A stretch of 64,000 nt of DNA, taken from Microbacterium terregens. GTDB lineage: Bacteria > Actinomycetota > Actinomycetes > Actinomycetales > Microbacteriaceae. This document shows, one piece after another, positions 1 to 64,000 of the stretch (the stretch's first letter is position 1; every line of letters begins with the position of its first letter). The position numbers and the translations under genes are program-made. The DNA lies in NCBI RefSeq assembly GCF_039534975.1, contig NZ_BAAAWH010000001.1, positions 682,001 through 746,000 on the forward strand. The letters are read 5' to 3'. Under the pieces are notes generated by a model. That model had not been told where the DNA came from, searched no databases, and worked only from the letters and a program-made list of their open reading frames with translations.

Positions 1-768
1 GCGTGGACGTCTGCGACGAGTCTGACGATCTTCGCGGTCGGCGCCGCACTGCTTGTCGCGTTCGTCCTTCGCGAGCGGCGTGCCGCCGAGCCGATCATCC
101 CCCTGGGGTTGTTCCGCCGCCGTCTCGTCGTGGTCATGGCGGTCCTGGGTCTGATGATGGGTGGAATCATGGTCGGGCTGACCGCCTTCGCCCCGATCTA
201 TCTGCAGGTGGCGGGAGGGGCATCGCCGATCTGGGCAGGCGTGGCGGTCGCGGCGATGGCGTTGGGGTTACCGGCATCCTCTGCGCTCGCCGGCACCCTG
301 TCCCTGCGGTGGGGATTGCGCCGCACAACCGTTCTGGGAGCGGTGCTCGCCGTCGCCGGGGTTGCAGGCTTGGCGGCATTCGCCCACTACCCGTCCGTGT
401 TCACGGTGGCTGCCTGTGCAGCCCTGGTGGGGATCGGTTTCGGCCTTACGACGGTGCCGGGGCTGGTGGCGCTTCAGGAAAGCGTTGCATGGAATCAGCG
501 CGGAATGGTCACCGGGCTCGTCACGTTCTTCCGTTCCCTCGGTCAGGTCCTCGGAGTTGCCGCGTTGGGCGCGGTCGGGAAGGCGATGCTCGGGGACGCG
601 GCGCGCGACCAAGACCCGTTGGTCGTTCAGTCGGCCATCGGCGTCGTGTTCACCCTGATGCTCGTGTTCGCGCTCATCCACCTGTTCGGCTCGTTCGCGA
701 TGCCCCGGTCGGTCGCGACAACCGGCGCGGGCGGCACACCTGCCGCGGCATCCCGTTCGGCGTCCTGA
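1..768 (+). CDS. MFS drug-type transporter, C-terminal part (5' end outside window)
   Basis: Open in frame from the first base to the stop at 768, so the gene begins before the window; about 255 residues are visible. It has at least five hydrophobic segments, and an RERRAAEP linker that reads like the loop between transmembrane helices of EmrB/QacA-type (14-helix) proton antiporters. It probably exports a toxic compound across the inner membrane, but the substrate cannot be read from this end. The internal ATG at 109 is not taken as the start because the frame is open and hydrophobic upstream. The family is clear; the specific role is not. Confidence 0.8.
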   Translation, partial: AWTSATSLTIFAVGAALLVAFVLRERRAAEPIIPLGLFRRRLVVVMAVLGLMMGGIMVGLTAFAPIYLQVAGGASPIWAGVAVAAMALGLPASSALAGTLSLRWGLRRTTVLGAVLAVAGVAGLAAFAHYPSVFTVAACAALVGIGFGLTTVPGLVALQESVAWNQRGMVTGLVTFFRSLGQVLGVAALGAVGKAMLGDAARDQDPLVVQSAIGVVFTLMLVFALIHLFGSFAMPRSVATTGAGGTPAAASRSAS

Positions 769-890
769 AGGGGCGCTCCCGCTTCACACCCTTGCCACAT
801 GCCCGCGGGGGGACGATGATGCTGACTGCGAAGTGCACCCAGCCTTCGGCCTGATGGCCGGCGTCCGCGCGTCGGCGGTGAAGAGGACTG

Positions 891-3263
891 TTGGCCAAGA
901 AGCGACAGATCGCCGATTACGACGAGTCGAAGCTGCGCATCTCGAAACCGGATCCCGTCGCTGCTGGCGCCCGTGGAGTCGTCGTCGCCGCCGAACGCGC
1001 ACTGCCGCGCGATGGGGTCGCCCGCACCGCGCGCACCTGGCTCACGATGAATCAGGTCGGCGGCTTCGACTGCATGAGCTGCGCGTGGCCCGACCCTGAC
1101 CCCGGCCAGCGGCATCCCGCCGAGTTCTGCGAGAACGGCGCCAAGGCGGTCGCAGAGGAGGCGACCGAGGACCGCGCGACACCGGAGTTCTTCGCCGCCC
1201 ACAGCATCGCCGAGATGGACTCCCATTCGGAGTACTGGCTGGGTCAGCAGGGACGCATCACTCACCCGATGGTCAAGCGTCCCGGAGCCACGCACTACGC
1301 GCCGATCGGATGGGACGAGGCGTTCGAGCTGATCGCCGCCGAATTACAGGGACTGTCCAGTCCGAATCAGGCGACGTTCTACACCTCGGGGCGTGCCTCC
1401 AACGAAGCGGCGTTCGCCTACCAGCTGTTCGCCCGGGCGTTCGGCACGAACAACCTGCCCGACTGCTCCAACATGTGTCACGAGTCGACCAGCGTCGCGC
1501 TCGCCGAGTCGATCGGGATCGGCAAGGCCAGCGTGGTCATGGCCGACGTCGAGCAGGCCGATCTGCTCATCCTCGCCGGACACAATCCGGGCACCAACCA
1601 TCCCCGCATGCTCACGCACGTGGAGATCGCGAAGCGGCGCGGCGCGAAGGTCCTCGCCATCAACCCGCTCAAAGAGACCGGGCTCACCCGGTTCAAGAAC
1701 CCGCAGAGCCCACGAGACGTCCTCGGCCGCGGCATCCGGGTGGCCGATCTTCACCTGCAGGTGAAGATCAACGGAGACCTGGCCCTCTTCCAGGCGATCG
1801 GGTCGCTGCTTGTGCAGTGGGACGCTCTGGACCACGACTTCATCGACCGCTACACCAGCGGTTTCGACGCATGGGCCGAGCATGTGCGGACCGTCGACTG
1901 GGACCAGGTGGTGGAAGCGACCGGTCTTGCCCGCGGAGAGATCGAAGCCGCGGCGCGAATGATCGCCGACTCCAAGAAGACGGTGTTCTGCTGGGCGATG
2001 GGCATCTGTCAGCACCGCAACGGTGTCGCCACGGTGAAGGAGATCGTGAACGTCGCGCTCGCTCAGGGGAACATCGGCAAGCCGGGAGCGGGCCTTCTGC
2101 CATTGCGCGGTCACTCGAACGTGCAGGGCGATCGCACGATGGGGATCTGGGAACGGCCGCCGACGGCCTTTCTGGACAAGCTGCAGGAGGAGTTCGGATT
2201 CGACCCGCCCCGCGAACCAGGGCATGACGTCGTCGACTCGATCCGGGCTCTGCGCGACGGAGAGGTCACGGTGTTCGTCGGGCTCGGGGGCAACTTCGTG
2301 CAGGCGAGCCCGGACAGCGGCGTCACGTATCGCGCGCTGCGGCGGGCGAAGCTGACGGTGCAGATCTCCACCAAGATCAACCGATCGCATCTCGTGTGCG
2401 GCGAGACCGCGCTGATCCTGCCGACGCTGGGGCGCACCGAGCACGACGTGCAGGCGAGCGGGCCGCAGTGGATCTCGGTCGAGGATTCCACGTGCTCCGT
2501 GCACTCCTCTCGGGGCCCGCTCCACCCCGCGAGCCCGCACCTTCGCTCCGAGGTCTCGATCATCACCTCGATCGCCGAGAAGACGCTGGACCAGCGCATG
2601 GGCATCGACTGGAGGGGCATGCGCGATGACTACCGACTCATCCGACGCCACATCTCCCGCGTCGTCGCGGGGTGCGAGGCCTATGAGGTCAACGTCCGTG
2701 CCCCGGGCGGCTTTCTGATGCCGCATCCACCACGCGACTCTCGGACCTTCCAGACCGGATCGGGACGCGCCGAGTTCGTCGTCTCCCCCCTCGAGCTGCT
2801 CGATGTCCCTCCCCGGCATCTGCTCCTGCAGACCATGCGCAGTCACGATCAGTTCAATACGACCGTGTACGGGCTCAGCGACCGCTATCGAGGGGTCAAC
2901 GGCGGGCGGAAGGTCGTCTTCCTCCATCGCGACGACATCGCCGCGCTGGGTTTCGACGACGGAGATCACGTCGATCTGATCACCCATTGGGATCAGGATG
3001 CTGTCGCCCGATCGGTCCGCGACTTCAGGATCGTCGAGTACGACATTCCGCGCGGCTGCGCTGCCGCCTACTACCCGGAGACCAACCCGCTGCTCCCGCT
3101 GGATGCGACCGCCCTCGGCAGCAACCAGCCGGCCGCCAAGTCGATCGTCGTCAGCCTGGTGCCCGCAGGGCAGAGCGCCGAAAACGGGGGCGAGGGGCAG
3201 CAGAAGGCGGTGGGCGCGGACTGGGTGCACAAGTCTCGCCCTCAGCCGGTTCATCTGTCCTGA
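891..3263 (+). CDS. FdhF/YdeP-family molybdopterin oxidoreductase
   Basis: A 790-residue protein with a TTG start preceded by GAGGA. It belongs to the alpha-subunit-like bis-MGD oxidoreductases of the FdhF/YdeP type. The N-terminal region has the family signature around FDCMSCAWPDP. The middle carries the molybdopterin oxidoreductase domain (FYTSGRASNEAAF, GHNPGTNHPRM, NVQGDRTMGIWE). The last ~130 residues form the dinucleotide-binding domain (QFNTTVYGLSDRYRG). There is no in-frame TGA, hence no selenocysteine. YdeP is linked to acid resistance in enteric bacteria, and formate is often proposed as substrate, but neither is shown here. A molybdate importer lies 11 kb downstream. The TTG start is the best ribosome-site match but is not certain. 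Confidence 0.9.
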   Translation: MAKKRQIADYDESKLRISKPDPVAAGARGVVVAAERALPRDGVARTARTWLTMNQVGGFDCMSCAWPDPDPGQRHPAEFCENGAKAVAEEATEDRATPEFFAAHSIAEMDSHSEYWLGQQGRITHPMVKRPGATHYAPIGWDEAFELIAAELQGLSSPNQATFYTSGRASNEAAFAYQLFARAFGTNNLPDCSNMCHESTSVALAESIGIGKASVVMADVEQADLLILAGHNPGTNHPRMLTHVEIAKRRGAKVLAINPLKETGLTRFKNPQSPRDVLGRGIRVADLHLQVKINGDLALFQAIGSLLVQWDALDHDFIDRYTSGFDAWAEHVRTVDWDQVVEATGLARGEIEAAARMIADSKKTVFCWAMGICQHRNGVATVKEIVNVALAQGNIGKPGAGLLPLRGHSNVQGDRTMGIWERPPTAFLDKLQEEFGFDPPREPGHDVVDSIRALRDGEVTVFVGLGGNFVQASPDSGVTYRALRRAKLTVQISTKINRSHLVCGETALILPTLGRTEHDVQASGPQWISVEDSTCSVHSSRGPLHPASPHLRSEVSIITSIAEKTLDQRMGIDWRGMRDDYRLIRRHISRVVAGCEAYEVNVRAPGGFLMPHPPRDSRTFQTGSGRAEFVVSPLELLDVPPRHLLLQTMRSHDQFNTTVYGLSDRYRGVNGGRKVVFLHRDDIAALGFDDGDHVDLITHWDQDAVARSVRDFRIVEYDIPRGCAAAYYPETNPLLPLDATALGSNQPAAKSIVVSLVPAGQSAENGGEGQQKAVGADWVHKSRPQPVHLS

Positions 3264-3314
3264 CGGACCCGCGACCCACCGGAGCGCGTGGTTCCCGTCG
3301 GCGACGTTCTCGCG

Positions 3315-3374
3315 TTCCGCAGTCGTAAATGGCGGGATCGGCCCGCCTGCGCTTCGCAACAAGTGACTGCGGAA
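3315..3374. repeat. Nested inverted repeat downstream of the molybdoenzyme
   Basis: TTCCGCAGTC (3315-3324) is perfectly inverted as GACTGCGGAA (3365-3374). The 40-nt spacer contains a second hairpin, GGCGGG (3331-3336) with CCCGCC (3342-3347). It may terminate the upstream gene, although there is no T-run, or be a small dispersed palindromic repeat. The right arm resembles sequence at 54614-54629. Confidence 0.5.
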
Positions 3375-3431
3375 TCAGGCGTGCCGGAGGGGGAGCTGTG
3401 GCTCCGCCTGCCGTTCACGATCCAGGCGCGC

Positions 3432-3466
3432 GAGAACCCCCCGGCCGAACGGCACGGGGGGTTCTC
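3432..3466 (-). terminator. Rho-independent terminator after csbD
   Basis: Perfect 11-bp stem GAGAACCCCCC / GGGGGGTTCTC with a 13-nt loop, ten bases beyond the csbD stop. There is no long T-run, as usual in actinobacteria. Confidence 0.75.
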
Positions 3467-3476
3467 ATCCAGCGGC

Positions 3477-3647
3477 TTACTTGAACGCGTCTTTGACGTT
3501 CTCGCCGGCCTTCTTGAGGTTGGCCTTCGTCTGGTCGGCCTCGCCCTCACGCTCGAGGCTTTCGTTGTTCGTTCCCTTGCCGACAGCCTCTTTGGCCTTG
3601 CCGGTCACGTCTTCGGCTGCGTTCTTGATCTTGTCGTCGAGTCCCAT
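3477..3647 (-). CDS. CsbD-family stress protein
   Basis: A 56-residue, highly charged helical protein beginning MGLDDKIKNAAEDVTGKAKE, the standard CsbD signature. CsbD proteins are small, abundant general-stress proteins of unknown biochemical role. The start at 3647 is chosen because GGAAGGA lies just upstream and the family begins here; an in-frame upstream ATG would add 15 residues without family similarity. It is monocistronic, with its own terminator. Confidence 0.92.
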   Translation of the reverse strand: MGLDDKIKNAAEDVTGKAKEAVGKGTNNESLEREGEADQTKANLKKAGENVKDAFK

Positions 3648-3793
3648 TGCGATTCCTTCCGTGCGAATCCGGGTGTCTCCCGTGCCTGCCACGTTACGTC
3701 GCGGATGCCGGACCCAGAGGGGGCTCGCGCGCTGGCGTCACCTGTGCTAACGCAGTTTCTCGTGGGTCCGGGACCGCCTCGAACGTGCCCTCG

Positions 3794-4930
3794 TCAGAGC
3801 GGAGCGGGCGCCGGGGCGCTCATCTCGAGGGCGGGGAACGCGCGCAGCACCATGTCCACGAGCCGATCGAGCGGACGGGTGAGGGGGTCAGTGACGGGCA
3901 TGCCCAGGTCGAGTTCGTATTCGTCGATCACCGTGCCCACTTCGTCGTCGCTCATGTGCTCGTGATTGATGGTGACGCCGATGACTGTGGTGTCGGCGAA
4001 CGCCTCGATGAGTGCGATCTCGCTGGCTACGGTCGGCATCGGGAGCATCGGGAAGTCTCCCAGCGACGTGCGCTTCGGAGCATGCTGCACGATGACGCCG
4101 GCCGGCCGGCTTCCGCGCAGGATGTATGCCGACGTCAGATAGGCCGGATGGCTGAGCGCACCCTGACCCTCGACGACGATGATGTCGGGATGTTCGCCCT
4201 CGTATGCGGCGACGACCTGATTCTCCACCTCGCCGGAGCAGAACTGCGGAACCATGGCGTCCAGCGCGACGCCGTACTTGCCGCCCTGGATGAGCGTCGT
4301 CTGGCCCGTGCCGACCAGGACCGCCTTGATTCCCCGGGCGTTGAGCGACTGGACCAGAAGGGTGGCCGTCGTGCGCTTGCCGATCGCCCCGTCCGTGCCG
4401 AGGACGGCGATCCGGGGGCACGGGACGTCGAAGATCCGTCCCGAGAACTGGTGGAGGTCCTGCTTCGCCTTCGGCTGGCGCACGTCGGTGATCGTGACAT
4501 CGGCGAGGAGGCTGGCAGCGGCGAACTCGATGTCGTCATTGAGGAACTCGTGGAGGCCGTTGATGATGTGCATGCCCCGCGCGATGCCCTCGAGCAGCAC
4601 GACGCGCTGTGCCGCGGAAAGCAGCCCGGAGGCCGGCGCGATGCCGCAGATGAGGTAGTCGGGCACCCGCCCGGCGGAGGCGATCGCCTCGGCCAGGTTG
4701 CCGAGCACCGGGATGCCGTTGGCGACGCCATCGAGATGCATACCGGCGTCGGCACCCGCCCGCGTGCTGTCGATGACGCTCAGGATCTCGTACCGCTCGG
4801 AGTGGCGCACGAGACCGTTGGCGGTCTTGCCGTCCTGCTGACCGAACTGCCCCTCGCAGTAGACGATGGCCGTGGTGCCGGAGGGCAACGAGGCCGCGAT
4901 GGAATCAGAACTGGGGACGGACGAGAGCAT
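3794..4930 (-). CDS. DUF1611-family P-loop protein
   Basis: A 378-residue protein of the DUF1611 family. The N-terminal half is a Rossmann-like domain (about residues 15-150). The C-terminal half is a P-loop domain with Walker A GTDGAIGKRTT near residue 180 and a Walker B-like IIVVEGQGAL. Some relatives take part in D-amino-acid metabolism (DgcN type, paired with a racemase), but no such partner is adjacent here, so function is open. The ATG at 4930 is preceded by AGAGGA at 4936-4941, and that ribosome site lies in one arm of an 8-bp hairpin (see leader). It appears to be a single-gene unit. Confidence 0.85.
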   Translation of the reverse strand: MLSSVPSSDSIAASLPSGTTAIVYCEGQFGQQDGKTANGLVRHSERYEILSVIDSTRAGADAGMHLDGVANGIPVLGNLAEAIASAGRVPDYLICGIAPASGLLSAAQRVVLLEGIARGMHIINGLHEFLNDDIEFAAASLLADVTITDVRQPKAKQDLHQFSGRIFDVPCPRIAVLGTDGAIGKRTTATLLVQSLNARGIKAVLVGTGQTTLIQGGKYGVALDAMVPQFCSGEVENQVVAAYEGEHPDIIVVEGQGALSHPAYLTSAYILRGSRPAGVIVQHAPKRTSLGDFPMLPMPTVASEIALIEAFADTTVIGVTINHEHMSDDEVGTVIDEYELDLGMPVTDPLTRPLDRLVDMVLRAFPALEMSAPAPAPL

Positions 4931-5080
4931 GACATTCCTCTGAGTGATTCAGAGGAGGCGACGGAGTCGTGGCCGGGCGGTTGCCCAACGGTCAGCGAAA
5001 CTCTTCCCTGATCCGGCATTCGCCGGTACTGTCACGATACCGTTCGGGCCTGAGAGCACCGAGACCCCGGAACGCGGGCG
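4931..5080 (-). promoter_or_regulatory. Structured leader with a hairpin masking the ribosome-binding site
   Basis: TCCTCTGA (4949-4956 on this strand) is a perfect 8-bp inverted partner of TCAGAGGA (4936-4943) with a 5-nt loop. The second arm contains the AGAGGA ribosome site of the DUF1611 gene. Further upstream on the same strand are a CCGGC-GAAT-GCCGG hairpin and a GGGCAACC-containing stem. The layout suits a translational on/off switch. I could not match it to a known riboswitch class. Confidence 0.5.
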
Positions 5081-6997
5081 TCACACGCGAAGTTCGGCGT
5101 CGGACCGCTGCGGCTGCAGGAACCTGGCGAGGAAGTCCTCGAGCTCGCCGACGGCATCCAGCGGCAGCACGTGTGCGACGTACTGGTCCGGGCGTACCAG
5201 GACGAGGCATCCGGTGGCGCGGTCGATGCCCCGCGCGTCGAAGATGTCGTCGCCCTTCGCCGACGGCGCGAACGCCTTGTCGTAGTCGGCCAGTCCGTAC
5301 CGGCCCTTGTGCGGACGCAGCAGCTCGGGCAAGGCTGTCGGCTCCACCTCGCGATGGCTCTGTTGCAGGATGCCGCGCACATCGATGACCGCGTCGATGT
5401 CCGCGCCGTCCGGGGTGACGCGCGTGGCCGGGCCGTCCATCCACTGCTCCGCGAACGCCCGGAGCCGTGAGGCGGGGTCGGTGACGGTGCGCCGATCGCC
5501 GAATGCATAGAGGCGCCAGCGACCGTCGGCGCGGTGGACATGGCCCAGCTCGAGCGGCTCGGCGTCCCCGATGCGCGCGACCGGCGCGGAATGGAATCGC
5601 TCGCCGATCGGAAAACCGGTCGCGAGGTGCTGCCAGGTCGCGTCGCCGGTGAGGAGGGCGGGGGGATAGTGCGTGGCCGTCCCGGCGGTGTAGCGGCCCT
5701 GCTTCTGGAAGTGGTTCTGCAGCGCGGCCGGATCCACGCCCTCGCCCGAGCCGGCATCCAAGGGCTTCGCGCTCATCATCGCGGCCCACTCCTTGTCGAA
5801 GTCGATCAGGTTCTGCGCGACGGCCTGGCGCTCCGCAGAGTACGTGTGCAGCAGCTCGGGGGCGCTGCGACCCTCGAGGACGGCGGCGAGCTTCCAGCCG
5901 ATGTTGAACGCATCCTGCATGGACACGTTCATGCCCTGCCCGGCCTTCGGGCTGTGGGTGTGGCACGCGTCGCCGGCGACGAAGACACGAGGCAGGCGCG
6001 TCGCGATCTGGTCCACCGGCACATCGTCGAACTTGTCCGTGAGTCGCTGGCCGATCTCGTAGACCGACCACCAGACGATCTCTTTGACCTCGAGCGCGTG
6101 CGGGTGAAGGATGCGGCCCGCGGCCGCGATCAGATCGTCCGAGGTGATGGCACGCCCGGCGACACGCTCGCCGGGGTCCAGTTCGTCCATCTCGATGTAG
6201 AACCGGACGAGGTAGCCGCCCTCGCGCGGGATGATGATCATGTTGCCGGCGTCGGTGGACTGGATGACCGACTTGAAGCGGATGTCCGGATAGTCGGTGA
6301 CCACCAGCGCATCCATGACGCCCCACGCCTGGTTGGCCGAGTCGCCGTGCAGCACCCGGCCGATCGACTGCCGCACGGTGCTGCGCGCGCCGTCGCAGCC
6401 GACGACGTACCGCGCTCGCACGATGCTCTCCTCACCGGTGTCGACGCGGCGCATCCGGACCACGACCGGGTAGTCCGCGGCATCCGTCACGTCCACCGCC
6501 AGCACTTCGACGCCGTACTCCGGCTCGAGCCGGCGAGGGGCGGTGCGCATCTTCTCGAGCAGGAACTCCTGCACGCGGGCCTGGTTCAAGATGACGTGGG
6601 GGAACTCGGAGAGTCCCTCTTCGACATCCTGGATCCGCCCGCTGCGCACGATGCGGGAACCGTCGGCGGGGTCCGGGCGCCAGAAGACGGTCTCGGTGAC
6701 CTGCGCCGCCTCTTTCAGCACGCGGTCGGCGATATCGAACGCCTCGAACATCTCCACCGAACGGCACGCGATGCCGTCCGCCTGGCCCAGCTCGAGCGCA
6801 CCGGCACGGCGCTCGACGATGCGGGTGCGAATGCCCGGAAAGGCGGCGAGCTGGGCGCCCAGCACGCAGCCGGCGGGTCCGGTGCCGACGATGAGCACGT
6901 CGACGGTGTCGTCGCCCTTCGGCTCGTTCGTCGCGGCCGGGTCGGCGCGCAGGATCGCCGGATCGCCGGTGTGGAAGCCGTTCAAGTACGCCTGCAT
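5081..6997 (-). CDS. FAD-dependent aromatic monooxygenase (phenol 2-monooxygenase type)
   Basis: A 638-residue class A flavoprotein hydroxylase. The FAD-binding motif VGTGPAGCVLGAQLA starts near residue 36. The mid-protein GCDGARSTVR and the second FAD motif FVAGDACHTHSPKAGQG are present. A thioredoxin-like C-terminal domain of about 160 residues is typical of phenol hydroxylases. It should hydroxylate a phenolic ring with NAD(P)H and O2 in the cytoplasm; the exact substrate is unknown. The start at 6997 follows AAAGGAG; the longer open frame upstream has no family similarity. The same strand carries a tandem MarR regulator and a flavin reductase upstream. Class A enzymes reduce their own FAD, so the reductase may serve something else. 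Confidence 0.88.
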   Translation of the reverse strand: MQAYLNGFHTGDPAILRADPAATNEPKGDDTVDVLIVGTGPAGCVLGAQLAAFPGIRTRIVERRAGALELGQADGIACRSVEMFEAFDIADRVLKEAAQVTETVFWRPDPADGSRIVRSGRIQDVEEGLSEFPHVILNQARVQEFLLEKMRTAPRRLEPEYGVEVLAVDVTDAADYPVVVRMRRVDTGEESIVRARYVVGCDGARSTVRQSIGRVLHGDSANQAWGVMDALVVTDYPDIRFKSVIQSTDAGNMIIIPREGGYLVRFYIEMDELDPGERVAGRAITSDDLIAAAGRILHPHALEVKEIVWWSVYEIGQRLTDKFDDVPVDQIATRLPRVFVAGDACHTHSPKAGQGMNVSMQDAFNIGWKLAAVLEGRSAPELLHTYSAERQAVAQNLIDFDKEWAAMMSAKPLDAGSGEGVDPAALQNHFQKQGRYTAGTATHYPPALLTGDATWQHLATGFPIGERFHSAPVARIGDAEPLELGHVHRADGRWRLYAFGDRRTVTDPASRLRAFAEQWMDGPATRVTPDGADIDAVIDVRGILQQSHREVEPTALPELLRPHKGRYGLADYDKAFAPSAKGDDIFDARGIDRATGCLVLVRPDQYVAHVLPLDAVGELEDFLARFLQPQRSDAELRV

Positions 6998-7048
6998 GGC
7001 CGCTCCTTTGCGTGGGATCGCTCGTCCGCGAGACCGACCCGGAATTAG

Positions 7049-7065
7049 TACGTATACGGAGGATA
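7049..7065 (-). promoter_or_regulatory. Promoter with palindromic operator for the monooxygenase
   Basis: TATCCT (minus strand, 7060-7065) is a good -10 box. The perfect palindrome CGTATACG (7051-7058) sits at the expected transcription start, inside an AT-rich patch (TTAGTACGTATAC). It is a candidate binding site for the adjacent MarR-type repressor. Confidence 0.5.
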
Positions 7066-7125
7066 CCGCAGGCGCGTGTCCGAACACAAGGCGAGCAGTG
7101 TCCAAGCGCCCGCCCGACATGGCGC

Positions 7126-8010
7126 TCAGGGCGCTGCGATATAGGCGACCGGCGCCAGCAATGCCAGGAATCTCTCCCGGTCCTGCGGGGTGAGCGGTTC
7201 CAGCAGCCGCTCCTGCACGAGGGCGACGCGGGGCGTGAATCCACTCACCGCGGACTCCCCCGCGGGGCTGAGCGAAAGCACGCGGCGGCGGCCGTCCGCG
7301 GCATCCGGTTCTCGCGTGATCCACCCGCGACGCGCAAGGCGCTGGACGAGGTCTGCGGCCGTGGACTTGTCCAGCGCCGCCAGCTCGCCGAGTTCACGCT
7401 GGCTGATCGACGGGTGGGTGGCCAGCACGCGCAACGCGGCATACTGCGGACCGGTGAGTTCCCGATCGAACTCCGCGGCGAACAGCGCGGTGTGCACCTG
7501 CTGCGCACGCCGCAGCAGGTGCCCGGGGATGTGCAGCGGAGAGTACGTGCCGTCCTCGCCCCGCGGGTCGACGCGGGCCGTGCGCCGGAGCAGTTCCGTG
7601 AACTCACCGCGGGCCTCGGTGGGAAGCGGGGCCAGCAGGCGTTCCTGCACTCTCTGGACCTTCGTGCGCAGGCTCGCAAGCGCGTCGACGGCGCCCGCCG
7701 CGGGCATCAGGATGTCCCGCCGCGCATCCGAGGGACTCCGCGCCCGCGTGACCCACCCGCGTCCGGCCAAGCGCGCCACGACATCCATCGTGGACGACGT
7801 GTCGAGGGACGCCACGTCGGACACATGGCGCTGGTCTGCGCCCGGCGAAGCCGCGATCGCCGCGAGCACCGCATACTGCGGGCTCGTCGGATCGCTGCCG
7901 ACCTCCTCCAGCCACTGCGCGTTGTGCACCTGCTGCGCGAGTCGCAGCAGATGACCGCAGACTCGCGAGAGTCCGGCGGAATCGGGATGCCGCGTCTGCA
8001 GATCGCTCAT
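7126..8010 (-). CDS. Tandem MarR regulator (two MarR domains in one chain)
   Basis: A 294-residue protein made of two homologous MarR winged-helix halves, about residues 12-150 and 155-294. Matching landmarks are GHLLRLAQQVH/GHLLRRAQQVH, SPQYAVLAAIA/GPQYAALRVLA, RLAGRGWVTR/RLARRGWITR and VQERLLAPL/VQERLLEPL. Ordinary MarR proteins are ~140-160 residues and act as homodimers, so this is best read as a covalent pseudo-dimer. The start at 8010 follows GGGAGGA. It lies between a flavin reductase and an aromatic monooxygenase on the same strand and probably represses them until an aromatic ligand binds. The two recognition helices differ, which may allow asymmetric operators. Confidence 0.88.
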   Translation of the reverse strand: MSDLQTRHPDSAGLSRVCGHLLRLAQQVHNAQWLEEVGSDPTSPQYAVLAAIAASPGADQRHVSDVASLDTSSTMDVVARLAGRGWVTRARSPSDARRDILMPAAGAVDALASLRTKVQRVQERLLAPLPTEARGEFTELLRRTARVDPRGEDGTYSPLHIPGHLLRRAQQVHTALFAAEFDRELTGPQYAALRVLATHPSISQRELGELAALDKSTAADLVQRLARRGWITREPDAADGRRRVLSLSPAGESAVSGFTPRVALVQERLLEPLTPQDRERFLALLAPVAYIAAP

Positions 8011-8023
8011 CACCGTTCCTCCC

Positions 8024-8043
8024 GACACCGTCGTGTCAGGATA
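8024..8043 (-). promoter_or_regulatory. Promoter and possible operator of the tandem MarR gene
   Basis: -10 box TATCCT (minus strand, 8038-8043) followed by the inverted repeat GACAC-CGTC-GTGTC (8024-8037) at the expected transcription start. This would suit autoregulation, but its sequence differs from the palindrome before the monooxygenase. Confidence 0.4.
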
Positions 8044-8136
8044 CCGACCGATCCGAGGCGGGACTCCCCGACGCGATCAAGCCGACCCCGGCCCACCAAG
8101 CAGACGGCGCGAGCGGAACCCGCCGTGCGGTCGCGG

Positions 8137-8715
8137 CTACTCGTCCTCGATGCGGGAGTGGTCGCCGAGCCGGTGCCACGAACGGTTGTGGTACACCAGC
8201 GCATCGCCGTGCTCGCCCGGCGAGATGTCTCGCTCGACCTGCGAATTCAGAGCGTGCGCGGCGAAGACGGTCGAGCCGCCGGCATCCATCCGGCCGATGA
8301 CCGCGCACCGCACCCACGCTCGCACGTCGTGATACACGGGCTCGCCCGTGGGCAGTCGCGAGAACCGTTGCGGGTCGGCGAAGCGATCGCGGCCGCTGGC
8401 GGCGCCGAGTCGAGCCAGCTCGACATCGTGTGCGTCCAGCAGATGAACGATGACCGTCTCGGCGCGGGCGAGCACCTCGGCGGCAGAGGATTGGTCCGAT
8501 ATCGAGAAGACCAGCAGCGGCGGGTCCGCGCTCACCGATGACACGGAGGTCGCCGTCAGCGCGACGGGGCCGTCGCCCGCGTCGGCGGTGATGATCGAAA
8601 CCCCACCGGGATGACCGCGGAACAGCGTCTTGAAGTCCTCGGCCGAGAGCGAGGGTCCGAACGCGTGCCGCGACGCGTCATCCGCGCGCGGGGTCGTCGG
8701 TGCGGGTTGGCTCAT
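8137..8715 (-). CDS. Flavin reductase family protein (HpaC-like)
   Basis: A 192-residue flavin reductase-domain protein. The core runs from FRGHPGGVSIITAD through ALTATSVSSVSADPPLLVFS, the FMN-binding segment of NAD(P)H:flavin oxidoreductases that supply FMNH2/FADH2 to two-component monooxygenases, and ends at LVYHNRSWHRL. It is cytoplasmic. No two-component partner is adjacent; the neighbouring monooxygenase is the single-component type, so co-regulation via the MarR protein is more likely than direct partnership. The transcript is probably leaderless (TAGCGT, 6 nt, ATG). Confidence 0.88.
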   Translation of the reverse strand: MSQPAPTTPRADDASRHAFGPSLSAEDFKTLFRGHPGGVSIITADAGDGPVALTATSVSSVSADPPLLVFSISDQSSAAEVLARAETVIVHLLDAHDVELARLGAASGRDRFADPQRFSRLPTGEPVYHDVRAWVRCAVIGRMDAGGSTVFAAHALNSQVERDISPGEHGDALVYHNRSWHRLGDHSRIEDE

Positions 8716-8721
8716 ATATAG

Positions 8722-8727
8722 ACGCTA
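8722..8727 (-). promoter_or_regulatory. -10 box for a leaderless flavin reductase transcript
   Basis: TAGCGT on the minus strand, six bases before the ATG at 8715, with no ribosome site between. Confidence 0.45.
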
Positions 8728-8839
8728 CAGACTTCGCCGGCGAGCTGAGGCGCAACGGCCCTCGCGGGCGTCACGCCGCGACATCTGCGCACACGCGACG
8801 ACGCAGCGCGCACATGGGCAGCGCGTAGGCTCGGTCGCT

Positions 8840-9379
8840 ATGGCATCAGGCGCGACGATCCACACGTTCACCGTGCAGCTGGCCGATGTGGATCGCGGTG
8901 TCTACGACGAGCTGGCCCTTCGGGTTGCCCGCCATCCCTCCGAGACGGACGCGTTCATGATGACGCGCGTGCTGGCGTACTGCCTCGAGTTCGAGGAGGG
9001 CATCGCCTTCGGCGAAGGGATATCGACGACGAACGAGCCGGCGATCGTCGTGCGCGATGCGACCGGCCGGCTGACCTCGTGGATCGAAGTGGGCGCGCCG
9101 GATGCCGAACGGCTGCACTTCGGCAGCAAGCTCGCGGACCGCACGCTGGTCTACACCCACCGTGATCCGGCCAAGGTGCTGGCGCCGTGGGCAGGGAAGC
9201 GGATCCACAACGCCGAGGCGATCACTCTGCACAGCTTCGACCCGGGCTTCGTCGACTCCGCCGTCGCGGTGCTGGAGCGGCGCAACACGGCGACGCTGTC
9301 GATCACCGAGCGACAGCTCTACCTCGATCTGAACGGGTCGACTCTGACCTCGACGATCCACGACCACCGGATCGTGTGA
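8840..9379 (+). CDS. YaeQ family protein
   Basis: A 179-residue protein matching YaeQ over its full length. Landmarks are the start (THTFTVQLADVDRGVY-like), SETDAFMMTRVLAYCLEFEEG, the WIEVGAPDAERLHFGSK core and ITERQLYLDL near the C-terminus. YaeQ has a PD-(D/E)xK nuclease-like fold; its role is not settled (in E. coli it was once linked to suppression of an rfaH defect). The start at 8840 is set by similarity. A TAGGCT -10 box eight bases upstream suggests a leaderless or near-leaderless transcript. It is divergent from the flavin reductase and looks monocistronic. Confidence 0.88.
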   Translation: MASGATIHTFTVQLADVDRGVYDELALRVARHPSETDAFMMTRVLAYCLEFEEGIAFGEGISTTNEPAIVVRDATGRLTSWIEVGAPDAERLHFGSKLADRTLVYTHRDPAKVLAPWAGKRIHNAEAITLHSFDPGFVDSAVAVLERRNTATLSITERQLYLDLNGSTLTSTIHDHRIV

Positions 9380-9396
9380 CGGCAAGGCAGGTGATG

Positions 9397-9960
9397 TCAG
9401 CGCCGTGCGATCCGCCGCAGCGTCCGTATCGTGACGACCGCCGTCAGAACCCAGGGCCCGAGCACGAGGATCGGGTCCAGCCACGCATGCTTGAGATCGA
9501 TACGACCGCGCCCGACGCGCGAGGCCAGCGGTCGGCGGCCGCGCTCGCCGAGGATGCCGCTTTCGGCGATCGGATTGTCCGGCCGCAGCGTTGCGAACGA
9601 CTTCAGGTGCGCCGTCATCGCGTCCACCCGGTCGCCCAGAATGAGCAGCAGCCAGTGGGCGGTCTGCCCTTCGCTGTAAGTGTCGTAGGCGTATCTGCGG
9701 ATGACGCCGGCCACGCCCCTCAGGGGCTGCGCGGTTCCGAACACCGGAGTGAGCCGCAGGTGCTCCACGGATCTCTCTCGCCGACCCGGATTCGGCTGCT
9801 GGGGCGGCAGGTCCCAATGGGCGCCGGTGATGATGCCCGGCTGCTCCCGCGGAAACGCCGGTCGGTCGGCGGGATCAAGGTCGGCGCCCCACCCCGGGAT
9901 GCGGGCGCGCAACTCTTCTGCGGTCGGCCTCGTGCCGGGCTTTTCGGACGTGTAAGGCAT
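9397..9960 (-). CDS. Conserved hypothetical protein with a C-terminal membrane helix
   Basis: A 187-residue protein I cannot assign to a characterised family. The first ~100 residues are soluble and proline/arginine rich, with GWGADLDPADRPAFPRE near residue 23. A segment ending RYAYDTYSEGQTAHWLLLILGDRVD follows, and one clear hydrophobic helix (HAWLDPILVLGPWVLTAVV) near the C-terminus ends in a basic tail. This suggests a single-pass tail-anchored protein with its bulk in the cytoplasm. It is co-directional with the alcohol dehydrogenase upstream (32-nt gap) and may be its operon partner. Confidence 0.7.
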   Translation of the reverse strand: MPYTSEKPGTRPTAEELRARIPGWGADLDPADRPAFPREQPGIITGAHWDLPPQQPNPGRRERSVEHLRLTPVFGTAQPLRGVAGVIRRYAYDTYSEGQTAHWLLLILGDRVDAMTAHLKSFATLRPDNPIAESGILGERGRRPLASRVGRGRIDLKHAWLDPILVLGPWVLTAVVTIRTLRRIARR

Positions 9961-9992
9961 ATTGTTCCTCCGCGGTTGACGGCCTCGCCGGG

Positions 9993-11135
9993 CTAAGCCG
10001 GCGTGACGACCGGCTTGATGCAGTCATCCAGTTTCGACGAGAAGAGGTGGTAGCCCTCCGCGATCTCATCCAGGGGTATCCGGTGGGTGATCAGGTCGCT
10101 CGGCATGATGATCCCGTTGCGGATGTGCTCCCAGAGCCGGGGCCACTGCCGCTTCACGGGAGCTTGGTTGGTGCGGATGGTGAGGCCCTTGTTCATCGCG
10201 TCACCGAATTTCACTGCGCTGAACAGCGGCCCGTAGGCGCCCATCACCGAGACGGTGCCGCCCTTGCGGACCGAGTCGATCGCCCAGTTCAGGGCGACGG
10301 GCGATCCGCCCTGCATCTTCAGCTTCGCCGCGGTCACGTGCTGCATGACATGCCCATCGGCCTCTGCCCCGACGGCGTCGATCGCGACGTCGGCCCCGAG
10401 ACCGTCGGTGGCCCGCTTGAGGTAGCGGACGATGTCGCCCATCTGCCCGAAGTTCACCGTCTCGGCGAACGCGAAGGTTTTCGCCTTCTCCAGCCGGAAG
10501 TCCAGATAGTCCACGACGATGACCCGCCCAGCGCCCATGAGCCAGCACGATCGTGCCGCCGCAAGACCGACCGGACCAGCCCCGAAGACCACCGCGGTGT
10601 CGCCCTCGACGATGTCAGCGAGCTGGGCGCCGAAGTAGCCGGTCGAGAAGGCATCCGTCAGAAGAAGGGCGTTCTCGTCCGTGATCCCCTCCGGGATGAC
10701 GGACGGACCGACGTCCGCGAAGGGGACGCGCACGCGCTCGGCCTGCCCGCCGTCGTAGCCGCCGCTGGTGTGGGAGTACCCGTAGATGCCGCCGACGGCG
10801 GTGGCGTTCGCGTTGACGTTGTGACAGTTGGAGAACAGACCCCGCGCGCAGAAGAAGCACGAGCCGCAGTAGATGTTGAACGGCACCATCACCCGGTCAC
10901 CGATCTTGACGTTCTGGACGGACGAACCGACCTGCTCGATCGTGCCGATGAACTCGTGGCCGAACGTATGCCCGATTCGGGTGTCCGGCATCATGCCGTG
11001 ATACAGGTGCAGGTCAGAACCGCAGATCGAGGCCAGCTCGACCCGCACGATCGCGTCGTTCGGATGCTCGATCTTGGGATCGGGCTTCTCCTCCACGCGG
11101 ATCTTGTACGGTCCTCGGTAGACCATCGCCTTCAT
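9993..11135 (-). CDS. Zinc-dependent alcohol dehydrogenase
   Basis: A 380-residue medium-chain dehydrogenase of the glutathione-independent formaldehyde dehydrogenase-like branch. It has the catalytic zinc site (CGSDLHLYHG, then GHEFIGTIE), a structural zinc cluster of four Cys (CGSCFFCARGLFSNC) and the NAD(P)-binding VFGAGPVGLAAARS. It should oxidise or reduce an alcohol/aldehyde in the cytoplasm; formaldehyde or another small aldehyde is possible but unproven. The start at 11135 follows GGAGGT at ideal spacing; the longer open frame is not used. A small tail-anchored protein lies just downstream. Confidence 0.92.
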   Translation of the reverse strand: MKAMVYRGPYKIRVEEKPDPKIEHPNDAIVRVELASICGSDLHLYHGMMPDTRIGHTFGHEFIGTIEQVGSSVQNVKIGDRVMVPFNIYCGSCFFCARGLFSNCHNVNANATAVGGIYGYSHTSGGYDGGQAERVRVPFADVGPSVIPEGITDENALLLTDAFSTGYFGAQLADIVEGDTAVVFGAGPVGLAAARSCWLMGAGRVIVVDYLDFRLEKAKTFAFAETVNFGQMGDIVRYLKRATDGLGADVAIDAVGAEADGHVMQHVTAAKLKMQGGSPVALNWAIDSVRKGGTVSVMGAYGPLFSAVKFGDAMNKGLTIRTNQAPVKRQWPRLWEHIRNGIIMPSDLITHRIPLDEIAEGYHLFSSKLDDCIKPVVTPA

Positions 11136-11296
11136 GTCGCACCTCCAAGGAGCCCAGCATTGCTGACAAGCCGGCTCGGACGGGGGGGCTTGCGCAGATC
11201 CGACATCGCATGCAAGCGCGCGGACCACAAGGGGTGTTGCGGCGATTGAGTCGGGGCGAGAATGACCTCGGGGGGACCACTGAGTCAGGAGCAGCC

Positions 11297-11860
11297 ATGT
11301 CATACCGAGTCGGATACTTCGTCGGGAGTCTTTCCTCCACCTCGATCAACCGAATCCTCTCCAAAGCCCTCATCCGGCTGTCGCCCGACGAGTTGGAATT
11401 CACCGAGATCCCGATCCGCGATCTACCGCTCTACAGCCAGGACTATGACGCGGATTATCCCCCCGCGGCGCGGGCGCTGAAGGAGGCGATCGCGGCAACG
11501 CAGGCTGTTCTGTTCGTGACGCCGGAATACAACCGTTCCATCCCCGGCGGGTTGAAGAACGCGATCGACTGGGCATCTCGCCCGTGGGGAGAGAACTCCT
11601 TCGATCACATCCCCGCCGCTGTGATCGGGGCGTCGGTCGGGTCCATCGGAACGGCCGTCGCGCAGCAGAGCCTGCGTGGAGTCCTCAGCTTCTGCAATGC
11701 GCGCCAGATGACCGCGCCCGAGGCCTATATCCACTTCTCGCCGGAGGTCTTCAGCGAGGACGGGTCGGTCTCCAATCCCGCGACGGAAGAGTTCCTCCGC
11801 AACTTCATGTCCGACTTCCGCGAGCACATCCAACGGGTGCTGACGGTCCTGCCGCGCTAG
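11297..11860 (+). CDS. NAD(P)H-dependent FMN reductase
   Basis: A 187-residue flavodoxin-fold protein. It has an N-terminal phosphate-binding loop (GSLSSTSINR) and the family motif VTPEYNRSIPGGLKNAIDWASRP, seen in NADPH-dependent FMN/azo/chromate reductases. It likely performs two-electron reduction of quinones or similar electrophiles as a cytoplasmic detoxifying enzyme. The start at 11297 is preceded by AGGAGC. It is convergent with the manganese catalase gene; the 104-nt gap between them holds only a weak GGGGGCG/CGCCCCC pairing. Confidence 0.9.
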   Translation: MSYRVGYFVGSLSSTSINRILSKALIRLSPDELEFTEIPIRDLPLYSQDYDADYPPAARALKEAIAATQAVLFVTPEYNRSIPGGLKNAIDWASRPWGENSFDHIPAAVIGASVGSIGTAVAQQSLRGVLSFCNARQMTAPEAYIHFSPEVFSEDGSVSNPATEEFLRNFMSDFREHIQRVLTVLPR

Positions 11861-11964
11861 GGACGGCTCGTCACCCGCCTCGCCGATGCTCGTCACCGGC
11901 TTAGCGGGGGCGACGTCGTCCAGCGGAGCGCCGCCGCCCCCACGCCCGGCGGGTGTCCGTTGTG

Positions 11965-12915
11965 TCAGCCGAGTCTGCCGAAGGTGGCGTCGATGTCCGC
12001 CATCTCCATCGCGGCCGTGGCCGCAATCAGCTCCTGGAGATCCTTGTCGGCACCGGGCGAGAACTCCTCGAACCGCTCGGGCGAGATCGTCAACGGGGCG
12101 CCGTCCGGTGCCTGCTCGGTGGCGTTGAGCTTCGTCCCGTCCTTCGACGGCGACATTCCCTGGAAGATCTTGCCGGCCTCGGACTGGGCATCAAGGTCGA
12201 ACGAGTACTGCTTGCTCTGCAGTCCCATGTCGATGAGCCGCTTGACCTCGGGGAAGCTCTCCGCGTTCGTCTTGGGAATAGGCAACGCCGCATTCCAGTT
12301 GACGCCGAGGGTCTCGAGGGCCCGCGCGTAGGCGTTCTCGTGGGCCTGGTCGCGGACGATCAGGTACGAGATGGTCGACCGCGCCATCTTGTTGTCCGTC
12401 ATCTCGTACAGGCGGCACTTCTGCAGCCGACCGGTCGATTCGAGCATGAGGTTGTAGAGCAGGTCGAGCACGAGGTTGCCCGAGTTGTAGACGTAGCTGC
12501 CCATCCACGGGTTGCCGGCAGCATCCACCGGAAGTGCCCCCTGCGCACCGACCAGGTAGTGGTGGATGTTGCTGTGGTCCAGGGCGATGTTCAGGGGAAT
12601 CGCCCCGCCGGCACCGGGGGCGTCCACCGGGTCGGTCTTCTTCCCCTGGTACCGCGGCGAGCCGTCCAGCAGTCGGGAGATCGTGGTGCCGATCAGCTCG
12701 ACGTGGCTGATCTCCTCCGTCCCGATTCCCTGAATGAGGTCGCGATAGGGCTTGGCGTCAGGACCACGGAAGTTGATGCTCTGGAACAGGTACTGCATCA
12801 TCGTCCGCATCTCGCCGAACTGGCCGCCCAGCCCCTCCTGGAGCGCGTTGGCCGCCGCCGGATCCGGCTCGTCCTGTTCGATCTCGTTGATCAGTCGCTG
12901 AACGTGTAAGTACAT
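11965..12915 (-). CDS. Manganese catalase family protein
   Basis: A 316-residue non-haem catalase. The four-helix ferritin-like core supplies the dimanganese ligands: an early Glu in VQRLINEIEQDEPD, GQFGEMRTMMQYLFQ, EEISHVELIG (Glu and His) and later segments including ENAYARALE. It would disproportionate H2O2 to water and O2 in the cytoplasm. The ribosome site is strong (AAGGAGG). Relatives are common as spore-coat or stress catalases. Its neighbours are other oxidative-stress genes. Monocistronic. Confidence 0.92.
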   Translation of the reverse strand: MYLHVQRLINEIEQDEPDPAAANALQEGLGGQFGEMRTMMQYLFQSINFRGPDAKPYRDLIQGIGTEEISHVELIGTTISRLLDGSPRYQGKKTDPVDAPGAGGAIPLNIALDHSNIHHYLVGAQGALPVDAAGNPWMGSYVYNSGNLVLDLLYNLMLESTGRLQKCRLYEMTDNKMARSTISYLIVRDQAHENAYARALETLGVNWNAALPIPKTNAESFPEVKRLIDMGLQSKQYSFDLDAQSEAGKIFQGMSPSKDGTKLNATEQAPDGAPLTISPERFEEFSPGADKDLQELIAATAAMEMADIDATFGRLG

Positions 12916-13037
12916 GCATTCCTCCTTGGAATCGCGGGATGCGATTCACCTTCCGCTCTCGACGGGCGAGACGCATCGGGCTGGACAGCCGGCTGACGGC
13001 TCGCGTACTATCTCCGCCGCTTCTGCGTGCATGGGCG

Positions 13038-13049
13038 GGTACCGGTACC
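13038..13049. promoter_or_regulatory. 12-bp perfect palindrome upstream of the diiron protein gene
   Basis: GGTACCGGTACC lies in the 237-nt gap between the divergent Mn-catalase and the diiron-protein genes. It is a candidate operator; nothing else in the gap was recognised apart from ordinary promoter-like sequence. Confidence 0.3.
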
Positions 13050-13152
13050 TGCAAGCAGCGTCGCCGTCAAGCCCCGGCGAGAAAAGCGCCCGTGATGGGA
13101 TCTTGGATTCCGACACCGTCGCCCGACGGCGTCGAGTCGTGCGGGAGCGAAG

Positions 13153-14226
13153 ATGACGATCACCGACGTAGAAGCCCCGTCGGATGTGCGTGCGCGGGCG
13201 CGGGGTCCGGTCAGCGCGTTGCTGCTCGATCTTCTTCGCCGGGCCGATCCCGCTGCGCCGTTCGGCGACTCGCTGATCGAAGCGACCCGCCGGTCCGTGG
13301 CTGCATCGCGCGACGTCGCGGCGGACGAGGACCTGCAGCTCTCCCTGTTCCTGCTCTATGCCGGCGCATACGGGTCTCTGGACTGGATCGACCCCGAGTG
13401 GGAGTGGCACGCCGGGCTGCTCGAGGTGCGGACGGCGATCGAGTCAGCGTTCGAGACCGAACTGCGCCGGACCGTCACGCCGCCGGAACTGCCATCTGCG
13501 GATGCCGAGTCCATCGCATCCGCCCTCTTCAGCCTGACCGCGCCCACGCCCGGCCCGTCGCTGTCGCGGTTCCTGGCCAAGCACGCCACGTCGGCCCAGG
13601 CGCGAGAGTTCCTCATCCAGCGCAGCGTCTACACGCTCCGCGAGGCGGATCCGCATTCGTGGGCCATTCCTCGGCTCACCGGACGGGCGAAGGTCGCGCT
13701 CGTCGAGATCCAGTCCGACGAGTACGGCGCCGGGCGCCCGGAACGCATGCACGCCGAGATCTTCGCGCGCACCATGCGCGGGGTGGGACTGGACGCGACC
13801 TACGGCCGGTACGTGGACCTCGTCCCCGCGATCACTCTCGCGTCGCAGAACGCGATGTCGATGTTCGGGATGAATCGCCGACTGCTGGGCGCGATCGTCG
13901 GTCACCTCGCGGCCTTCGAGATGACGTCCTCGCTTCCGAACCGCATGTACGGCGACGGATTCCGCCGGCTCGGCTTCGGTGCGGACGTGACGGAGTATTT
14001 CGACGAGCACGTCGAGGCCGATGCGGTGCACGAGCAGATCGCGGCGCGGGACCTCGCCGGCAGCCTCGGGGAGGACCGACCCGACCTGATCCCGGACATC
14101 TTCTTCGGGGCAGCCGCCTGCCTCTTCCTCGATGGTCGCGTCGCCGACAGCATCGGCGACGCCTTCGAAGCGGGACGCAGTTCGCTCCGCCCCGGCGCAG
14201 ATCTGCCGGCGGGTGATCGTGACTGA
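13153..14226 (+). CDS. Iron-containing redox enzyme (haem-oxygenase-like diiron family)
   Basis: A 357-residue all-helical protein of the 'iron-containing redox enzyme' family (haem-oxygenase-like diiron oxidases/oxygenases). Candidate metal ligands follow the family pattern: Glu185 in EIQSDEYGAG, His200 in ERMHAEIF, then His286, Asp290 and His293 in FDEHVEADAVHEQ. Family members activate O2 on small substrates, with very diverse chemistry; no substrate can be deduced here. The ribosome site GGAGCG precedes ATG. It overlaps the downstream CDGSH gene by 8 nt, so the two are translationally coupled, and the Fe-S protein is a plausible electron donor. Confidence 0.85.
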   Translation: MTITDVEAPSDVRARARGPVSALLLDLLRRADPAAPFGDSLIEATRRSVAASRDVAADEDLQLSLFLLYAGAYGSLDWIDPEWEWHAGLLEVRTAIESAFETELRRTVTPPELPSADAESIASALFSLTAPTPGPSLSRFLAKHATSAQAREFLIQRSVYTLREADPHSWAIPRLTGRAKVALVEIQSDEYGAGRPERMHAEIFARTMRGVGLDATYGRYVDLVPAITLASQNAMSMFGMNRRLLGAIVGHLAAFEMTSSLPNRMYGDGFRRLGFGADVTEYFDEHVEADAVHEQIAARDLAGSLGEDRPDLIPDIFFGAAACLFLDGRVADSIGDAFEAGRSSLRPGADLPAGDRD

Positions 14227-14440
14227 GTACGTCCCGCAGATCACGGCGTGCAAGGACGGGCCCCTCCTGGTGCGCGGTGCCGTGCAGATCTTGGGTGACG
14301 ACGGACACGTGGTCGACAGTCCACGCCGGACTGTCGCACTGTGCCGGTGCGGCGCATCCGCGATCAAGCCGTGGTGCGATGGCACCCACAAGCTGATCCG
14401 CTTCGCGACCACCGATGAGGCCGCTTCCGCCGACGGCTGA
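14219..14440 (+). CDS. CDGSH iron-sulfur protein (mitoNEET-type)
   Basis: A 73-residue protein carrying the full 2Fe-2S signature CRCGASAIKPWCDGTH, giving three Cys and one His ligands. CDGSH proteins are small redox or cluster-transfer proteins. GTG at 14219 is chosen because GGCGG sits about eight bases upstream and the start overlaps the preceding gene's end; GTG at 14213 is an alternative. Coupling to the diiron protein suggests electron delivery to it. The 61 nt to the convergent modC stop holds nothing recognisable. Confidence 0.9.
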   Translation: MTEYVPQITACKDGPLLVRGAVQILGDDGHVVDSPRRTVALCRCGASAIKPWCDGTHKLIRFATTDEAASADG

Positions 14441-14501
14441 TCTGCGGCAGCAGGGGCACCTCTCCGGACGTGAAGCCCCGCCCACCTGGGATCCCGCATC
14501 C

Positions 14502-15572
14502 CTACCGAGGCGGATCCCCCCGGTACGCGGGATAGATGGTGACCGCTCCGGGTTCGAACGTGAACCGGACCTCGGTGCCGGTCGTGAGTTGCGCATCGGC
14601 GACGGCGGACGGTGTCAGGTCCGCCGAGATCGTGTCGGATCGAATCCTGATGATGTCGCCGCGCGGCTCCAGGTCGAGGATCGCGCCCGTGAGCAGGTTC
14701 GGGGACGCCGCCGCCGGCTGATCGACGGCGACGCGCACCGATGTGGGACGGATGGTTGCAGCCACGCGAGAGCCGAGGGGGGCATCCGTCGGGACGCTGC
14801 TGGTGATCTCGTCTCCGGCATCGGTGACCATGCCGGAGCGGGTCCGGATGCCGGTGAGGAGGTTGAGGGCGGCCAGGCCCGCGGTGAACGCGGTCCGAGG
14901 GCGGTCCAGAGTGTCGCGCGTGGGCCCTTCCTCGATGATCCGCCCGTGGCCGAGCACGACGACTCGGTCGGCGAGGGTGAGCGCATCGAGGATGTCGTGC
15001 GTGACGATGATGGCGGTGCGATCCTTCAGGACGCGCAGCAACGTGCGTCGGATCGCGGGAGCGACGGCGACATCCAGTGCGGCGAGGGGCTCGTCCAGGA
15101 GCAGAAGCTTGGGGTCCGACGCGAGAGCGCGGGCGATGGCGACGCGCTGTGCCTGTCCGCCGGAAAGGTCGGCGGGTCTGCGGGAAGCGAACGGGACAGC
15201 ATCCACTTCGCCGAGCCAGTGCCGCGCCAGCTCATGCGCCCGGGTCTTGCGGATGCCCTTGCTGCGAGCGCTGAAGGCGACGTTCTCGAGCACGCTGAGG
15301 TGTGGGAAAAGGTCCGCGTCCTGCGACAGGGTCGAGACGCCGCGGGCATGCGGCGCCGTCCACGCCCGTCTGTTCTCCCCGAGGTCGAACAGCTCTCGGC
15401 CGTCGAGCTCGGCGCTGCCGGCGTCGGGTCGCAGCAGCCCGGCCAGGATGTTGACCAGCGTCGACTTTCCCGCGCCGTTGGGACCGAGGACGGCGATCGT
15501 CTCCCCGGCTTCGACGCGGAGCTGAACGTCGAACCCACGTGCGGCGATGGCCGCGTCGAATCTCAGCATCAT
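14502..15572 (-). CDS. modC: Molybdate ABC transporter ATP-binding protein
   Basis: A 356-residue ABC ATPase. It has Walker [10 protein letters not shown], signature [16 protein letters not shown], Walker [13 protein letters not shown] and the switch His in IIVTHDI. The C-terminal ~110 residues look like a TOBE (molybdate-sensing) region ([12 protein letters not shown]), typical of ModC. It energises molybdate (or tungstate) import with ModB and ModA. The start at 15572 overlaps modB by 4 nt (ATGA), showing operon structure modA-modB-modC. It supplies molybdenum for enzymes such as the molybdopterin oxidoreductase earlier in the window. Confidence 0.93.
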
Positions 15573-16384
15573 GCTCGAGCCGCCTGTCGCAGCGGTGCGG
15601 CGCTGCCCGCTTGGTGCGCGAGCCCCACGACGATCACCGCGACCACGATCAGCACCAGCGAGAGCGCGATGGCGGCATCGGGGTCGACTTCGCGCTGCAG
15701 ATAGATCTCCAGCGGCAGTGTTCGCGTGGTGCCCTGCAGGCTGCCGGCGAAGGTGAGCGTCGCACCGAACTCGCCCAGAGCGCGCGCGAAGGACAGCACC
15801 GCTCCGGAGATCAGCGCGGGCAGGACGAGCGGCACGGTGATGCGCCGCAGCACGGTGGTCGGATGAGCGCCGAGGGTCGCACCGATCGCCTCGTAGCGGG
15901 TCCCGACGGTACGCAGTGCGCCTTCGAGGCTGAGCACCAGGAAGGGCAGCGCCACGAAGGTCTGGGCCAACACCACCGCGGTCGTGGAGAAGGCGATGTC
16001 GATGCCCAGGAACTGAAACGTCGAACCGAGCAGGCCGCGACGCCCGAAGGTCGAGAGCAGGGCGATGCCGCCCACGACCGGCGGCAGGACGAGCGGCAGC
16101 AGAACGAGCGAGCGGAGCAGGCGCTGACCCGGAAAGCGCGAGCGCGCGAGAACGAGCGCCATCGGGATGCCGAACACGATGCACAGCGCGGTGGCAGCGA
16201 CCGAGGTGCGAAGACTCAGCCACAGCGCGGCCAGCGAGGACTCGGACGTGACCAGCGGAATGAACTCCGCCCAGTTCACACGTCCGAGCATGGCGACCAG
16301 CGGCAGCAGGACGAAGAGCGCGCCGATCACCGCGATGCCCCCCACCCAGCGGGGGACGCTCGCGAAAGGAGTGTGCGAAGACAT
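15569..16384 (-). CDS. modB: Molybdate ABC transporter permease
   Basis: A 271-residue inner-membrane permease with about six hydrophobic helices. The EAA loop [22 protein letters not shown] contacts ModC, and [13 protein letters not shown] is the ModB/CysT-type segment. It forms the channel for molybdate. It lies 9 nt after modA and overlaps modC by 4 nt, in the same transcript. Confidence 0.93.
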
Positions 16385-16393
16385 GAGCGGTCG

Positions 16394-17194
16394 CTACGGC
16401 AGACCGAACCCGGCCGCGGTGAGTGCGCGGCGACCGGTCTCGCTCAGGATGAAATCGACGAACGCCTTCGCGGCGACCGGGGCCCCGGCATCCGTCAATG
16501 CGGCGATCGGATAGGTGTTGGCCGCATTCCGTGCCGCATCGATCTCGATGCCGTGGATGGCAGATCCGGCCGCCAGGACGTCGGTTGCGTAGACGAGCCC
16601 GGCATCCGCCTCGCCGGAGGTCACCTTGCCGAGCACGTCCGTGACGGAGGACTCCTCGCTGACCGGGGTCAGCGCGACACCGGCCGCCTCGGCGACCCGG
16701 GCTGCGGCGGCTCCGCACGGCACCTCCGGCGCGCAGATCACCACCTTCAGCCCCGGCGCGGCCAAATCCGAGAACGTCGTGATTCCCCGCGGATTGGCGG
16801 GCGGCACGGCGATCTGCAGCACATTGGTGGCGAACGGGACCGGTTCGCCCGCCACGAGGTCCGCGTCGGTGACCTTCGCCATGGTGCGCTCGTCCGCCGA
16901 CGCGAAGACGTCCGCGGGCGCACCCTCCAGGATCTGCGTCGCCAGGTCGCTCGATCCGGCGAAGCTCAATCGCACCGTCGTCTCGGGGTGGGCCTGCTCG
17001 AACGACGTGGCGACCTCGGTGAACGTCGCCTTCAACGAGGCGGCGGCGAACACCGTGATCGAGCCCTCGATGGTGTCGGCGTTCGGCCCAGCAGTCGCGG
17101 ACCCGCCTGCCGTGCTCCCGGCGCAGCCCGTCAGTCCCGCCGCCACCACGGCGGCGATCAGGATGCCGGCACGTCGAGCTGCGGGCCGCACCAT
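16394..17194 (-). CDS. modA: Molybdate-binding lipoprotein of the ABC importer
   Basis: A 266-residue substrate-binding protein. It has an N-terminal basic and hydrophobic signal with lipobox LTGC (Cys near residue 22), so it is anchored outside the membrane. The mature part starts with ITVFAAASLKATFTEV, and GSSDLATQILEGAPADVFASAD is the ModA oxyanion-site signature. It captures molybdate or tungstate and hands it to ModB. The ATG at 17194 shares one base with the stop of the upstream HTH-TOBE gene (TGATG), so the two are coupled. Confidence 0.93.
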   Translation of the reverse strand: MVRPAARRAGILIAAVVAAGLTGCAGSTAGGSATAGPNADTIEGSITVFAAASLKATFTEVATSFEQAHPETTVRLSFAGSSDLATQILEGAPADVFASADERTMAKVTDADLVAGEPVPFATNVLQIAVPPANPRGITTFSDLAAPGLKVVICAPEVPCGAAAARVAEAAGVALTPVSEESSVTDVLGKVTSGEADAGLVYATDVLAAGSAIHGIEIDAARNAANTYPIAALTDAGAPVAAKAFVDFILSETGRRALTAAGFGLP

Positions 17195-17604
17195 CAGGGC
17201 GCGGCCTTGACGAGGGGCGTTTCGATCAGTACCGTGGTCGCCTTCACGACGGCGACCGCGACGGAGCCCGGCTCCAGGCCGAGTTCCCGAACGGCCTCCG
17301 TGCTCATGAGAGAGACGACCCGGTGCGGACCGCACTGCAGCTCGACCTGCGACATGACGGTGTCCGAGACGACCTCGGTGACGAGCCCGACGAACCGGTT
17401 GCGGGCCGATCGGCCGATCTCGGCGGGATCGACGGGGAGGACGGAGTTCTTGCGTGCGAGGCGGGCGAGCTCCAGCCCGTCGACCACCGTCTTGCCGGCG
17501 TCATCACGCGTGCTTGAGAGGATTCCGTTGTCGATCCAGCGGCGGACCGTGTCGTCGCTGACAGCAAGGTACACCGCGGCATCCTTGATCCGAATCTGAG
17601 ACAT
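17194..17604 (-). CDS. HTH-TOBE molybdate-responsive protein heading the mod operon
   Basis: A 136-residue two-domain protein. The N-terminus is a MerR/excisionase-like helix-turn-helix (RIKDAAVYLAVSDDTVRRWIDNG). The C-terminal ~68 residues are a TOBE/Mop molybdate-binding domain (NRFVGLVTEVVSDTVMSQVELQCG). It is probably a molybdate sensor that regulates the operon it heads, comparable in logic to ModE but with a different DNA-binding domain; a storage role (molbindin-like) is the alternative. The transcript looks leaderless: TAGACT, 7 nt, ATG. Confidence 0.85.
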   Translation of the reverse strand: MSQIRIKDAAVYLAVSDDTVRRWIDNGILSSTRDDAGKTVVDGLELARLARKNSVLPVDPAEIGRSARNRFVGLVTEVVSDTVMSQVELQCGPHRVVSLMSTEAVRELGLEPGSVAVAVVKATTVLIETPLVKAAP

Positions 17605-17611
17605 AAATCAC

Positions 17612-17617
17612 AGTCTA
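17612..17617 (-). promoter_or_regulatory. -10 box of the mod operon
   Basis: TAGACT on the minus strand, seven bases before the ATG at 17604 and with no ribosome site: a leaderless promoter candidate for the four-gene operon. Confidence 0.5.
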
Positions 17618-17679
17618 GATCCGCATACACGGAAAGGACGAGGAGATTCCGTCGCGATGACGGTCGATGAATCGCGCTG

Positions 17680-18342
17680 TCACCCCGCAGGGTCTGTGAG
17701 CTCCCGATTGAGGGTCATCCAGTTCACGCGGCTGAGTTCGGCGGCGCCCTCCGCGTCGCCGGCTGCCGCCCGCTCGATGATCTCTCGGTGCTGCTGCACG
17801 GAGTCGCGGCCCGCCATCGATGCGAATCGCTGCCGTTCGGCGCGCCGGATGAGCGGCGTGACCTGCTCGAGCACCTCGGCGATCATCGCGTTGCCGCTGG
17901 CGTGGACGAGTACTCCGTGGAACTCGTCGTCCGATCGCATCGCCGAGTCCACGTCGAGAGCCTCGAGTGCCGTCGCGAACCGTTCGTTCGCGCTCTCCAT
18001 GGCGGTCAGGTCCCTCTGCGCCAGGGCGGGGACGGCCGATCGCGCGGCGAGTTCGTGCATTGCGGCGGCGACGCTCTGCGCATTGCTGATGTTCTTCGGA
18101 TCCGTCGGCGCGACGGTGGTCGCGCGCCCGGGTTGGGCGATCACGAGGCCCGCCTGCGCGAGGCGCAGGAGGGCCTCCCGAATGGGGGTGCGGCTCACTC
18201 CGAGCCATGCCTCGAGCTCCTGATCACGCAGCCGCTCGCCAGGCTCGAAGCTCCCGTCGACGATCGCATCGCGCAGCGACCGATACACGTCATCGCGCAG
18301 GAGGGAGCGAGCGAGCATGTTGCTGGAGGAGGGAATCGGCAT
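17680..18342 (-). CDS. GntR/FadR-type transcriptional regulator (FCD domain)
   Basis: A 220-residue regulator. It has an N-terminal winged helix (residues ~15-75: VYRSLRDAIVDGSFEPGERL, then LGVSRTPIREALLRL) and a C-terminal FCD ligand domain with probable metal ligands in DDEFHGVLVHASGN and QHREII. FCD regulators usually control catabolism of organic acids or amino acids. No catabolic operon is attached; the nearest genes are the mod operon and, divergently, a small protein. It has no ribosome site, and a -10 TAGAAT lies six bases before the ATG, so it is probably leaderless. A GATAT-TGC-ATATC palindrome overlaps the promoter. Confidence 0.9.
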   Translation of the reverse strand: MPIPSSSNMLARSLLRDDVYRSLRDAIVDGSFEPGERLRDQELEAWLGVSRTPIREALLRLAQAGLVIAQPGRATTVAPTDPKNISNAQSVAAAMHELAARSAVPALAQRDLTAMESANERFATALEALDVDSAMRSDDEFHGVLVHASGNAMIAEVLEQVTPLIRRAERQRFASMAGRDSVQQHREIIERAAAGDAEGAAELSRVNWMTLNRELTDPAG

Positions 18343-18348
18343 CCGGAC

Positions 18349-18375
18349 ATTCTACCGTCTTGGATATTGCATATC
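18349..18375 (-). promoter_or_regulatory. Leaderless promoter with palindromic operator of the GntR gene
   Basis: -10 box TAGAAT (minus strand, 18349-18354) six bases from the ATG. The perfect inverted repeat GATAT-TGC-ATATC (18363-18375) covers the spacer/-35 zone. It is an AT-rich island in GC-rich DNA and fits autorepression. Confidence 0.5.
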
Positions 18376-18497
18376 GTGGCGCCGCGCGGCGCCCGGGTGC
18401 GGTTCACCCGCACCTCGTGCGACACGTCATCCGCGGCGCGGGGGCGCCAGAAGGGCACAATGACGCCTTTCGTCGGAGGGGCGCCTATGGTGACAGA

Positions 18498-18848
18498 GTG
18501 GGGACTCTCTATTACGGTGAATCGACTGCGATTCACGTCGACGACCGCGCGCTGGCGCATCTGAAGGTCGTCATCGCCACGAAGCTGCGGCGAAGCGAGA
18601 GCTTCACGCTGACGTGGCAGCACCCCGACGATCAGCCGCGCGGGCGCAGCACCATCTGGCTGCAGCCGTCGATTCCGTTGCGTTTCGTCTTCGACGACCC
18701 CGAGCCGGCAGAACTCAGCCGGCCGTGGATCGAAGAGCTCGCCAACTCCGCCAATTCCTCGGGCGGCATCACCCTCATCGCCGAGCATTTCGACGTCGCG
18801 GTCGACGCGTCGCAGACCGCAGCGCCAGCCGCGCTGACCGTGGGCTGA
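18498..18848 (+). CDS. Small conserved actinobacterial protein, paralogue 1 of 3
   Basis: A 116-residue protein starting GTG, MGTLYYGESTAIHVDDRALA. It is nearly identical in its central ~90 residues to the protein at 54097-54576 and clearly related to the one at 53759-54073. Conserved blocks are HLKVVIATKLRRSESF, RGRSTIWLQPSIPLRF and RPWIEELANSANSSGGI. I believe such proteins are sometimes labelled 'ATP-dependent DNA ligase' in databases, but no ligase motif (KxDG) is present. The function is unknown. The transcript looks leaderless (TATGGT, 6 nt, GTG). Confidence 0.82.
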   Translation: MGTLYYGESTAIHVDDRALAHLKVVIATKLRRSESFTLTWQHPDDQPRGRSTIWLQPSIPLRFVFDDPEPAELSRPWIEELANSANSSGGITLIAEHFDVAVDASQTAAPAALTVG

Positions 18849-18906
18849 GCCCGCTCGAGGCCCTGCTGAGTCTCGTCCGCCCTACGTGCTTTTCGTCTCG
18901 GCCGCT

Positions 18907-20118
18907 TCAGCGGAGCGGGACGATGCCCTGGGTGTCGCGGGGGAAGGTGGCGAGGACCTCCGCGGGGATGTTCAGGTGCTGGCTCACCAGCGCGGGCGGC
19001 AGGTGGCCGAGCCACTGGGCGAGGGAGACCTCTTCGTAGTGGTCGCTGCGGAACACCTCGATGTACTGCAAGACGTCATCGCCGGTGTTCTCCACATAGT
19101 GGCCGAGGTTGCGACCCACGACGGCGACGTCGCCGGGGCGGAAGTCGGTCGTGGTGGCATGTGGGCCGGTGTTGAACACGGTCATTCGGGCGGACCCGCG
19201 CAGAAAGTACCCCCACTCGTCGGCGTTGGGGTGCCAGTGCAGTTCCCTCATCGAGCCGGGGTTGATGGTCACCAGCGCCGCGGCGACGGTATTCGAGGCG
19301 GGGAAGGTGGTCGAATCGGCGATCTGGATGCTGCCCCCGCTGTTGGTGTGCACCGGCTGTGTGCGGGAGAGACGGAATATCACCGGTTCCGTGCCCCACT
19401 GCACCCCGGCAGCGGCTTGGTCTGCTTCCAGGTCTCCGGGGACCTCGCCGGGGAAGATCCACAGGTTGTGCAGGGGGATGTCCTTGAAAACCTCTTGGGC
19501 GACACCGAAATTCTTGGCCAGCACCTCCGGTGGTGTGTGCGCGAACCAGTCGGTGAGCAGCAGCGTGTTGCTCTCGGACTGTGCGCCGTCATCGAAGGCG
19601 AGGACGAACTCCGCCCCGTCCGGTCCCAGCCCCTGCAGTGAATGCGGCAGGCCGGCGGGGAAGAACCACAGGTCGCCTTCCTCGACGTCCTCCACGCTGG
19701 GCAGGCCGGTGCGGCTGAGGGTGGTCACGCGGCAGCGGCCGCGGGTCATGATCGCCCACTCCGCTGTCTGATGCCAGTGCAGCTCCCGGATGCCGCCGGC
19801 CTCCAGGTACATGTTCACTCCGGCGATCTCGTCCGAGATCGCGAAGTCCGCACCGGTAACCTCTCGCGCCCACCCGCCGCGCTGTATCCGGCGGGGCGCG
19901 ATGTTGAACGAGGACCAGAAGAACGGCTGGGTGCTGATGTCGGTCGCCGGCGCGGTGATCTGGTTCGGGAACTGCCCCTCGATCACCGGGTTCTGCGGAC
20001 CCGTCATCACCGTGCTGGCCGGATCCCCGGCCGTGTTGACGATTCCCTCCGGCGGCAGATCCGGATTTCCGAACACCGGCTCCTCGTGCTGGGGCGCAGC
20101 AGCACCACTCGAGTCCAT
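18907..20118 (-). CDS. Bicupin oxalate decarboxylase family protein
   Basis: A 403-residue protein with two cupin domains. Each has the Mn-binding His-x-His...Glu...His set: RELHWHQTAEWAIMTRG with GLPHSL in the first, RELHWHPNADEWGYFLRG with NLGHYVENTG in the second. This is the OxdC/OxdD pattern; such enzymes convert oxalate to formate and CO2 with Mn and O2. There is no signal peptide, so it is cytoplasmic. It is single-gene, divergent from an alpha/beta hydrolase. The molybdenum genes and the formate-dehydrogenase-like protein in the window could handle the formate, but linkage is inferred. Confidence 0.9.
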   Translation of the reverse strand: MDSSGAAAPQHEEPVFGNPDLPPEGIVNTAGDPASTVMTGPQNPVIEGQFPNQITAPATDISTQPFFWSSFNIAPRRIQRGGWAREVTGADFAISDEIAGVNMYLEAGGIRELHWHQTAEWAIMTRGRCRVTTLSRTGLPSVEDVEEGDLWFFPAGLPHSLQGLGPDGAEFVLAFDDGAQSESNTLLLTDWFAHTPPEVLAKNFGVAQEVFKDIPLHNLWIFPGEVPGDLEADQAAAGVQWGTEPVIFRLSRTQPVHTNSGGSIQIADSTTFPASNTVAAALVTINPGSMRELHWHPNADEWGYFLRGSARMTVFNTGPHATTTDFRPGDVAVVGRNLGHYVENTGDDVLQYIEVFRSDHYEEVSLAQWLGHLPPALVSQHLNIPAEVLATFPRDTQGIVPLR

Positions 20119-20246
20119 GGATCACCCTCTCGCTTGACCGGGCGTGTCGGTCATCGAGCAAATGCTCGCGGGGGTGCCCGGGGCCTATCGCTCGCCAGGG
20201 TAGGGCCGGTATAACTGGTTCGTCAACAGCCGAACAGGGGGAATAC

Positions 20247-20990
20247 GTGTCTGCGACATCCGAATCGACCGCTCCGCCGGATACCACCGGGGTCTCGGTG
20301 GCCCACAACGTCGTCATGGTGCACGGCGCGTACGCCGACGGCTCGTCCTGGGCCGACGTCATCACATTGCTGCAGGCCGCCGGCCTGAACGTCACATCGG
20401 TGCAGAATCCGCTGACGTCCCTCGAGGATGACGCGGCGGCCACGCGCCGCGCCCTCGACCTGCAGGACGGACCGACAGTGCTGGTCGGACATTCGTGGGC
20501 GGGAACGGTGATCAGCGAGACCGGCGACCACCCGAACGTGTCCGCGCTGGTCTTCGTCGCGGCGCGGGCGCCCGAGGCGGGGGAGGACTATGGGGCGCTG
20601 GCCGCACAATATCCGGCGCCGCCGGCCACCGCCGGGCTCGTCCACGCCAACGGATTCGCGCAGCTGAGCGAACAGGCCTTTCTGGACGACTTCGCCAACG
20701 GTGTCGAGCCCGCGCGCGCGAAGGTGCTGTATGCCGTTCAGGGCCGGATCTCGGACACGCTGTTCGCCTCGCGCACCACCGCGGCGGCCTGGCAGAACAA
20801 GCCCTGCTGGTACGCGGTGTCGCTTCAGGACCGGACGACGACGACCGACCTCGAGCGCTTCCTGGCCGCCAGAATGCACGCTACGACCGTCGAGCTCGAC
20901 AGCGGCCACCTCTCCCTCGTGACGCATCCGCACGAGATCGCTGAGCTCATTCTTCAGGCCTCGGGGCGTTCGAGCGATGCCGCGGCCTGA
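20247..20990 (+). CDS. Alpha/beta hydrolase
   Basis: A 247-residue alpha/beta hydrolase of the esterase/salicylate-esterase-like branch. It has an oxyanion-hole segment VMVHGAYADGSSW, the nucleophile elbow VGHSWAG and a catalytic His in DSGHLSLVTHP. The Asp is not pinned down. There is no secretion signal. The GTG start is preceded by AGGGGGAA. Substrate unknown. It is divergent from the oxalate decarboxylase over a 128-nt gap containing a TATAAC -10-like box. Confidence 0.88.
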   Translation: MSATSESTAPPDTTGVSVAHNVVMVHGAYADGSSWADVITLLQAAGLNVTSVQNPLTSLEDDAAATRRALDLQDGPTVLVGHSWAGTVISETGDHPNVSALVFVAARAPEAGEDYGALAAQYPAPPATAGLVHANGFAQLSEQAFLDDFANGVEPARAKVLYAVQGRISDTLFASRTTAAAWQNKPCWYAVSLQDRTTTTDLERFLAARMHATTVELDSGHLSLVTHPHEIAELILQASGRSSDAAA

Positions 20991-21071
20991 GGGTCTCTCG
21001 CAAACCGGCGATCTCGGGAGAGCGATCGGCGCGGTGGGGCGGCGCGGGGAGGAAACCGGGAGCGCACGGAG

Positions 21072-21815
21072 ATGACGATCGCTCGCTCGGACCCAGGCAC
21101 CCGGGTCACGACGTTCCCGTTCATGGAGCGTCCGATGGTCGGTATCCTGCTGGCAGCCATCGCGGGCATGCTGAACGCGTGGTCGCTCGCCGAGACGGGG
21201 ACCTTCGCGACGGTGCAGTCGGGCAATCTCGTGACCGCCGGCTACAGCCTCGCCATGGGCGACTGGTCCCACATCGCGCGAGCGCTCGCGTCGATCCTCT
21301 GCTTCGGACTCGGAGCCGGGGTCAATGCCATCGTGGTGACACTGCTGATCCGCAGCGGCCGGACGTACAGCGGTCCGGTGCTGTTCGTGCAGGCCGGTAT
21401 CATCCTCGTGCTCGGTGCACTTGCGACTGCGGGCGTGGCTCCGGCCATGGTCGTCGCGCTGGGGGTGAGCTTCGTGGCGGGGTCGCAGGGGAACGCCTTC
21501 CACCGCGACCACGGCATGCTGTACGGCAACATCGCGGTGACCTTCGTCGTGCAGTCGTTCTTCAGCCTGCTCGGCAGGGTTCTCGTGCCATCGAGCGCCG
21601 CCGGCCGCCGCGTCGACGCCCAGTCGGCGCTCATCTACGGGGGTGTGCTGATTGCTTTCGCGGCCGGCGCGGCGCTGGGGTTCCTCATCGACACGCTGTT
21701 CACGGCAGGGTCCCTGTGGGCTGCGGCGGGCATCACCCTGATCGTCGGGCTGATCGCCGTCACCAGGCGGGATCCTCAGTCGGTGGACCCGGCCCAGAAC
21801 GCCCCGACGCCGTAG
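21072..21815 (+). CDS. DUF1275 (YoaK) family membrane protein
   Basis: A 247-residue integral membrane protein with about six helices. It has the DUF1275 signature LNAWSLAETGTFATVQSGNLV near the N-terminus and FVAGSQGNAFHR mid-protein. Family members are uncharacterised inner-membrane proteins. GGAG lies upstream of the ATG. A small CTCACG-CGC-CGTGAG hairpin (21833-21847) follows the stop. Confidence 0.88.
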   Translation: MTIARSDPGTRVTTFPFMERPMVGILLAAIAGMLNAWSLAETGTFATVQSGNLVTAGYSLAMGDWSHIARALASILCFGLGAGVNAIVVTLLIRSGRTYSGPVLFVQAGIILVLGALATAGVAPAMVVALGVSFVAGSQGNAFHRDHGMLYGNIAVTFVVQSFFSLLGRVLVPSSAAGRRVDAQSALIYGGVLIAFAAGAALGFLIDTLFTAGSLWAAAGITLIVGLIAVTRRDPQSVDPAQNAPTP

Positions 21816-21858
21816 CGGGCAGCGGCAGCGAGCTCACGCGCCGTGAGGCTGCCCCTCC

Positions 21859-22002
21859 GCTCACCTGTCGCGAAGCGCGGGCGTCGCGGGCGTGTTGTGA
21901 CAGGGGAGCGTCCTCGGACGCGGGTGTTCGGTTGCTCGCCTGTCGCGAAGCGCGGGTGCGGCGGGCGTGTTGTGACAGGGGAGCAGCCTCGGACGCGGGT
22001 GG
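21859..22002. repeat. Two tandem 75-bp repeats, each with an inverted repeat
   Basis: Two copies, beginning at 21859 and 21934, share nearly the whole 75-bp unit. Each contains a 51-bp imperfect palindrome (21859-21909; 21934-21984) bounded by GCTC(A/G)CCTGTC and GACAGGGGAGC, followed by CCTCGGACGCGGGTG. It is non-coding and fills most of the 291-nt gap between genes; the remainder (22003-22106) holds the small gene's promoter and ribosome site. It looks like a REP/BIME-type element. Confidence 0.75.
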
Positions 22003-22106
22003 ACCCGTACACAGGCCTTGCCCCACTCCGGCTGCGGTCGTACTCTGGTCGCAGTTGCCCCCGGACCCTGGTCGACTCCACTGGTACTCACACCTCGGAG
22101 GACATC

Positions 22107-22262
22107 ATGGCCACATACCGGATCGAACCGGCATTCGACTCCGTCGACGTAGCGCTCGAGCGGTTCGACGAGGAGGCGATGCAGTTCGCGGGCAACCTCC
22201 CTGACGCGGGTGCACCCGCGTCCGCATCAACGGACGAACGGCATTCCGAGCAGCACGCCTGA
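22107..22262 (+). CDS. Small hypothetical protein (51 aa)
   Basis: ATG with a strong ribosome site (CGGAGGAC) upstream. The product is acidic, with IEPAFDSVDVALERFDEEAM likely forming one amphipathic helix and a disordered Ala/Pro/Ser tail. I recognise no family. Codon bias fits a real gene. It lies between a tandem palindromic repeat and a DUF1918 gene. Confidence 0.55.
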   Translation: MATYRIEPAFDSVDVALERFDEEAMQFAGNLPDAGAPASASTDERHSEQHA

Positions 22263-22344
22263 CCCCCTGCGAGCGAACGCCCGGCATTGGGGGCCTCGTC
22301 TGGGGCAAGCGCGCGCGTTATCCTGACGCTGGAGGTGTTCGACG

Positions 22345-22530
22345 ATGCACGCAATTGTGGGTGACCGCGTCCGAATCCATGGACGCACGGTCGGTGCGGC
22401 GGAGCGAGTGGGTGAAGTGATCGAGGTGCGTGGCAGCGAGGAGAGTCCGCTGCTGGTCGTGCGGTACGACGACGGCCACGAGACCATCCTCTCGCCCGGG
22501 GGCGACTGCGAGATCTTGCACGCCGGCTGA
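22345..22530 (+). CDS. DUF1918 domain protein
   Basis: A 61-residue single-domain protein of the DUF1918 family: MHAIVGDRVRIHGRTVG, then GEVIEVRGSEESPLLVVRYDDGHE. It is a small SH3-like beta-barrel common in actinobacteria; function unknown. A TATCCT -10 box and GGAGGTG ribosome site lie upstream. Convergent with dinB. Confidence 0.88.
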   Translation: MHAIVGDRVRIHGRTVGAAERVGEVIEVRGSEESPLLVVRYDDGHETILSPGGDCEILHAG

Positions 22531-22541
22531 GGGCGGGAGGC

Positions 22542-23657
22542 TCACCATCCGCTGCGCGTCGGCGAGTGGCCCTCACGCGCGTCGTCCGGCATCGCCATCT
22601 CCGCACGGACTCCGAGAAGACGGAGCGGTCGATCACGGTCGATCTTCTCGACCAGTTCCATCGTCTTGCCCACCACGGTGGCGCGGTCGAAGGTGGGCGC
22701 GATCTTCTTCGTGAACGTCTTGGTCGAAAACGGTGCGTAACGCACCTTGAGCCCGAGGCCGACGACGGGTCGTCCCTCGGCTGCGACATCGTCGAGCACC
22801 TGCTCGAGCAGCTCGCGTGCCGCTTGCTCGATGTCGGCGCGGTCGCTGAGGTTCTGCTGGAAGGTGGTCTCCCTGCCGTGCCCGCGCGCCACCCACGGGG
22901 CGTCGTCGACGATGCTCGCGCCGTCGCCTCTGCCCAGCTGCACGTACCAGGGACCCATGCGCGGGCCGAACTCCGCCCTCAGGCTCTCCGGGTCGGTGGA
23001 GGCCAGCTCAGCCACCGTGAGGATTCCCAAGCCCGCCAACCGCTTCGAGATCTTGCTGCCCACGCCCCAGAGATCGATCGTGGGGCGTGCTCCCATCACC
23101 TCGAGCCAATTCTCGGCGGTGAGGCGGAACACGCCGCGCGGCTTGCCGAAGCCGGTCGCGACCTTCGCGCGGACGAGGGTGTCGCCGATGCCCACGCTGC
23201 AGTGCAGATCCGTGTTCTCCAGCACGGCGTGCTGCAGGCGACGCGCATACGCCTCGGGGTCGTCGGTCTCGATCCCGATGAACGCCTCATCCCACCCCAG
23301 CACCTGCACGATCGCACCGGGCTGCGCCCGCAGCGTCGTCATCACCTGCTCGGATGCCGCGGTGTAGGCCCCGGCATCCACCGGAAGGATCACGGCCTCC
23401 GGCGCCTTCCGTGCGGCAAGGCGCAGCGGCATCCCGGACCCGACTCCGAACTCGCGTGCCTCGTAAGAGGCGGTGGATACGACGGCGCGCTCGGTCGGGT
23501 CGCCCCGGCCCCCGACGATCAGCGGCTTGCCGGCCAGTTCGGGATGCCGCAGCACTTCGACCGCGGCGATGAACTGGTCGAGATCGACGTGCAGCACCCA
23601 CGGGCGACGGTCCTGGATCATGCGGATAGTCTGCGACCTCACCGCGCGTGTCGCCAT
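22542..23657 (-). CDS. dinB: Y-family DNA polymerase IV (DinB2-like, non-aromatic steric gate)
   Basis: A 371-residue translesion polymerase. The palm carries the metal ligands in HVDLDQF (Asp25) and GWDEAFIGI. The helix-hairpin-helix thumb (PTIDLWGVGSKISKRLAGLGI) and a little-finger domain (~255-355) follow. The residue that is the aromatic steric gate in E. coli Pol IV (second Phe of DCFF) is Ile30 here (DQFI). M. smegmatis DinB2, with Leu at this place, readily inserts ribonucleotides. There is no C-terminal beta-clamp peptide that I can identify with confidence. The ATG at 23657 has no clear ribosome site; Met13 is an alternative. Confidence 0.9.
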   Translation of the reverse strand: MATRAVRSQTIRMIQDRRPWVLHVDLDQFIAAVEVLRHPELAGKPLIVGGRGDPTERAVVSTASYEAREFGVGSGMPLRLAARKAPEAVILPVDAGAYTAASEQVMTTLRAQPGAIVQVLGWDEAFIGIETDDPEAYARRLQHAVLENTDLHCSVGIGDTLVRAKVATGFGKPRGVFRLTAENWLEVMGARPTIDLWGVGSKISKRLAGLGILTVAELASTDPESLRAEFGPRMGPWYVQLGRGDGASIVDDAPWVARGHGRETTFQQNLSDRADIEQAARELLEQVLDDVAAEGRPVVGLGLKVRYAPFSTKTFTKKIAPTFDRATVVGKTMELVEKIDRDRPLRLLGVRAEMAMPDDAREGHSPTRSGW

Positions 23658-23667
23658 GACGGCATTT

Positions 23668-24345
23668 CTACTCGGACTCCACGGACGTCGTGTGATGCGG
23701 CGTCCCCACCGGCTTGGATTCGCTCGAGCCGCGCTGCCTCAGATAGATGGCGAACGCGACCATGGCGCCGACCGCCAGGAACTCCGACTGCCAGTTCTGC
23801 AGCGTGCGATTCCAGAACTCCGGCGAGACGATGTACTCCAGCCACGTCTCGGCGGCCACCCCGTGCTGGGCGTTCTCGTCGTTGGCGACCACCAGGCCAC
23901 CGAGCGACTGGGCGAGCCAGGACAGCACGAAGATCGCCCCCATCACGAGCAGGAGCGAGTTCGAGTACACCGCACGCCGCCACCCTCCGACCCTCGCCCA
24001 CAGCGGAGAGTCGTCTCGCGCGTGGCGCCCGACGGCCTGTTCCGCGTCCGAGCCGGTGCCTTGGTCGCCGGGCCTCTTCGACTCCGGCGAGCCTCGTTGG
24101 ACGAACCAGATCGTCGCGAAGATGAACAGGAAGAACTGGAGGAATTCGGACTGCCAATTCTCGGCGACATCGACCAGGAACGCCGACGACGTGACGAACT
24201 GAACGTATGAGACGGCCGGCTGCCCATGCATGACCAGCTCTTCGTTGTTGTTCGCGTGGCCGGCGATCGACTGTCCGATGAGCGCGGCGACGAAGAGGAC
24301 CAGGAAGAAGACACTCAGTCCGTTGTCGCGAAGGAAGCTGCGCAC
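23668..24345 (-). CDS. DUF6766-type membrane protein with internal repeat
   Basis: A 225-residue protein with four hydrophobic segments in two similar halves. Each half has a helix, then a soluble segment ending near NWQSEFL, then a second helix and a QRGS-ES-KP tail (ENWQSEFLQFFLF... / QNWQSEFLAVGAM...). It is an uncharacterised inner-membrane family. The GTG start at 24345 lies one base beyond the stop of a 37-residue membrane protein gene, implying translational coupling. Confidence 0.8.
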   Translation of the reverse strand: MRSFLRDNGLSVFFLVLFVAALIGQSIAGHANNNEELVMHGQPAVSYVQFVTSSAFLVDVAENWQSEFLQFFLFIFATIWFVQRGSPESKRPGDQGTGSDAEQAVGRHARDDSPLWARVGGWRRAVYSNSLLLVMGAIFVLSWLAQSLGGLVVANDENAQHGVAAETWLEYIVSPEFWNRTLQNWQSEFLAVGAMVAFAIYLRQRGSSESKPVGTPHHTTSVESE

Positions 24346-24346
24346 G

Positions 24347-24460
24347 TCAATGACCGGTCAACGGGATCGAGATCATCACCGCGAGTCCCGCGATGATGAT
24401 CCCCATCCAGGTCCAGAAGACCGCGCGCATCCCGATGGTGGTGTCCTGCTGCCGCCTCAT
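24347..24460 (-). CDS. 37-residue single-pass membrane protein
   Basis: ATG at 24460 with AAGGAG about ten bases upstream. The product begins MRRQQDTTIGMRAVF and then forms one hydrophobic helix (WTWMGIIIAGLAVMISIPL). It is too short for usual gene calls. Its stop is one base before the start of the larger DUF6766-type membrane protein, so the two are very likely co-translated and may interact. No family recognised. Confidence 0.65.
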   Translation of the reverse strand: MRRQQDTTIGMRAVFWTWMGIIIAGLAVMISIPLTGH

Positions 24461-24484
24461 GTCCGCCGCGCTCCTTTGCGTGTC

Positions 24485-24940
24485 CTACGGCTGAACGTCT
24501 CCCCGCCACGCGCCGCTCTCGGCTCCCCGGCTCTCGATGAACTCCTTGAAGTTCTTCAGGTCCTTCTTCACCGCGTGCGAGCCCGCGCCGACCAGTGAAC
24601 CGACCTTCTCCAGCAGGCCCTCGGGCTCCCAATCGAGCTGGACGGTGACGCGGCTGGTGGTGTCCGTGAGCTTGTGGAACGTGACGACGCCCGCGTGGTG
24701 GGTCTCGCCGCCCGTGCTGTGCCACGCGACGCGCTCGTCGGGGTGCTGCTCGGTGATCTCGGCGTCGAACTCCCGCTCCACGCCGCCCACCCGCACCTTC
24801 CAGTGCGTGTGCGTCTCGTCGAGCTGGGTGATCGATTCCACTTCGTCGAGGAACTCCGGAAAGTTCTCGAACTGGGTCCACTGGTTGTAGGCCGTGCGGA
24901 CCGGAACGTCGACATCGATGGTTTCGATGATCTGCACCAT
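24485..24940 (-). CDS. SRPBCC / polyketide cyclase-dehydrase family protein
   Basis: A 151-residue START-like protein beginning MVQIIETIDVDVPVRTAYNQW, the common 'coenzyme Q-binding / cyclase-dehydrase' form, with FEEFPEF-like NFPEFLDEV and a C-terminal helix (SHAVKKDLKNFKEFIESRG). These are hydrophobic-ligand-binding proteins; the ligand is unknown. The ribosome site AGGAGC precedes ATG. It probably shares a transcript with the two membrane proteins downstream. Confidence 0.88.
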   Translation of the reverse strand: MVQIIETIDVDVPVRTAYNQWTQFENFPEFLDEVESITQLDETHTHWKVRVGGVEREFDAEITEQHPDERVAWHSTGGETHHAGVVTFHKLTDTTSRVTVQLDWEPEGLLEKVGSLVGAGSHAVKKDLKNFKEFIESRGAESGAWRGDVQP

Positions 24941-25109
24941 GGGTGCTCCTCACTGATGGATCGGATGGGTCAGACCCATTCAGCCGCACCCGGGCCGATC
25001 CCGGGGAGGGGTTGACAGGGACGCCCGTAGTCGTGCCACTGCGGGAATGTCAAGCGCATGCGCTCGCGTCGCGCGGCGTCGTAGCCTCCAGAGAGGAGGC
25101 CACCATCCC

Positions 25110-26189
25110 ATGACCGCAGCCGCGACATCCCTCGCCCCCGACGCCGTGCTCGCCCCGCTGATCGCCGAGGCGCTGGAGCGCGCCGCGTCCGTTCCGGGGT
25201 TCGGAACCGACCCCGCAGCCACCCTCGCCTGGTGCATCGAAGTGGGTCGGCGCGCTCCGCGGATCGGCGCGGGAAACACGCGGCAGCTCTGGGAACTGCT
25301 CGCGGCCACCGCGGCTCGGGACGTCTCGGCGGCGCGCATGCTGGAGCCGCATCTCGACGCGCTCGGCATTCTGCACCAGGCGCGCGAGGCGGCCTCCGGC
25401 GGCGCGGATGGCCCAGAGCTGGATGGCATACACGCCGATCAGAACTCGTCGTGGGGTGTGTTCGCCGCCGAGGCGAGCGACATGAGGCTGCACGCGTCCG
25501 GTGGGACCGGGGCGTGGCGGCTCAGTGGGACGAAACCCTGGTGCTCGCTGGCCGGGCATCTCACTCATGCGCTGGTCACGGCATCCATCGATGACCGCCG
25601 TCGTGGCCTTTTCGCCGTCGAACTGCGATCCCCCGGAGTCCACGCGCATGACGGGCCGTGGTTCCCACGCGGACTGGTCGACGTCGTCAGCGCGCCGGTG
25701 GACTTCGATGACGTCCCGGCCGTGCCGATCGGCGGAGCCGACTGGTACCTCACGCGGCCGGGATTCGCGTGGGGAGGAATGTCGGTCGCGGCCTGCTGGT
25801 GGGGTGCGGCCGTCGGCGTTGCCGAGCGACTCGTCGACGCGGCCGGAGCGGACCGCGCCGATCAGCTCGCGCTCGTGCACCTGGGGAGGGTGGATGCCGC
25901 ACTCTGGGCCGCGCGGAGCGTCCTGGCGGAGGCGGCCGACCTCATCGACGCGAGCGGGTCGGACCGGATCGGGGATCGCCTGCTCGCGGAACGTGTCCGC
26001 GGCACCGTCGTCGACGCCGCGACCTTGACGCTGACCGAGGCGGACGCAGCCCTCGGCCCGGGGCCACTGGTGGCAGATGAACGGCACGCGCGGCGCGTGG
26101 CGGATCTGCACCTCTACCTCCGCCAGCATCACGGTCCACGAGACGCCGCGCGGGCCGGGCGTCTGATTCTCGAGACCACGGGCGCATGA
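25110..26189 (+). CDS. Acyl-CoA dehydrogenase-like flavoprotein
   Basis: A 359-residue divergent acyl-CoA dehydrogenase fold. An Ala-rich N-terminal helical domain is followed by a middle beta-domain with GAWRLSGTKPWCSLAG (a flavin/substrate strand as in ACADs). The C-terminal helical domain is short. I could not place the catalytic Glu. It heads a three-gene operon in which each start overlaps the previous stop by 4 nt. Its partners modify and glycosylate a substrate, so this enzyme may oxidise a lipid or carrier-bound intermediate rather than act in beta-oxidation. Promoter TAGCCT and GAGGAGG lie upstream. Confidence 0.8.
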   Translation: MTAAATSLAPDAVLAPLIAEALERAASVPGFGTDPAATLAWCIEVGRRAPRIGAGNTRQLWELLAATAARDVSAARMLEPHLDALGILHQAREAASGGADGPELDGIHADQNSSWGVFAAEASDMRLHASGGTGAWRLSGTKPWCSLAGHLTHALVTASIDDRRRGLFAVELRSPGVHAHDGPWFPRGLVDVVSAPVDFDDVPAVPIGGADWYLTRPGFAWGGMSVAACWWGAAVGVAERLVDAAGADRADQLALVHLGRVDAALWAARSVLAEAADLIDASGSDRIGDRLLAERVRGTVVDAATLTLTEADAALGPGPLVADERHARRVADLHLYLRQHHGPRDAARAGRLILETTGA

Positions 26190-27556
26190 TGGCGGCATTC
26201 AGCCATCTCGAGACAGGGACTCCGGAGGACGTGTGGGCGGCTGAGAAGCGCTTCGGCACGGCCCGCGTGCTCGACGAGAGTGTGGACGACCTGTTCGTGG
26301 TGGCCGCGCACCCGGATGATGAGACCCTGGGGGCCGGTGGTCTGATCCGTCGCGTGCACGAACACGGTGGCCGGGTCACCGTCGTGGTCGCGACGGACGG
26401 CGAAGCATCCCACCCGCTCTCTCCCACCCACTCGCCGACCGAACTGCGCTCGACCCGCAGGGACGAGGTGCTCCGCGCGGTGCATGCACTCGCACCCGAC
26501 GCGCGCGTTCAGTTCCTCGGGCTGCCGGACGGGGGTCTGCGTGAGAACACGAGAGAGCTCGAGGAGCAGTTGACCGCCGCACTGGGGGAGAGCGCGACCA
26601 CGGCGGATCGCTCCCTGCTCGTGACCCCGTGGTCCGGAGACGGGCATCGGGATCATCGCGTCGCAGCCGAGGCCGGCGGGCGCGCCGCGGCTGCCCGCCG
26701 GATTCGTCACCTGGGCTATCCGATCTGGCTCTGGCACTGGGGAGGACCCGAGGACGTGCCCTGGGATGCCGGGGTCGTCCTGGCTCTCACGCCTTGCGAA
26801 CGAGCCATCAAGGCCCGCGCAATGGGCCTGCACGTCTCGCAGATCCGGCCGTTGTCCGATGCCCGGGGGGACGAGGCGATCGTGCATGAGGCGATGCAGG
26901 CGCATTTCGAGCGGGACACCGAGTTCTACATCGACGAGGCGCCGCAGCCCTCCCGTTCGCTGCCCGCCGAGTGGTTCGAGGACTTCTATGCCCGCCATGA
27001 CGACCCGTGGGGGTTCGAGACGCGGTGGTACGAGGAGCGCAAGCGCGCTCTGCTGCTGGCCAGCCTGCCTTCGCGTTCCATCGGGCGGACCCTGGAGATC
27101 GGCTGTTCGACCGGCCTGATCACGACCGCCCTGGCTCGCCGGGCCGAGACGCTCGTCGCTCTGGATCCCTCCCTGGCGGCGGTCGAGGCCGCTCGGGCGC
27201 GCGTCGGCGAGGACCCCTCCGTCACGTTCCTCCAGGGCGGAGTCCCCGACGACTGGCCCGCCGGCGGCTTCGACACGATCGTCCTGTCCGAAGTCGGGTA
27301 CTACATGTCCGAGCGCGACCTGGCGCGCACGGTCGCACTCATGGAGGCCGCGCTCGCGGACAGGGGATGCGTGATCGCCTGCCATTGGCGGCATCCGGTG
27401 GCTGAGTATCCGCTGTCCGGAGACCGGGTCCATCACGTGCTGCGGTCGGTGCCGTCGTGGCAGCGTCTGGCTCTCCACGAGGAGGAGGACTTCCTGCTCG
27501 AGGTGTTCTGTCGCGGTGCGGCCGTGTCGGTGGCTCACCGGGAGGGCCTGCGGTGA
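26186..27556 (+). CDS. Bifunctional PIG-L deacetylase / SAM methyltransferase
   Basis: A 456-residue fusion. Residues ~30-225 are a PIG-L/LmbE zinc deacetylase: AAHPDDETLGAGG supplies the Zn ligands and catalytic Asp, HRDHRVAAE the third ligand. After a linker, residues ~265-440 form a class I methyltransferase (LEIGCSTGLITTALARR, ALDPSLAAVEAA), close to the NodS-like type. PIG-L enzymes remove N-acetyl groups from sugars (mycothiol, GPI or glycopeptide pathways). The fused methylase could then methylate the freed amine. Overlaps at both ends (ATGA, GTGA) tie it to its neighbours. Confidence 0.9.
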   Translation: MMAAFSHLETGTPEDVWAAEKRFGTARVLDESVDDLFVVAAHPDDETLGAGGLIRRVHEHGGRVTVVVATDGEASHPLSPTHSPTELRSTRRDEVLRAVHALAPDARVQFLGLPDGGLRENTRELEEQLTAALGESATTADRSLLVTPWSGDGHRDHRVAAEAGGRAAAARRIRHLGYPIWLWHWGGPEDVPWDAGVVLALTPCERAIKARAMGLHVSQIRPLSDARGDEAIVHEAMQAHFERDTEFYIDEAPQPSRSLPAEWFEDFYARHDDPWGFETRWYEERKRALLLASLPSRSIGRTLEIGCSTGLITTALARRAETLVALDPSLAAVEAARARVGEDPSVTFLQGGVPDDWPAGGFDTIVLSEVGYYMSERDLARTVALMEAALADRGCVIACHWRHPVAEYPLSGDRVHHVLRSVPSWQRLALHEEEDFLLEVFCRGAAVSVAHREGLR

Positions 27557-28287
27557 GCGCGACCTCCATCGCGGCGGTTGTCGTCGTCGTTCCCGTTCAT
27601 GATGAGGCAGCCCTGCTCGGACGCTGTCTGGTGTCCCTCAGCGAGGCGATCGCGGCGGCCGGGGTCCCCTGCGTGGTGCGGGTGGTCCTGGACGCGTGCT
27701 CGGACGGTTCCGCGGTGATCGCGGCGCGGCATCCGTTTCCGATGATCCACGTCGATGCCAATGCGGTGGGCGCCGCCCGCGTGCGGGGGATCGAGTCGGC
27801 GCTCGCGACGCTGTCCCACGTGCCACCGGGGCACATCTGGATCGCCAACACGGATGCCGATTCCACGGTTCCTGCGAACTGGATCGTCGCGCAGCTGGAC
27901 GCCGCCGACGTGGGCGCGGACGTCGTCGTCGGCACCGTGCGGCCGGACTTCCACGACCTCACTCCCCGGCACCGGCGGCTGTGGCTGGAGACGCACCGGC
28001 CAGGGTTCCCGAACGGGCACACCCACGGAGCGAACCTCGGGATTCGCGCCAGCACCTACCTGCAGGCGGGCGGCTTCGTCGAAGTGGACGAGCACGAAGA
28101 CGTTCGCCTGGTCGACGCGTGCCGCGCGAACGGCGCGCTGGTGCATGCGACGGACGCCGCCGAGGTCGTCACGTCGGGGCGCTTCTTCGGGCGCACGCCG
28201 GGAGGATACGCGGGCTATCTGCGCGACCAGGATCGGCAGCTCCACCTCGCTCGCACGCTGGGGCACTCGGAACGGGACGCGTCGTGA
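27553..28287 (+). CDS. Family 2 glycosyltransferase
   Basis: A 244-residue GT-A fold protein: VVVPVHDEAALLGRCLVSL at the N-terminus, VLDACSDGS as the nucleotide-binding strand and the metal-binding TDADS motif (NTDADSTVP). A GAN-LGIR segment and DEHEDVRL match acceptor-side motifs of GT2 enzymes. There are no membrane helices, so it is cytoplasmic. The GTG start overlaps the upstream stop by 4 nt. Sugar donor and acceptor are unknown. Confidence 0.88.
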   Translation: MSATSIAAVVVVVPVHDEAALLGRCLVSLSEAIAAAGVPCVVRVVLDACSDGSAVIAARHPFPMIHVDANAVGAARVRGIESALATLSHVPPGHIWIANTDADSTVPANWIVAQLDAADVGADVVVGTVRPDFHDLTPRHRRLWLETHRPGFPNGHTHGANLGIRASTYLQAGGFVEVDEHEDVRLVDACRANGALVHATDAAEVVTSGRFFGRTPGGYAGYLRDQDRQLHLARTLGHSERDAS

Positions 28288-28377
28288 CCGGCCGGGCCGG
28301 CGCCGGCGGACGCGGAGGTACGGTGACTGATTCCGCGATGCGCGGTACCGTTGATCGAAGGATCCGGGAGGCTCGGC

Positions 28378-29082
28378 GTGAGTGATTCGTTCGCCGCTGC
28401 GATGAACGCTCTCGATCGCGCGCGGGACCAGCCGGAGGTCTTCTGCGCGGCTTTCGTCGAGGTGTTCCCGGTGACCGGCGCTGCGGTTTCGACCGTCGGA
28501 GGGTTCCTCGGAAGCGAAACGGTCGCGGCCAGCGACGAGTACGCGGCGCGGCTTGACGAGTTGCAGTTCGATCTCGGCGAAGGACCGTGCTGGGATGCCG
28601 TCCGGTCAGGCGCCGCGGTACTGCACCCCGACGTCCTGGCCACCGGGCCGAGCGCGTGGCCGGCCTTCGCCGCCGCGATCCCGGTCGCCGAGGTCAGCTC
28701 GCTGTTCGCGTTCCCGCTGATCGTCGGTCCGCTGCGCTTCGGTGCCATCGACCTGTACTCGCGGGCTCCGGTCGCGCTCGACGACGACCAGACGAAGCAG
28801 GCAGGCATGATGGCCGAGGTGGTCGGTCGGCTCATCCTGCGCCGCGCCCTGACTTCGATCGGCGAACCGGATGGGGCCGGGAACGGGTACTCGCGGAGGC
28901 TCGTCCACCAGGCCACCGGCATGGTTCTCGCGCAGATCGGCCTCTCCGCGGAAGACGCGCGGCTGGTGATCCAGGGCCACGCGTTCGCGGCGGACCGGTC
29001 CATGATGGACGTCGCTCAGGACGTCATCGACGGACGACTCCGGTTCCGGCGTGAAGGAACGCGGATCGAGGTGGTCCAATGA
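28378..29082 (+). CDS. GAF-ANTAR antitermination regulator 1
   Basis: A 234-residue protein with an N-terminal GAF domain (~15-160, including LQFDLGEGPCWDAVRSG) and a C-terminal ANTAR domain (~170-230, VHQATGMVLAQIGLSAEDARLVIQ). ANTAR domains bind paired RNA hairpins to prevent termination; the GAF domain would sense a ligand or redox state. GTG start with GGGAGG. It overlaps the next GAF-ANTAR gene by 4 nt. Target RNAs are unknown. Confidence 0.88.
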   Translation: MSDSFAAAMNALDRARDQPEVFCAAFVEVFPVTGAAVSTVGGFLGSETVAASDEYAARLDELQFDLGEGPCWDAVRSGAAVLHPDVLATGPSAWPAFAAAIPVAEVSSLFAFPLIVGPLRFGAIDLYSRAPVALDDDQTKQAGMMAEVVGRLILRRALTSIGEPDGAGNGYSRRLVHQATGMVLAQIGLSAEDARLVIQGHAFAADRSMMDVAQDVIDGRLRFRREGTRIEVVQ

Positions 29083-29792
29083 CGCGCTTGACACGCGACG
29101 GGCGGCTCTTTCAGACGTTCGCCCGCCTCGCCGACACCCTGGTCGATGACTACGACGTGGTCGAACTGCTGCAGGTGCTCGTGGACACGTGCCGTGACGC
29201 GCTGGAGATGACGGCGGCGGGCATCCTCCTGGCGGATTCCCGCGGTGAACTGGACGTGGTCGCTTCGACGAGCGAGGACCGGAGTTTCTTGGAGCTGATG
29301 CAGCTGGGCTCGGACGACGGACCCTGCGTGGAGTGCTATCGCACCGGCCGTCGCATCACGGTCCCAGACCTTGCCGATTCCGCCCCGCCGTGGCAGCTGT
29401 TCCGGGCGAGCGCGCTTCGGCAGGGGTTCCGAGCGCTGGACGCCCTGCCGCTGCGGTTGCGCGATACCAGCATCGGTACGCTGAGCCTGCTGCGATCCTC
29501 GCCGGGCGAGGCGCCGACCGAGGACATCGTCGCCGCGCAGGCGTTCGCCGATGTGGCGACGATCGGCATCCTGCACGAGAAGGCGATCCGCGAGAGCTCG
29601 ATCCTGAGCGAGCAGCTTCAGGGCGCGCTGAACAGCCGCATCGTGATCGAGCAGGCGAAAGGCGTGGTGGCGCACACACGCGGCGTGCCGATCGACGAGG
29701 CGTTCACCCTCCTGCGTGAATACGCCCGCGCGCATCAGATGCGGCTCGGTGTGCTCGCCGCACAGGTCGTGGAACGACAGATCGACCTGTGA
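29079..29792 (+). CDS. GAF-ANTAR antitermination regulator 2
   Basis: A 237-residue protein of the same architecture as its upstream neighbour: GAF domain ~25-165 (QLGSDDGPCVECYRTGRRI) and ANTAR ~170-230 (ALNSRIVIEQAKGVVAHTRG). EQAKG is the usual ANTAR signature. Its sequence is closer to the typical actinobacterial form than copy 1, so the pair may be a heterodimer sensing two inputs. Translationally coupled to the upstream gene. Confidence 0.9.
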   Translation: MTRLTRDGRLFQTFARLADTLVDDYDVVELLQVLVDTCRDALEMTAAGILLADSRGELDVVASTSEDRSFLELMQLGSDDGPCVECYRTGRRITVPDLADSAPPWQLFRASALRQGFRALDALPLRLRDTSIGTLSLLRSSPGEAPTEDIVAAQAFADVATIGILHEKAIRESSILSEQLQGALNSRIVIEQAKGVVAHTRGVPIDEAFTLLREYARAHQMRLGVLAAQVVERQIDL

Positions 29793-29884
29793 CGAGACCC
29801 CTGTCGGCTCCCCGCGGAATCCCCTACGATGCAGATGTCACTCCGGGCCCCGGGCCGTTTCAGATGGGATGACGGGGGGCTGAC

Positions 29885-30229
29885 GTGAAGACGATCGTGA
29901 CCGCGGGCGGATCCTTCCTGACCGGGACCGAGATCGCCGACGCAGTCACCGGCTACGGGCTCGCGCTCGCGAAGCTCCGGGATCTCGACGTGGTCGAGAT
30001 CCCCTTCATCGCGGCGAACGGGATGATCCACCGAGTCCAGTTCAGGATCGGCTGGCAGATCGATCTCTCGGTCACGTTCGAAGACAAGGTCGAGGAAGAG
30101 CTCGTCGAGCCCGACACGATCCTGGCGATCCTCGGCAAGACCCGCGCGATCGAAGGTCGCCGCTCGCCGCAGCTGCCCCGCAGAGCAGTGACGATCCGGG
30201 ATCACATCGACTGGGACGAGGTCATCTGA
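29885..30229 (+). CDS. Conserved hypothetical protein (114 aa)
   Basis: A GTG-started 114-residue protein: GGSFLTGTEIADAVTGYGLALA, then alternating beta-like segments (VVEIPFIAANGMIHRVQFRIGWQIDLSVTFE in parts), an acidic stretch EDKVEEELVEPD and a C-terminal basic region. It is soluble. I recognise no family. It lies 92 nt after the GAF-ANTAR pair on the same strand. Confidence 0.65.
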   Translation: MKTIVTAGGSFLTGTEIADAVTGYGLALAKLRDLDVVEIPFIAANGMIHRVQFRIGWQIDLSVTFEDKVEEELVEPDTILAILGKTRAIEGRRSPQLPRRAVTIRDHIDWDEVI

Positions 30230-30259
30230 CCCCTCGGGCGTCAGTCGCCGACGCGTCGC

Positions 30260-30409
30260 TCAGGCCGGAGGCGCGTCCGGGTCGAGCGTCTTGAGCATGT
30301 CTTCTTCGACCGCGTTGTCCGCGTCGAGCTGATCCTCGGTCGTCTCGTCACCGCCGAGCGGGGAGCCGTTCTCGTCGGCAGGGCGATCGTCGGGTCGTTG
30401 ATTCGTCAT
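30260..30409 (-). CDS. Small acidic hypothetical protein (49 aa)
   Basis: A 49-residue, strongly acidic, low-complexity product (DETTEDQLDADNAVEEDMLKTLDPD) starting at 30409. It is likely disordered. No family recognised. Convergent with the preceding gene and divergent from the cyclodeaminase-like gene. The longer open frame upstream is discarded because it runs through the latter's promoter. Confidence 0.5.
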   Translation of the reverse strand: MTNQRPDDRPADENGSPLGGDETTEDQLDADNAVEEDMLKTLDPDAPPA

Positions 30410-30506
30410 GTCGGCAACGCTACGCGGGTCGTCGACATACGCAACGTCCGCGCTCTTCAGCCTTCTCGACGGACGCCGCCTGGGTGGAGAAACTAGGGTG
30501 TCGCCT

Positions 30507-31133
30507 ATGGACGACTCCGCACGGATCCCGGCATCCACCTCGCTCTCGGCCTGGCTCGACAAACTCGCTCAGCCCGATGGGGCTCCCGGGGGCGGTGCGG
30601 CGTGCGGTGTGATGCTCGCCCTCTCGGCCGCGCTGCTACGCATGGTCGCCGAATACACGCCGGATGACCCCCGTGCCATCGCGTGCGCGGCACGGCTCGT
30701 CGACGTCCGTCTCACCGCCCTGGGCGCCGCGGAGGCGGACGGTGTCAGCTCCGCCGAGCTGGGAGCTGCGCTGCGCGTCGCCGCGGACGACCCCGCGAGA
30801 GACGATCGGGTACGGGATGCCGCGATCCGTGCCGCGCGGTCCTCCGGCGCGCTCGGCGGCGTCGGTGTGGGAATGCTCGATGAACTGCGCCTGCTCCGTG
30901 AGATCGGCAACCCGCACCTTGCTGCGGATCTCGCCGTCTCGGGAGAGGCGCTGTCCGCCGGCATCGCAGGTGCGTCGATCAACCTCCGCGCGAACCTCCG
31001 GCTCGCCGGCGCGCACGGCGGCGCCGGCGGCGCGCGCGGTGAGCTCGAGGCCGATGTGGAGCGGATGCGGGCAGCCCGCGATGTCGCCTCCGCCATCGCG
31101 GACCAGGTCGCCGCGCGCTACGACGACCGCTGA
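30507..31133 (+). CDS. Cyclodeaminase/cyclohydrolase family protein
   Basis: A 208-residue all-helical protein of the FTCD-C / FchA family: PGGGAACGVMLALSAALLRMV matches the family's Gly/Ala-rich N-terminal helix. Relatives act on formimino- or methenyl-tetrahydrofolate, but many actinobacterial members stand alone and are untested. The ATG at 30507 is chosen because TAGGGT sits seven bases upstream (leaderless); GTG at 30498 is an alternative. It is followed by tandem hairpins and a terminator. Confidence 0.82.
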   Translation: MDDSARIPASTSLSAWLDKLAQPDGAPGGGAACGVMLALSAALLRMVAEYTPDDPRAIACAARLVDVRLTALGAAEADGVSSAELGAALRVAADDPARDDRVRDAAIRAARSSGALGGVGVGMLDELRLLREIGNPHLAADLAVSGEALSAGIAGASINLRANLRLAGAHGGAGGARGELEADVERMRAARDVASAIADQVAARYDDR

Positions 31134-31207
31134 CCGCGGACGGTCCGTGTCCACCGAAGTGAGGACAGACAGCCCCGTGCGGTCTTCTTAGGGTTGATAG
31201 TGCAGGA

Positions 31208-31241
31208 CCGCCCGATCGATGGGCATCGTGGGATCGGGCGG
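31208..31241. other. Intergenic hairpin, possible small RNA element
   Basis: CCGCCCGATC (31208-31217) pairs perfectly with GATCGGGCGG (31232-31241). It stands 28 nt before a strong terminator in a 279-nt gap with no gene. It may be a small RNA 5' hairpin or an untranslated tail. Confidence 0.4.
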
Positions 31242-31269
31242 CACGCACGGATCGCCCTTTCCGCGGAAG

Positions 31270-31305
31270 AGAGACCCCCGGTAGCCCCCCGGACCGGGGG
31301 TCTCT
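31270..31305. terminator. Strong terminator between convergent genes
   Basis: A perfect 12-bp stem, AGAGACCCCCGG / CCGGGGGTCTCT, with a 12-nt loop and TCCTT following. It can serve both the upstream plus-strand gene and the convergent minus-strand gene. Confidence 0.8.
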
Positions 31306-31412
31306 TCCTTGCCCGGCGGCGTCGGCGCCCCCGGTTGCCGGGATGAGCGGCGCCCAGAGGGGCCTCAGCGCCCGGCACTGCGGCTCAGAGCGCCACCAGT
31401 CCGTGATGCGAT

Positions 31413-32192
31413 TCAGAGCAGTTCGCGCGCCTGCTCCACGAAACGGAGATACGCGTCGAGCGTGTCTTCAGCGGTGATGGCACGCAGGATGACCTCGTCC
31501 ACCCCGGTCCGGTAGTCGGCGAGACGGTCCGGGCCGGGCTCAGTTGCCGCGTCCCACACCGTGCGATCGGGGTCGACTCCCTGGCGGGCGAAGTTCGCGG
31601 CGTACGCCGGGACCGCCGCGTAGCGGGCGGTCTCGACCTGGAGACGAGCGTGGGCGTCGGAGTCCAGCGCGGTGCGCACGTACAGGGCCACGTGGGTGCG
31701 GGGTGCGACGGCTCGCGCCTCCTCCGCTTGCGCTCGGGCGATCGCGGGGGTGAGCCAGCTCAGCAGGACGCCGTCGGATTTCTCCACGGCGAGGCGGCGC
31801 ATCTTCGGGCCGAGAGCGCCGACGACGATGCGCGCGGACAGGGCGTCGCGCAGTTCGGAGACCGCCGCCCCCACCCGATCCAGCGCGCCCACGGTGGTCT
31901 GACCGGAGCCGACGCCGAGCACGAGCCGCTCCTGCGGCAGCTGGCCGGCCTGCACCTCGCCGAGGATGGTCGCGGCGGGGCGCCTGTCCACCGGAAGGAC
32001 TCCGGTTGCCAGGACCAGGCGCGAGGTCGCGCGCGCGGCGGCATCCAAGACCGGGAAGGCATCAGCGCCCGGTGTGTCGTTCACCCACAACGCGTGGAAG
32101 CCGGCCGCTTCGACCGCCGGTGCCAGCAGTCCCGCCAGTTCAGGTCCGACGGATGCTGCAATCCCCAACGACACGGCACCGCGTTCACTCAT
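31413..32192 (-). CDS. LLM-class flavin-dependent oxidoreductase
   Basis: A 259-residue luciferase-like (bacterial luciferase / F420-type) TIM-barrel protein, shorter than the usual 300-350. FHALWVNDTPGADAFPVL, then LVLATGVLPVDRRPAATI and LVLGVGSGQ, follow the family's early strands. SDGVLLSWLTPAIA is the later conserved segment. It would bind F420 or FMN and act in the cytoplasm; the substrate is unknown. Start at 32192 by similarity. Confidence 0.85.
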   Translation of the reverse strand: MSERGAVSLGIAASVGPELAGLLAPAVEAAGFHALWVNDTPGADAFPVLDAAARATSRLVLATGVLPVDRRPAATILGEVQAGQLPQERLVLGVGSGQTTVGALDRVGAAVSELRDALSARIVVGALGPKMRRLAVEKSDGVLLSWLTPAIARAQAEEARAVAPRTHVALYVRTALDSDAHARLQVETARYAAVPAYAANFARQGVDPDRTVWDAATEPGPDRLADYRTGVDEVILRAITAEDTLDAYLRFVEQARELL

Positions 32193-32366
32193 GAGGCCAG
32201 CGTACGGCCCGTCCGTCTCGTGCGAACGTCGCGTCGGCCGCTTCACGCGGGTCCGCGGCTCCTCTGCGCGTGACGACGGACGCTCTTGCGCCGCCCTGGG
32301 GCCGCGAGGAGGATGTCGGCTGAAGTCGCGGGCGAGCGCACGGTCTCTAGAGAGGAGGCCATGATC

Positions 32367-34631
32367 ATGGGGCGCGGTCGGCAGATCACCCAAGAAGAGT
32401 CTGAGACTCTTCAGCGCGACCTCGCCGATGCCACCGAACAGTTCGCGGCCATGAACGAAGTGCTGATCGCACTCGGTCGATCGGCATCCGACCCCGACGC
32501 GGTCCTCGACAGCATCGTCGAGAGCGTCCGTCGGCTGTGCCGGTGCGAGGCCGCCGCGATCATGCTCATCGAGGGCGGCCACTTCGTTCTCTCATCGTCC
32601 GTCGGCTTCTCGGACGAATACGTCAGCTATGTCGGCGATCACCCGTTCAACCTGGACCGCGCGTCGCTGCTCGGACTGGTCACCGCGGATCGCAACATCC
32701 AGCAGATCCCGGACGTGCTCACCGACCCGGAGTACGGGCGTCAGGACGTGCAGCGGATCGTGAGGTTCCGGACGGTGATGGCCGCACCGATGCTCCTGGA
32801 CGACGAGGTCGTCGGCGCGCTGTCGCTGGTTCGCACCGCCGTGGATCCCTTCGACGACCGGGCGCTGGCGCTGGTCGGCGCGTTCGCCGCGCAGGCGGCG
32901 GTCGTCGTGCGCAACGTGCATCTGGTCCGCGCGCTCGAGGAGCGCAGTCTGGAGCTCGGGCGAAAGGTCGAGCAGCTGGAGGCTCTGAGCGAGGTCGGCG
33001 GCATCGTCAGCTCGAGCCTGGTCCTGGACGAGGTCCTCTCCAACATCATCATGAACGCCGTCCGGTTCTCGGGATGCGACGGCGGATCGATCATGGAGTA
33101 CATCGAAGAGGAGCGCTGCTTCACGGTGCGGAGCGCCTATGCGAGCAGCCCGGAGCTGCTGGCGAAGCTGCGCACGATCAGGGTCGAGCTGGAAACGACG
33201 CTGGTCGGACGCTCGGCGCGGGAGGGGCATCCGATCGCCGTGGCCGATCTGAACACAGTGGCGCTCGATCCGCACCTCCGCCTGCTGCACGATGACGGCT
33301 GGCGGTCGGTCCTGGCCGTGCCCGTGCTGCGCGGCGAACGCATCATCGGTGCCCTGGTGGTCAGGCGCAAGACGCCCGGTGCGTTCTCTGCGGACACGAT
33401 CGAGTTCCTGGAGACCTTCGCGGGTCAGTCCGCGCTCGCCGTCTGGAACGCGCAACTGTTCCGCGAGCTGGAGACCAAGACCGCCGAGCTGCAGGTCGTG
33501 AGTCAGCACAAGTCCGAGTTCCTCGCCAGCATGTCGCACGAGCTGCGGACACCGTTGAACGCCGTCATCGGATTCTCCGAAGTGCTGCTGGAGCGCATGT
33601 TCGGCGAACTCAACGAAAGACAGGATGAGTACCTCCGCGACATCCTCTCCTCGGGCAGACATCTGCTGCAGCTGCTGAACGACATCCTCGATCTGTCGAA
33701 GGTCGAGGCGGGCAGGATGCAGCTGGAGCGATCTGTCTTCTCGGTACGCGGAGCGCTGGACTACGGGCTCTCGCTGGTCCGCGAGCGGGCCGCGGCGCAC
33801 GGGATCGCGCTGTCCCTCGAGATCGAGGACGGGGTGGACACGCTCGACTCCGACGAACTGCGATTCAAGCAGGTGCTGCTGAACCTGCTGAGCAACGCTG
33901 TCAAGTTCACCCCGGACGGCGGTCGCATCGCGGTGGTGGCGAAGCGACAGGACGACTCCATCGCGGTCACCGTGGCCGACAACGGCATCGGGATCCCGCC
34001 CGAGGACCGGGAGCGCATCTTCGAGTCGTTCCAGCAAGGGCGACGCGGCACGCAACGGGAAGAGGGCACCGGCCTCGGTCTGACACTGTGCCGCCGCATC
34101 GTCGCGCTGCTGGGTGGGTCGATGTGGCTCCAGTCGGAACTCGGCGAAGGCAGCATCTTCGGCTTCACGGTGCCGCTCGGCCCGATCGGCGAGAGAGCGC
34201 GCCGGATGGCGGATGCCGCGGCCGACCTCCCGGTGATCGTCGTCGTGGACGACGACCGAGCGTCCCTGGACCTGATGACGGCATACCTCGACGGACTGGG
34301 GGTGCGGGTTGCCCACGCGCGCAGCGGCGAGGAAGGGCTCGAACTGATCCGTTCGGTGACGCCGGCGGCCGTCGTCCTCGACATCCGGCTGCCCGGGCTC
34401 GACGGCTGGGAGGTTCTCGAGCGGATGCGAGCCGATGACGCGAGCCGCAGCATCCCGATCATCATCGTTTCGATTCTCGACGAGCAGCAGCGCGGCCTGT
34501 CGGCGGGCGCGGCCGACTACCTCGTCAAACCCGTCGCTCGAGAATCACTCGTGGCTGCGCTGCGGCGGGCCGGAACGCTGCCCGCAGTCCCGTCCCGGGA
34601 GGCGCCGGTGTCGACGAAAGGACCGACCTGA
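32367..34631 (+). CDS. Hybrid sensor histidine kinase (GAF-GAF-HisKA-HATPase-REC)
   Basis: A 754-residue cytoplasmic hybrid kinase. Two GAF sensory domains (~35-180 and ~205-365) are followed by HisKA with phospho-acceptor His391 (SHELRTPLN). The HATPase domain has N, G1 and G2 boxes (NLLSNAVKF, VADNGIGI, GTGLGLTL), and a receiver carries phospho-Asp672 (VVLDIRLPGLDGW). No membrane segment is present, so the signal is internal. The start at 32367 is set by AGGAGG eight bases upstream. It shares one base with the next gene (TGATG) and heads a translationally linked four-gene cassette ending in an ATP-grasp ligase. Confidence 0.93.
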   Translation: MGRGRQITQEESETLQRDLADATEQFAAMNEVLIALGRSASDPDAVLDSIVESVRRLCRCEAAAIMLIEGGHFVLSSSVGFSDEYVSYVGDHPFNLDRASLLGLVTADRNIQQIPDVLTDPEYGRQDVQRIVRFRTVMAAPMLLDDEVVGALSLVRTAVDPFDDRALALVGAFAAQAAVVVRNVHLVRALEERSLELGRKVEQLEALSEVGGIVSSSLVLDEVLSNIIMNAVRFSGCDGGSIMEYIEEERCFTVRSAYASSPELLAKLRTIRVELETTLVGRSAREGHPIAVADLNTVALDPHLRLLHDDGWRSVLAVPVLRGERIIGALVVRRKTPGAFSADTIEFLETFAGQSALAVWNAQLFRELETKTAELQVVSQHKSEFLASMSHELRTPLNAVIGFSEVLLERMFGELNERQDEYLRDILSSGRHLLQLLNDILDLSKVEAGRMQLERSVFSVRGALDYGLSLVRERAAAHGIALSLEIEDGVDTLDSDELRFKQVLLNLLSNAVKFTPDGGRIAVVAKRQDDSIAVTVADNGIGIPPEDRERIFESFQQGRRGTQREEGTGLGLTLCRRIVALLGGSMWLQSELGEGSIFGFTVPLGPIGERARRMADAAADLPVIVVVDDDRASLDLMTAYLDGLGVRVAHARSGEEGLELIRSVTPAAVVLDIRLPGLDGWEVLERMRADDASRSIPIIIVSILDEQQRGLSAGAADYLVKPVARESLVAALRRAGTLPAVPSREAPVSTKGPT

Positions 34632-35020
34632 TGCCGGGCCACCGCATCCTCGTCGTCGAGGACAACCCGCTGAACATGAAGCTGGTCCGCGACGTCCTCA
34701 CCGTGTCCGGCTACGAAGTGGTGGCTGCGCCCTCCGGCGAGGAAGGAGTCAGCCTGGCACAGACCTGCGAGCCGGACCTGGTGCTAATGGACATCCAGCT
34801 GCCTGGCATCGACGGCTACGAGGCGCTGCGGCTGCTGCGCCAGGACCCGCGGCTGGACGCGGTCCCGGTTGTGGCGGTGACGGCCTTCGCCATGAGAGAG
34901 GACCAGGAGCGCGCCTGGCGGGAGGGGTTCGACGGCTATCTCGGCAAGCCGATCAGTGTGAAGGCGTTGGCGGCGCAGGTCGAGAACTTCCTCAGCAGAG
35001 GGCGTGCCGATGTCGGCTGA
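34631..35020 (+). CDS. Single-domain response regulator (DivK/CheY-like)
   Basis: A 129-residue receiver domain alone: acidic pocket VVEDNPLNMKL, phospho-acceptor Asp54 (LMDIQLPGIDGYEAL), and switch Thr and Lys in VVAVTAFAMREDQ and GYLGKPI. With no output domain, it probably shuttles phosphoryl groups between the hybrid kinase and the cyclase-linked receiver. It overlaps both neighbours. Confidence 0.93.
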   Translation: MPGHRILVVEDNPLNMKLVRDVLTVSGYEVVAAPSGEEGVSLAQTCEPDLVLMDIQLPGIDGYEALRLLRQDPRLDAVPVVAVTAFAMREDQERAWREGFDGYLGKPISVKALAAQVENFLSRGRADVG

Positions 35021-36158
35021 CCCGCTCACGATCCTCGCGGTCGACGACCTGCCCCAGAACCTCCGGCTCCTGGATGCCGTCCTGAGCCCTCGGGGCTACC
35101 GCATCGTGACGGCTTCCTCCGGCGAGGAGGCGCTGTCGCTGCTTCCGACGTCCAAGGTCGATCTCGTGCTGCTGGACATCCTCATGCCGGGAATGGACGG
35201 CTACGAGGTGTGCCGGCGCATTCGAGTACTTCCGGGCTTCGAGTTCCTGCCCATCGTGATGATCACCGCGAGCGGCGACCAGGAGAAGCTCCGCGCTATC
35301 GAGGCGGGGGCGGACGACTTCGTGAGCAAGCCGTTCGATCGGAGCGAACTGCTGGCTCGCGTCGCCTCGCTGACCCGCGTGAAGCGCTACCAGGACACGA
35401 TCGAGCGGCAATCCGCCGAGTTGGCCCGTTGGAACAGCGAGCTGGAGGCGCGCGTGCGCGCTCAGGTCGACGAGCTGCAACGGGTCAACCGACTGCGGAG
35501 ATTCCTCTCGCCGCAACTGGTGGATCTGATCATCGACTCGGGCGACGAGCGATTTCTGGCGAGCCACCGCCGTGAGATCGTCGTGGTGTTCTGCGACCTG
35601 CGCGGCTTCACCCCCTTCGCCGAATCGAGCGAGCCCGAAGAGGTCATGCACGTGCTGGGGGAGTACCACTCCGCGCTCGGCGAGCTCATCCATCGGTTCG
35701 AAGGCACGCTGGAGCGTTTCACCGGAGACGGCCTGATGGTGTTCTTCAACGACCCGATGACCTGCGAGGACGCCGCGGAACGGGCCGTCACGATGGCCGT
35801 GGCGATGCGGGATCGCGTCACCGAGCTGGCGGCCGGATGGCAAGGGCGGGGCCATGATCTCGCCCTCGGTATCGGTATCGCGCAGGGATTCGCGACCCTC
35901 GGCCGCATCGGCTTCGAGGGCCGGTTCGATTACGCCGCTATCGGCAGCGTCACGAACCTGGCTGCCCGCCTCTGCGGTGAAGCCCTCGCATGGCAGATCC
36001 TCGTCGCCCAGCGCGTGTACTCCGCCACCGAAGGCCTCGCGGTGGGCGAATCGGTCGGAGCGCTCGAACTGCGCGGTTTCAGTCGGCCGATCCGGGTGTT
36101 CGATGTGACCGGCATCGACGAATCGCGAGCGGACCGGGAGAGCGAGGTCATGCCATGA
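35010..36158 (+). CDS. Response regulator-adenylyl/guanylyl cyclase
   Basis: A 382-residue protein. The receiver (~1-125) has phospho-Asp56 (LLDILMPGMDGYEV) and a Lys in FVSKPFD. A coiled-coil linker of ~45 residues follows. The class III nucleotide cyclase domain (~185-365) has metal Asp196 (VVVFCDLRGF) and Asp240 (FTGDGLMVFF). Asp307 (RFDYAAIG) is at the adenine-specifying place, and NLAARL holds transition-state Asn/Arg. The usual base-specifying Lys is Arg (LERFTGDG), as in an FFNDP-type subgroup. It should make cAMP when phosphorylated. The start at 35010 suits AGAGGG. Confidence 0.92.
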   Translation: MSADPLTILAVDDLPQNLRLLDAVLSPRGYRIVTASSGEEALSLLPTSKVDLVLLDILMPGMDGYEVCRRIRVLPGFEFLPIVMITASGDQEKLRAIEAGADDFVSKPFDRSELLARVASLTRVKRYQDTIERQSAELARWNSELEARVRAQVDELQRVNRLRRFLSPQLVDLIIDSGDERFLASHRREIVVVFCDLRGFTPFAESSEPEEVMHVLGEYHSALGELIHRFEGTLERFTGDGLMVFFNDPMTCEDAAERAVTMAVAMRDRVTELAAGWQGRGHDLALGIGIAQGFATLGRIGFEGRFDYAAIGSVTNLAARLCGEALAWQILVAQRVYSATEGLAVGESVGALELRGFSRPIRVFDVTGIDESRADRESEVMP

Positions 36159-37738
36159 CGAGCATCGAGAACGAAGGGTCACGACTCGCGCTGAGGACGC
36201 TGTCATCGCTCGGTGCCGAAGAGCGCAACGCGAGGTTCCGTCGACTGCAGGAGCGGATGCATGCGGTGTGGGACTCGATGAAGCTGGACTTCGATGACGA
36301 ATCCGTGGTCGTCGTCCCGTCCGTCACGCCGGCCGGGTATAGCAGCGGAAGCCTGACGCAGGCGTACGAGGAGCGCTTCCTCTTTCTGCTTCTGCTGCTG
36401 CGACAGCCGCACCTGCGGATGATCTACGTCACCTCGATGCCTATCGATCCGAAGATCATCGAGTACTACATCGCGCTGCTCCCCGGGGTCATCCCGAGTC
36501 ATGCGCTGGCGCGCCTGTCGCTCCTGCCGGTGGGGGACGCGTCTGTGCGCCCGCTCAGCCAGAAGCTGCTCGAGCGACCGCGGATGCTGGCCCGCATCGC
36601 GAGCCGGGTGCCGAACCGCGAGCGGTGTCACCTGATCCCGTACAGCACCACCGAACTCGAGCGGGACATCGCGTTGAGCCTCGGCATCCCGCTGTACGGG
36701 AGCGACCCGCGCCTGGCGTCACTGGGAACCAAGACGGGATGTCGTCGCCTCTTCGGCGAGGTAGGCGTGCCGCACCCGCTCGGCGCCGAGGACCTGCACA
36801 GCCTGGAGGACGTCGCCTCGGCCGTCGACGGGATGCTGGCGCAGCGGTCAGCGATGAGCCAGGTGATCGTCAAGCTCAACGACGGCGTCTCCGGCGCGGG
36901 GAACGCCCTGGTCGACCTCGGGGGGATCATGGACGTCTCTCCCGCCGACAGACGCCGCGCCATTCTCGAACGCATCGGGCAGATGCAGCTCGAGTCTCCG
37001 CACGTCGAGTTCGGGGCGTATGTCGCGAAGCTCGAAGCGGACGGCGGGATCGTGGAGGAGCGCATCACCGGCGGCGAGCTTCGCAGCCCCAGCGTGCAAC
37101 TTCGCGCGCGACCCGACGGCACGGTCGAGCTGCTCTCCACGCACGATCAGCTGCTCGGCGGCGCCAGCGGACAGAGCTATCTGGGGTGCACGTTCCCCGC
37201 CGATCCGGCGTACTCGAGGCTGATCAGCGAGCCCGCGGTGACGATCGGCGAGCGTCTCGCCCAGGAAGGGGTCCTGGGCCGCTTCGCGGTGGACTTCGTG
37301 GTGGTGAGGGACGCCGCCGGCGGTTGGTCGGCCTACGCGATCGAGTTGAACCTGCGAAAGGGCGGCACGACTCACCCGTTCCTCACACTGCAGTTCCTGA
37401 CCGACGGAACGTACGACGGCGCATCGGGCAGGTATCTCACGACCGGGGGCGCAGTGAAGCACCTCGTCGCGACCGATCACCTCGAGGCTCCCGAGCTGCG
37501 CGCGCTCTCGGTCGAGGACCTGTTCGATGTTGTGGCACGGCACGGACTGCACTTCGACCAGGCCCACCAATCCGGCATCGTCTTCCACATGATCAGTTCC
37601 CTCACGGAGATCGGAAGAGTGGGGATGACCGCTGTCGGGGACACCCCCGAACAGGCCATGGACATGTACCGCCGCGCCGACGACGTGCTCCTCGATGAGG
37701 CGCGGGCGGCCGGACGGGAGCGTGCGCTTCCGGTGTGA
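36155..37738 (+). CDS. ATP-grasp ligase, PGM1-related
   Basis: A 527-residue protein resembling peptide ligases of the PGM1 group (pheganomycin-type ATP-grasp). The N-terminal ~190 residues are a separate domain (VVPSVTPAGYSSGSLTQAYE). The ATP-grasp fold follows: VIVKLNDGVSGAGNALV for the ATP-binding strand and AIELNLRKGGTTHPF for the metal-binding Glu and Asn. It would join a carboxylate to an amine via an acyl-phosphate. No peptide precursor or other biosynthetic gene is adjacent. It overlaps the cyclase gene by 4 nt (ATGA), a strong sign that ligase and signalling proteins work together. Confidence 0.82.
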   Translation: MTSIENEGSRLALRTLSSLGAEERNARFRRLQERMHAVWDSMKLDFDDESVVVVPSVTPAGYSSGSLTQAYEERFLFLLLLLRQPHLRMIYVTSMPIDPKIIEYYIALLPGVIPSHALARLSLLPVGDASVRPLSQKLLERPRMLARIASRVPNRERCHLIPYSTTELERDIALSLGIPLYGSDPRLASLGTKTGCRRLFGEVGVPHPLGAEDLHSLEDVASAVDGMLAQRSAMSQVIVKLNDGVSGAGNALVDLGGIMDVSPADRRRAILERIGQMQLESPHVEFGAYVAKLEADGGIVEERITGGELRSPSVQLRARPDGTVELLSTHDQLLGGASGQSYLGCTFPADPAYSRLISEPAVTIGERLAQEGVLGRFAVDFVVVRDAAGGWSAYAIELNLRKGGTTHPFLTLQFLTDGTYDGASGRYLTTGGAVKHLVATDHLEAPELRALSVEDLFDVVARHGLHFDQAHQSGIVFHMISSLTEIGRVGMTAVGDTPEQAMDMYRRADDVLLDEARAAGRERALPV

Positions 37739-37771
37739 TCGGACGCCGACGCGGGGCGCCGAGGAGGCTGC

Positions 37772-38428
37772 ATGTGGGGTCGGTGGGTGATGGCGCTGGG
37801 CGGTCTGCTCGTCGTGCTCATCACCCCTGCCTTCGCGCTCTCGTACTTCGGCGCCTACGGAGATGAGTACCAAGCGCCGCATGACTGGCTGGCCGCTCTG
37901 CAGGATCCGCTCGTCAGCGGCGGCGCGCTCGACCCCGGTTCGACAGCGCAGTACGACGGCTACGGGCTGATGTATCTGGGTGCCTGGGTGATCGGGCTCG
38001 TCGGGCTGGTCGGCGTCGTCGGCAGCCAGTGGGTTCGCTTCACTGAGCGGCTCCGTCGCGCGTGGAGTGCCGTGATCGCCACGCTCGCACTCGTGACGGT
38101 GGGTGTCTTCGGCGACTACGCCCTCCCCGACGAGGTGCTCGGATTCATCGGATTCGTCCTCACGGGGGTCGGGTTCCTCGCCGCCGCGGTGATGTTCCTG
38201 CTGCTGGGGCGTGCGCTCCGCCGCGAACTCGGAACTCGGCGTCGCGCCGCGTGGACGGTCGGCGCACTGGGCATCGTGTCGGTGTTCGGGGGGATGGCGC
38301 TCGTCGGGCACATCCCATCAGGACCGGGCCTGGGGTTCGCCGTAGCGGCGCTCGTCGCCGGCCTGGCCCGACCATGGCGGGTCGGGCCGGAACGGTGGGA
38401 CAGCCTGAGCATCGATCCGGTCGACTAG
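37772..38428 (+). CDS. Hypothetical membrane protein (five to six helices)
   Basis: A 218-residue inner-membrane protein with hydrophobic segments near residues 5-25, 68-87, 95-112, 118-143 and 155-200, and a 40-residue external-type loop (FGAYGDEYQAPHDWLAALQ). It has a strong ribosome site (GAGGAGG) and lies 33 nt after the ATP-grasp gene, so it probably belongs to the same transcript. No family recognised. Confidence 0.75.
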   Translation: MWGRWVMALGGLLVVLITPAFALSYFGAYGDEYQAPHDWLAALQDPLVSGGALDPGSTAQYDGYGLMYLGAWVIGLVGLVGVVGSQWVRFTERLRRAWSAVIATLALVTVGVFGDYALPDEVLGFIGFVLTGVGFLAAAVMFLLLGRALRRELGTRRRAAWTVGALGIVSVFGGMALVGHIPSGPGLGFAVAALVAGLARPWRVGPERWDSLSIDPVD

Positions 38429-38443
38429 CCCCGGCGGGCCTCC

Positions 38444-39610
38444 CTATCGCGCCGCCAGAGCGCTGTCGATGTCGTGGAGCAGGTCATCGATGCTCTCTAT
38501 GCCCACCGACAGGCGCACGACGTCCTCGGGGACCGCCAGTTCCGTGCCGCGCACCGAGGCGTGTGTCATCTCGTGGGGATAGTTGACGAGCGATTCGACG
38601 CCGCCGAGCGACTCGGCGAGCTGGAACAGGCGCGTCGACTCGGCGAATCGGCGGGCGGATGCGGCGTCGCCGAGCGCGACCGAGACGATGCCCCCGAAGC
38701 CGGACATCTGGCGGGCGGCCAGCTGGTGCCCGGGGTGCGACGGGAGCCCCGGGTAGTAGACCCGGGCGACGCGATCGTGGCCGTCGAGGAACGCCGCGAT
38801 GGCCGCCGCGTTCTCGCTGTGTCTCTGCATGCGGATGCCGAGGGTCTTGATGCCGCGCGTGGTCAGCCACGCATCCAGCGGGCCCGAGACCGCGCCGGCG
38901 GCGAACTGCAGGAAGCGCGCGCCCTCGGCGACGGCGTCGTCGTCGATCACCAGCGCGCCGCCGACGACATCCGAATGGCCGCCGAGATACTTCGTCGCGG
39001 AGTGCACGACCACGTCTGCGCCGTGCCGCAGCGGCTGCTGCAGCGCGGGCGATGCGAAGGTGTTGTCGACCACGACGAGCGCACCGGCGTCGTGGCCGAG
39101 GCGCGCGAGTCCGGCGATGTCGGTGATCCGCAGGAGCGGGTTGCTGGGCGTCTCGACCCAGAGCACGCGTGCGGGTCGCTCCTCGAGAGCCGCTGCGACA
39201 GCATCCAGATCGCTCATGTCGACGATGCGCAGCCCGATGCCCCACGGGCCGAGGATGCGTGCGATCAGACGATAGGTCCCGCCGTAGACGTCGTTGCCGA
39301 GCAGCACCTCGTCGCCGGGCTTCAGCACCGACCGGAGCAGGGCGTCTTCGGCCGCGAGTCCGGACGAGAACGACAGACCGTGACGGCCACCCTCGATCGC
39401 GGCGAGCTGGGTCTGGAGCGCGTTCCGTGTGGGGTTGCCGCTGCGACCGTACTCGTAGCCCTGACGCAGACCGCCGATGCCGTCCTGCGCGTAGGTCGTC
39501 GAGAAATGCACGGGCGGGATGACCGCACCGGTCGCGGGATCGAAGGCCTGCCCGGCGTGCACGGCAAGGCTGTCGAAACCGCGCGTCGAGTGGTCGGTGG
39601 GATCGGTCAT
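38444..39610 (-). CDS. Cystathionine gamma-synthase/gamma-lyase
   Basis: A 388-residue Cys/Met-metabolism PLP enzyme. The Schiff-base Lys is in VVHSATKYLGGHSDVVGG. PLP contacts include YEYGRSGNPTRNALQ and FSSGLAAEDALL, and the C-terminal SLGGVESLVNYPHEMTHASV is the CGS/CGL substrate segment. As it overlaps a cystathionine beta-synthase-like gene by 4 nt (ATGA), the lyase direction (cystathionine to cysteine, reverse transsulfuration) is favoured, though gamma-synthase activity is possible. AGGAGC precedes the ATG. It is controlled with its partner behind a Cys-rich leader peptide. Confidence 0.92.
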   Translation of the reverse strand: MTDPTDHSTRGFDSLAVHAGQAFDPATGAVIPPVHFSTTYAQDGIGGLRQGYEYGRSGNPTRNALQTQLAAIEGGRHGLSFSSGLAAEDALLRSVLKPGDEVLLGNDVYGGTYRLIARILGPWGIGLRIVDMSDLDAVAAALEERPARVLWVETPSNPLLRITDIAGLARLGHDAGALVVVDNTFASPALQQPLRHGADVVVHSATKYLGGHSDVVGGALVIDDDAVAEGARFLQFAAGAVSGPLDAWLTTRGIKTLGIRMQRHSENAAAIAAFLDGHDRVARVYYPGLPSHPGHQLAARQMSGFGGIVSVALGDAASARRFAESTRLFQLAESLGGVESLVNYPHEMTHASVRGTELAVPEDVVRLSVGIESIDDLLHDIDSALAAR

Positions 39611-40599
39611 GAGCTGCTCCTGGTGGTGGGGGTGGAATCGTCTGATGCCGAATAGCCGTGGGCGCGCATCCAGTCGTCGTCGAAGAGCTTGCTCATGTAG
39701 CCGCGGCCGTGATCCGGCAGCAGCACGACCACGACCGCATCCTCGGGCAGGTCCTTCGCAGCGCGGAGGGCGGCGACGACGGCCATTCCGCTGGAACCGC
39801 CGACGAGGAGCCCCTCTTCGCGGGCGAGGCGCCGGGTCATCGCGAACGACTCGGCGTCGCCGATGCGGTGGATCTCGTCGACCACGCTCGGGTCGTACGC
39901 GGCGGGCCAGAAGTCCTCGCCGACGCCTTCGACGTCGTACGTGTGCACCGGCCCGCCCGAGTAGATGGACCCCTCCGGGTCGGCGCCGATGATCCGCACG
40001 GCGCCGGCCGATGCCTCGGTCAGATAGCGCCCGGCGCCGGTGATCGTGCCCCCCGTGCCGATCCCGGCGACGAAGTGGGTGACCCGCCCGTCGGTGTCGC
40101 GCCAGATCTCGGGGCCGGTGGACTCGAAGTGGCTGCGCGGTCCGTGCGGATTCGCGTACTGGTTGGGCATGTACGCGCCGTCGATCTCGGCGACCAGGCG
40201 TGCCGAGATGCTGTAGTACGACCGGGGATCGTCGGGCTCCACCGCGGTCGGGGCGACCACGACCTCGGCGCCGTACGCGCGCAGCACCGCACGTTTGTCC
40301 TCGGCGACCTTGTCGGGAACGACGAAGACGCACCGATACCCGCGCTGCTGGGCGACCAGGGCGAGGCCCACCCCGGTGTTGCCACTGGTGGGCTCGACGA
40401 TCGTGCCGCCGGGGCGCAGCAGCCCGTCGCGTTCGGCCGCCTCGATGATGTTGGCCGCAATCCGGTCCTTGGACGAACCACCCGGGTTGAAGTACTCGAC
40501 CTTGGCGAGGACCGTGGCGCGGATGCCGGTGGTGACGCGGTTGAGGCGGACGAGGGGAGTGTTGCCGACGAGGTCGGTCACGCTCTGGGCGTATCGCAC
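39607..40599 (-). CDS. Cystathionine beta-synthase / cysteine synthase family protein
   Basis: A 330-residue fold-type II PLP enzyme: PLP Lys in GGSSKDRIA, phosphate loop GTGGTITGAG and TSGNTGVGLALVAQQ. It is shorter than the ~455-residue actinobacterial CBS because the C-terminal CBS (Bateman) pair is missing, as in MccA-type or O-acetylserine-dependent enzymes. It would condense serine or O-acetylserine with homocysteine. GTG start with AGGA seven bases upstream. The first gene of a two-gene operon with a short leader peptide and hairpins 5' of it. Confidence 0.9.
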   Translation of the reverse strand: MRYAQSVTDLVGNTPLVRLNRVTTGIRATVLAKVEYFNPGGSSKDRIAANIIEAAERDGLLRPGGTIVEPTSGNTGVGLALVAQQRGYRCVFVVPDKVAEDKRAVLRAYGAEVVVAPTAVEPDDPRSYYSISARLVAEIDGAYMPNQYANPHGPRSHFESTGPEIWRDTDGRVTHFVAGIGTGGTITGAGRYLTEASAGAVRIIGADPEGSIYSGGPVHTYDVEGVGEDFWPAAYDPSVVDEIHRIGDAESFAMTRRLAREEGLLVGGSSGMAVVAALRAAKDLPEDAVVVVLLPDHGRGYMSKLFDDDWMRAHGYSASDDSTPTTRSSS

Positions 40600-40620
40600 G
40601 ATGGTGTCCTGAGAGAGAGG

Positions 40621-40714
40621 CCGCGCGTCAGAGGCGCGGGAGATCGTCGGGGTCGTCGGAGTGAGCGCGAGGCGCTCAGCGACAACAACGACAGGTCAGC
40701 ACGCTTACACAGTA
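40621..40714 (-). promoter_or_regulatory. Attenuator-like leader of the transsulfuration operon
   Basis: In order on the minus strand: -10 TACTGT (40709-40714); six bases; a leader ORF; hairpin TGAGCGC-CTC-GCGCTCA (40662-40678) whose first three bases are the leader's stop codon; then hairpin CCGCGC/GCGCGG (40621-40639) close to the AGGA ribosome site of the first gene. This suits cysteine-sensitive translation of the leader controlling hairpin choice. Confidence 0.65.
40676..40702 (-). CDS. Cys-rich leader peptide (MLTCRCCR)
   Basis: An eight-codon ORF, GTG to TGA, with three Cys codons (all TGT) out of eight. GTG lies six bases after a TACTGT -10 box, so translation would begin at the 5' end of a leaderless message. 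It ends 76 nt before the cystathionine beta-synthase-like gene. Leaderless Cys-rich upstream ORFs that make downstream genes respond to cysteine supply are known in mycobacteria. TGT is rarely used compared with TGC in such GC-rich DNA, which should sharpen stalling. Confidence 0.75.
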   Translation of the reverse strand: MLTCRCCR

Positions 40715-40786
40715 GCCGCTCGGGCCAGCGGCTGCGACTGCACTCCGTTCCCGGTCCGTGGCGGCAACCGGCGGGATGCCGCGGCG

Positions 40787-42418
40787 TCAGCTCGCGAGCG
40801 CGCGGTGCACCGAGGCCACCGCGCTGGACCCCTCGCCCACGGCCGCCGCGACGCGCTTCATCGACCCGCGTCGTACGTCCCCGGCGGCGAAGACCCGCGG
40901 CGTGGACGTTTCGAACGGCAGCGGTTCCCGGCCGAGATGCTGCCACTGCTGCAGCGTCTGGGCGGCGACGTCGGTACCGGTCCGGATGAATCCGTCCTGA
41001 TCCCGATCGAGCATCGTCAGCCACGAGGTGGCCGGCTCCGCGCCTATGAAGCAGAACAGTCCACGGGCGTCGACATCGCCGACGGTGTCGATGCTGACCC
41101 GCTCCAGCGCCTCTTCGCCGTCGAGTCCGACGATGCGGGACCCGGTGTGGATCTCCACCCGCGGATCCTCCATGAGGCGCTCGACCAGGTAGGACGACAT
41201 CCGTGCACCGAGGTCCTGGCCGCGCACGACCAGCCGGACCGGACAGCCGTTCGCCGCGAGGTAGAGAGAGGCCTGACCGGCGGAATTGGCACCGCCGACG
41301 ACGACGACCGGTGACTCCATGACCTGGCGCAGCTCCAGCTGCGTCGCCGCGTAGTAGATCCCCGCCCGCTCGAAGTCCGACCAGCGATCCAGCTCGAGGC
41401 GGCGGTAGGCGGCCCCGGATGTGACGATCGCGGTGCGGGTGCGGATGATGCGCCCGTCGGTGAGGGTGACATCCAGAAGTTCGTCCGCGGGCTCCAGCTT
41501 GACCGCCTCGCACGGCGCGTAGACGCGGACGCCGAATTTGAGGGCCTGCAGTGAGGCCTGACCGATCAGGTCCCGTCCGCTCACCCCGAAGGGGAAGCCC
41601 AGGAAGTTCTCGATGCGCGATGTCGCCGCGGCCTGGCCGCCGGGAGCGACGGCATCCAGCAGCACCGTGCTCAGCCCTTCCGAGGCGCCGTAGATCGCCG
41701 CCGCCAGCCCGGCGGGGCCGCCGCCCACGACCACGAGATCCACGATCTCGTCTCCGTTGGCCTGGTAGCTCAGACCCAGGCGCTCGGCGACCATGCCGGG
41801 CGTGGCCCGCAGAAGGGGCTCTCCCTGGATGAACGCGACCGGAAGATCGTCGACGGTGATCCCGTGACCGGTGAGGGATCCGAGTTCACCGGGCTGCAGC
41901 TCGACCGCGGAATGCACCAGATCGAGTCGCTCGGCGAATCGGCGAAGCGAGAGGAAATCCCGCGATGAGGTGGGGCCGACGAGCTTGAGCGTCAGCGCCG
42001 CCGGGCCCTTGCGCAGCGACTCGCGACGAGCCCACAGCGCGTGGAGGATGAGGTCGCACAGCTCGTCATCCTCGCTCATGAGACGGCGCAGATCGGTCCG
42101 CGTCACCATCGACACCCGTCCCGGCGTGGACATCCGCGCGGACAGGAACGCGCCCTGGCCATTGAGCAGGCCCAGTTCGCCGACGAACGAGCGCGGGCCC
42201 GGCCGCGCGATCACGGCCTCCTCGACCCACCACAGCGAATCGCGCACAACCTCGAGCTCGCCCGACTCGACGAGGATCATGTCGTATTCCCGGTCGCCCG
42301 AGCGAAAGAGGTATTCGCCTGCCGCGACATCCTGCGGGGTGCCGAAGTCGAGCAGGCGCTCCCACTGCGCGTCGGTCAGGTCGGGGCGCTGGATGGGATC
42401 CAGATTGTCGTTTTCCAT
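40787..42418 (-). CDS. Cyclic-nucleotide-binding protein fused to a CxxC-less thioredoxin-reductase-like flavoprotein
   Basis: A 543-residue three-part protein. Residues ~10-120 are a cNMP-binding (CAP-type) beta-barrel (FVGELGLLNGQGAFLSARMS as phosphate cassette). Residues ~130-215 resemble a thioredoxin-like domain without Cys. Residues ~225-540 are a FAD/NADPH reductase (VVVGGGPAGLAAAIYGASEG, VVVGGANSAGQASLYLA, RVFAAGDVR). Where thioredoxin reductase has CATC the sequence reads YYAATQLELR, so dithiol chemistry is impossible. Similar fusions carry a receiver instead of cNMP. It lies downstream of nhaA-dsbA on the same strand (31-nt gap). A cyclase 5 kb away could supply the ligand. Confidence 0.88.
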   Translation of the reverse strand: MENDNLDPIQRPDLTDAQWERLLDFGTPQDVAAGEYLFRSGDREYDMILVESGELEVVRDSLWWVEEAVIARPGPRSFVGELGLLNGQGAFLSARMSTPGRVSMVTRTDLRRLMSEDDELCDLILHALWARRESLRKGPAALTLKLVGPTSSRDFLSLRRFAERLDLVHSAVELQPGELGSLTGHGITVDDLPVAFIQGEPLLRATPGMVAERLGLSYQANGDEIVDLVVVGGGPAGLAAAIYGASEGLSTVLLDAVAPGGQAAATSRIENFLGFPFGVSGRDLIGQASLQALKFGVRVYAPCEAVKLEPADELLDVTLTDGRIIRTRTAIVTSGAAYRRLELDRWSDFERAGIYYAATQLELRQVMESPVVVVGGANSAGQASLYLAANGCPVRLVVRGQDLGARMSSYLVERLMEDPRVEIHTGSRIVGLDGEEALERVSIDTVGDVDARGLFCFIGAEPATSWLTMLDRDQDGFIRTGTDVAAQTLQQWQHLGREPLPFETSTPRVFAAGDVRRGSMKRVAAAVGEGSSAVASVHRALAS

Positions 42419-42449
42419 CTTCACCAGACTGCTTTCGATCGTCCCCGCA

Positions 42450-44339
42450 CTATCGGGCGGGGGCAGCGGGCTGCGGTTCCTGCTCGGACTGCTCGAGAGC
42501 GCGGATGAGGGACTGGGCGTCGTAGGGACCGGTGTGCCGCCGGCCGTTGATGAACAGCGTCGGCACCGACGTGATGCCCATCGCCTCGGCATCCAGCATG
42601 TCGTCCTGCACGCGCCCGGTGACCTCAGCGGACATGAGGTCCCTCTCGAACTTGGGGACGTCGAGACCGAGCTCCCGTGCGAGGCGGATGATGTCGGACG
42701 GCCGCTGGTTCTCCTGGTCGGCGAACAACCCTCGTTCGAAGTCGAAGAACTTTCCCTGCAAGGATGCCGCTTCTGCCGCCTCTGCGCCGGCGAGCGCGTT
42801 CGGGTGCACCGTTGTGAGCGGCGCGTGGCGCCAGACGTAGCGGAGCCTGTCGCCGAGCTGGTCGTGCACCTCCTGGATCGAGCCGGAGGCTTTGAGGCAG
42901 AAGCCGCACTGGAAGTCGCCGTACTCCACGATCGTGAACGGGGCATCCGCCGCGCCGAACACATGGTCGCGCTGGGGGTCGACCCGCCGCATCAGCGTCT
43001 GGCCTGAATCGACATCCGGATGGACGGCGTCCGAGACGCGGAAGATCACGGTGGCGATGATGAAGGCGAGCACGGACGCGGCGAGCACGCCGACGCGTGC
43101 TTGGTTCTGCGCCGCAGGATCATCGATGGCCAGGTCGACGATGAACAGCGAGATGGTGAATCCGATGCCGCACAGCGCCGCTCCGCCGGCGATGCGGTCC
43201 AGTGTCAGTCCCGGCCCGAATTCGCCCAGACGCAGGAGGCGCAGGATGGCGGCGGACCCGAAGACGCCCAGGAACTTGCCCACCACCAGGCCGACGACGA
43301 TGCCCCACGTCAGCGCCGACGTCATCGCGCCCGCGAGGATCTCGGGGCTGAGCACGACGCCCGCGTTGGCCAGTGCGAACAGCGGGAGGATGACGTACGC
43401 GACGTACGGGGCGTACGCGGACTGGAGCCGCTCGTTGATCGAGATGGATTCGCGCAGGCTGTTCGCCGCCGCACGCGCGTACTGCGTGTTGGGGGACTGC
43501 CGGAACGTGCGCGCCAGATCGAGCGCGTGCTCCACATCGCGACGGTCAGGACGATACACCGGCACGAGGAGGGCGATCGCGACGCCGGCGAGGGTGGGGT
43601 GCACGCCGGAGGCCAGAAAAGCCAGCCACACGATGATCGCCAGGGTCGCGTAGACCGGGCCCCGCCCACCGCGCAGGTATCGGGTGAAGTACACCCCCGC
43701 CAACCCGGCCGCGGCGACGAGGAGCGGGAGCGGGTTGAAATTCTCGGTGTAGACCAACGCGATGATGCTCAGCGCCCCGATGTCATCCACCACCGCGAGG
43801 GTCAGCAGGAATACGCGCAGCCGACCGGGAACGCGCGGCCCGATCAGCGCGAGCGCGCCGACGAGGAACGCCGTGTCCGTGGAGATCACGATTCCCCATG
43901 CGGCCTCGTACCCGGAGCCCGCGGCGATGAGGACGAACAGCAGCGCGGGCACCGCGAGCCCGGCGACGGCCGCGACGACCGGCACCATGGCTCGGGACCA
44001 GCTGGTCAGTTCGCCGATCGCGAACTCGCGCCGGACCTCGAGCCCGACGGTGAAGAAGAAGATCGCCATGAGGGCATCGTTCACGAGAGCATGCAGGGTG
44101 AAATCGAGCTGCAGATCCCCCACCCCGACGGTCAGGTGCGTCTCCCACAGCGTCGCGTACGACCCCGAGGCCACGTTCGCCCAGATGATCGCGGCGAGCG
44201 TCGCGATCAGAAGAAGCAGGGCGCCGATGCGGGTCTGCCCCAGATCGCCGATCTTCTCCGCGATGGAGCGCCGAGTGCGCGAGCGCTGCTCAGCGGGTTC
44301 GGGATTGGGCGTCGACGGGGTGCGCGTCAAGTCGGACAT
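42450..44339 (-). CDS. nhaA: NhaA Na+/H+ antiporter fused to a DsbA-like thioredoxin domain
   Basis: A 629-residue fusion. Residues ~25-430 are NhaA with about 12 helices, FFFTVGLEVRREF and the transport Asp pair in LAVVDDIGA. Residues ~455-620 are a DsbA/thioredoxin domain with active-site C478-GF-C481 and the cis-Pro segment ITSVPTLFINGR. The antiporter expels Na+ in exchange for protons. The fused oxidoreductase may fold or repair exported proteins or sense redox; its side of the membrane depends on topology. Such fusions recur in actinobacteria. The start at 44339 directly abuts a 125-bp inverted-repeat element. Confidence 0.92.
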   Translation of the reverse strand: MSDLTRTPSTPNPEPAEQRSRTRRSIAEKIGDLGQTRIGALLLLIATLAAIIWANVASGSYATLWETHLTVGVGDLQLDFTLHALVNDALMAIFFFTVGLEVRREFAIGELTSWSRAMVPVVAAVAGLAVPALLFVLIAAGSGYEAAWGIVISTDTAFLVGALALIGPRVPGRLRVFLLTLAVVDDIGALSIIALVYTENFNPLPLLVAAAGLAGVYFTRYLRGGRGPVYATLAIIVWLAFLASGVHPTLAGVAIALLVPVYRPDRRDVEHALDLARTFRQSPNTQYARAAANSLRESISINERLQSAYAPYVAYVILPLFALANAGVVLSPEILAGAMTSALTWGIVVGLVVGKFLGVFGSAAILRLLRLGEFGPGLTLDRIAGGAALCGIGFTISLFIVDLAIDDPAAQNQARVGVLAASVLAFIIATVIFRVSDAVHPDVDSGQTLMRRVDPQRDHVFGAADAPFTIVEYGDFQCGFCLKASGSIQEVHDQLGDRLRYVWRHAPLTTVHPNALAGAEAAEAASLQGKFFDFERGLFADQENQRPSDIIRLARELGLDVPKFERDLMSAEVTGRVQDDMLDAEAMGITSVPTLFINGRRHTGPYDAQSLIRALEQSEQEPQPAAPAR

Positions 44340-44341
44340 TT

Positions 44342-44466
44342 GTGTGCATTCTCGTCGACCTCCACCACGGCGACAAGTCGAATTCGGGGATCCGAATTCC
44401 CGGCCTCCGGATTCTCGGGCGTCGGATTCTCTGCCAACTCCGACGCCCGCGTGTGAGAATGCACAC
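44342..44466. repeat. 125-bp inverted-repeat-bounded element between nhaA and thrE
   Basis: Outer arms GTGTGCATTCTC (44342-44353) and GAGAATGCACAC (44455-44466) are perfect 12-bp inverted repeats. Inside are GAATTCGG/CCGAATTC (44380-44399) and GGGCGTCGGA/TCCGACGCCC (44417-44448), also perfect. It fills the divergent promoter gap. It could be a MITE-like insertion, an operator cluster or a structured leader. Confidence 0.7.
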
Positions 44467-44492
44467 CATCCCCGGCAGACCTGGACCCCACT

Positions 44493-45854
44493 GTGACCTC
44501 GACGTTCATCGCGATCGGCGTGCTCGTCGGCGCAGTGATCCTCCTTCTCGCGTTGCGACCGAGGGCCCAGCACGACATCGCGATCAGCGCGCGCGCGGCG
44601 GTGATCACCGGCTCCCTCCCGGTCACCGGCGAGGATGAGCCCGACGCTTCCGCGGCGCTCGCGGCGGCGGAGGCGGTGGGCAGCGCGATGATCCAGGCGG
44701 GGTACTCCGTCGACACGATTCAGAACGTGCTCGGCGACATCGCTCGTGTCAACGGGCTGCCGCAGAGCGAGGCGCTGGTATTCCCCAACGCGCTCCTGGT
44801 CTCGGCACGCGGTGAGGGGCAGCAGCAGACCGGCGCCGTGGCGAGCGGCGACGGTCAGCTCCTGCTGTCCCAGGTGGACGAGGTCCAGCGCACCGTGGAT
44901 GCTGCGCGCACCGGCGTCTTGGATGCGCGCTCGACGGTGGAGCGCATCGGCCGGATCCATCAGATGCGACCGACGTATCCGCGGGTGGCCAGGATCGTGG
45001 CCTACGCGTTTCTCAGCGGGGCGCTCTCAGTGCTGCTGGGCGCGTCATGGACGGGCGTTTCGCTCTCCGCTGCACTCGGCCTCCTGGCCGGTGCGGCTCT
45101 GCTCGTGAGCGAGCGGCTGCCGCGGCGCTATGGGGCGTTGATCACGGTGGCGATCGCCTTCGGCGTCGCCCTCGCGGTGTTTCTTCTCCTTCGATCGGGG
45201 TCGGAGGGCGGCATCCTGCCGGCGCTGTTCGCTCCGCTGGTCGTGCTGCTGCCCGGAGCGCTGCTGACGACGGCCGTGCTCGAACTGTGCACCGGGCACA
45301 TGATCTCCGGCGCGGGGCGACTGGCAGCCGGTGTGATGCAGCTCCTCCTCCTCGGCGCCGGGATCGTCACCGCCGCCGCCGTGGTGGGCGTGCCCGACTT
45401 CGAGTTCACCTCGCAGCCGACCGCGCTCGGTCCGATCGCGCCGTGGATCGCCGTCGCCGTCTTCGGCGTGGCCATCTGCGTGCACCGGAGCGCCCCGCGC
45501 CGCACGATGCCCTGGATCCTGCTGGTGCTGGCCGTCGGCTATGCGGCGCAGGTGCTCGGTGGGGTGCTGCTGGGAGGCGTGCTGTCCGCCTTCGTCGGCG
45601 GTCTGGTGGTGACCCCCGTCGCCGCCCTGGTGGCACGGCAGCCGTCGGGTCCCGCCGCACTGGTCAGCTTCACTCCGGCATTCTGGCTCCTCGTTCCCGG
45701 CGCACTGGGCCTCGTCGGTGTGGCCGACGTGCTGGGTGGCGATGCGGCGGGGTCGTCATCGCTGATCGCGACCCTGTCCACGATGGTCGCGGTCGCGCTC
45801 GGCGTCCTGGCGGGCTCCAGCTTCTCCAACAGGATGCGTCGGCCCGCGCTCTGA
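44493..45854 (+). CDS. thrE: Threonine/serine exporter family protein
   Basis: A 453-residue ThrE-type exporter with both family halves. A soluble N-terminal region (~50-170) has ALVFPNALLVSARG and DEVQRTVDAAR, and is followed by ten hydrophobic helices (ThrE plus ThrE_2 domains), including VLLPGALLTTAVLELCTGHM and LLVPGALGLVGVADVLGG. In Corynebacterium ThrE exports threonine and serine using the proton gradient. GTG start. Divergent from nhaA across the inverted-repeat element. Confidence 0.9.
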   Translation: MTSTFIAIGVLVGAVILLLALRPRAQHDIAISARAAVITGSLPVTGEDEPDASAALAAAEAVGSAMIQAGYSVDTIQNVLGDIARVNGLPQSEALVFPNALLVSARGEGQQQTGAVASGDGQLLLSQVDEVQRTVDAARTGVLDARSTVERIGRIHQMRPTYPRVARIVAYAFLSGALSVLLGASWTGVSLSAALGLLAGAALLVSERLPRRYGALITVAIAFGVALAVFLLLRSGSEGGILPALFAPLVVLLPGALLTTAVLELCTGHMISGAGRLAAGVMQLLLLGAGIVTAAAVVGVPDFEFTSQPTALGPIAPWIAVAVFGVAICVHRSAPRRTMPWILLVLAVGYAAQVLGGVLLGGVLSAFVGGLVVTPVAALVARQPSGPAALVSFTPAFWLLVPGALGLVGVADVLGGDAAGSSSLIATLSTMVAVALGVLAGSSFSNRMRRPAL

Positions 45855-45962
45855 TGCCGCTGCGAACTCACGGCGTGCTTTCAGCTTCACGGGACCAAAA
45901 ACGCCGTGCCCTCTGTTCTTCTCTGTGACGCAGCAGCCAGCCGCGTCGCACAAGGAGGAAAC

Positions 45963-46436
45963 GTGTCACAGGACTACCGCGCGACTGCCGATGCCCTCAG
46001 TCGCCTCACACCCGCTCAGTACCGGGTCACCCAGGACGACGGCACCGAGCCGCCGTTCCGCAACGAGTACTGGAACAACCACGAGGCCGGCATCTACGTA
46101 GACGTCGTCTCGGGTCAGCCGCTGTTCTCGTCGACCGACAAGTACGAAAGCGGCACCGGATGGCCGAGCTTCACGAAGCCGATCGATGCGCAGGCCGTCA
46201 CGGAGAAGGTCGACCGGATGCTGTGGATGAAGCGCACCGAGGTGCGTTCGTCCGGCGCGGACAGTCACCTCGGCCACGTCTTCGACGACGGGCCTCGGGA
46301 GGCCGGCGGCCTGCGCTACTGCATGAACTCGGCAGCGCTGCGCTTCGTGCCCGTCGCAGAGCTGGAGGAGCAGGGCTACGGTGACTACCGGAGGCTCTTC
46401 GAGGACACCACCACCAATCAGGAGAACGCATCATGA
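45963..46436 (+). CDS. msrB: Peptide-methionine (R)-S-oxide reductase
   Basis: A 157-residue Msr[11 protein letters not shown] substrate-binding motif, GHVFDDGP and catalytic Cys in [12 protein letters not shown]. The usual structural zinc CxxC pairs are absent, so it is the zinc-free form. It reduces methionine-R-sulfoxide in proteins via thioredoxin. GTG start with AAGGAGG. It overlaps msrA by 4 nt. Confidence 0.95.
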
Positions 46437-46978
46437 CCGACACAGGAACCATCACCCGCACCCCCGGCACCGAGACGGCCGTGCTCGCCGGCGGCTGTTT
46501 CTGGGGCGTCGAGGACCTCATCCGCAAGCAGCCCGGCGTGCTCGACACCCGTGTCGGCTACACCGGCGGAAGCAACGACCATGCGACATACCGCAACCAC
46601 CGCGGTCACGCCGAGGCTGTCGAGATCGTGTTCGATCCCACGCAGACCACGTACCGCGACATCCTGGCGTTCTTCTTCCAGATCCACGACCCGTCGACGC
46701 TGAACCGTCAGGGCAACGACATCGGGTCCAGCTATCGCTCGGCCATCTTCCCGCTCACGCCCGAGCAGGAGGAGATCGCCCGCGAGACCATCGCCGACGT
46801 GGATGCGTCGGGACTCTGGCCCGCGAAGGCGGTCACCACGATCGAGCCCGCGGGCCCGTTCTGGGAGGCAGAGCCCGAGCACCAGGACTACCTCGTGCGG
46901 ATCCCGCACGGATACACCTGCCACTTCGTGCGGCCCGGCTGGGTGCTCCCGAAGCGCGACACCGCTTCGACCGTCTGA
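46433..46978 (+). CDS. msrA: Peptide-methionine (S)-S-oxide reductase
   Basis: A 181-residue MsrA with the catalytic motif [13 protein letters not shown] and conserved [20 protein letters not shown]. It repairs methionine-S-sulfoxide and so complements MsrB, with which it is translationally coupled (ATGA). It is cytoplasmic, with no signal peptide. A strong terminator follows. Confidence 0.96.
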
Positions 46979-46990
46979 CCGGTCACCCGA

Positions 46991-47025
46991 GACAGGGCCG
47001 CAGCATCCGATGCTGCGGCCCTGTC
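46991..47025 (+). terminator. Rho-independent terminator after msrBA
   Basis: GACAGGGCCGCAGCATC and its exact 17-base complement flank a minimal loop (effective loop ~5 nt). It lies 13 bases beyond the msrA stop. Confidence 0.85.
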
Positions 47026-47202
47026 GTCGTCGTGCGGGAACGGCGTCGTTTCCCGGGGTGGCGCGAGCCATGCTGCCGGGTGGGCGGCGAGCATTGCCTT
47101 GCCGTCGGGGGCGCACATAGACTCGTGCCGCTGTCTGCCAGCCGTGACGCGAACATCGCCGTTCGTTTCGCGTCGTCACGACCTCAACCCCCCGGGAGTG
47201 TC

Positions 47203-50200
47203 ATGAACCGTCGCCTTCGCACGCTTGTCACCGGTCTCGTCGCCGCTGTCCCAGTCCCCGCCCTCGTCTTCGGATCCTCGGCCGCGTGGGCGGACGATCC
47301 GATATCTGCACCGACTCTGCCGGATGCCGTGACCGACGACGGATCGACCGCCCCGGCTCCCCGCGGGCTGGCGGACTCGCTGCGCAGAGCCAGCGGCACG
47401 GTCGAGGTCAGTGTGCGGCTCGCCGAGCCGGCGATCGCCGAGTCGCTGCCGGAGGGTGCGCTCGCCGACGGACAGGTGCCCGGCCAGGCGGACCAGCGCG
47501 CCCAGAAGGACAAGGTCGCCGCTCAGCAGGATCAGTTCCTCGCCGAAGCGAGCGGGCTCGGCGTCACCGAGCTCGGGCGCACCGACCTGGCGGCCAATCT
47601 GGTGGTGCTCTCGGTCGACGCCGGCCGGCTCGCGGACATCGCCGCACTCCCCAACGTCCTGTCGGTCCGGCCCATCCGCACCTACGAGACGCACGCGGCG
47701 CCCTCGGACGCTGCCGAGTCGGGCAGTCTGGCCCAAGCCATCGATTACGTGCAGGCGCGGCCGCTGCATGACGCGGGCTTCGACGGAACCGGGGTGAAGG
47801 TCGCCGTGCTGGACTCGGGCATCGACTTCACCCACGCCAACCTCGGCGGCCCCGGCGACCAGGCGGTCACCGACGAGTGCTTCGCCGGCGCGGCAGCGGC
47901 TCCGACGGGCGTGTGCGCGACCTTGTTCGGGCCGGACGCGCCGAAGGTCAAGGGCGGGATCGACTTCGTCGGCGAGGAGTGGCCGAACGGTCCTGCGGTC
48001 TTCGACCCGAACCCCATCGACGCCGGCTCCGGGGCGGGCCACGGCACGCACGTCGCCGACATCATCGGGGGCCGCAGCGCCGACGGCAGCCACCAGGGCA
48101 TAGCCCCGGGGACCGATCTCTACGCGGTCAAGGTCTGCTCGGCGGTGTCGACCTCGTGCGACGGGGTGGCCATGCTGCTGGGCATGGACTGGTCGCTGGA
48201 TCCCAATGGCGACGGTGACATCTCGGACGCGGTCGACGTGGTGAACATGTCGCTCGGATCTTCGTACGGTCAGGAGCAGGACGATTCGACGACGACCGCC
48301 GACAACCTGGTGAACGCCGGCGTGGTCGTGGTCGTATCGGCCGGCAACTCGGCGGACCGCCCGTTCATCGTGGGATCGCCGTCATCCGCAGCCGGGGTGA
48401 TCAGTGTGGCGCAGACCGCTCTTCCGGACGACCGGCAGTGGGTCATCCAGCCGGATGCCGGACCGGCGATCACCAACGCGGTGCTGCAGACCTGGTCACC
48501 GGCTCCGACGTCCGTGCTCAGCGGGTCACTGGCCCGGCCGGCCGACGACGGCGGTGTCGGCTGCTCGGCCGACGCGTATGCTTCCTTCCCTGACGGTGCG
48601 GTTGCGCTCGTCCAGCGCGGTGCCTGCAACGTGTCGGACAAGGCGGTCTTCGCACAGGATGCCGGTGCCAGCGCCGTCATCATCTACAACAACGCGCCCG
48701 GCGACCCGCCGAGCTTCAGCTTCGGCAGCACCGTCCCGGTGGTCGTTCCGACCTTCAGCATCTCGCAGGCCGCCGGTGCCCGGCTCATCGCGGACGGCGC
48801 GTCGAGCGTGACCATCGACCCGGCCGACGCGATCGCACTGACCAACACGATGGTGGGGACCTCCAGCCGCGGCACCACGATCGACGGTCACCGCGCGAAG
48901 CCGGACATCGGCGCCCCGGGCGCGTGGCTCTCGGCCGAGACCGGGACAGCCACCGAGGAGACCAACTTCGGCGGCACCTCCGGAGCGGCCCCGGTCGTGT
49001 CGGGGGCGGCGGCGCTTCTGATCGACAAGTTCGAGAGCGCCCCACCGTCGGTGATCAAGGCGCGTCTGCTCAACGGCGCCGACAACACGAACCGCACGCC
49101 CACCGCCGATGGCTTCATCACCACCCCGATCTCGCGGATCGGTGCCGGTGAGGTACGCGTTGCGCCCTCGGCCGACGCGGTCGGCGTGCTGGCCACCACG
49201 GGAACGGGCGGCAACATCGGTCTCGGCATCCCGTCGGTCACCAAGGTCTACAAGACCGATGTCGAGTTGACCCTCACCAATACCTCGGACCAGAACCGTC
49301 GGTACGCGCTGGCGGTGAGCTACCGCGACGAGGCAGACCGGGCCGGCGGCGCGGTGACCATTCGCACCGCTCCCGAGAATGTGATGGTCCCGAAGGGCAA
49401 GACGCAGAAGATCAAGGTCATGGTGAGCATCGACGGGTCCACGCTGCCGGACTGGCCGTTCGACAGCGTGGGAGCGACCGGCGGCGATGGCTCGCTGCTC
49501 AACGGCCCGGAGTTCGACGGCTGGATCACCGCCACCTCCGACAGCGACAGCGTGAAGGTCGGTTGGACCGTGCTTCCCAAGAAGGCTGCGGACGTGAGCG
49601 CGGATTCGACGGTCACAGTCAAGAAGTCCGGCGCAGGCTCCCTGAAGCTCAAGAACAGCTCTCTGCTCGCCGCGGGCGACGTGGAACTGTTCGCGCTCAC
49701 CGGCACGAGCCCGGAGTATCCCGACCCCGCGCCGGGCGAGCCGGGTTCGCCGGGCAGCAACGCCGCCGTCATCGACCTCGCCGCGGTCGGTGTCCGAGAC
49801 GGCGGAGAGGGCGCCGTTCAATTCGCGGTCGCGACCTACGACCGCCGCACCGTGCTGCCCTACCCGGCGGAGTTCGACATCTACGTCGATGCGAACAACG
49901 ACGGCGCCGATGACTACGTCGTGTACAACGCCGAAGTCGGCGGCTTCGCCGTCACCGGGCAGACGGCGGTCTACGTCGCGGATCTGAACACCGGTGCGTC
50001 GTCGGCGTACTTCTACGTCGACGGCGGGTTCGATTCGTCGACGCAGATCTTCACGGTGCCACTGCAGGCGCTCGGGATCACGCCTGGGCAGACGTTCGGC
50101 TACAGCGTGTACGCGTACGACAACTACTTCAGCGGGGCTCTTACGGACGCCATCGAGGACCAGACGTACACGTGGGGAGACGCGAAATACACCCCGTCGG

Positions 50201-50346
50201 GCACCGTCACCGTGCCCGCGAAGGGACGGGCCACGGTCCCCGTCCAGGCGACCGGCTCGACCGCGCCGTCCACGCAGACCGGTCTGCTGCTGCTGTACCG
50301 CACCGCGGCCGAGACCGACTTCGGCGTCGTGCAGATCGCGCAGTAG
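47203..50346 (+). CDS. Secreted S8 (subtilisin-like) serine protease with PA domain
   Basis: A 1047-residue exported protease. It has a signal peptide (basic start, hydrophobic core, AWA cleavage near residue 29) and an inhibitor-I9-like prodomain to ~175. The S8 domain has catalytic Asp204 (AVLDSGIDF), His280 (GHGTHVADI) and Ser593 (GGTSGAAP). A protease-associated domain is inserted at ~395-520 (GAVALVQRGACNVSDKA). The C-terminal ~400 residues are Fn3/beta-sandwich domains. No LPXTG motif or membrane anchor, so it is released. It probably degrades external protein for nutrition. Single gene, between two terminators. Confidence 0.94.
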   Translation: MNRRLRTLVTGLVAAVPVPALVFGSSAAWADDPISAPTLPDAVTDDGSTAPAPRGLADSLRRASGTVEVSVRLAEPAIAESLPEGALADGQVPGQADQRAQKDKVAAQQDQFLAEASGLGVTELGRTDLAANLVVLSVDAGRLADIAALPNVLSVRPIRTYETHAAPSDAAESGSLAQAIDYVQARPLHDAGFDGTGVKVAVLDSGIDFTHANLGGPGDQAVTDECFAGAAAAPTGVCATLFGPDAPKVKGGIDFVGEEWPNGPAVFDPNPIDAGSGAGHGTHVADIIGGRSADGSHQGIAPGTDLYAVKVCSAVSTSCDGVAMLLGMDWSLDPNGDGDISDAVDVVNMSLGSSYGQEQDDSTTTADNLVNAGVVVVVSAGNSADRPFIVGSPSSAAGVISVAQTALPDDRQWVIQPDAGPAITNAVLQTWSPAPTSVLSGSLARPADDGGVGCSADAYASFPDGAVALVQRGACNVSDKAVFAQDAGASAVIIYNNAPGDPPSFSFGSTVPVVVPTFSISQAAGARLIADGASSVTIDPADAIALTNTMVGTSSRGTTIDGHRAKPDIGAPGAWLSAETGTATEETNFGGTSGAAPVVSGAAALLIDKFESAPPSVIKARLLNGADNTNRTPTADGFITTPISRIGAGEVRVAPSADAVGVLATTGTGGNIGLGIPSVTKVYKTDVELTLTNTSDQNRRYALAVSYRDEADRAGGAVTIRTAPENVMVPKGKTQKIKVMVSIDGSTLPDWPFDSVGATGGDGSLLNGPEFDGWITATSDSDSVKVGWTVLPKKAADVSADSTVTVKKSGAGSLKLKNSSLLAAGDVELFALTGTSPEYPDPAPGEPGSPGSNAAVIDLAAVGVRDGGEGAVQFAVATYDRRTVLPYPAEFDIYVDANNDGADDYVVYNAEVGGFAVTGQTAVYVADLNTGASSAYFYVDGGFDSSTQIFTVPLQALGITPGQTFGYSVYAYDNYFSGALTDAIEDQTYTWGDAKYTPSGTVTVPAKGRATVPVQATGSTAPSTQTGLLLLYRTAAETDFGVVQIAQ

Positions 50347-50351
50347 CCGGT

Positions 50352-50387
50352 GGACGGGCCGGGCGTCCTGCGGTGCCCGGCCCGTCC
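50352..50387 (+). terminator. Terminator after the subtilase
   Basis: GGACGGGCCGGGC pairs perfectly with GCCCGGCCCGTCC across a 10-nt loop, a few bases beyond the stop; it may also serve the convergent gene. Confidence 0.8.
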
Positions 50388-50428
50388 GCTCGCTCGCACG
50401 GGTCGTCGGCAACGCGTACGGATCGAGC

Positions 50429-50881
50429 TCAGGCGGTCGGTCCTCCGTCGACGACGCTGTAGCGGTCGGGCTCCGGCGCGCGGGTGAAGCGGCGTCCGGT
50501 GATCCGCGTGGGGACGATGCGCACCCAGCGGTACTTGAGCGTCGGGATCCACGGGTGCAGCGGCAGCTCGTCGGCGGCGTCGATCTCGCTCTGCAGCTCC
50601 AGGCGCTCGGCCAGTCCTTTCACGATGACGCTCGCTGCGGCGACGTCGTCGTAGCGGTCCGCCTCCAGCGCGACGCGCGGGTTCGCGGTCAGCTCGGCGA
50701 GTTTCGATCCGGGCGACGTCCGGAAGTACAGAGCGCCCTCGGACACCACGAAGTTCAGCGGGTAGATGTCGACCTCATCCCGCACCGACAGCGCCAGCCG
50801 CCCCACCTCGGCATGCTCGAGCAGGTGCCAGCACTCGTCCTGCGTCATCTCCGTCACGGCTTCGTCTGCGAATTCCCGCAT
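50429..50881 (-). CDS. Pyridoxamine 5'-phosphate oxidase-fold flavin protein
   Basis: A 150-residue split beta-barrel protein: ECWHLLEHAEVGRLALSVRDE followed by IYPLNFVVSEGALYFRTSPGSKL is the standard form of actinobacterial PNPOx-like flavin/F420-binding proteins. It likely binds FMN or F420 and reduces a small molecule; substrate unknown. Monocistronic, convergent with the subtilase. Confidence 0.88.
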   Translation of the reverse strand: MREFADEAVTEMTQDECWHLLEHAEVGRLALSVRDEVDIYPLNFVVSEGALYFRTSPGSKLAELTANPRVALEADRYDDVAAASVIVKGLAERLELQSEIDAADELPLHPWIPTLKYRWVRIVPTRITGRRFTRAPEPDRYSVVDGGPTA

Positions 50882-51019
50882 GGGAGTTCCTCCGATCCAC
50901 TTCGGTGACGCTGCGCGCCACGATCCTGCAGTGCCTCCTCTCAGCCAACCGCACCCGCCGCATTCCCGCCAGGGTCATCGCGACTCGCCCTCGCGGTCGC
51001 TCCGCGGAAGGATGGGCGT

Positions 51020-53038
51020 ATGAGCCCCCCTCCGAGCGTTGCGTCGCCGCTGTTCGAACCGCTGCGCATCGGCGGCATCACCGTGCCGAATCGGATCATG
51101 CAGGCCGCCCACTCCAAGCAGTACTCCGATCGCGTCGAGTCCGACCGCGAGACCGCGTACTTCGTCCGTCGCTCGCAGGGAGGCTGCGGGCTGTTCGTCG
51201 CGGGCAATCAGTTCGTGCACCCTTCCGGATCGATCCGCGGCTTCCAAGATGCCTTCCGCCCGGAGGCTGCAGACGCAGACCGGCGCATGACCGATGCGAT
51301 CCACGACGCCGGCGCGAAGATCTTCGTCCAGCTGAACCATCACGGAGCCCAGGCGATGCCCGACGGTCCCGACGGCCCGCGACCGGTATATGCTCCCTCG
51401 CGCATACTCTCGCCGTCTACCGCGCACGCGACGCGCGAGATGAGCGTCGCGGACATCGGAGAGTTCACGGAGTCCTGGGCGCGTTCCGCCGAGATCGCCC
51501 AGCGAGGGGGGTTCGACGGGGTAGAGGTGCACATGGCCCACGGCTATCTCCTGCACCAGTTCCTCTCGCCCCTCTACAACGCGCGCACCGATGAATACGG
51601 CGGCGATCTCGAGGGCCGCGTCAGATTCACCCGCGAAGTCCTGGCAGCGGTCCGCGAGCGGGTGGGTGAGGACTTCGTGGTCGGCATCCGCATCGTCGCG
51701 AACGAGTTCCATCCGGAGGGAATGGATGCCGCCGCCCTGCGCACCGTGATCGGAATGCTCCAGGAATCCTCCCGCATCGATTTCCTCGATCTCGCCGGTG
51801 GCGGCTACCACAACGTCCACTACGTCTTCCCGTCCTCGGCGATGCCGTACGCATGGCTGCGCGATGAGGTCGCAGCGGTCAAGGCCGCCAACCCCGGCAT
51901 CCCGGTCTTCGGGGTCGGCGCCGCGCTGTCCGTCGAACAGGCCGACGCGGTGATCCGTGACGGGATCGCGGACATGGTGGCCCTGACCCGCGCCCAGATC
52001 GCGGACCCCGACCTGGCGCTGAAGCTGCGCGATGGCCGCGAGGACAGCATCCGTCATTGCATCCGTCTGAATCAGGGATGCCTCGGCCGAGGCAGTCGGG
52101 GACTCCCCATGTCGTGCACCGTGAACCCGTTGGCCGGCCGTGAGCGGGAGCGCACTCCGCGCCCGGCGGCGGCGTCCGCGCAGCGCTGGGTCGTCGTCGG
52201 CGGTGGACCGGCCGGCATGCGTGCCGCGGTCGAACTCGCCTCGGACGGCCACGCGGTGACGCTGCTGGAGCGGACCGCGCACCTCGGCGGACAGCTGCGG
52301 CTCGCCGGCGCGGTGCCCGGCCGTGACAGCATCCATCTGCTCATCGACGATCTGCGCCGGGATCTGGCGGCGGCCGGCGTGCGGGTGCGACTCGGGGTGA
52401 ATGCGACCGCGGAGCTGCTTCGCCAAGGGCAGCCGGAGGGGATCGTGATCGCAACCGGCGCCATCGCTCCCCGCGCCACTTCACTGGCGATCGGCGGCGC
52501 GTACCGCGGCGGATTCCCCGACGGCTGGACCGTCGACGCGTTCACCGCGGCATCCGATCCCGCCTCCCTGGGCAGAAGGGTCGCCGTCATCGATGCCGAT
52601 GGCACGGCGTATGCCTCGGGCATCGTCCTCACCCTGCTCACGAAGGTGGACCAGCTGACCCTGGTGACGCCGTTCGAGACGGTGTTCCCGCACGTCGGCG
52701 CCGGCTACGACCGCCCCCTGCTGCTGGAGAGCCTCGGTTCCCATCGCGGCTTCGAACGCTGCGTATCCCACCGCGTGGACCTGGTGGCCCCGGGCTCTCT
52801 CGCGCTGACCGACACCGTGACCGGCGCCGTCGGGGTCCGCGATGGGCTGGACGCGATCGTGGCGATCGAACCACGCGCGTCGGTCGCGATCGCGGGAATC
52901 GGAGCGGACGACCCGTGGCCGGGAACGCGGATCGTCGCCATCGGCGACGCCTTCACACCGCGCACCATCGACGATGCGATCTTCGAGGCCGTCGAGCTCG
53001 CCTACGACGTCGCCGGACTCGCGACGCTGCGGGGGTGA
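51020..53038 (+). CDS. Old-Yellow-Enzyme flavoprotein of the 2,4-dienoyl-CoA reductase type, altered Fe-S motif
   Basis: A 672-residue multi-domain oxidoreductase. An N-terminal FMN TIM barrel (~10-340: PNRIMQAAHSKQYSD, HMAHGYLLHQFLSP) is followed by the 4Fe-4S segment and a C-terminal FAD/NAD(P) domain (~385-665: VVVGGGPAGMRAAVELAS). In DCR the cluster ligands are CxxCxxxC...C. Here the stretch is C347-IRL-NQG-C354 ... C366, so the second ligand is Leu350. The cluster may be lost or rearranged. It likely reduces an activated C=C bond or demethylates a small substrate. The next gene is 5 nt away. Confidence 0.88.
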   Translation: MSPPPSVASPLFEPLRIGGITVPNRIMQAAHSKQYSDRVESDRETAYFVRRSQGGCGLFVAGNQFVHPSGSIRGFQDAFRPEAADADRRMTDAIHDAGAKIFVQLNHHGAQAMPDGPDGPRPVYAPSRILSPSTAHATREMSVADIGEFTESWARSAEIAQRGGFDGVEVHMAHGYLLHQFLSPLYNARTDEYGGDLEGRVRFTREVLAAVRERVGEDFVVGIRIVANEFHPEGMDAAALRTVIGMLQESSRIDFLDLAGGGYHNVHYVFPSSAMPYAWLRDEVAAVKAANPGIPVFGVGAALSVEQADAVIRDGIADMVALTRAQIADPDLALKLRDGREDSIRHCIRLNQGCLGRGSRGLPMSCTVNPLAGRERERTPRPAAASAQRWVVVGGGPAGMRAAVELASDGHAVTLLERTAHLGGQLRLAGAVPGRDSIHLLIDDLRRDLAAAGVRVRLGVNATAELLRQGQPEGIVIATGAIAPRATSLAIGGAYRGGFPDGWTVDAFTAASDPASLGRRVAVIDADGTAYASGIVLTLLTKVDQLTLVTPFETVFPHVGAGYDRPLLLESLGSHRGFERCVSHRVDLVAPGSLALTDTVTGAVGVRDGLDAIVAIEPRASVAIAGIGADDPWPGTRIVAIGDAFTPRTIDDAIFEAVELAYDVAGLATLRG

Positions 53039-53043
53039 CCGCG

Positions 53044-53748
53044 ATGACCCCCAGCACACCGGTCGTTCTGGAGCTGCCCTTCCGTGGCACGTGGCGCACG
53101 GAGATGAGCCCCGCCCGCCGGGTCCCCAGCCACGGAACGCACCTGTTCGGCGTCACATACGCGGTCGACTTCGTCGCCGTCGACGAGCGCGGCCGGTCGG
53201 CGCCGCCCGGATGGCGGGCGTGGCTGGCGTCCGAGACGCCCGAGACGTTCAGGGGTTTCGGGCAGCCGCTCCTCGCCCCCGCCGCGGGGACCGTCGCCGC
53301 CGCCCACGACGGCGAACCCGATCACGTCGGCAGACGGTCGCAGCTGACGCTCCTGCCCTATCTGCTCGGGCAGCCCGCGCGGGTACGGAGAGGGATCGGT
53401 GCGATCGCCGGCAACCACGTCGTCATCGCCCTCGGCCCGACCGGGCCGTTCGTGGCTCTCGTGCATCTGAAGCTCGGCAGCGTGCGGGTCGACGTGGGCG
53501 ATGTCGTAGCGGCGTGCGATCAGGTGGGGGAGTGCGGCAACTCGGGCAACAGCACCGAGCCGTGCGTGCATGTCCAGGTCACCGACTCCATGGAGTGGAG
53601 CCGAGCGCGCGGGTTGCCGATCGTGTTCCGTGCGTATCGCAGCGTCACCACCGGCGCCGTCGTCGAGCGCGGGATGCCGGGCGAGCGCGAGATCGTCGAG
53701 CCGGTCGTCTCCGCGGGGTCGCCGCCGGATCCGCGCGCGCGCGAGTAG
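53044..53748 (+). CDS. M23-like (LytM-fold) protein with altered active site
   Basis: A 234-residue protein with the M23 beta-sheet core: THLFGVTYAVDFVAVD (Asp ligand), ALVHLKLGSVRVDVGD and GNSGNSTEPCVHVQV. Compared with LytM, the first Zn-ligand His of HxxxD is Thr. In the HxH pair the first (catalytic) His is Cys, while the second is kept. A His upstream (SHGTHLF) could replace the lost ligand. There is no signal peptide, unusual for a wall hydrolase, so a non-peptidase role is possible. It probably shares an operon with the flavoprotein upstream. Confidence 0.75.
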   Translation: MTPSTPVVLELPFRGTWRTEMSPARRVPSHGTHLFGVTYAVDFVAVDERGRSAPPGWRAWLASETPETFRGFGQPLLAPAAGTVAAAHDGEPDHVGRRSQLTLLPYLLGQPARVRRGIGAIAGNHVVIALGPTGPFVALVHLKLGSVRVDVGDVVAACDQVGECGNSGNSTEPCVHVQVTDSMEWSRARGLPIVFRAYRSVTTGAVVERGMPGEREIVEPVVSAGSPPDPRARE

Positions 53749-53758
53749 GCTCGCATTC

Positions 53759-54073
53759 ATGGGCAGGTTCATTTACGACACGATGGCAAACTCGGTCGAC
53801 ATCGACGACCGGACGTTGGCGCATCTTCGCATCGTGGTGATGAACAAGCTGCGTCGCACAGAGGCTTTCATGTTCGACGTCGAGGTCGGCGACGGCAGTG
53901 GCCGGCGCAGCTTCTGGATGCACCCGTCTGTGCCGATCCAGTTCCACTTCTTCGGCAGCCGCAACCCGCGCATCAATCGCGCGTGGATCGAAGAACTGAT
54001 GCAGGCCGCGAGCGGTCCGAACGGCCTGACGATCACGCCGGAGCCGTCGGAGGACACTCCCATCGAGGAGTGA
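53759..54073 (+). CDS. Small conserved actinobacterial protein, paralogue 2 of 3
   Basis: A 104-residue member of the same family as the proteins at 18498-18848 and 54097-54576, but more diverged. It keeps DDRTLAHLRIVVMNKLRRTEAF, the WMHPSVPIQFHFFGS segment and INRAWIEELMQAAS. Function unknown. The transcript looks leaderless: TAGGCT, 7 nt, ATG. It is convergent with paralogue 3, only 23 nt away. Confidence 0.8.
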   Translation: MGRFIYDTMANSVDIDDRTLAHLRIVVMNKLRRTEAFMFDVEVGDGSGRRSFWMHPSVPIQFHFFGSRNPRINRAWIEELMQAASGPNGLTITPEPSEDTPIEE

Positions 54074-54096
54074 CGCTCGTCGGCAGCCGCGAGCGG

Positions 54097-54576
54097 TCAG
54101 TTCTCGGTGTGCGCGGGAAGCTCTGACGTCTGCAGCACGTCGTGGCCGGTGGCCAGGCTCGACCCGCCTACCTCATTGCCCCCGACCGTGAGCTTGTCGA
54201 TCGACAGCTCCTCGACTTCGACCTTGCCCACCGCGAGTGCGGGCTCACTCGCCTCGATGACCTCCACCGGGCCGGTGTCGAAGTGCTCGGCGATGAGCGT
54301 GATGCCGCCCGACGAGTTCGCCGAGCTCGCGAGCTCCTCGATCCACTCGCGACTGAGAACCGCCGGCTCTGGGTCGTCGAAGACGAAGCGCAGAGGGATC
54401 GACGGGTGCAGCCAGATCGTGCTGCGCCCCCGCGGCTGGCCGTCGGGATGCCGCCACGTCACCGTGAAGCTTTCGCTCCGCCGCAGCTTGGTGGCGATGA
54501 CGACCTTGAGGTGCGCCAGCGCGCGATCCTCGATGTGAATCGGCGTGGCCGATCCGCCGTAGTAAATGGTGCCCAC
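54097..54576 (-). CDS. Small conserved actinobacterial protein, paralogue 3 of 3
   Basis: A 159-residue protein, GTG start. Its first ~105 residues are nearly identical to paralogue 1 (RALAHLKVVIATKLRRSESF, RGRSTIWLHPSIPLRFVFDD). It adds a ~50-residue tail (EVIEASEPALAVGKVEVEEL and beyond) that looks disordered. The leaderless signal is present: TAGGGT (54583-54588), six bases, GTG. The 230-nt gap upstream holds this promoter and nothing else I recognise. Confidence 0.8.
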   Translation of the reverse strand: MGTIYYGGSATPIHIEDRALAHLKVVIATKLRRSESFTVTWRHPDGQPRGRSTIWLHPSIPLRFVFDDPEPAVLSREWIEELASSANSSGGITLIAEHFDTGPVEVIEASEPALAVGKVEVEELSIDKLTVGGNEVGGSSLATGHDVLQTSELPAHTEN

Positions 54577-54806
54577 CGAGTCACCCTAAGCCCTCGTGGC
54601 GCCGCTCGCGTGAACAAACTGCGGAATCGTGATCGGATCATGTCGCCGTTCGCAGCGGTGCGAAGCGGTCGCTGGTCAGCGGATCCCGCGACCGGCTCTC
54701 CGCGCGTCTGGGGTCCACGTGCGCGGGCTGGCCGCGCTCCACGCGCCGGCCTTCGGTCACGCGCCCGATGTTTCACGGTGTCGAGTCCCACCGGACGTGG
54801 GTGCGT

Positions 54807-55805
54807 TCAGGTCGAGCCGCGCGGGATGAGCCGGGCGGGCAGCACGATCGGCGACGGCGCCAGGACAGCACCGCCCGCGGCTTCGGCGAGGGCGGTGACC
54901 GCGGCCGCGGCCATCTCGCGGATCGGCTGCCGCACCGTGGTGAGAGGGGGCGTGAGCCAGCGCGCACCGCGGAGGTCGTCGAAGCCGACGACGAGGACGT
55001 CCTCCGGGATGCGCCGCCCGGTCGCCGCGGCCGCGGCGTAGACCCCTGCCGCCATCTCGTCGGAGCAGGCGAACACCCCGAGCCGTTCGCCCGGCCGGAG
55101 TGCGCGCAGCAGCGGCAGCACCGCCTGGCGCGCGGACGCCCCGCCCCAGTCGGCCTGCACCGCGGCGAGCTCGGCGCCGGGCCGGACCAGCCGCAGCCCG
55201 GCGCGGAAGCCGGTGTTGCGCGCGCGGCCGTACCGGTATGGCGGGGAGCCGAGCACGATCGCGAACCGGGTCGCGCCGCGTTCGGCGAGGTGCAGCGCCG
55301 CCGCCAGCCCACCCTCGCGGTCGGTCGTCTGCACGCTCGTGAGGCCCCGAGAGGTCTCGGCCCGCGGATCCATCAGGACGACGGGGATGTCGGCATGGGT
55401 CAGCGCCGCCAGCTGCGCGGCGGTCGGCGCGATGAGCCCCAGCACCACGCCGGCCGAGCCTCGGCGGTGGATGCGCATGGGCCAGTCGTCGTCGGGCGTG
55501 TCGCGCTCCTCGGTGAGCACGAGGTCGTAGCCGGCCACTGCGGCGGCGCTGCGGGCACCCGCGGTCACCTCGTCGGAGTAGGCGTTGTGGTACGAACCGA
55601 GCACGAGGTCGAGCAGGAGCGCGGATCGGGACGGGCGCCCGCCGAGCCCGGGGTCCCGGAGGTAGCCCAGCTCGCGGGCGGCGGTCAGCACGCGGCGCCG
55701 CGTCGCGGGGGCGAGGTCGCCGCGTCCCGACAGTGCCCGCGACGCCGTCCCGACGCTGACGCCGGCCTCGGCCGCGACCGCGACCAGAGTCACGCGGGAA
55801 GACAT
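54807..55805 (-). CDS. LacI-family transcriptional regulator
   Basis: A 332-residue repressor. The N-terminal HTH and hinge helix (VTLVAVAAEAGVSVGTASRALSGRG, then TAARELGY) are followed by a periplasmic-binding-protein-like sugar domain (~60-330, LDLVLGSYHNAYSDEV; VLVVGFDD). It is divergent from the thuA-like/Gfo-Idh pair and probably controls it. The start at 55805 is set by the family's N-terminus. Confidence 0.92.
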   Translation of the reverse strand: MSSRVTLVAVAAEAGVSVGTASRALSGRGDLAPATRRRVLTAARELGYLRDPGLGGRPSRSALLLDLVLGSYHNAYSDEVTAGARSAAAVAGYDLVLTEERDTPDDDWPMRIHRRGSAGVVLGLIAPTAAQLAALTHADIPVVLMDPRAETSRGLTSVQTTDREGGLAAALHLAERGATRFAIVLGSPPYRYGRARNTGFRAGLRLVRPGAELAAVQADWGGASARQAVLPLLRALRPGERLGVFACSDEMAAGVYAAAAATGRRIPEDVLVVGFDDLRGARWLTPPLTTVRQPIREMAAAAVTALAEAAGGAVLAPSPIVLPARLIPRGST

Positions 55806-55833
55806 CGGACCACTTTCGCGCACCGGCGAGGTT

Positions 55834-55841
55834 TTGCGCAA
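55834..55841. promoter_or_regulatory. LacI-type operator candidate
   Basis: The perfect palindrome TTGCGCAA, with the central CpG usual in LacI-family operators, lies between the LacI gene and the divergent thuA-like gene. Confidence 0.4.
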
Positions 55842-55933
55842 GCTTCTCGACCGGCGGAAGCCGCGGTGGCATCGTCGATGACCTCACGCCGGCGACTTCC
55901 GCCGACGCCGCTCCCCCGAAGGGACCCCCACGC

Positions 55934-56626
55934 ATGACTCGCACCGCCCTCGTCGTCCGAGGCGGATGGGACGGACACCACCCGGTCGAAGCGACCGACC
56001 TGTTCCTGCCGTTCCTCCGCGACCGCGGCTTCGACGTCACCGTCGAAGACGATCCGCAGGTGTATGCCGACGCCGACCGCATGGCGACCACCGACCTCGT
56101 CGTGCAGTCCGTCACCATGTCCGAGGCCTCTGCCGAGGCGGTGCGCGGACTGCGCGAGGCCGTCGCCGCGGGCACCGGCCTGGCCGGCTGGCACGGCGGC
56201 ATCGCCGACTCGTTCCGCGCCAACTCGGATTACCTGCAGCTCGTGGGCGGGCAGTTCGCCACCCACCCGTCGAAGCACCCGGACGAGGTGCGCGGCGATC
56301 AGACCGACAACTACCTCGACCACACCGTCGAGATCACCGACCTCGGCCGCACCCACGAGATCATGGCCGGCATCGACGATTTCGTGCTGACCACCGAGCA
56401 GTACTGGGTGCTCCACGACGATCTGATCGACGTGCTCGCGACGACCACCCACCCCGTGCAGCCGTACCATCCGTGGCATCGACCCATCACCTCGCCCGCG
56501 GTCTGGACGCGTGACTGGGGGCAGGGCCGCGTCTTCGTATCCACGCCGGGGCACAGCCTCGACGTGCTGCAGGACGACAACGTCCGCACGATCATCGAGC
56601 GGGGGATGCTGTGGGCGGCCCGGTGA
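55934..56626 (+). CDS. ThuA-domain protein (trehalose utilisation type)
   Basis: A 230-residue class I glutamine-amidotransferase-like fold: TALVVRGGWDGHHPVE at the start, GTGLAGWHGGIADSFR and WTRDWGQGRVFVSTPGH. ThuA proteins occur in sugar catabolic operons, with trehalose in rhizobia and unknown or other glycosides elsewhere. Cytoplasmic. It overlaps a Gfo/Idh/MocA oxidoreductase gene by 4 nt and is probably repressed by the divergent LacI protein. Confidence 0.9.
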   Translation: MTRTALVVRGGWDGHHPVEATDLFLPFLRDRGFDVTVEDDPQVYADADRMATTDLVVQSVTMSEASAEAVRGLREAVAAGTGLAGWHGGIADSFRANSDYLQLVGGQFATHPSKHPDEVRGDQTDNYLDHTVEITDLGRTHEIMAGIDDFVLTTEQYWVLHDDLIDVLATTTHPVQPYHPWHRPITSPAVWTRDWGQGRVFVSTPGHSLDVLQDDNVRTIIERGMLWAAR

Positions 56627-57702
56627 CCGACATCGGCATCGTCGGGCTCGGCGTCATCTCGGGTCAGTACCTCGCCACGCTCGCCCGCGCGTCGAGCGTT
56701 CGCATCGCGGCCGTCGCCGATCTCGACGCGGCGCGGACGCAGGCGGCGGCGGAGGCGATCCCCGGATGCCGGGCGCTCACCACCGACGAGCTGCTCGCGG
56801 ATCCCGGCATCCGCACCGTCCTCAACCTCACCATCCCCGCTGCGCACGCCGAGGTGGCGCTCGCTGCGATCGCGCAGGGCAAGGACGTCTACGGCGAGAA
56901 GCCCCTGGCGGCGACGCTCGCCGACGCGACACGCATCATGGATGCCGCGGCCGTCGCGGGCGTCCGCGTCGGCGGGGCGCCGGACACCGTGCTCGGCACC
57001 GGCGTCCAAACGGCGCGCGCCGCGATCGACGACGGCCTGATCGGGCCCCCGGTGGCGGCGTCGGCCATGTGGATCTCGGCGGGCCACGAGTCGTGGCATC
57101 CGAATCCCGACTTCTACTACCGTGCGGGCGGCGGCCCGCTCCTTGACATGGGCCCGTACTACATCACGTCCCTCGTCCAGCTGCTCGGGCCGGTAAGGGC
57201 GGTGTCGGGCGCCGCCTCGCGCTCGCGCGACGAGCGCGTGATCGCCGCGGGGCCGCGGGCGGGGGAGAGCATCGCCGTCGAGGTCGACACGCACCTCACC
57301 GGCATCCTGCACCATGCGTCGGGAGCGATCTCGACCGTGACCATGAGCTTCGACGCTGTCGCGTCCGCCACCGCGCCCATCGAGGTCCATGGCATCGACG
57401 GGTCGTTGGTCGTGCCGGACCCCAACGCCTTCGCCGGCGACGTGCAGGTGCACCGCCGCGGCGGCTCGTGGGAGACCCTCGAGCCGTCCGCCGGGTACGT
57501 CGACGCGGGCCGCGGGATCGGCCTGCTCGACCTCGTGGCCGGGCCTGCGCGTGCGAGCGGGGCGATGGCGCTCCACGTGCTCGAGATCATGACCGCGCTC
57601 ACGGCCTCGGCGTCGTCGGGCGTGCGCGAGCCGCTGCGGACCACCGTGGAGCGCCCGCCGATCGTGCCCCTCACCCCCGCGGCATCCTGGCGGAATCCGT
57701 GA
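56623..57702 (+). CDS. Gfo/Idh/MocA-family oxidoreductase
   Basis: A 359-residue NAD(P)-dependent sugar oxidoreductase. It has an N-terminal Rossmann domain (IGIVGLGVISGQYL; the EKPLA motif in VYGEKPLAATL) and a C-terminal alpha/beta domain with the substrate segment GGGPLLDMGPYYITSLVQLLG. GTG at 56623 overlaps the ThuA stop (GTGA). ThuA-Gfo pairs commonly oxidise disaccharides or inositol-like sugars to 3-keto forms; the substrate is not known here. Confidence 0.92.
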   Translation: MTDIGIVGLGVISGQYLATLARASSVRIAAVADLDAARTQAAAEAIPGCRALTTDELLADPGIRTVLNLTIPAAHAEVALAAIAQGKDVYGEKPLAATLADATRIMDAAAVAGVRVGGAPDTVLGTGVQTARAAIDDGLIGPPVAASAMWISAGHESWHPNPDFYYRAGGGPLLDMGPYYITSLVQLLGPVRAVSGAASRSRDERVIAAGPRAGESIAVEVDTHLTGILHHASGAISTVTMSFDAVASATAPIEVHGIDGSLVVPDPNAFAGDVQVHRRGGSWETLEPSAGYVDAGRGIGLLDLVAGPARASGAMALHVLEIMTALTASASSGVREPLRTTVERPPIVPLTPAASWRNP

Positions 57703-57751
57703 CCACGGCCCGCGCGCCGTTCTCGACCAGGTAGGACATCCGGCGGACGAC

Positions 57752-57787
57752 GAGGCCCGGGGTGCGGGAATCGGCACCCCGGGCCTC
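57752..57787. terminator. Bidirectional terminator between convergent sugar genes
   Basis: GAGGCCCGGGGTGC pairs perfectly over 14 bp with GCACCCCGGGCCTC, with an 8-nt loop, between the Gfo/Idh stop and the GH3 stop. Confidence 0.85.
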
Positions 57788-57791
57788 AGCA

Positions 57792-60089
57792 TCAGCGGCG
57801 TTCGGCGACCAGCAGAGAGACCGTCGCGGTAGCCATCCGTGGGGAATCCCCGGTGATCGCACGCACGGGACCGGTGAGCTGGACCAGGGCCTCGGCCTCC
57901 CGCTGCGCACACGACGGTCCCACCCAGAGCTGGACGGCGCCGGGCTCGACGATGCGACGCCCGTCGCGGCCGGTGAAGGCCAACCGCGACGTCGGCACCG
58001 TGAACGTCACGGTCGCCGAGCCGCCCGGCTCGAGGGTGACGCGCTGGTACGCCAGAAGCTGGGCGACCGGGCGGGTCACCGAGCCGACGAGGTCGCGCGC
58101 ATAGAGCTGGACCACATCGGTGCCGGTCCGGGCGCCGGTGTTCGACACCCGCACGCTCGCGATGATCGCCCCGTCGGTGGCCGCATCCGCGGCGGCGAGG
58201 TCCTCGTGGGTGAACGTGGTGTAGCTCAGCCCGTGTCCGAAGGGCAGGGCGGGGGTGTTGTCCGCGCTGGTGATCTCGGTGGGACCGCCGAGCACGGGAT
58301 GCAGGTACGTGTACGGCTGGGCGCCCGCCGAGCGGGGCAGGGACACGGGAAGCCTGCCCGAGGGGACGGTCGCGCCGGAGAGGACGCGCGCGATCGCGGG
58401 ACCGCCCTCCTCGCCGGGGAAGAATGCCTGCACGACCGCGCCGGCAGCCGACGCGCCGTGCAGCATCCAGCCGATCGCGTAGGGGCGACCCGAGATGACC
58501 ACGACGACCGTCGGGGTGCCCGTCGCCACGACAGATTCGACGAGGAGGCGCTGCGCGCCGGGCAGCTCGAGGTCGTCGACGTCGTTCCCCTCGCCGACCG
58601 TGCCGCGACCGAACAACCCCGCACGGTCGCCGACCACGACGACTGCCACGTCTGCGCGTGTCGCGGCCTCGACCGCGGCCGCGATGCCGGTGGGGTCGCC
58701 GTCCTCGACGTCGCAGCCCCGCTCGTGCACGAACACGGCGTGCGGCAACTCCGCGTGCAATGCCTCCGCGACCGTGGGGATCTCGAAGCCGAGCTCGGTG
58801 CCCGGGTGGTGCGCGAGAACGTGGTTGGCGAACGAGTAGCAGCCCATGAGCGCCTCGGCCGCGTCGGCGTTGGGGCCGATCAGCGCGATCGTCCGCGGTT
58901 CGGCGAGCGGCAGCATCCCGTCGTTGTGCAGCAGCACGATCGATTCCTCGGCCGCCCGCCGCGCCAGCTCACGCATCCGCGGACCGTCCAGCTCGACGCT
59001 CGTCGGGGGCGACGAGAAGTCCTCGTCGAGCAGTCCCAGTTCCTCCTTCTGTGAGAGCACCCGCAGGACCGCGCGATCCACGTCGGCGAGCGCCTGGGGA
59101 TCCGTGCCGAGCCGCTCGCGGAGCGGATCGACGAACGCGTCTCCGGTGGGAAGCTCGACGTCGATGCCCGCCCGCAGGGCGAGCAGCGCGGCCTCGCCGA
59201 GATCGGCGGCCACGCCGTGCAGTGCGTGCAGGAAAGCGACCGAGAAGTAGTCGGCGACGACCGTGCCGTCGAACCCCCACTCGTCGCGCAGCAGCCCGGT
59301 GAGCAGTTCGGGGTCGGACGCGACCGGCACGCCGTCGATCTCGGCGTACGAGTTCATCACCGAGCGCACACCTCCGTCGCGCACCGCCATCTCGAACGGC
59401 GGCAGCATGATGTCCTGCAGGCGGCGTCGGCCCATGTGCACCGGCGCGTGGTTGCGCCCCGCCTGCGAGGCCGAGTAGCCCGCGAAGTGCTTGAGAGTGG
59501 CGTGCACCCCGGCGGACTGGAGCCCGCGCACGTAGGCGGTGCCGATCGTTCCGACGACGTACGGGTCCTCCGAGATGCACTCGTCGACGCGACCCCAACG
59601 GGGATCCATGACCACGTCCAGCACCGGGGCGAGGCCCTGATGGATTCCCAGCTCCGCCATCGAGCGGCCGATCGCGTGACCGAGCTCCTCGGTCAGCTCG
59701 GGATCGAAGGCCGCACCCCACGCCAGAGGAGTGGGGAAGGTCGCGGCCTTCCACGCGGCGAGGCCGGTGAGGCACTCCTCGTGGACGATGGCGGGGATTC
59801 CGAGTCGGGTCTGCTCCCGCAGCCGACGCTGTTCCGCCCAGAGCCAAGACGCGCGCTCCACCGGATCCACGGGACGCGTGCCGTAGACACGCGTGAGATG
59901 TCCGATGCCGTTCACTGTGGCGTCCTCGTACTTGGTCGAGGTCACCATCTCGCCCGCCATCGGCGCGACGACCTCGTGGCCCTGGTCGACCCAGTAGCCG
60001 ACGAGCTGTGCCAGCTTCTCGTCGATGGTCATCTGCGCGTGCAGAGATCGCACCCGCGCCGAGACGGCGGGCAGGCCGACGCCGCTCAT
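57792..60089 (-). CDS. Glycoside hydrolase family 3 (beta-glucosidase type)
   Basis: A 765-residue GH3 enzyme with full architecture. The (beta/alpha)8 domain has LAPVLDVVMDPRWGRVDE, KHFAGYSASQAGRNHAP and nucleophile Asp280 in TVVADYF. The alpha/beta sandwich domain (~380-600) and C-terminal Fn3-like domain (YTTFTHEDL onward) follow. There is no signal peptide, so it hydrolyses imported oligosaccharides inside the cell. Likely substrates are beta-glucosides or beta-xylosides. It is the last gene of an ABC importer operon, overlapping the permease gene by 4 nt. Confidence 0.93.
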   Translation of the reverse strand: MSGVGLPAVSARVRSLHAQMTIDEKLAQLVGYWVDQGHEVVAPMAGEMVTSTKYEDATVNGIGHLTRVYGTRPVDPVERASWLWAEQRRLREQTRLGIPAIVHEECLTGLAAWKAATFPTPLAWGAAFDPELTEELGHAIGRSMAELGIHQGLAPVLDVVMDPRWGRVDECISEDPYVVGTIGTAYVRGLQSAGVHATLKHFAGYSASQAGRNHAPVHMGRRRLQDIMLPPFEMAVRDGGVRSVMNSYAEIDGVPVASDPELLTGLLRDEWGFDGTVVADYFSVAFLHALHGVAADLGEAALLALRAGIDVELPTGDAFVDPLRERLGTDPQALADVDRAVLRVLSQKEELGLLDEDFSSPPTSVELDGPRMRELARRAAEESIVLLHNDGMLPLAEPRTIALIGPNADAAEALMGCYSFANHVLAHHPGTELGFEIPTVAEALHAELPHAVFVHERGCDVEDGDPTGIAAAVEAATRADVAVVVVGDRAGLFGRGTVGEGNDVDDLELPGAQRLLVESVVATGTPTVVVVISGRPYAIGWMLHGASAAGAVVQAFFPGEEGGPAIARVLSGATVPSGRLPVSLPRSAGAQPYTYLHPVLGGPTEITSADNTPALPFGHGLSYTTFTHEDLAAADAATDGAIIASVRVSNTGARTGTDVVQLYARDLVGSVTRPVAQLLAYQRVTLEPGGSATVTFTVPTSRLAFTGRDGRRIVEPGAVQLWVGPSCAQREAEALVQLTGPVRAITGDSPRMATATVSLLVAERR

Positions 60090-60952
60090 CCCTTGACCGC
60101 CCCCGTCAGACCGCCGACGATGCGTCGCTCGAAGAGGCTGAAGAAGACAAGCGCCGGGATCATCGACAGCGACGTGAAGGCAAGCACCTTTGCGGTGTCT
60201 TGCGAGTACTGCGATGAGAACGCCTGGACGCCCAGCGGCAGCGTGAAGTTCGCATTGTCGTTGAGGAGGAACAGCGGCAGGAGGTAGCTGTTCCAGCTGC
60301 CGATGAAGGCGAGGATTCCAACCGTGATGACGCCCGGAATCGCCAGCGGAAGCACCATGCGCCAGAAGAATCCCAGGCGGCTGCATCCGTCGATGAACGC
60401 GGCCTCCTCGATCTCATCGGGGATCGCACGCAGGAACGGCACCAGGATGATGATCGTCACCGGCAGGGCGAACGCGATCTGGGGCAGGATGACGCCGGCG
60501 AGCGTATTGATGAGGCCGAGGTCGCGGACGACGATGTAGAGGGGGGTGATGGCGACGGTGATCGGGAACATGAGTCCCGCCGCGAACAGCGCGTACATCG
60601 CTCCTCGCCCCCGGAACCGGTACCTGGCGAGCACGTAGCTCGCCATGAGGCCGAGCAGGATGACGCCCACAGTGGTCGCGACCCCGACGATCGTGGAGTT
60701 GAGCACCAGCTGCCAGAAGACGCCGCCCGTCAGCACCTCGAAGTAGTTCTCCCAGACCCACGGGTCGGGAAACCCGCCGGGGTCCGCCGTGATCTGGGAA
60801 TTCGAGCGGAATCCACCGAGGATGATGTAGATGATCGGTCCCAGCATGAGCGCGATCACGACCAGCGAGACGAAGTACACGGCAGGCGTGCCGGCCTGCA
60901 TGCGCTGACGTCGTGGTGGCGGCAGCTCAATGGTCGCCAAGGCGGCGGTCAT
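60086..60952 (-). CDS. Carbohydrate ABC transporter permease (MalG type)
   Basis: A 288-residue permease with six helices and the EAA loop (EEAAFIDGCSRLGFFWRMVLP). The C-terminal SLFERRIVGGLTGAVKG matches the MalG end, where family members read QR.iv.GLT.GAVKG. It partners with the upstream permease and lipoprotein to import an oligosaccharide. No ATPase gene is in the operon, so it probably uses a shared MsiK-type ATPase. Overlaps at both ends show coupling. Confidence 0.93.
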   Translation of the reverse strand: MTAALATIELPPPRRQRMQAGTPAVYFVSLVVIALMLGPIIYIILGGFRSNSQITADPGGFPDPWVWENYFEVLTGGVFWQLVLNSTIVGVATTVGVILLGLMASYVLARYRFRGRGAMYALFAAGLMFPITVAITPLYIVVRDLGLINTLAGVILPQIAFALPVTIIILVPFLRAIPDEIEEAAFIDGCSRLGFFWRMVLPLAIPGVITVGILAFIGSWNSYLLPLFLLNDNANFTLPLGVQAFSSQYSQDTAKVLAFTSLSMIPALVFFSLFERRIVGGLTGAVKG

Positions 60953-61974
60953 CGGGTGGTCCTTTCAGTGAGCGCGCCGGCGGTGTCGCGGCGCAGCACG
61001 AAGCGCTGGTAGATCAGGGCGACGACGAGGGAGATCAGGAAGATGACGACGGCGACGGCGTTGCCGTAGCCGAAGTTGCCCGCGTTGCGGCCGTTGGAGA
61101 CCATGTAGGTCGCCATCGTGGATGTGCCTGCCACCGGCGCGACGTACTGCCCCCAGATGATGTACACCAGGTCGAACAGCTGCAGTGCCCCGATGATCGA
61201 CAGGAATACCCAGATGCGCAGGGTCGGGCTCAGAAGCGGGATCGTGATGCGTCGCTGGATCTGCCAGTAGCTGGCGCCATCGATCGCGGCGGCCTCGTAG
61301 AGCTCGTCGGGGATGCCCTGGAGTCCCGCGAGGAACAGGATGACCGCGAAGCCGACGTACTTCCACGTGAGGATCGCCATGAGGGTCCAGATGGCGATGC
61401 TGGGATCAGCGAGCCAGTCCCGGGCGAGTCCGGAGAGTCCGAGGTTCTCGAGCACTCCGTTGAGGGCGCCATTGGTCGCCAGCAGGAGGGCGAAGCCCGT
61501 GCCGACGACGACTTCCGCGATCACATAGGGCGCGAAGATGAGCACCCGGATGATCGACTGCCCGCGCATCTTGCGGTTCAGCAGCAGCGCGATCAGCAGG
61601 GCCGCGGGTCCCTGGATGACGATCGACATCACCACGATGAATGCGTTGTGGCCGAGTGCTTCTTGGAAGTCGGGGTCGGTCAGGATCAGGAAGTAGTTCT
61701 GCAGGCCCACGAAATCCGTCGGCGGTCCATAGCCTTGCCATCTGAAGAAGCCGTAGTACGCCGCCATGACCATCGGGAAGATGACGAAGCCGACGAAGAC
61801 GATCATTGCCGGCCCAGCCAGCAGGGCGATCTCGAATCGGCCTGACCATCCGATTCCTCGGGGTCGGCGGCGCGGCGATGCCGGGGGCGGCGACGTGACG
61901 CCGCCGCCCCCGGTGCGCTGCGCGAGATCCGTCTCCGGGCGATCGTCCGTCTTCGGTGTCTCGCTTGCATGCAT
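60949..61974 (-). CDS. Carbohydrate ABC transporter permease (MalF type)
   Basis: A 341-residue permease with a ~45-residue Pro/Arg-rich cytoplasmic N-terminus, six helices (first at IALLAGPAMIVFVGFVIFP) and the EAA loop YEAAAIDGASYWQIQRRITIP. It forms the heterodimeric channel with the downstream permease. The ATG at 61974 lies 11 nt after the binding-protein stop. Confidence 0.92.
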   Translation of the reverse strand: MHASETPKTDDRPETDLAQRTGGGGVTSPPPASPRRRPRGIGWSGRFEIALLAGPAMIVFVGFVIFPMVMAAYYGFFRWQGYGPPTDFVGLQNYFLILTDPDFQEALGHNAFIVVMSIVIQGPAALLIALLLNRKMRGQSIIRVLIFAPYVIAEVVVGTGFALLLATNGALNGVLENLGLSGLARDWLADPSIAIWTLMAILTWKYVGFAVILFLAGLQGIPDELYEAAAIDGASYWQIQRRITIPLLSPTLRIWVFLSIIGALQLFDLVYIIWGQYVAPVAGTSTMATYMVSNGRNAGNFGYGNAVAVVIFLISLVVALIYQRFVLRRDTAGALTERTTR

Positions 61975-61985
61975 GGGAAGTGTTC

Positions 61986-63275
61986 CTAGCCCTTCGCCCC
62001 GGCCGCGTTGGCCTCGTCGATCATCTGCTGCGGCGTGCTCTGCCCGGCGAGCAGCGACACGACCGAGACGTTCAGTGCGTTGCCGACGTTCTGACCGAGC
62101 ACCGTGTCGAGCCACTGCGAGACGAACGGCGCCTTGTTGTAGGCCTCGAGGATCTGAATCAGGTACGACTCGGTGACAGCCTCCTGGGCGACCGTGTTGA
62201 CGGGCGGGGACGAGAACGCCTCGTAGTACGCGGTCTGCTGAGCGTCCGAGCCGACGAAGCTGAGGAAGTCGACGCATTCCTTCGGCGCTTGCGCCGAGCA
62301 GGAGTAGCCATCGACGCCACCCATCATCGAGCCGGGCTCACCCGCTCCGCCCGGAACCTCCGGGAACGGGTACCAGGCGAGATCCGGCAGCGGCTTCTCG
62401 TCGGGCGTCAGCGAGGCGATCACGCCCGGGTCCCATGCGCCCATCAGTTCGCCGCCCGCCTTGTGGTTGGCGACGAGACCGGCCGAGCTGCCGGCACCCT
62501 GCTGGGCCGCGGTCGTGAGGAAGCCTTCGTTGAAGGGCTCCGTCGCGTTGAAGTCCGCGAGGTCCTGAGCGGCCTTCAACCAACAAGGGTCGCTGAAGTC
62601 CTTCGAGTCGCCGGTCTCCTCCACGGTCGCGGGCGAGCACTCGCGCAGGGCGAACCAGTAGAACCAGTGCGCTGCGGGCCAGGCGTCCTTCGCGCCGAGG
62701 GCGAGCGGCGCGACGCCGGTCGCCTTCAGCTTGTCGTTCGCGGCCACCATCTCGTCGATGGTCGTCGGCGTCTCGGTGACACCGGCGGCTTCGTAGAGGT
62801 CCTGGCTGTAGAAGATGCCACCGGGCAGCACGGACAGCGGGATCGCCCAGAGCTTGTCCTGATAGGTCTCGGCCTTGAACGAGCCCTCCGGGATGTTGTC
62901 CGCCGCCTCGCCCGTGATCTTGCCGGTGAGGTCCATCAGCTGATTGGCCTGCACCATGGCAGCCATCTTGCCGCCGCCGCGCTGGAGGAAGATGTCCGGC
63001 GGGTCGCCGGCGTTCAGCGACGTCTGCAGCTTGCCATCCATGTCTTCGTTCTGGACGGACTGCATCTTGATCGTGACGTTCGGGTTCTCTTCCTCGAACG
63101 CGGCGATGGCGTCCTTCCAGAACTGCTGGCCGGGCCCGGTCGTCGAGTTCTGCCACAGCGTCATCTCGACCGTGCCGTCGCTGTTCTCGCCTGAGCCGCC
63201 CGCACTGCAGCCGGCGAACGCGAGCGCGCCGACGACGAGTGCTGCCGAACCCGCGAGGATTCTCTTGCCCTTCAT
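61986..63275 (-). CDS. Sugar-binding lipoprotein of the ABC importer
   Basis: A 429-residue extracellular solute-binding protein (family 1 type). It has a lipoprotein signal with lipobox AFAGC (Cys23), then VEMTLWQNSTTGPGQQFWKD and DPPDIFLQRGGG, typical of oligosaccharide-binding proteins. Five further Cys could form disulfides outside the membrane. It is the first gene of the operon binding protein - MalF - MalG - GH3, read away from a divergent LacI gene. The ligand is probably a beta-linked oligosaccharide, inferred from the GH3 partner. Confidence 0.92.
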   Translation of the reverse strand: MKGKRILAGSAALVVGALAFAGCSAGGSGENSDGTVEMTLWQNSTTGPGQQFWKDAIAAFEEENPNVTIKMQSVQNEDMDGKLQTSLNAGDPPDIFLQRGGGKMAAMVQANQLMDLTGKITGEAADNIPEGSFKAETYQDKLWAIPLSVLPGGIFYSQDLYEAAGVTETPTTIDEMVAANDKLKATGVAPLALGAKDAWPAAHWFYWFALRECSPATVEETGDSKDFSDPCWLKAAQDLADFNATEPFNEGFLTTAAQQGAGSSAGLVANHKAGGELMGAWDPGVIASLTPDEKPLPDLAWYPFPEVPGGAGEPGSMMGGVDGYSCSAQAPKECVDFLSFVGSDAQQTAYYEAFSSPPVNTVAQEAVTESYLIQILEAYNKAPFVSQWLDTVLGQNVGNALNVSVVSLLAGQSTPQQMIDEANAAGAKG

Positions 63276-63400
63276 GTGATTCCCGTTCTCTTCGTTGAGG
63301 AGCACCTCTGCTCCGAGATGCCGTTGGTCAGCGCGATCCGGTCGCGCAGTTGCTCGGCGTGCAAGCCGATCAGCAAAAGTGTGTGGTCACAACAAAAAGG

Positions 63401-63449
63401 TTGTCAAACGTTTTCAATAACGGTTTCGAGGCCGTTATGCTTTCGAAAC
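63401..63449. promoter_or_regulatory. Divergent promoter and LacI operator region
   Basis: On the minus strand TTGACA (63403-63408) serves as -35 for the importer operon and is overlapped by AAACGTTT (63406-63413), a LacI-type operator core. Further along, ATAACGG/CCGTTAT (63417-63438) is inverted. On the plus strand TATGCT (63436-63441) is a -10 box eight bases before the lacI ATG, with palindrome TTTCGAAA (63441-63448) between them. It suits control of both directions by the LacI protein. Confidence 0.55.
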
Positions 63450-64000
63450 ATGAGCCGTCGTCCCACGATCATGGATGTCGCTGCCGCGGCCGGCGTATCG
63501 GTCGCGACCGTCTCGAAGGCGGTCAACGGGCGGTATGGCGTGGCCAGCGAGACCGTCGATCGTGTCCTCGCGGTCGTCGCCGACCTCGGGTACGAATCCA
63601 GCCTCATCGCGAGCAGCATGCGATCTCGCAGGACCGGCGTCATCGGCGTGCTCGTCGCAGACTTCGAGCCGTTCAGCGCGGAGATCCTCAAAGGCGTGGG
63701 TCAGGCGCTGAGCGATTCGCGCTACGACCTGCTCGCGTACGCGGGTTCACGCGGCGCCGCCGAGGGGTGGGAGCGTCGTTCGCTGTCGCGGCTGAGCGGC
63801 ACTCTGATCGACGGCGCCATCATGGTCACACCGACCGTCGTGAACGTCGGCACCGAGGTGCCCGTCGTCGCGATCGACCCGCACACCGGACCGGCCGACC
63901 TCCCGACCGTGGAGAGCGACAGCTACGGCGGAGCGCTGCAGGCGACGCGACACCTCATCGAGCTCGGCCATTCCCGCATCGGCTTCATCGCCGGTCGGCG
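63450..64000 (+). CDS. LacI-family regulator, N-terminal part (runs off window)
   Basis: A 183-residue visible portion open to the window end. The HTH and hinge (TIMDVAAAAGVSVATVSKAVNGR, then VADLGYESS) and the first sugar-domain strands (GVIGVLVADFEPFSAEILKG) are clear. It is divergent from the importer-GH3 operon and is its likely repressor. The transcript is probably leaderless, with an operator-like palindrome between the -10 box and start codon. Confidence 0.92.
   Translation, partial: MSRRPTIMDVAAAAGVSVATVSKAVNGRYGVASETVDRVLAVVADLGYESSLIASSMRSRRTGVIGVLVADFEPFSAEILKGVGQALSDSRYDLLAYAGSRGAAEGWERRSLSRLSGTLIDGAIMVTPTVVNVGTEVPVVAIDPHTGPADLPTVESDSYGGALQATRHLIELGHSRIGFIAGR

Follow-up and report, generated by a model that had tools for sequence, protein, structure and literature searches.

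The window (the whole stretch of Microbacterium terregens DNA analysed, 64,000 nucleotides) was found to carry, on its reverse strand, a very short Cys-rich ORF followed by a two-gene operon of cysteine metabolism (Table 1). The ORF reads GTG CTG ACC TGT CGT TGT TGT CGC TGA; it thus has eight sense codons, translated as MLTCRCCR, with Cys (TGT) at codons 4, 6 and 7. The initial annotation had described a nine-codon ORF, counting the stop, with three TGT codons, and had placed TACTGT six bases ahead of it and a gene of the cystathionine beta-synthase (CBS) type 76 nt behind it; reading the sequence again confirmed each of these points, with the TGA at 40676 and the GTG of the CBS gene at 40599. 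Because the GTG sits at the transcription start expected from TACTGT, the ORF is predicted to be leaderless, and we infer that it is translated from this leaderless start. A scan for sigma-70 -35/-10 pairs of the E. coli type gave no pair at the leader promoter. The 76-nt gap contains the rest of the stop-codon hairpin, the second arm of the helix P2, the P3 hairpin, a pyrimidine tract and the AGGA motif. Both hairpins that had been pointed out beforehand are present: the one that starts with the leader stop codon is perfect (TGAGCGC CTC GCGCTCA, 7 bp), and the second, near the ribosome site, ends 10 nt ahead of AGGA.

Table 1. Features of the leader region and of the operon behind it, numbered by position in the window.
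Feature	Position	Strand	Basis or remark
-10 hexamer TACTGT	40709..40714	(-)	6 nt (GTAAGC) upstream of leader GTG
Leader ORF MLTCRCCR, GTG to TGA	40676..40702	(-)	sequence reading
P2 5' arm, Cys-codon tract, leader nt 10-14 and 17-23	40680..40693	(-)	fold, pair counts
Stop-codon hairpin TGAGCGC/GCGCTCA, nested in P2	40662..40678	(-)	perfect 7 bp
P2 3' arm, non-coding CGACGAC..CGACG, complementary to Cys tract	40645..40658	(-)	conserved in alignments
P3 hairpin CCGCGC...GCGCGG	40621..40639	(-)	just before pyrimidine tract and ribosome site
Shine-Dalgarno AGGA of CBS gene	40607..40610	(-)	sequence
Cystathionine beta-synthase, PLP domain only, 330 aa	39607..40599	(-)	TIGR01137, PF00291
Cystathionine gamma-lyase/gamma-synthase type gene	38444..39610	(-)	NF005871, PF01053

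The CBS gene scored 509.9 bits against TIGR01137, whose equivalog cut-off is 510.25, and its C-terminal domain is missing; in Pfam, only PF00291 was matched, with no CBS (Bateman) domain. The ATG of the second gene overlaps the CBS stop codon (ATGA). In scans that began at 39562, this gene matched NF005871 with 617.7 bits (cut-off 513), a model named cystathionine gamma-synthase, and also PF01053, i.e. the Cys/Met PLP family. The annotated order of a CBS gene and then a gamma-lyase gene held as a pair of matched families of cysteine metabolism, although the best-matching family of the second gene is called a gamma-synthase. Since the best NCBIfam model is a gamma-synthase, both the gamma-lyase function and the "reverse" direction follow from the pairing with CBS, and the operon likely performs reverse transsulfuration, judging by its gene families. 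Directly upstream of the leader and on the same strand lies a gene (40787-42490) for a flavoprotein that resembles thioredoxin reductase and carries a cyclic-nucleotide-binding domain at its N-terminus (PF00027 and PF07992); it adjoins a gene (42450-44450, reverse strand) in which the Na+/H+ antiporter NhaA (PF06965) is joined to a domain of the DsbA/thioredoxin-like kind (PF13462).

The leader architecture was formalised in a detector (TANNNT, 5-8 nt, ATG or GTG, and an ORF of 6-16 residues with at least two Cys in the last nine), and the CBS leader was its sole match in the window. In Markov-1 sequence, 0.03 matches with at least two Cys are expected per 64 kb on both strands, and none of 30 simulated windows contained the architecture with at least three Cys. 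A closely similar detector, applied to relatives, found nothing in 1188 in-gene windows of 300 nt and nothing in 198 antisense upstream stretches.

Alignment across relatives showed that the ORF and its Cys codons, whose absence from relatives would have refuted the idea according to the annotation, are indeed retained. We searched 119 Microbacterium genomes, of which 90 contain a CBS gene (E <= 1e-110), examined all 90 of these genes and found that 67 are preceded by a leader carrying two or more Cys. The start codon (GTG in 65 leaders, ATG in 2) follows a TANNNT box by 6-7 nt in 66 of the 67, the one leader without a box being L230, and the distance from stop to gene is 67-100 nt with a median of 76. 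AGGA is present in 64 of these relatives. The most frequent peptides were VLTCRCCR (26), VLTCRCCRPCC (9) and VSLTCRCCR (6), with 20 rarer forms besides. Clustered Cys codons lie close to the stop in all 67 leaders; three Cys occur in 48, two in 7 and four or five in 12, a range of 2-5 in which 2 is the minimum accepted by the detector.

The CBS proteins behind these leaders are shorter than 410 aa in 66 of 67 cases, and the two short forms that were scanned against Pfam (those of the window and of L172) have no CBS domain. The exception, L170 (1501-2883), combines a leader with a CBS protein of 460 aa whose CBS domain is degenerate (20.3 bits, cut-off 24). The 23 genes without a leader comprise 22 long forms (454-488 aa) and L232, whose far end is truncated by the contig boundary. 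All 67 leaders matched the covariance model described below, as they must by construction, and 0 of the 23 other loci matched it at E 0.01. A gene tree built from 199 CBS sequences sets the 76 short leader-bearing genes apart by a single split with support 0.934, and the 23 leader-lacking genes of the genus make up a separate clade (support 0.997); the genus thus provides one evolutionary contrast, not many. L170 is a possible intermediate in the loss of the regulatory CBS domain. A wider scenario would be that, in this clade, cysteine sensing at the RNA level replaced control through the CBS domains of the protein, the leader coming first and the Bateman domain being lost later by way of L170. 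The leader-first order is suggested by long CBS genes with leaders in other genera, and we put the scenario as a whole forward tentatively, regarding it as conceivable but doubtful.

Wider sets of loci also contained leaders, in other genera with a different wording. In a species-labelled comparison set made of the best 80 loci from a longer series, a boxed Cys leader preceded 19 of the 80, namely 10 of 11 short forms, at least six of those 10 apparently repeating genomes of the 67, and 9 of 69 long forms. Among other genera of Microbacteriaceae, 141 CBS genes were matched and 69 examined; a leader was detected at 23, of which 12 were among the 29 loci with the best scores and 11 among a further 40, taken as every other locus of the next 79 in the ranking, and no leader was detected at the remaining 46 of these 69. 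The peptides of these genera differ in sequence (MFLSCCRR, MFVNLLCCRR, MSTVKSCCCCR and others) and keep Cys near the stop. Such leaders (L085-L113, L253-L292) mostly precede full-length CBS genes; as for short forms in other genera, L273 has a leader, and L069 and L086 have none. When the genus covariance model was run on 72 of these 109 loci, the 10 leader-bearing short forms of the species-labelled set matched at E 2e-15 or better and the remaining matches were weak (best E 0.0056, L112), several of them sitting at the start of a CBS gene that has a leader (L112, L068, L010, L029). Altogether, about 100 natural variants are available, as 98 of the 199 tree tips carry a leader (some genomes being represented twice), in addition to the 11 of 40 further loci.

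Taken alone, the leader of the window has an unremarkable folding energy (z -1.37; equalled or bettered by 18 of 200 shuffles), so the support for it is comparative. Averaged over the 67 sequences, the probability of downstream pairing by the Cys tract is 0.687; with the gap shuffled, the value was 0.367, with a maximum of 0.390 in 8 sets. We then aligned the 67 leaders with a covariance model containing P2, the stop hairpin and P3. In this alignment, which is fitted to the structure and made of related sequences, 87.8% of the cells were paired vs 80.3% in shuffles, and two-sided changes occurred in 17 of 25 pairs vs 9.2 in shuffles, neither value being reached in any of 500 shuffles. Sliding the partners by 1-3 columns left only 27-43% paired. 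The stop hairpin was the clearest case, with two-sided change in 6 of 6 counted pairs among the 67, followed by P3 with 5 of 6 pairs. The evidence for P2 is mainly the conserved non-coding arm, because the coding side hardly varies. RNAalifold kept 5 pairs on a plain alignment; this consensus is weak because hairpin lengths vary, and the covariance model was used instead. The leader fold is conserved with compensatory changes.

Several established classes of RNA regulator were considered and rejected. An intrinsic terminator does not fit, as 0 terminator-like sites were found in 38300-40850 and no T-run follows P3; a classical transcription attenuator of the trp or uORFC-8-2 type, which ends in a U-run terminator, falls with the same 0 sites. 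Known riboswitches and T-boxes gave 0 Rfam matches at the gathering threshold in the window. Below that threshold, 40560-40760 showed three matches to unrelated families (E 0.78-6.4).

The Cys codons of the 67 leaders are TGT in 200 cases and TGC in 15; the downstream CBS genes, with a mean GC of 0.70, have a ratio of TGT 0 : TGC 28. RNA pairing, not decoding speed, may explain part of the TGT bias. The pattern TGYCGNTGYTGYCGNTGA, which covers this wording of the leader only, matched in 59 of the 119 genus genomes. Its all-TGT form TGTCGYTGTTGTCGCTGA occurred at 40 places among the matches listed, every one beside a CBS gene, and two other all-TGT places (G246 and G309) as well as the mixed-codon places of TGYCGNTGYTGYCGNTGA lay away from a CBS gene. 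In the window genome, TGYTGYCGNTRR was found at 73 places, and its reversed control pattern likewise at 73. Scanning 51 of the 73 places (30 loci, and 21 places in 20 stretches; about 138 kb, three homologue loci included) gave no Cys leader but the CBS leader, and 21 of the 22 places outside this set end in TGG, i.e. they have no stop. A wider cysteine regulon may exist beyond the scanned stretches.

Canestrari et al. (Mol Microbiol, 2020) reportedly showed that the leaderless polycysteine short ORFs of mycobacteria are cysteine-responsive attenuators. Polycysteine leaderless attenuation in mycobacteria is described in the available parts of papers that cite this work (PMC13236596, PMC9031893, PMC9094748), and the available part of Shell et al. 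2015 proposes Cys-rich leaderless uORFs in these organisms (PMC4633059). The claim of the initial annotation that Cys-rich leaderless ORFs on sulfur genes are known in mycobacteria is borne out to this extent. As far as these partial texts describe them, the mycobacterial ORFs resemble the present leader in the leaderless type of start, which is predicted here, in Cys codons placed close to the stop, in a downstream operon of cysteine metabolism and in RNA pairing between ORF and gene. In contrast to them, the present leader is non-mycobacterial, has 8-12 codons with CRCC spacing and mostly TGT, and places the Cys tract itself in a conserved stem whose other arm is non-coding; the pattern search across the genus found this leader form with the CBS operon only. 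In the modelling described below, a counterpart of the release of the ribosome-binding site (RBS) reported there was strong in some relatives only, with no leader-specific effect over the 67.

A Cys leader before cbs is not new as an idea. According to the available part of Seliverstov et al. 2005, Cys leaders were predicted before the cys operons of mycobacteria and P. acnes and before cbs of Bifidobacterium longum, with no conserved terminator hairpin and with the mode left open (PMC1262725). The B. longum case resembles ours in having a Cys leader and a cbs gene in an actinobacterium with no obvious terminator, whereas three conserved, covarying helices are present here. The LEU element of actinobacterial leuA, treated in the same source, also has regulatory codons that pair downstream, there with the Shine-Dalgarno (SD) box; it differs in its leucine codons, a possible pseudoknot and its gene (PMC1262725). 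In uORFC-8-2 (cysS, Rhodobacterales), tandem Cys codons likewise lie in the first stem of a conserved RNA, but the available text gives a longer uORF, Cys codons usually at positions 14-15 with UGC dominating, an intrinsic terminator with a U-run, and a different phylum and gene (PMC8632094). Among the matches listed, no title in the open-licence literature concerned such a leader in Microbacteriaceae. With the present leader, cysteine attenuation by leaderless mini-ORFs would reach beyond mycobacteria, into Microbacteriaceae and a transsulfuration operon. The leader is very short, and its defined, covarying fold is unmatched in Rfam 15 and better defined than that of earlier members.

The retention of both the ORF and the fold in dozens of relatives implies that the leader very probably senses cysteine shortage through ribosomes. 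We hold with good confidence that it is a cysteine-responsive, ribosome-mediated attenuator of the CBS operon. The annotation's proposal that a Cys leader controls this transsulfuration operon is supported by conservation and compensatory changes; the stalling and derepression that it entails are drawn by analogy. In the mechanism we propose, transcription would begin at the GTG, and a ribosome would load onto the leaderless eight-codon ORF. With ample Cys-tRNA, the ribosome would reach the stop codon and leave, and the Cys tract would pair with the non-coding arm to form P2, the putative low-expression state. With Cys-tRNA in short supply, the ribosome would stall on TGT codon 4, 6 or 7 and hold P2 open, which would lead to higher expression of the CBS/gamma-lyase operon and to the production of cysteine from methionine-derived homocysteine. 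The response would thus be an increase of expression on cysteine shortage. The output step would most likely be CBS translation, through access to the ribosome site as in mycobacteria, and less likely Rho-dependent termination.

We modelled the stalled states by masking a ribosome footprint on the first Cys codon, the last Cys codon or the stop. The mean cost of opening the initiation region was 8.78 kcal/mol for the full RNA, 7.84 and 7.41 kcal/mol with the first and last Cys masked, respectively, and 8.47 kcal/mol with the stop masked, and the order of these modelled costs is that expected for attenuation. With the leader shuffled and unmasked, the cost was 8.85 kcal/mol, so the closure is not specific to the leader and masking any leader would have a similar effect. 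The window copy gave a mixed picture (7.16 full, 8.37 first Cys, 5.98 last Cys, 8.53 stop). P3 was rejected as the switch: its mean probability was flat across ribosome states (0.60 full, 0.59 first Cys, 0.62 last Cys, 0.59 stop), and its change in the window copy (0.52, 0.17, 0.62 and 0.17 in the same order) had no consistent sense.

One version of the preferred explanation, as reported for mycobacteria, is a translational read-out in which the 5' end of the leader (GUGCUGACC and variants) pairs with the SD region and a stalled ribosome frees the SD. In some relatives this effect was strong, the cost of SD opening falling between the full and stalled states from 7.66 to 2.36 kcal/mol in L198, from 6.98 to 2.31 in L211 and from 8.36 to 2.77 in L185. 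Additionally, the leader 5' end fitted the SD region of its own species better than those of other species (z -3.6 with 66 sequences and z -3.0 with 23 representatives; an earlier form of the comparison gave 4 of 10000 permutations); for control windows within the gene, z lay anywhere between -2.5 and +3.5, and given this wide variation the fit is suggestive only. Against this version, the 67 sequences taken together showed no leader-specific release, as the mean cost for the SD alone was 3.00 kcal/mol full, 2.49 stalled and 3.00 with the leader shuffled, and the effect in the window copy was small (2.42 to 2.31). We give this form of read-out an even chance.

A read-out at the level of transcription, in which the leader ribosome controls termination within the 76-nt gap, by Rho or in a non-canonical way, seems unlikely to us. 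No intrinsic terminator was found and the gap is C-rich and pyrimidine-rich, which would suit it, and Rho was proposed for cys and cbs leaders by Seliverstov and colleagues in the part of their paper available (PMC1262725). The sign of such a read-out would be awkward, however, since a ribosome stalled upstream would be expected to expose the C-rich arm, not to hide it. Very improbable, in our view, is a conserved structured 5' region that stabilises the RNA or binds a ligand and contains the small ORF by accident: the conserved fold does include a non-coding arm, but the start codon keeps its place behind TANNNT in all but one of the genus leaders, what other genera retain in their leaders is Cys close to the stop and not the sequence, and Rfam gave no match. 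A chance ORF, which the mere eight codons might suggest, is practically dismissed by the simulated expectation given above and by the 67 genus genomes that carry the leader.

In the window genome (99.55% complete), neither PF01507 (PAPS reductase) nor PF01077 (sulfite/nitrite reductase) was matched, whereas 14 of 14 and 11 of 14 control genomes matched them, respectively. Assimilatory sulfate reduction thus appears to be absent from this genome, so that sulfate is probably not its cysteine source. The CBS operon may be a main cysteine route, which, with no recognisable sulfate-reduction genes, would then be under direct ribosomal control. A general link of the leader with the loss of sulfate reduction was rejected, since PF01507 was present in 30 of the 67 leader genomes (one match being weak) vs 5 of the 22 long-form genomes; it was also present in 12 of the 30 remaining genomes. 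Elsewhere in the window genome, two homologues of the CBS/cysteine-synthase fold with 43% identity lie together.
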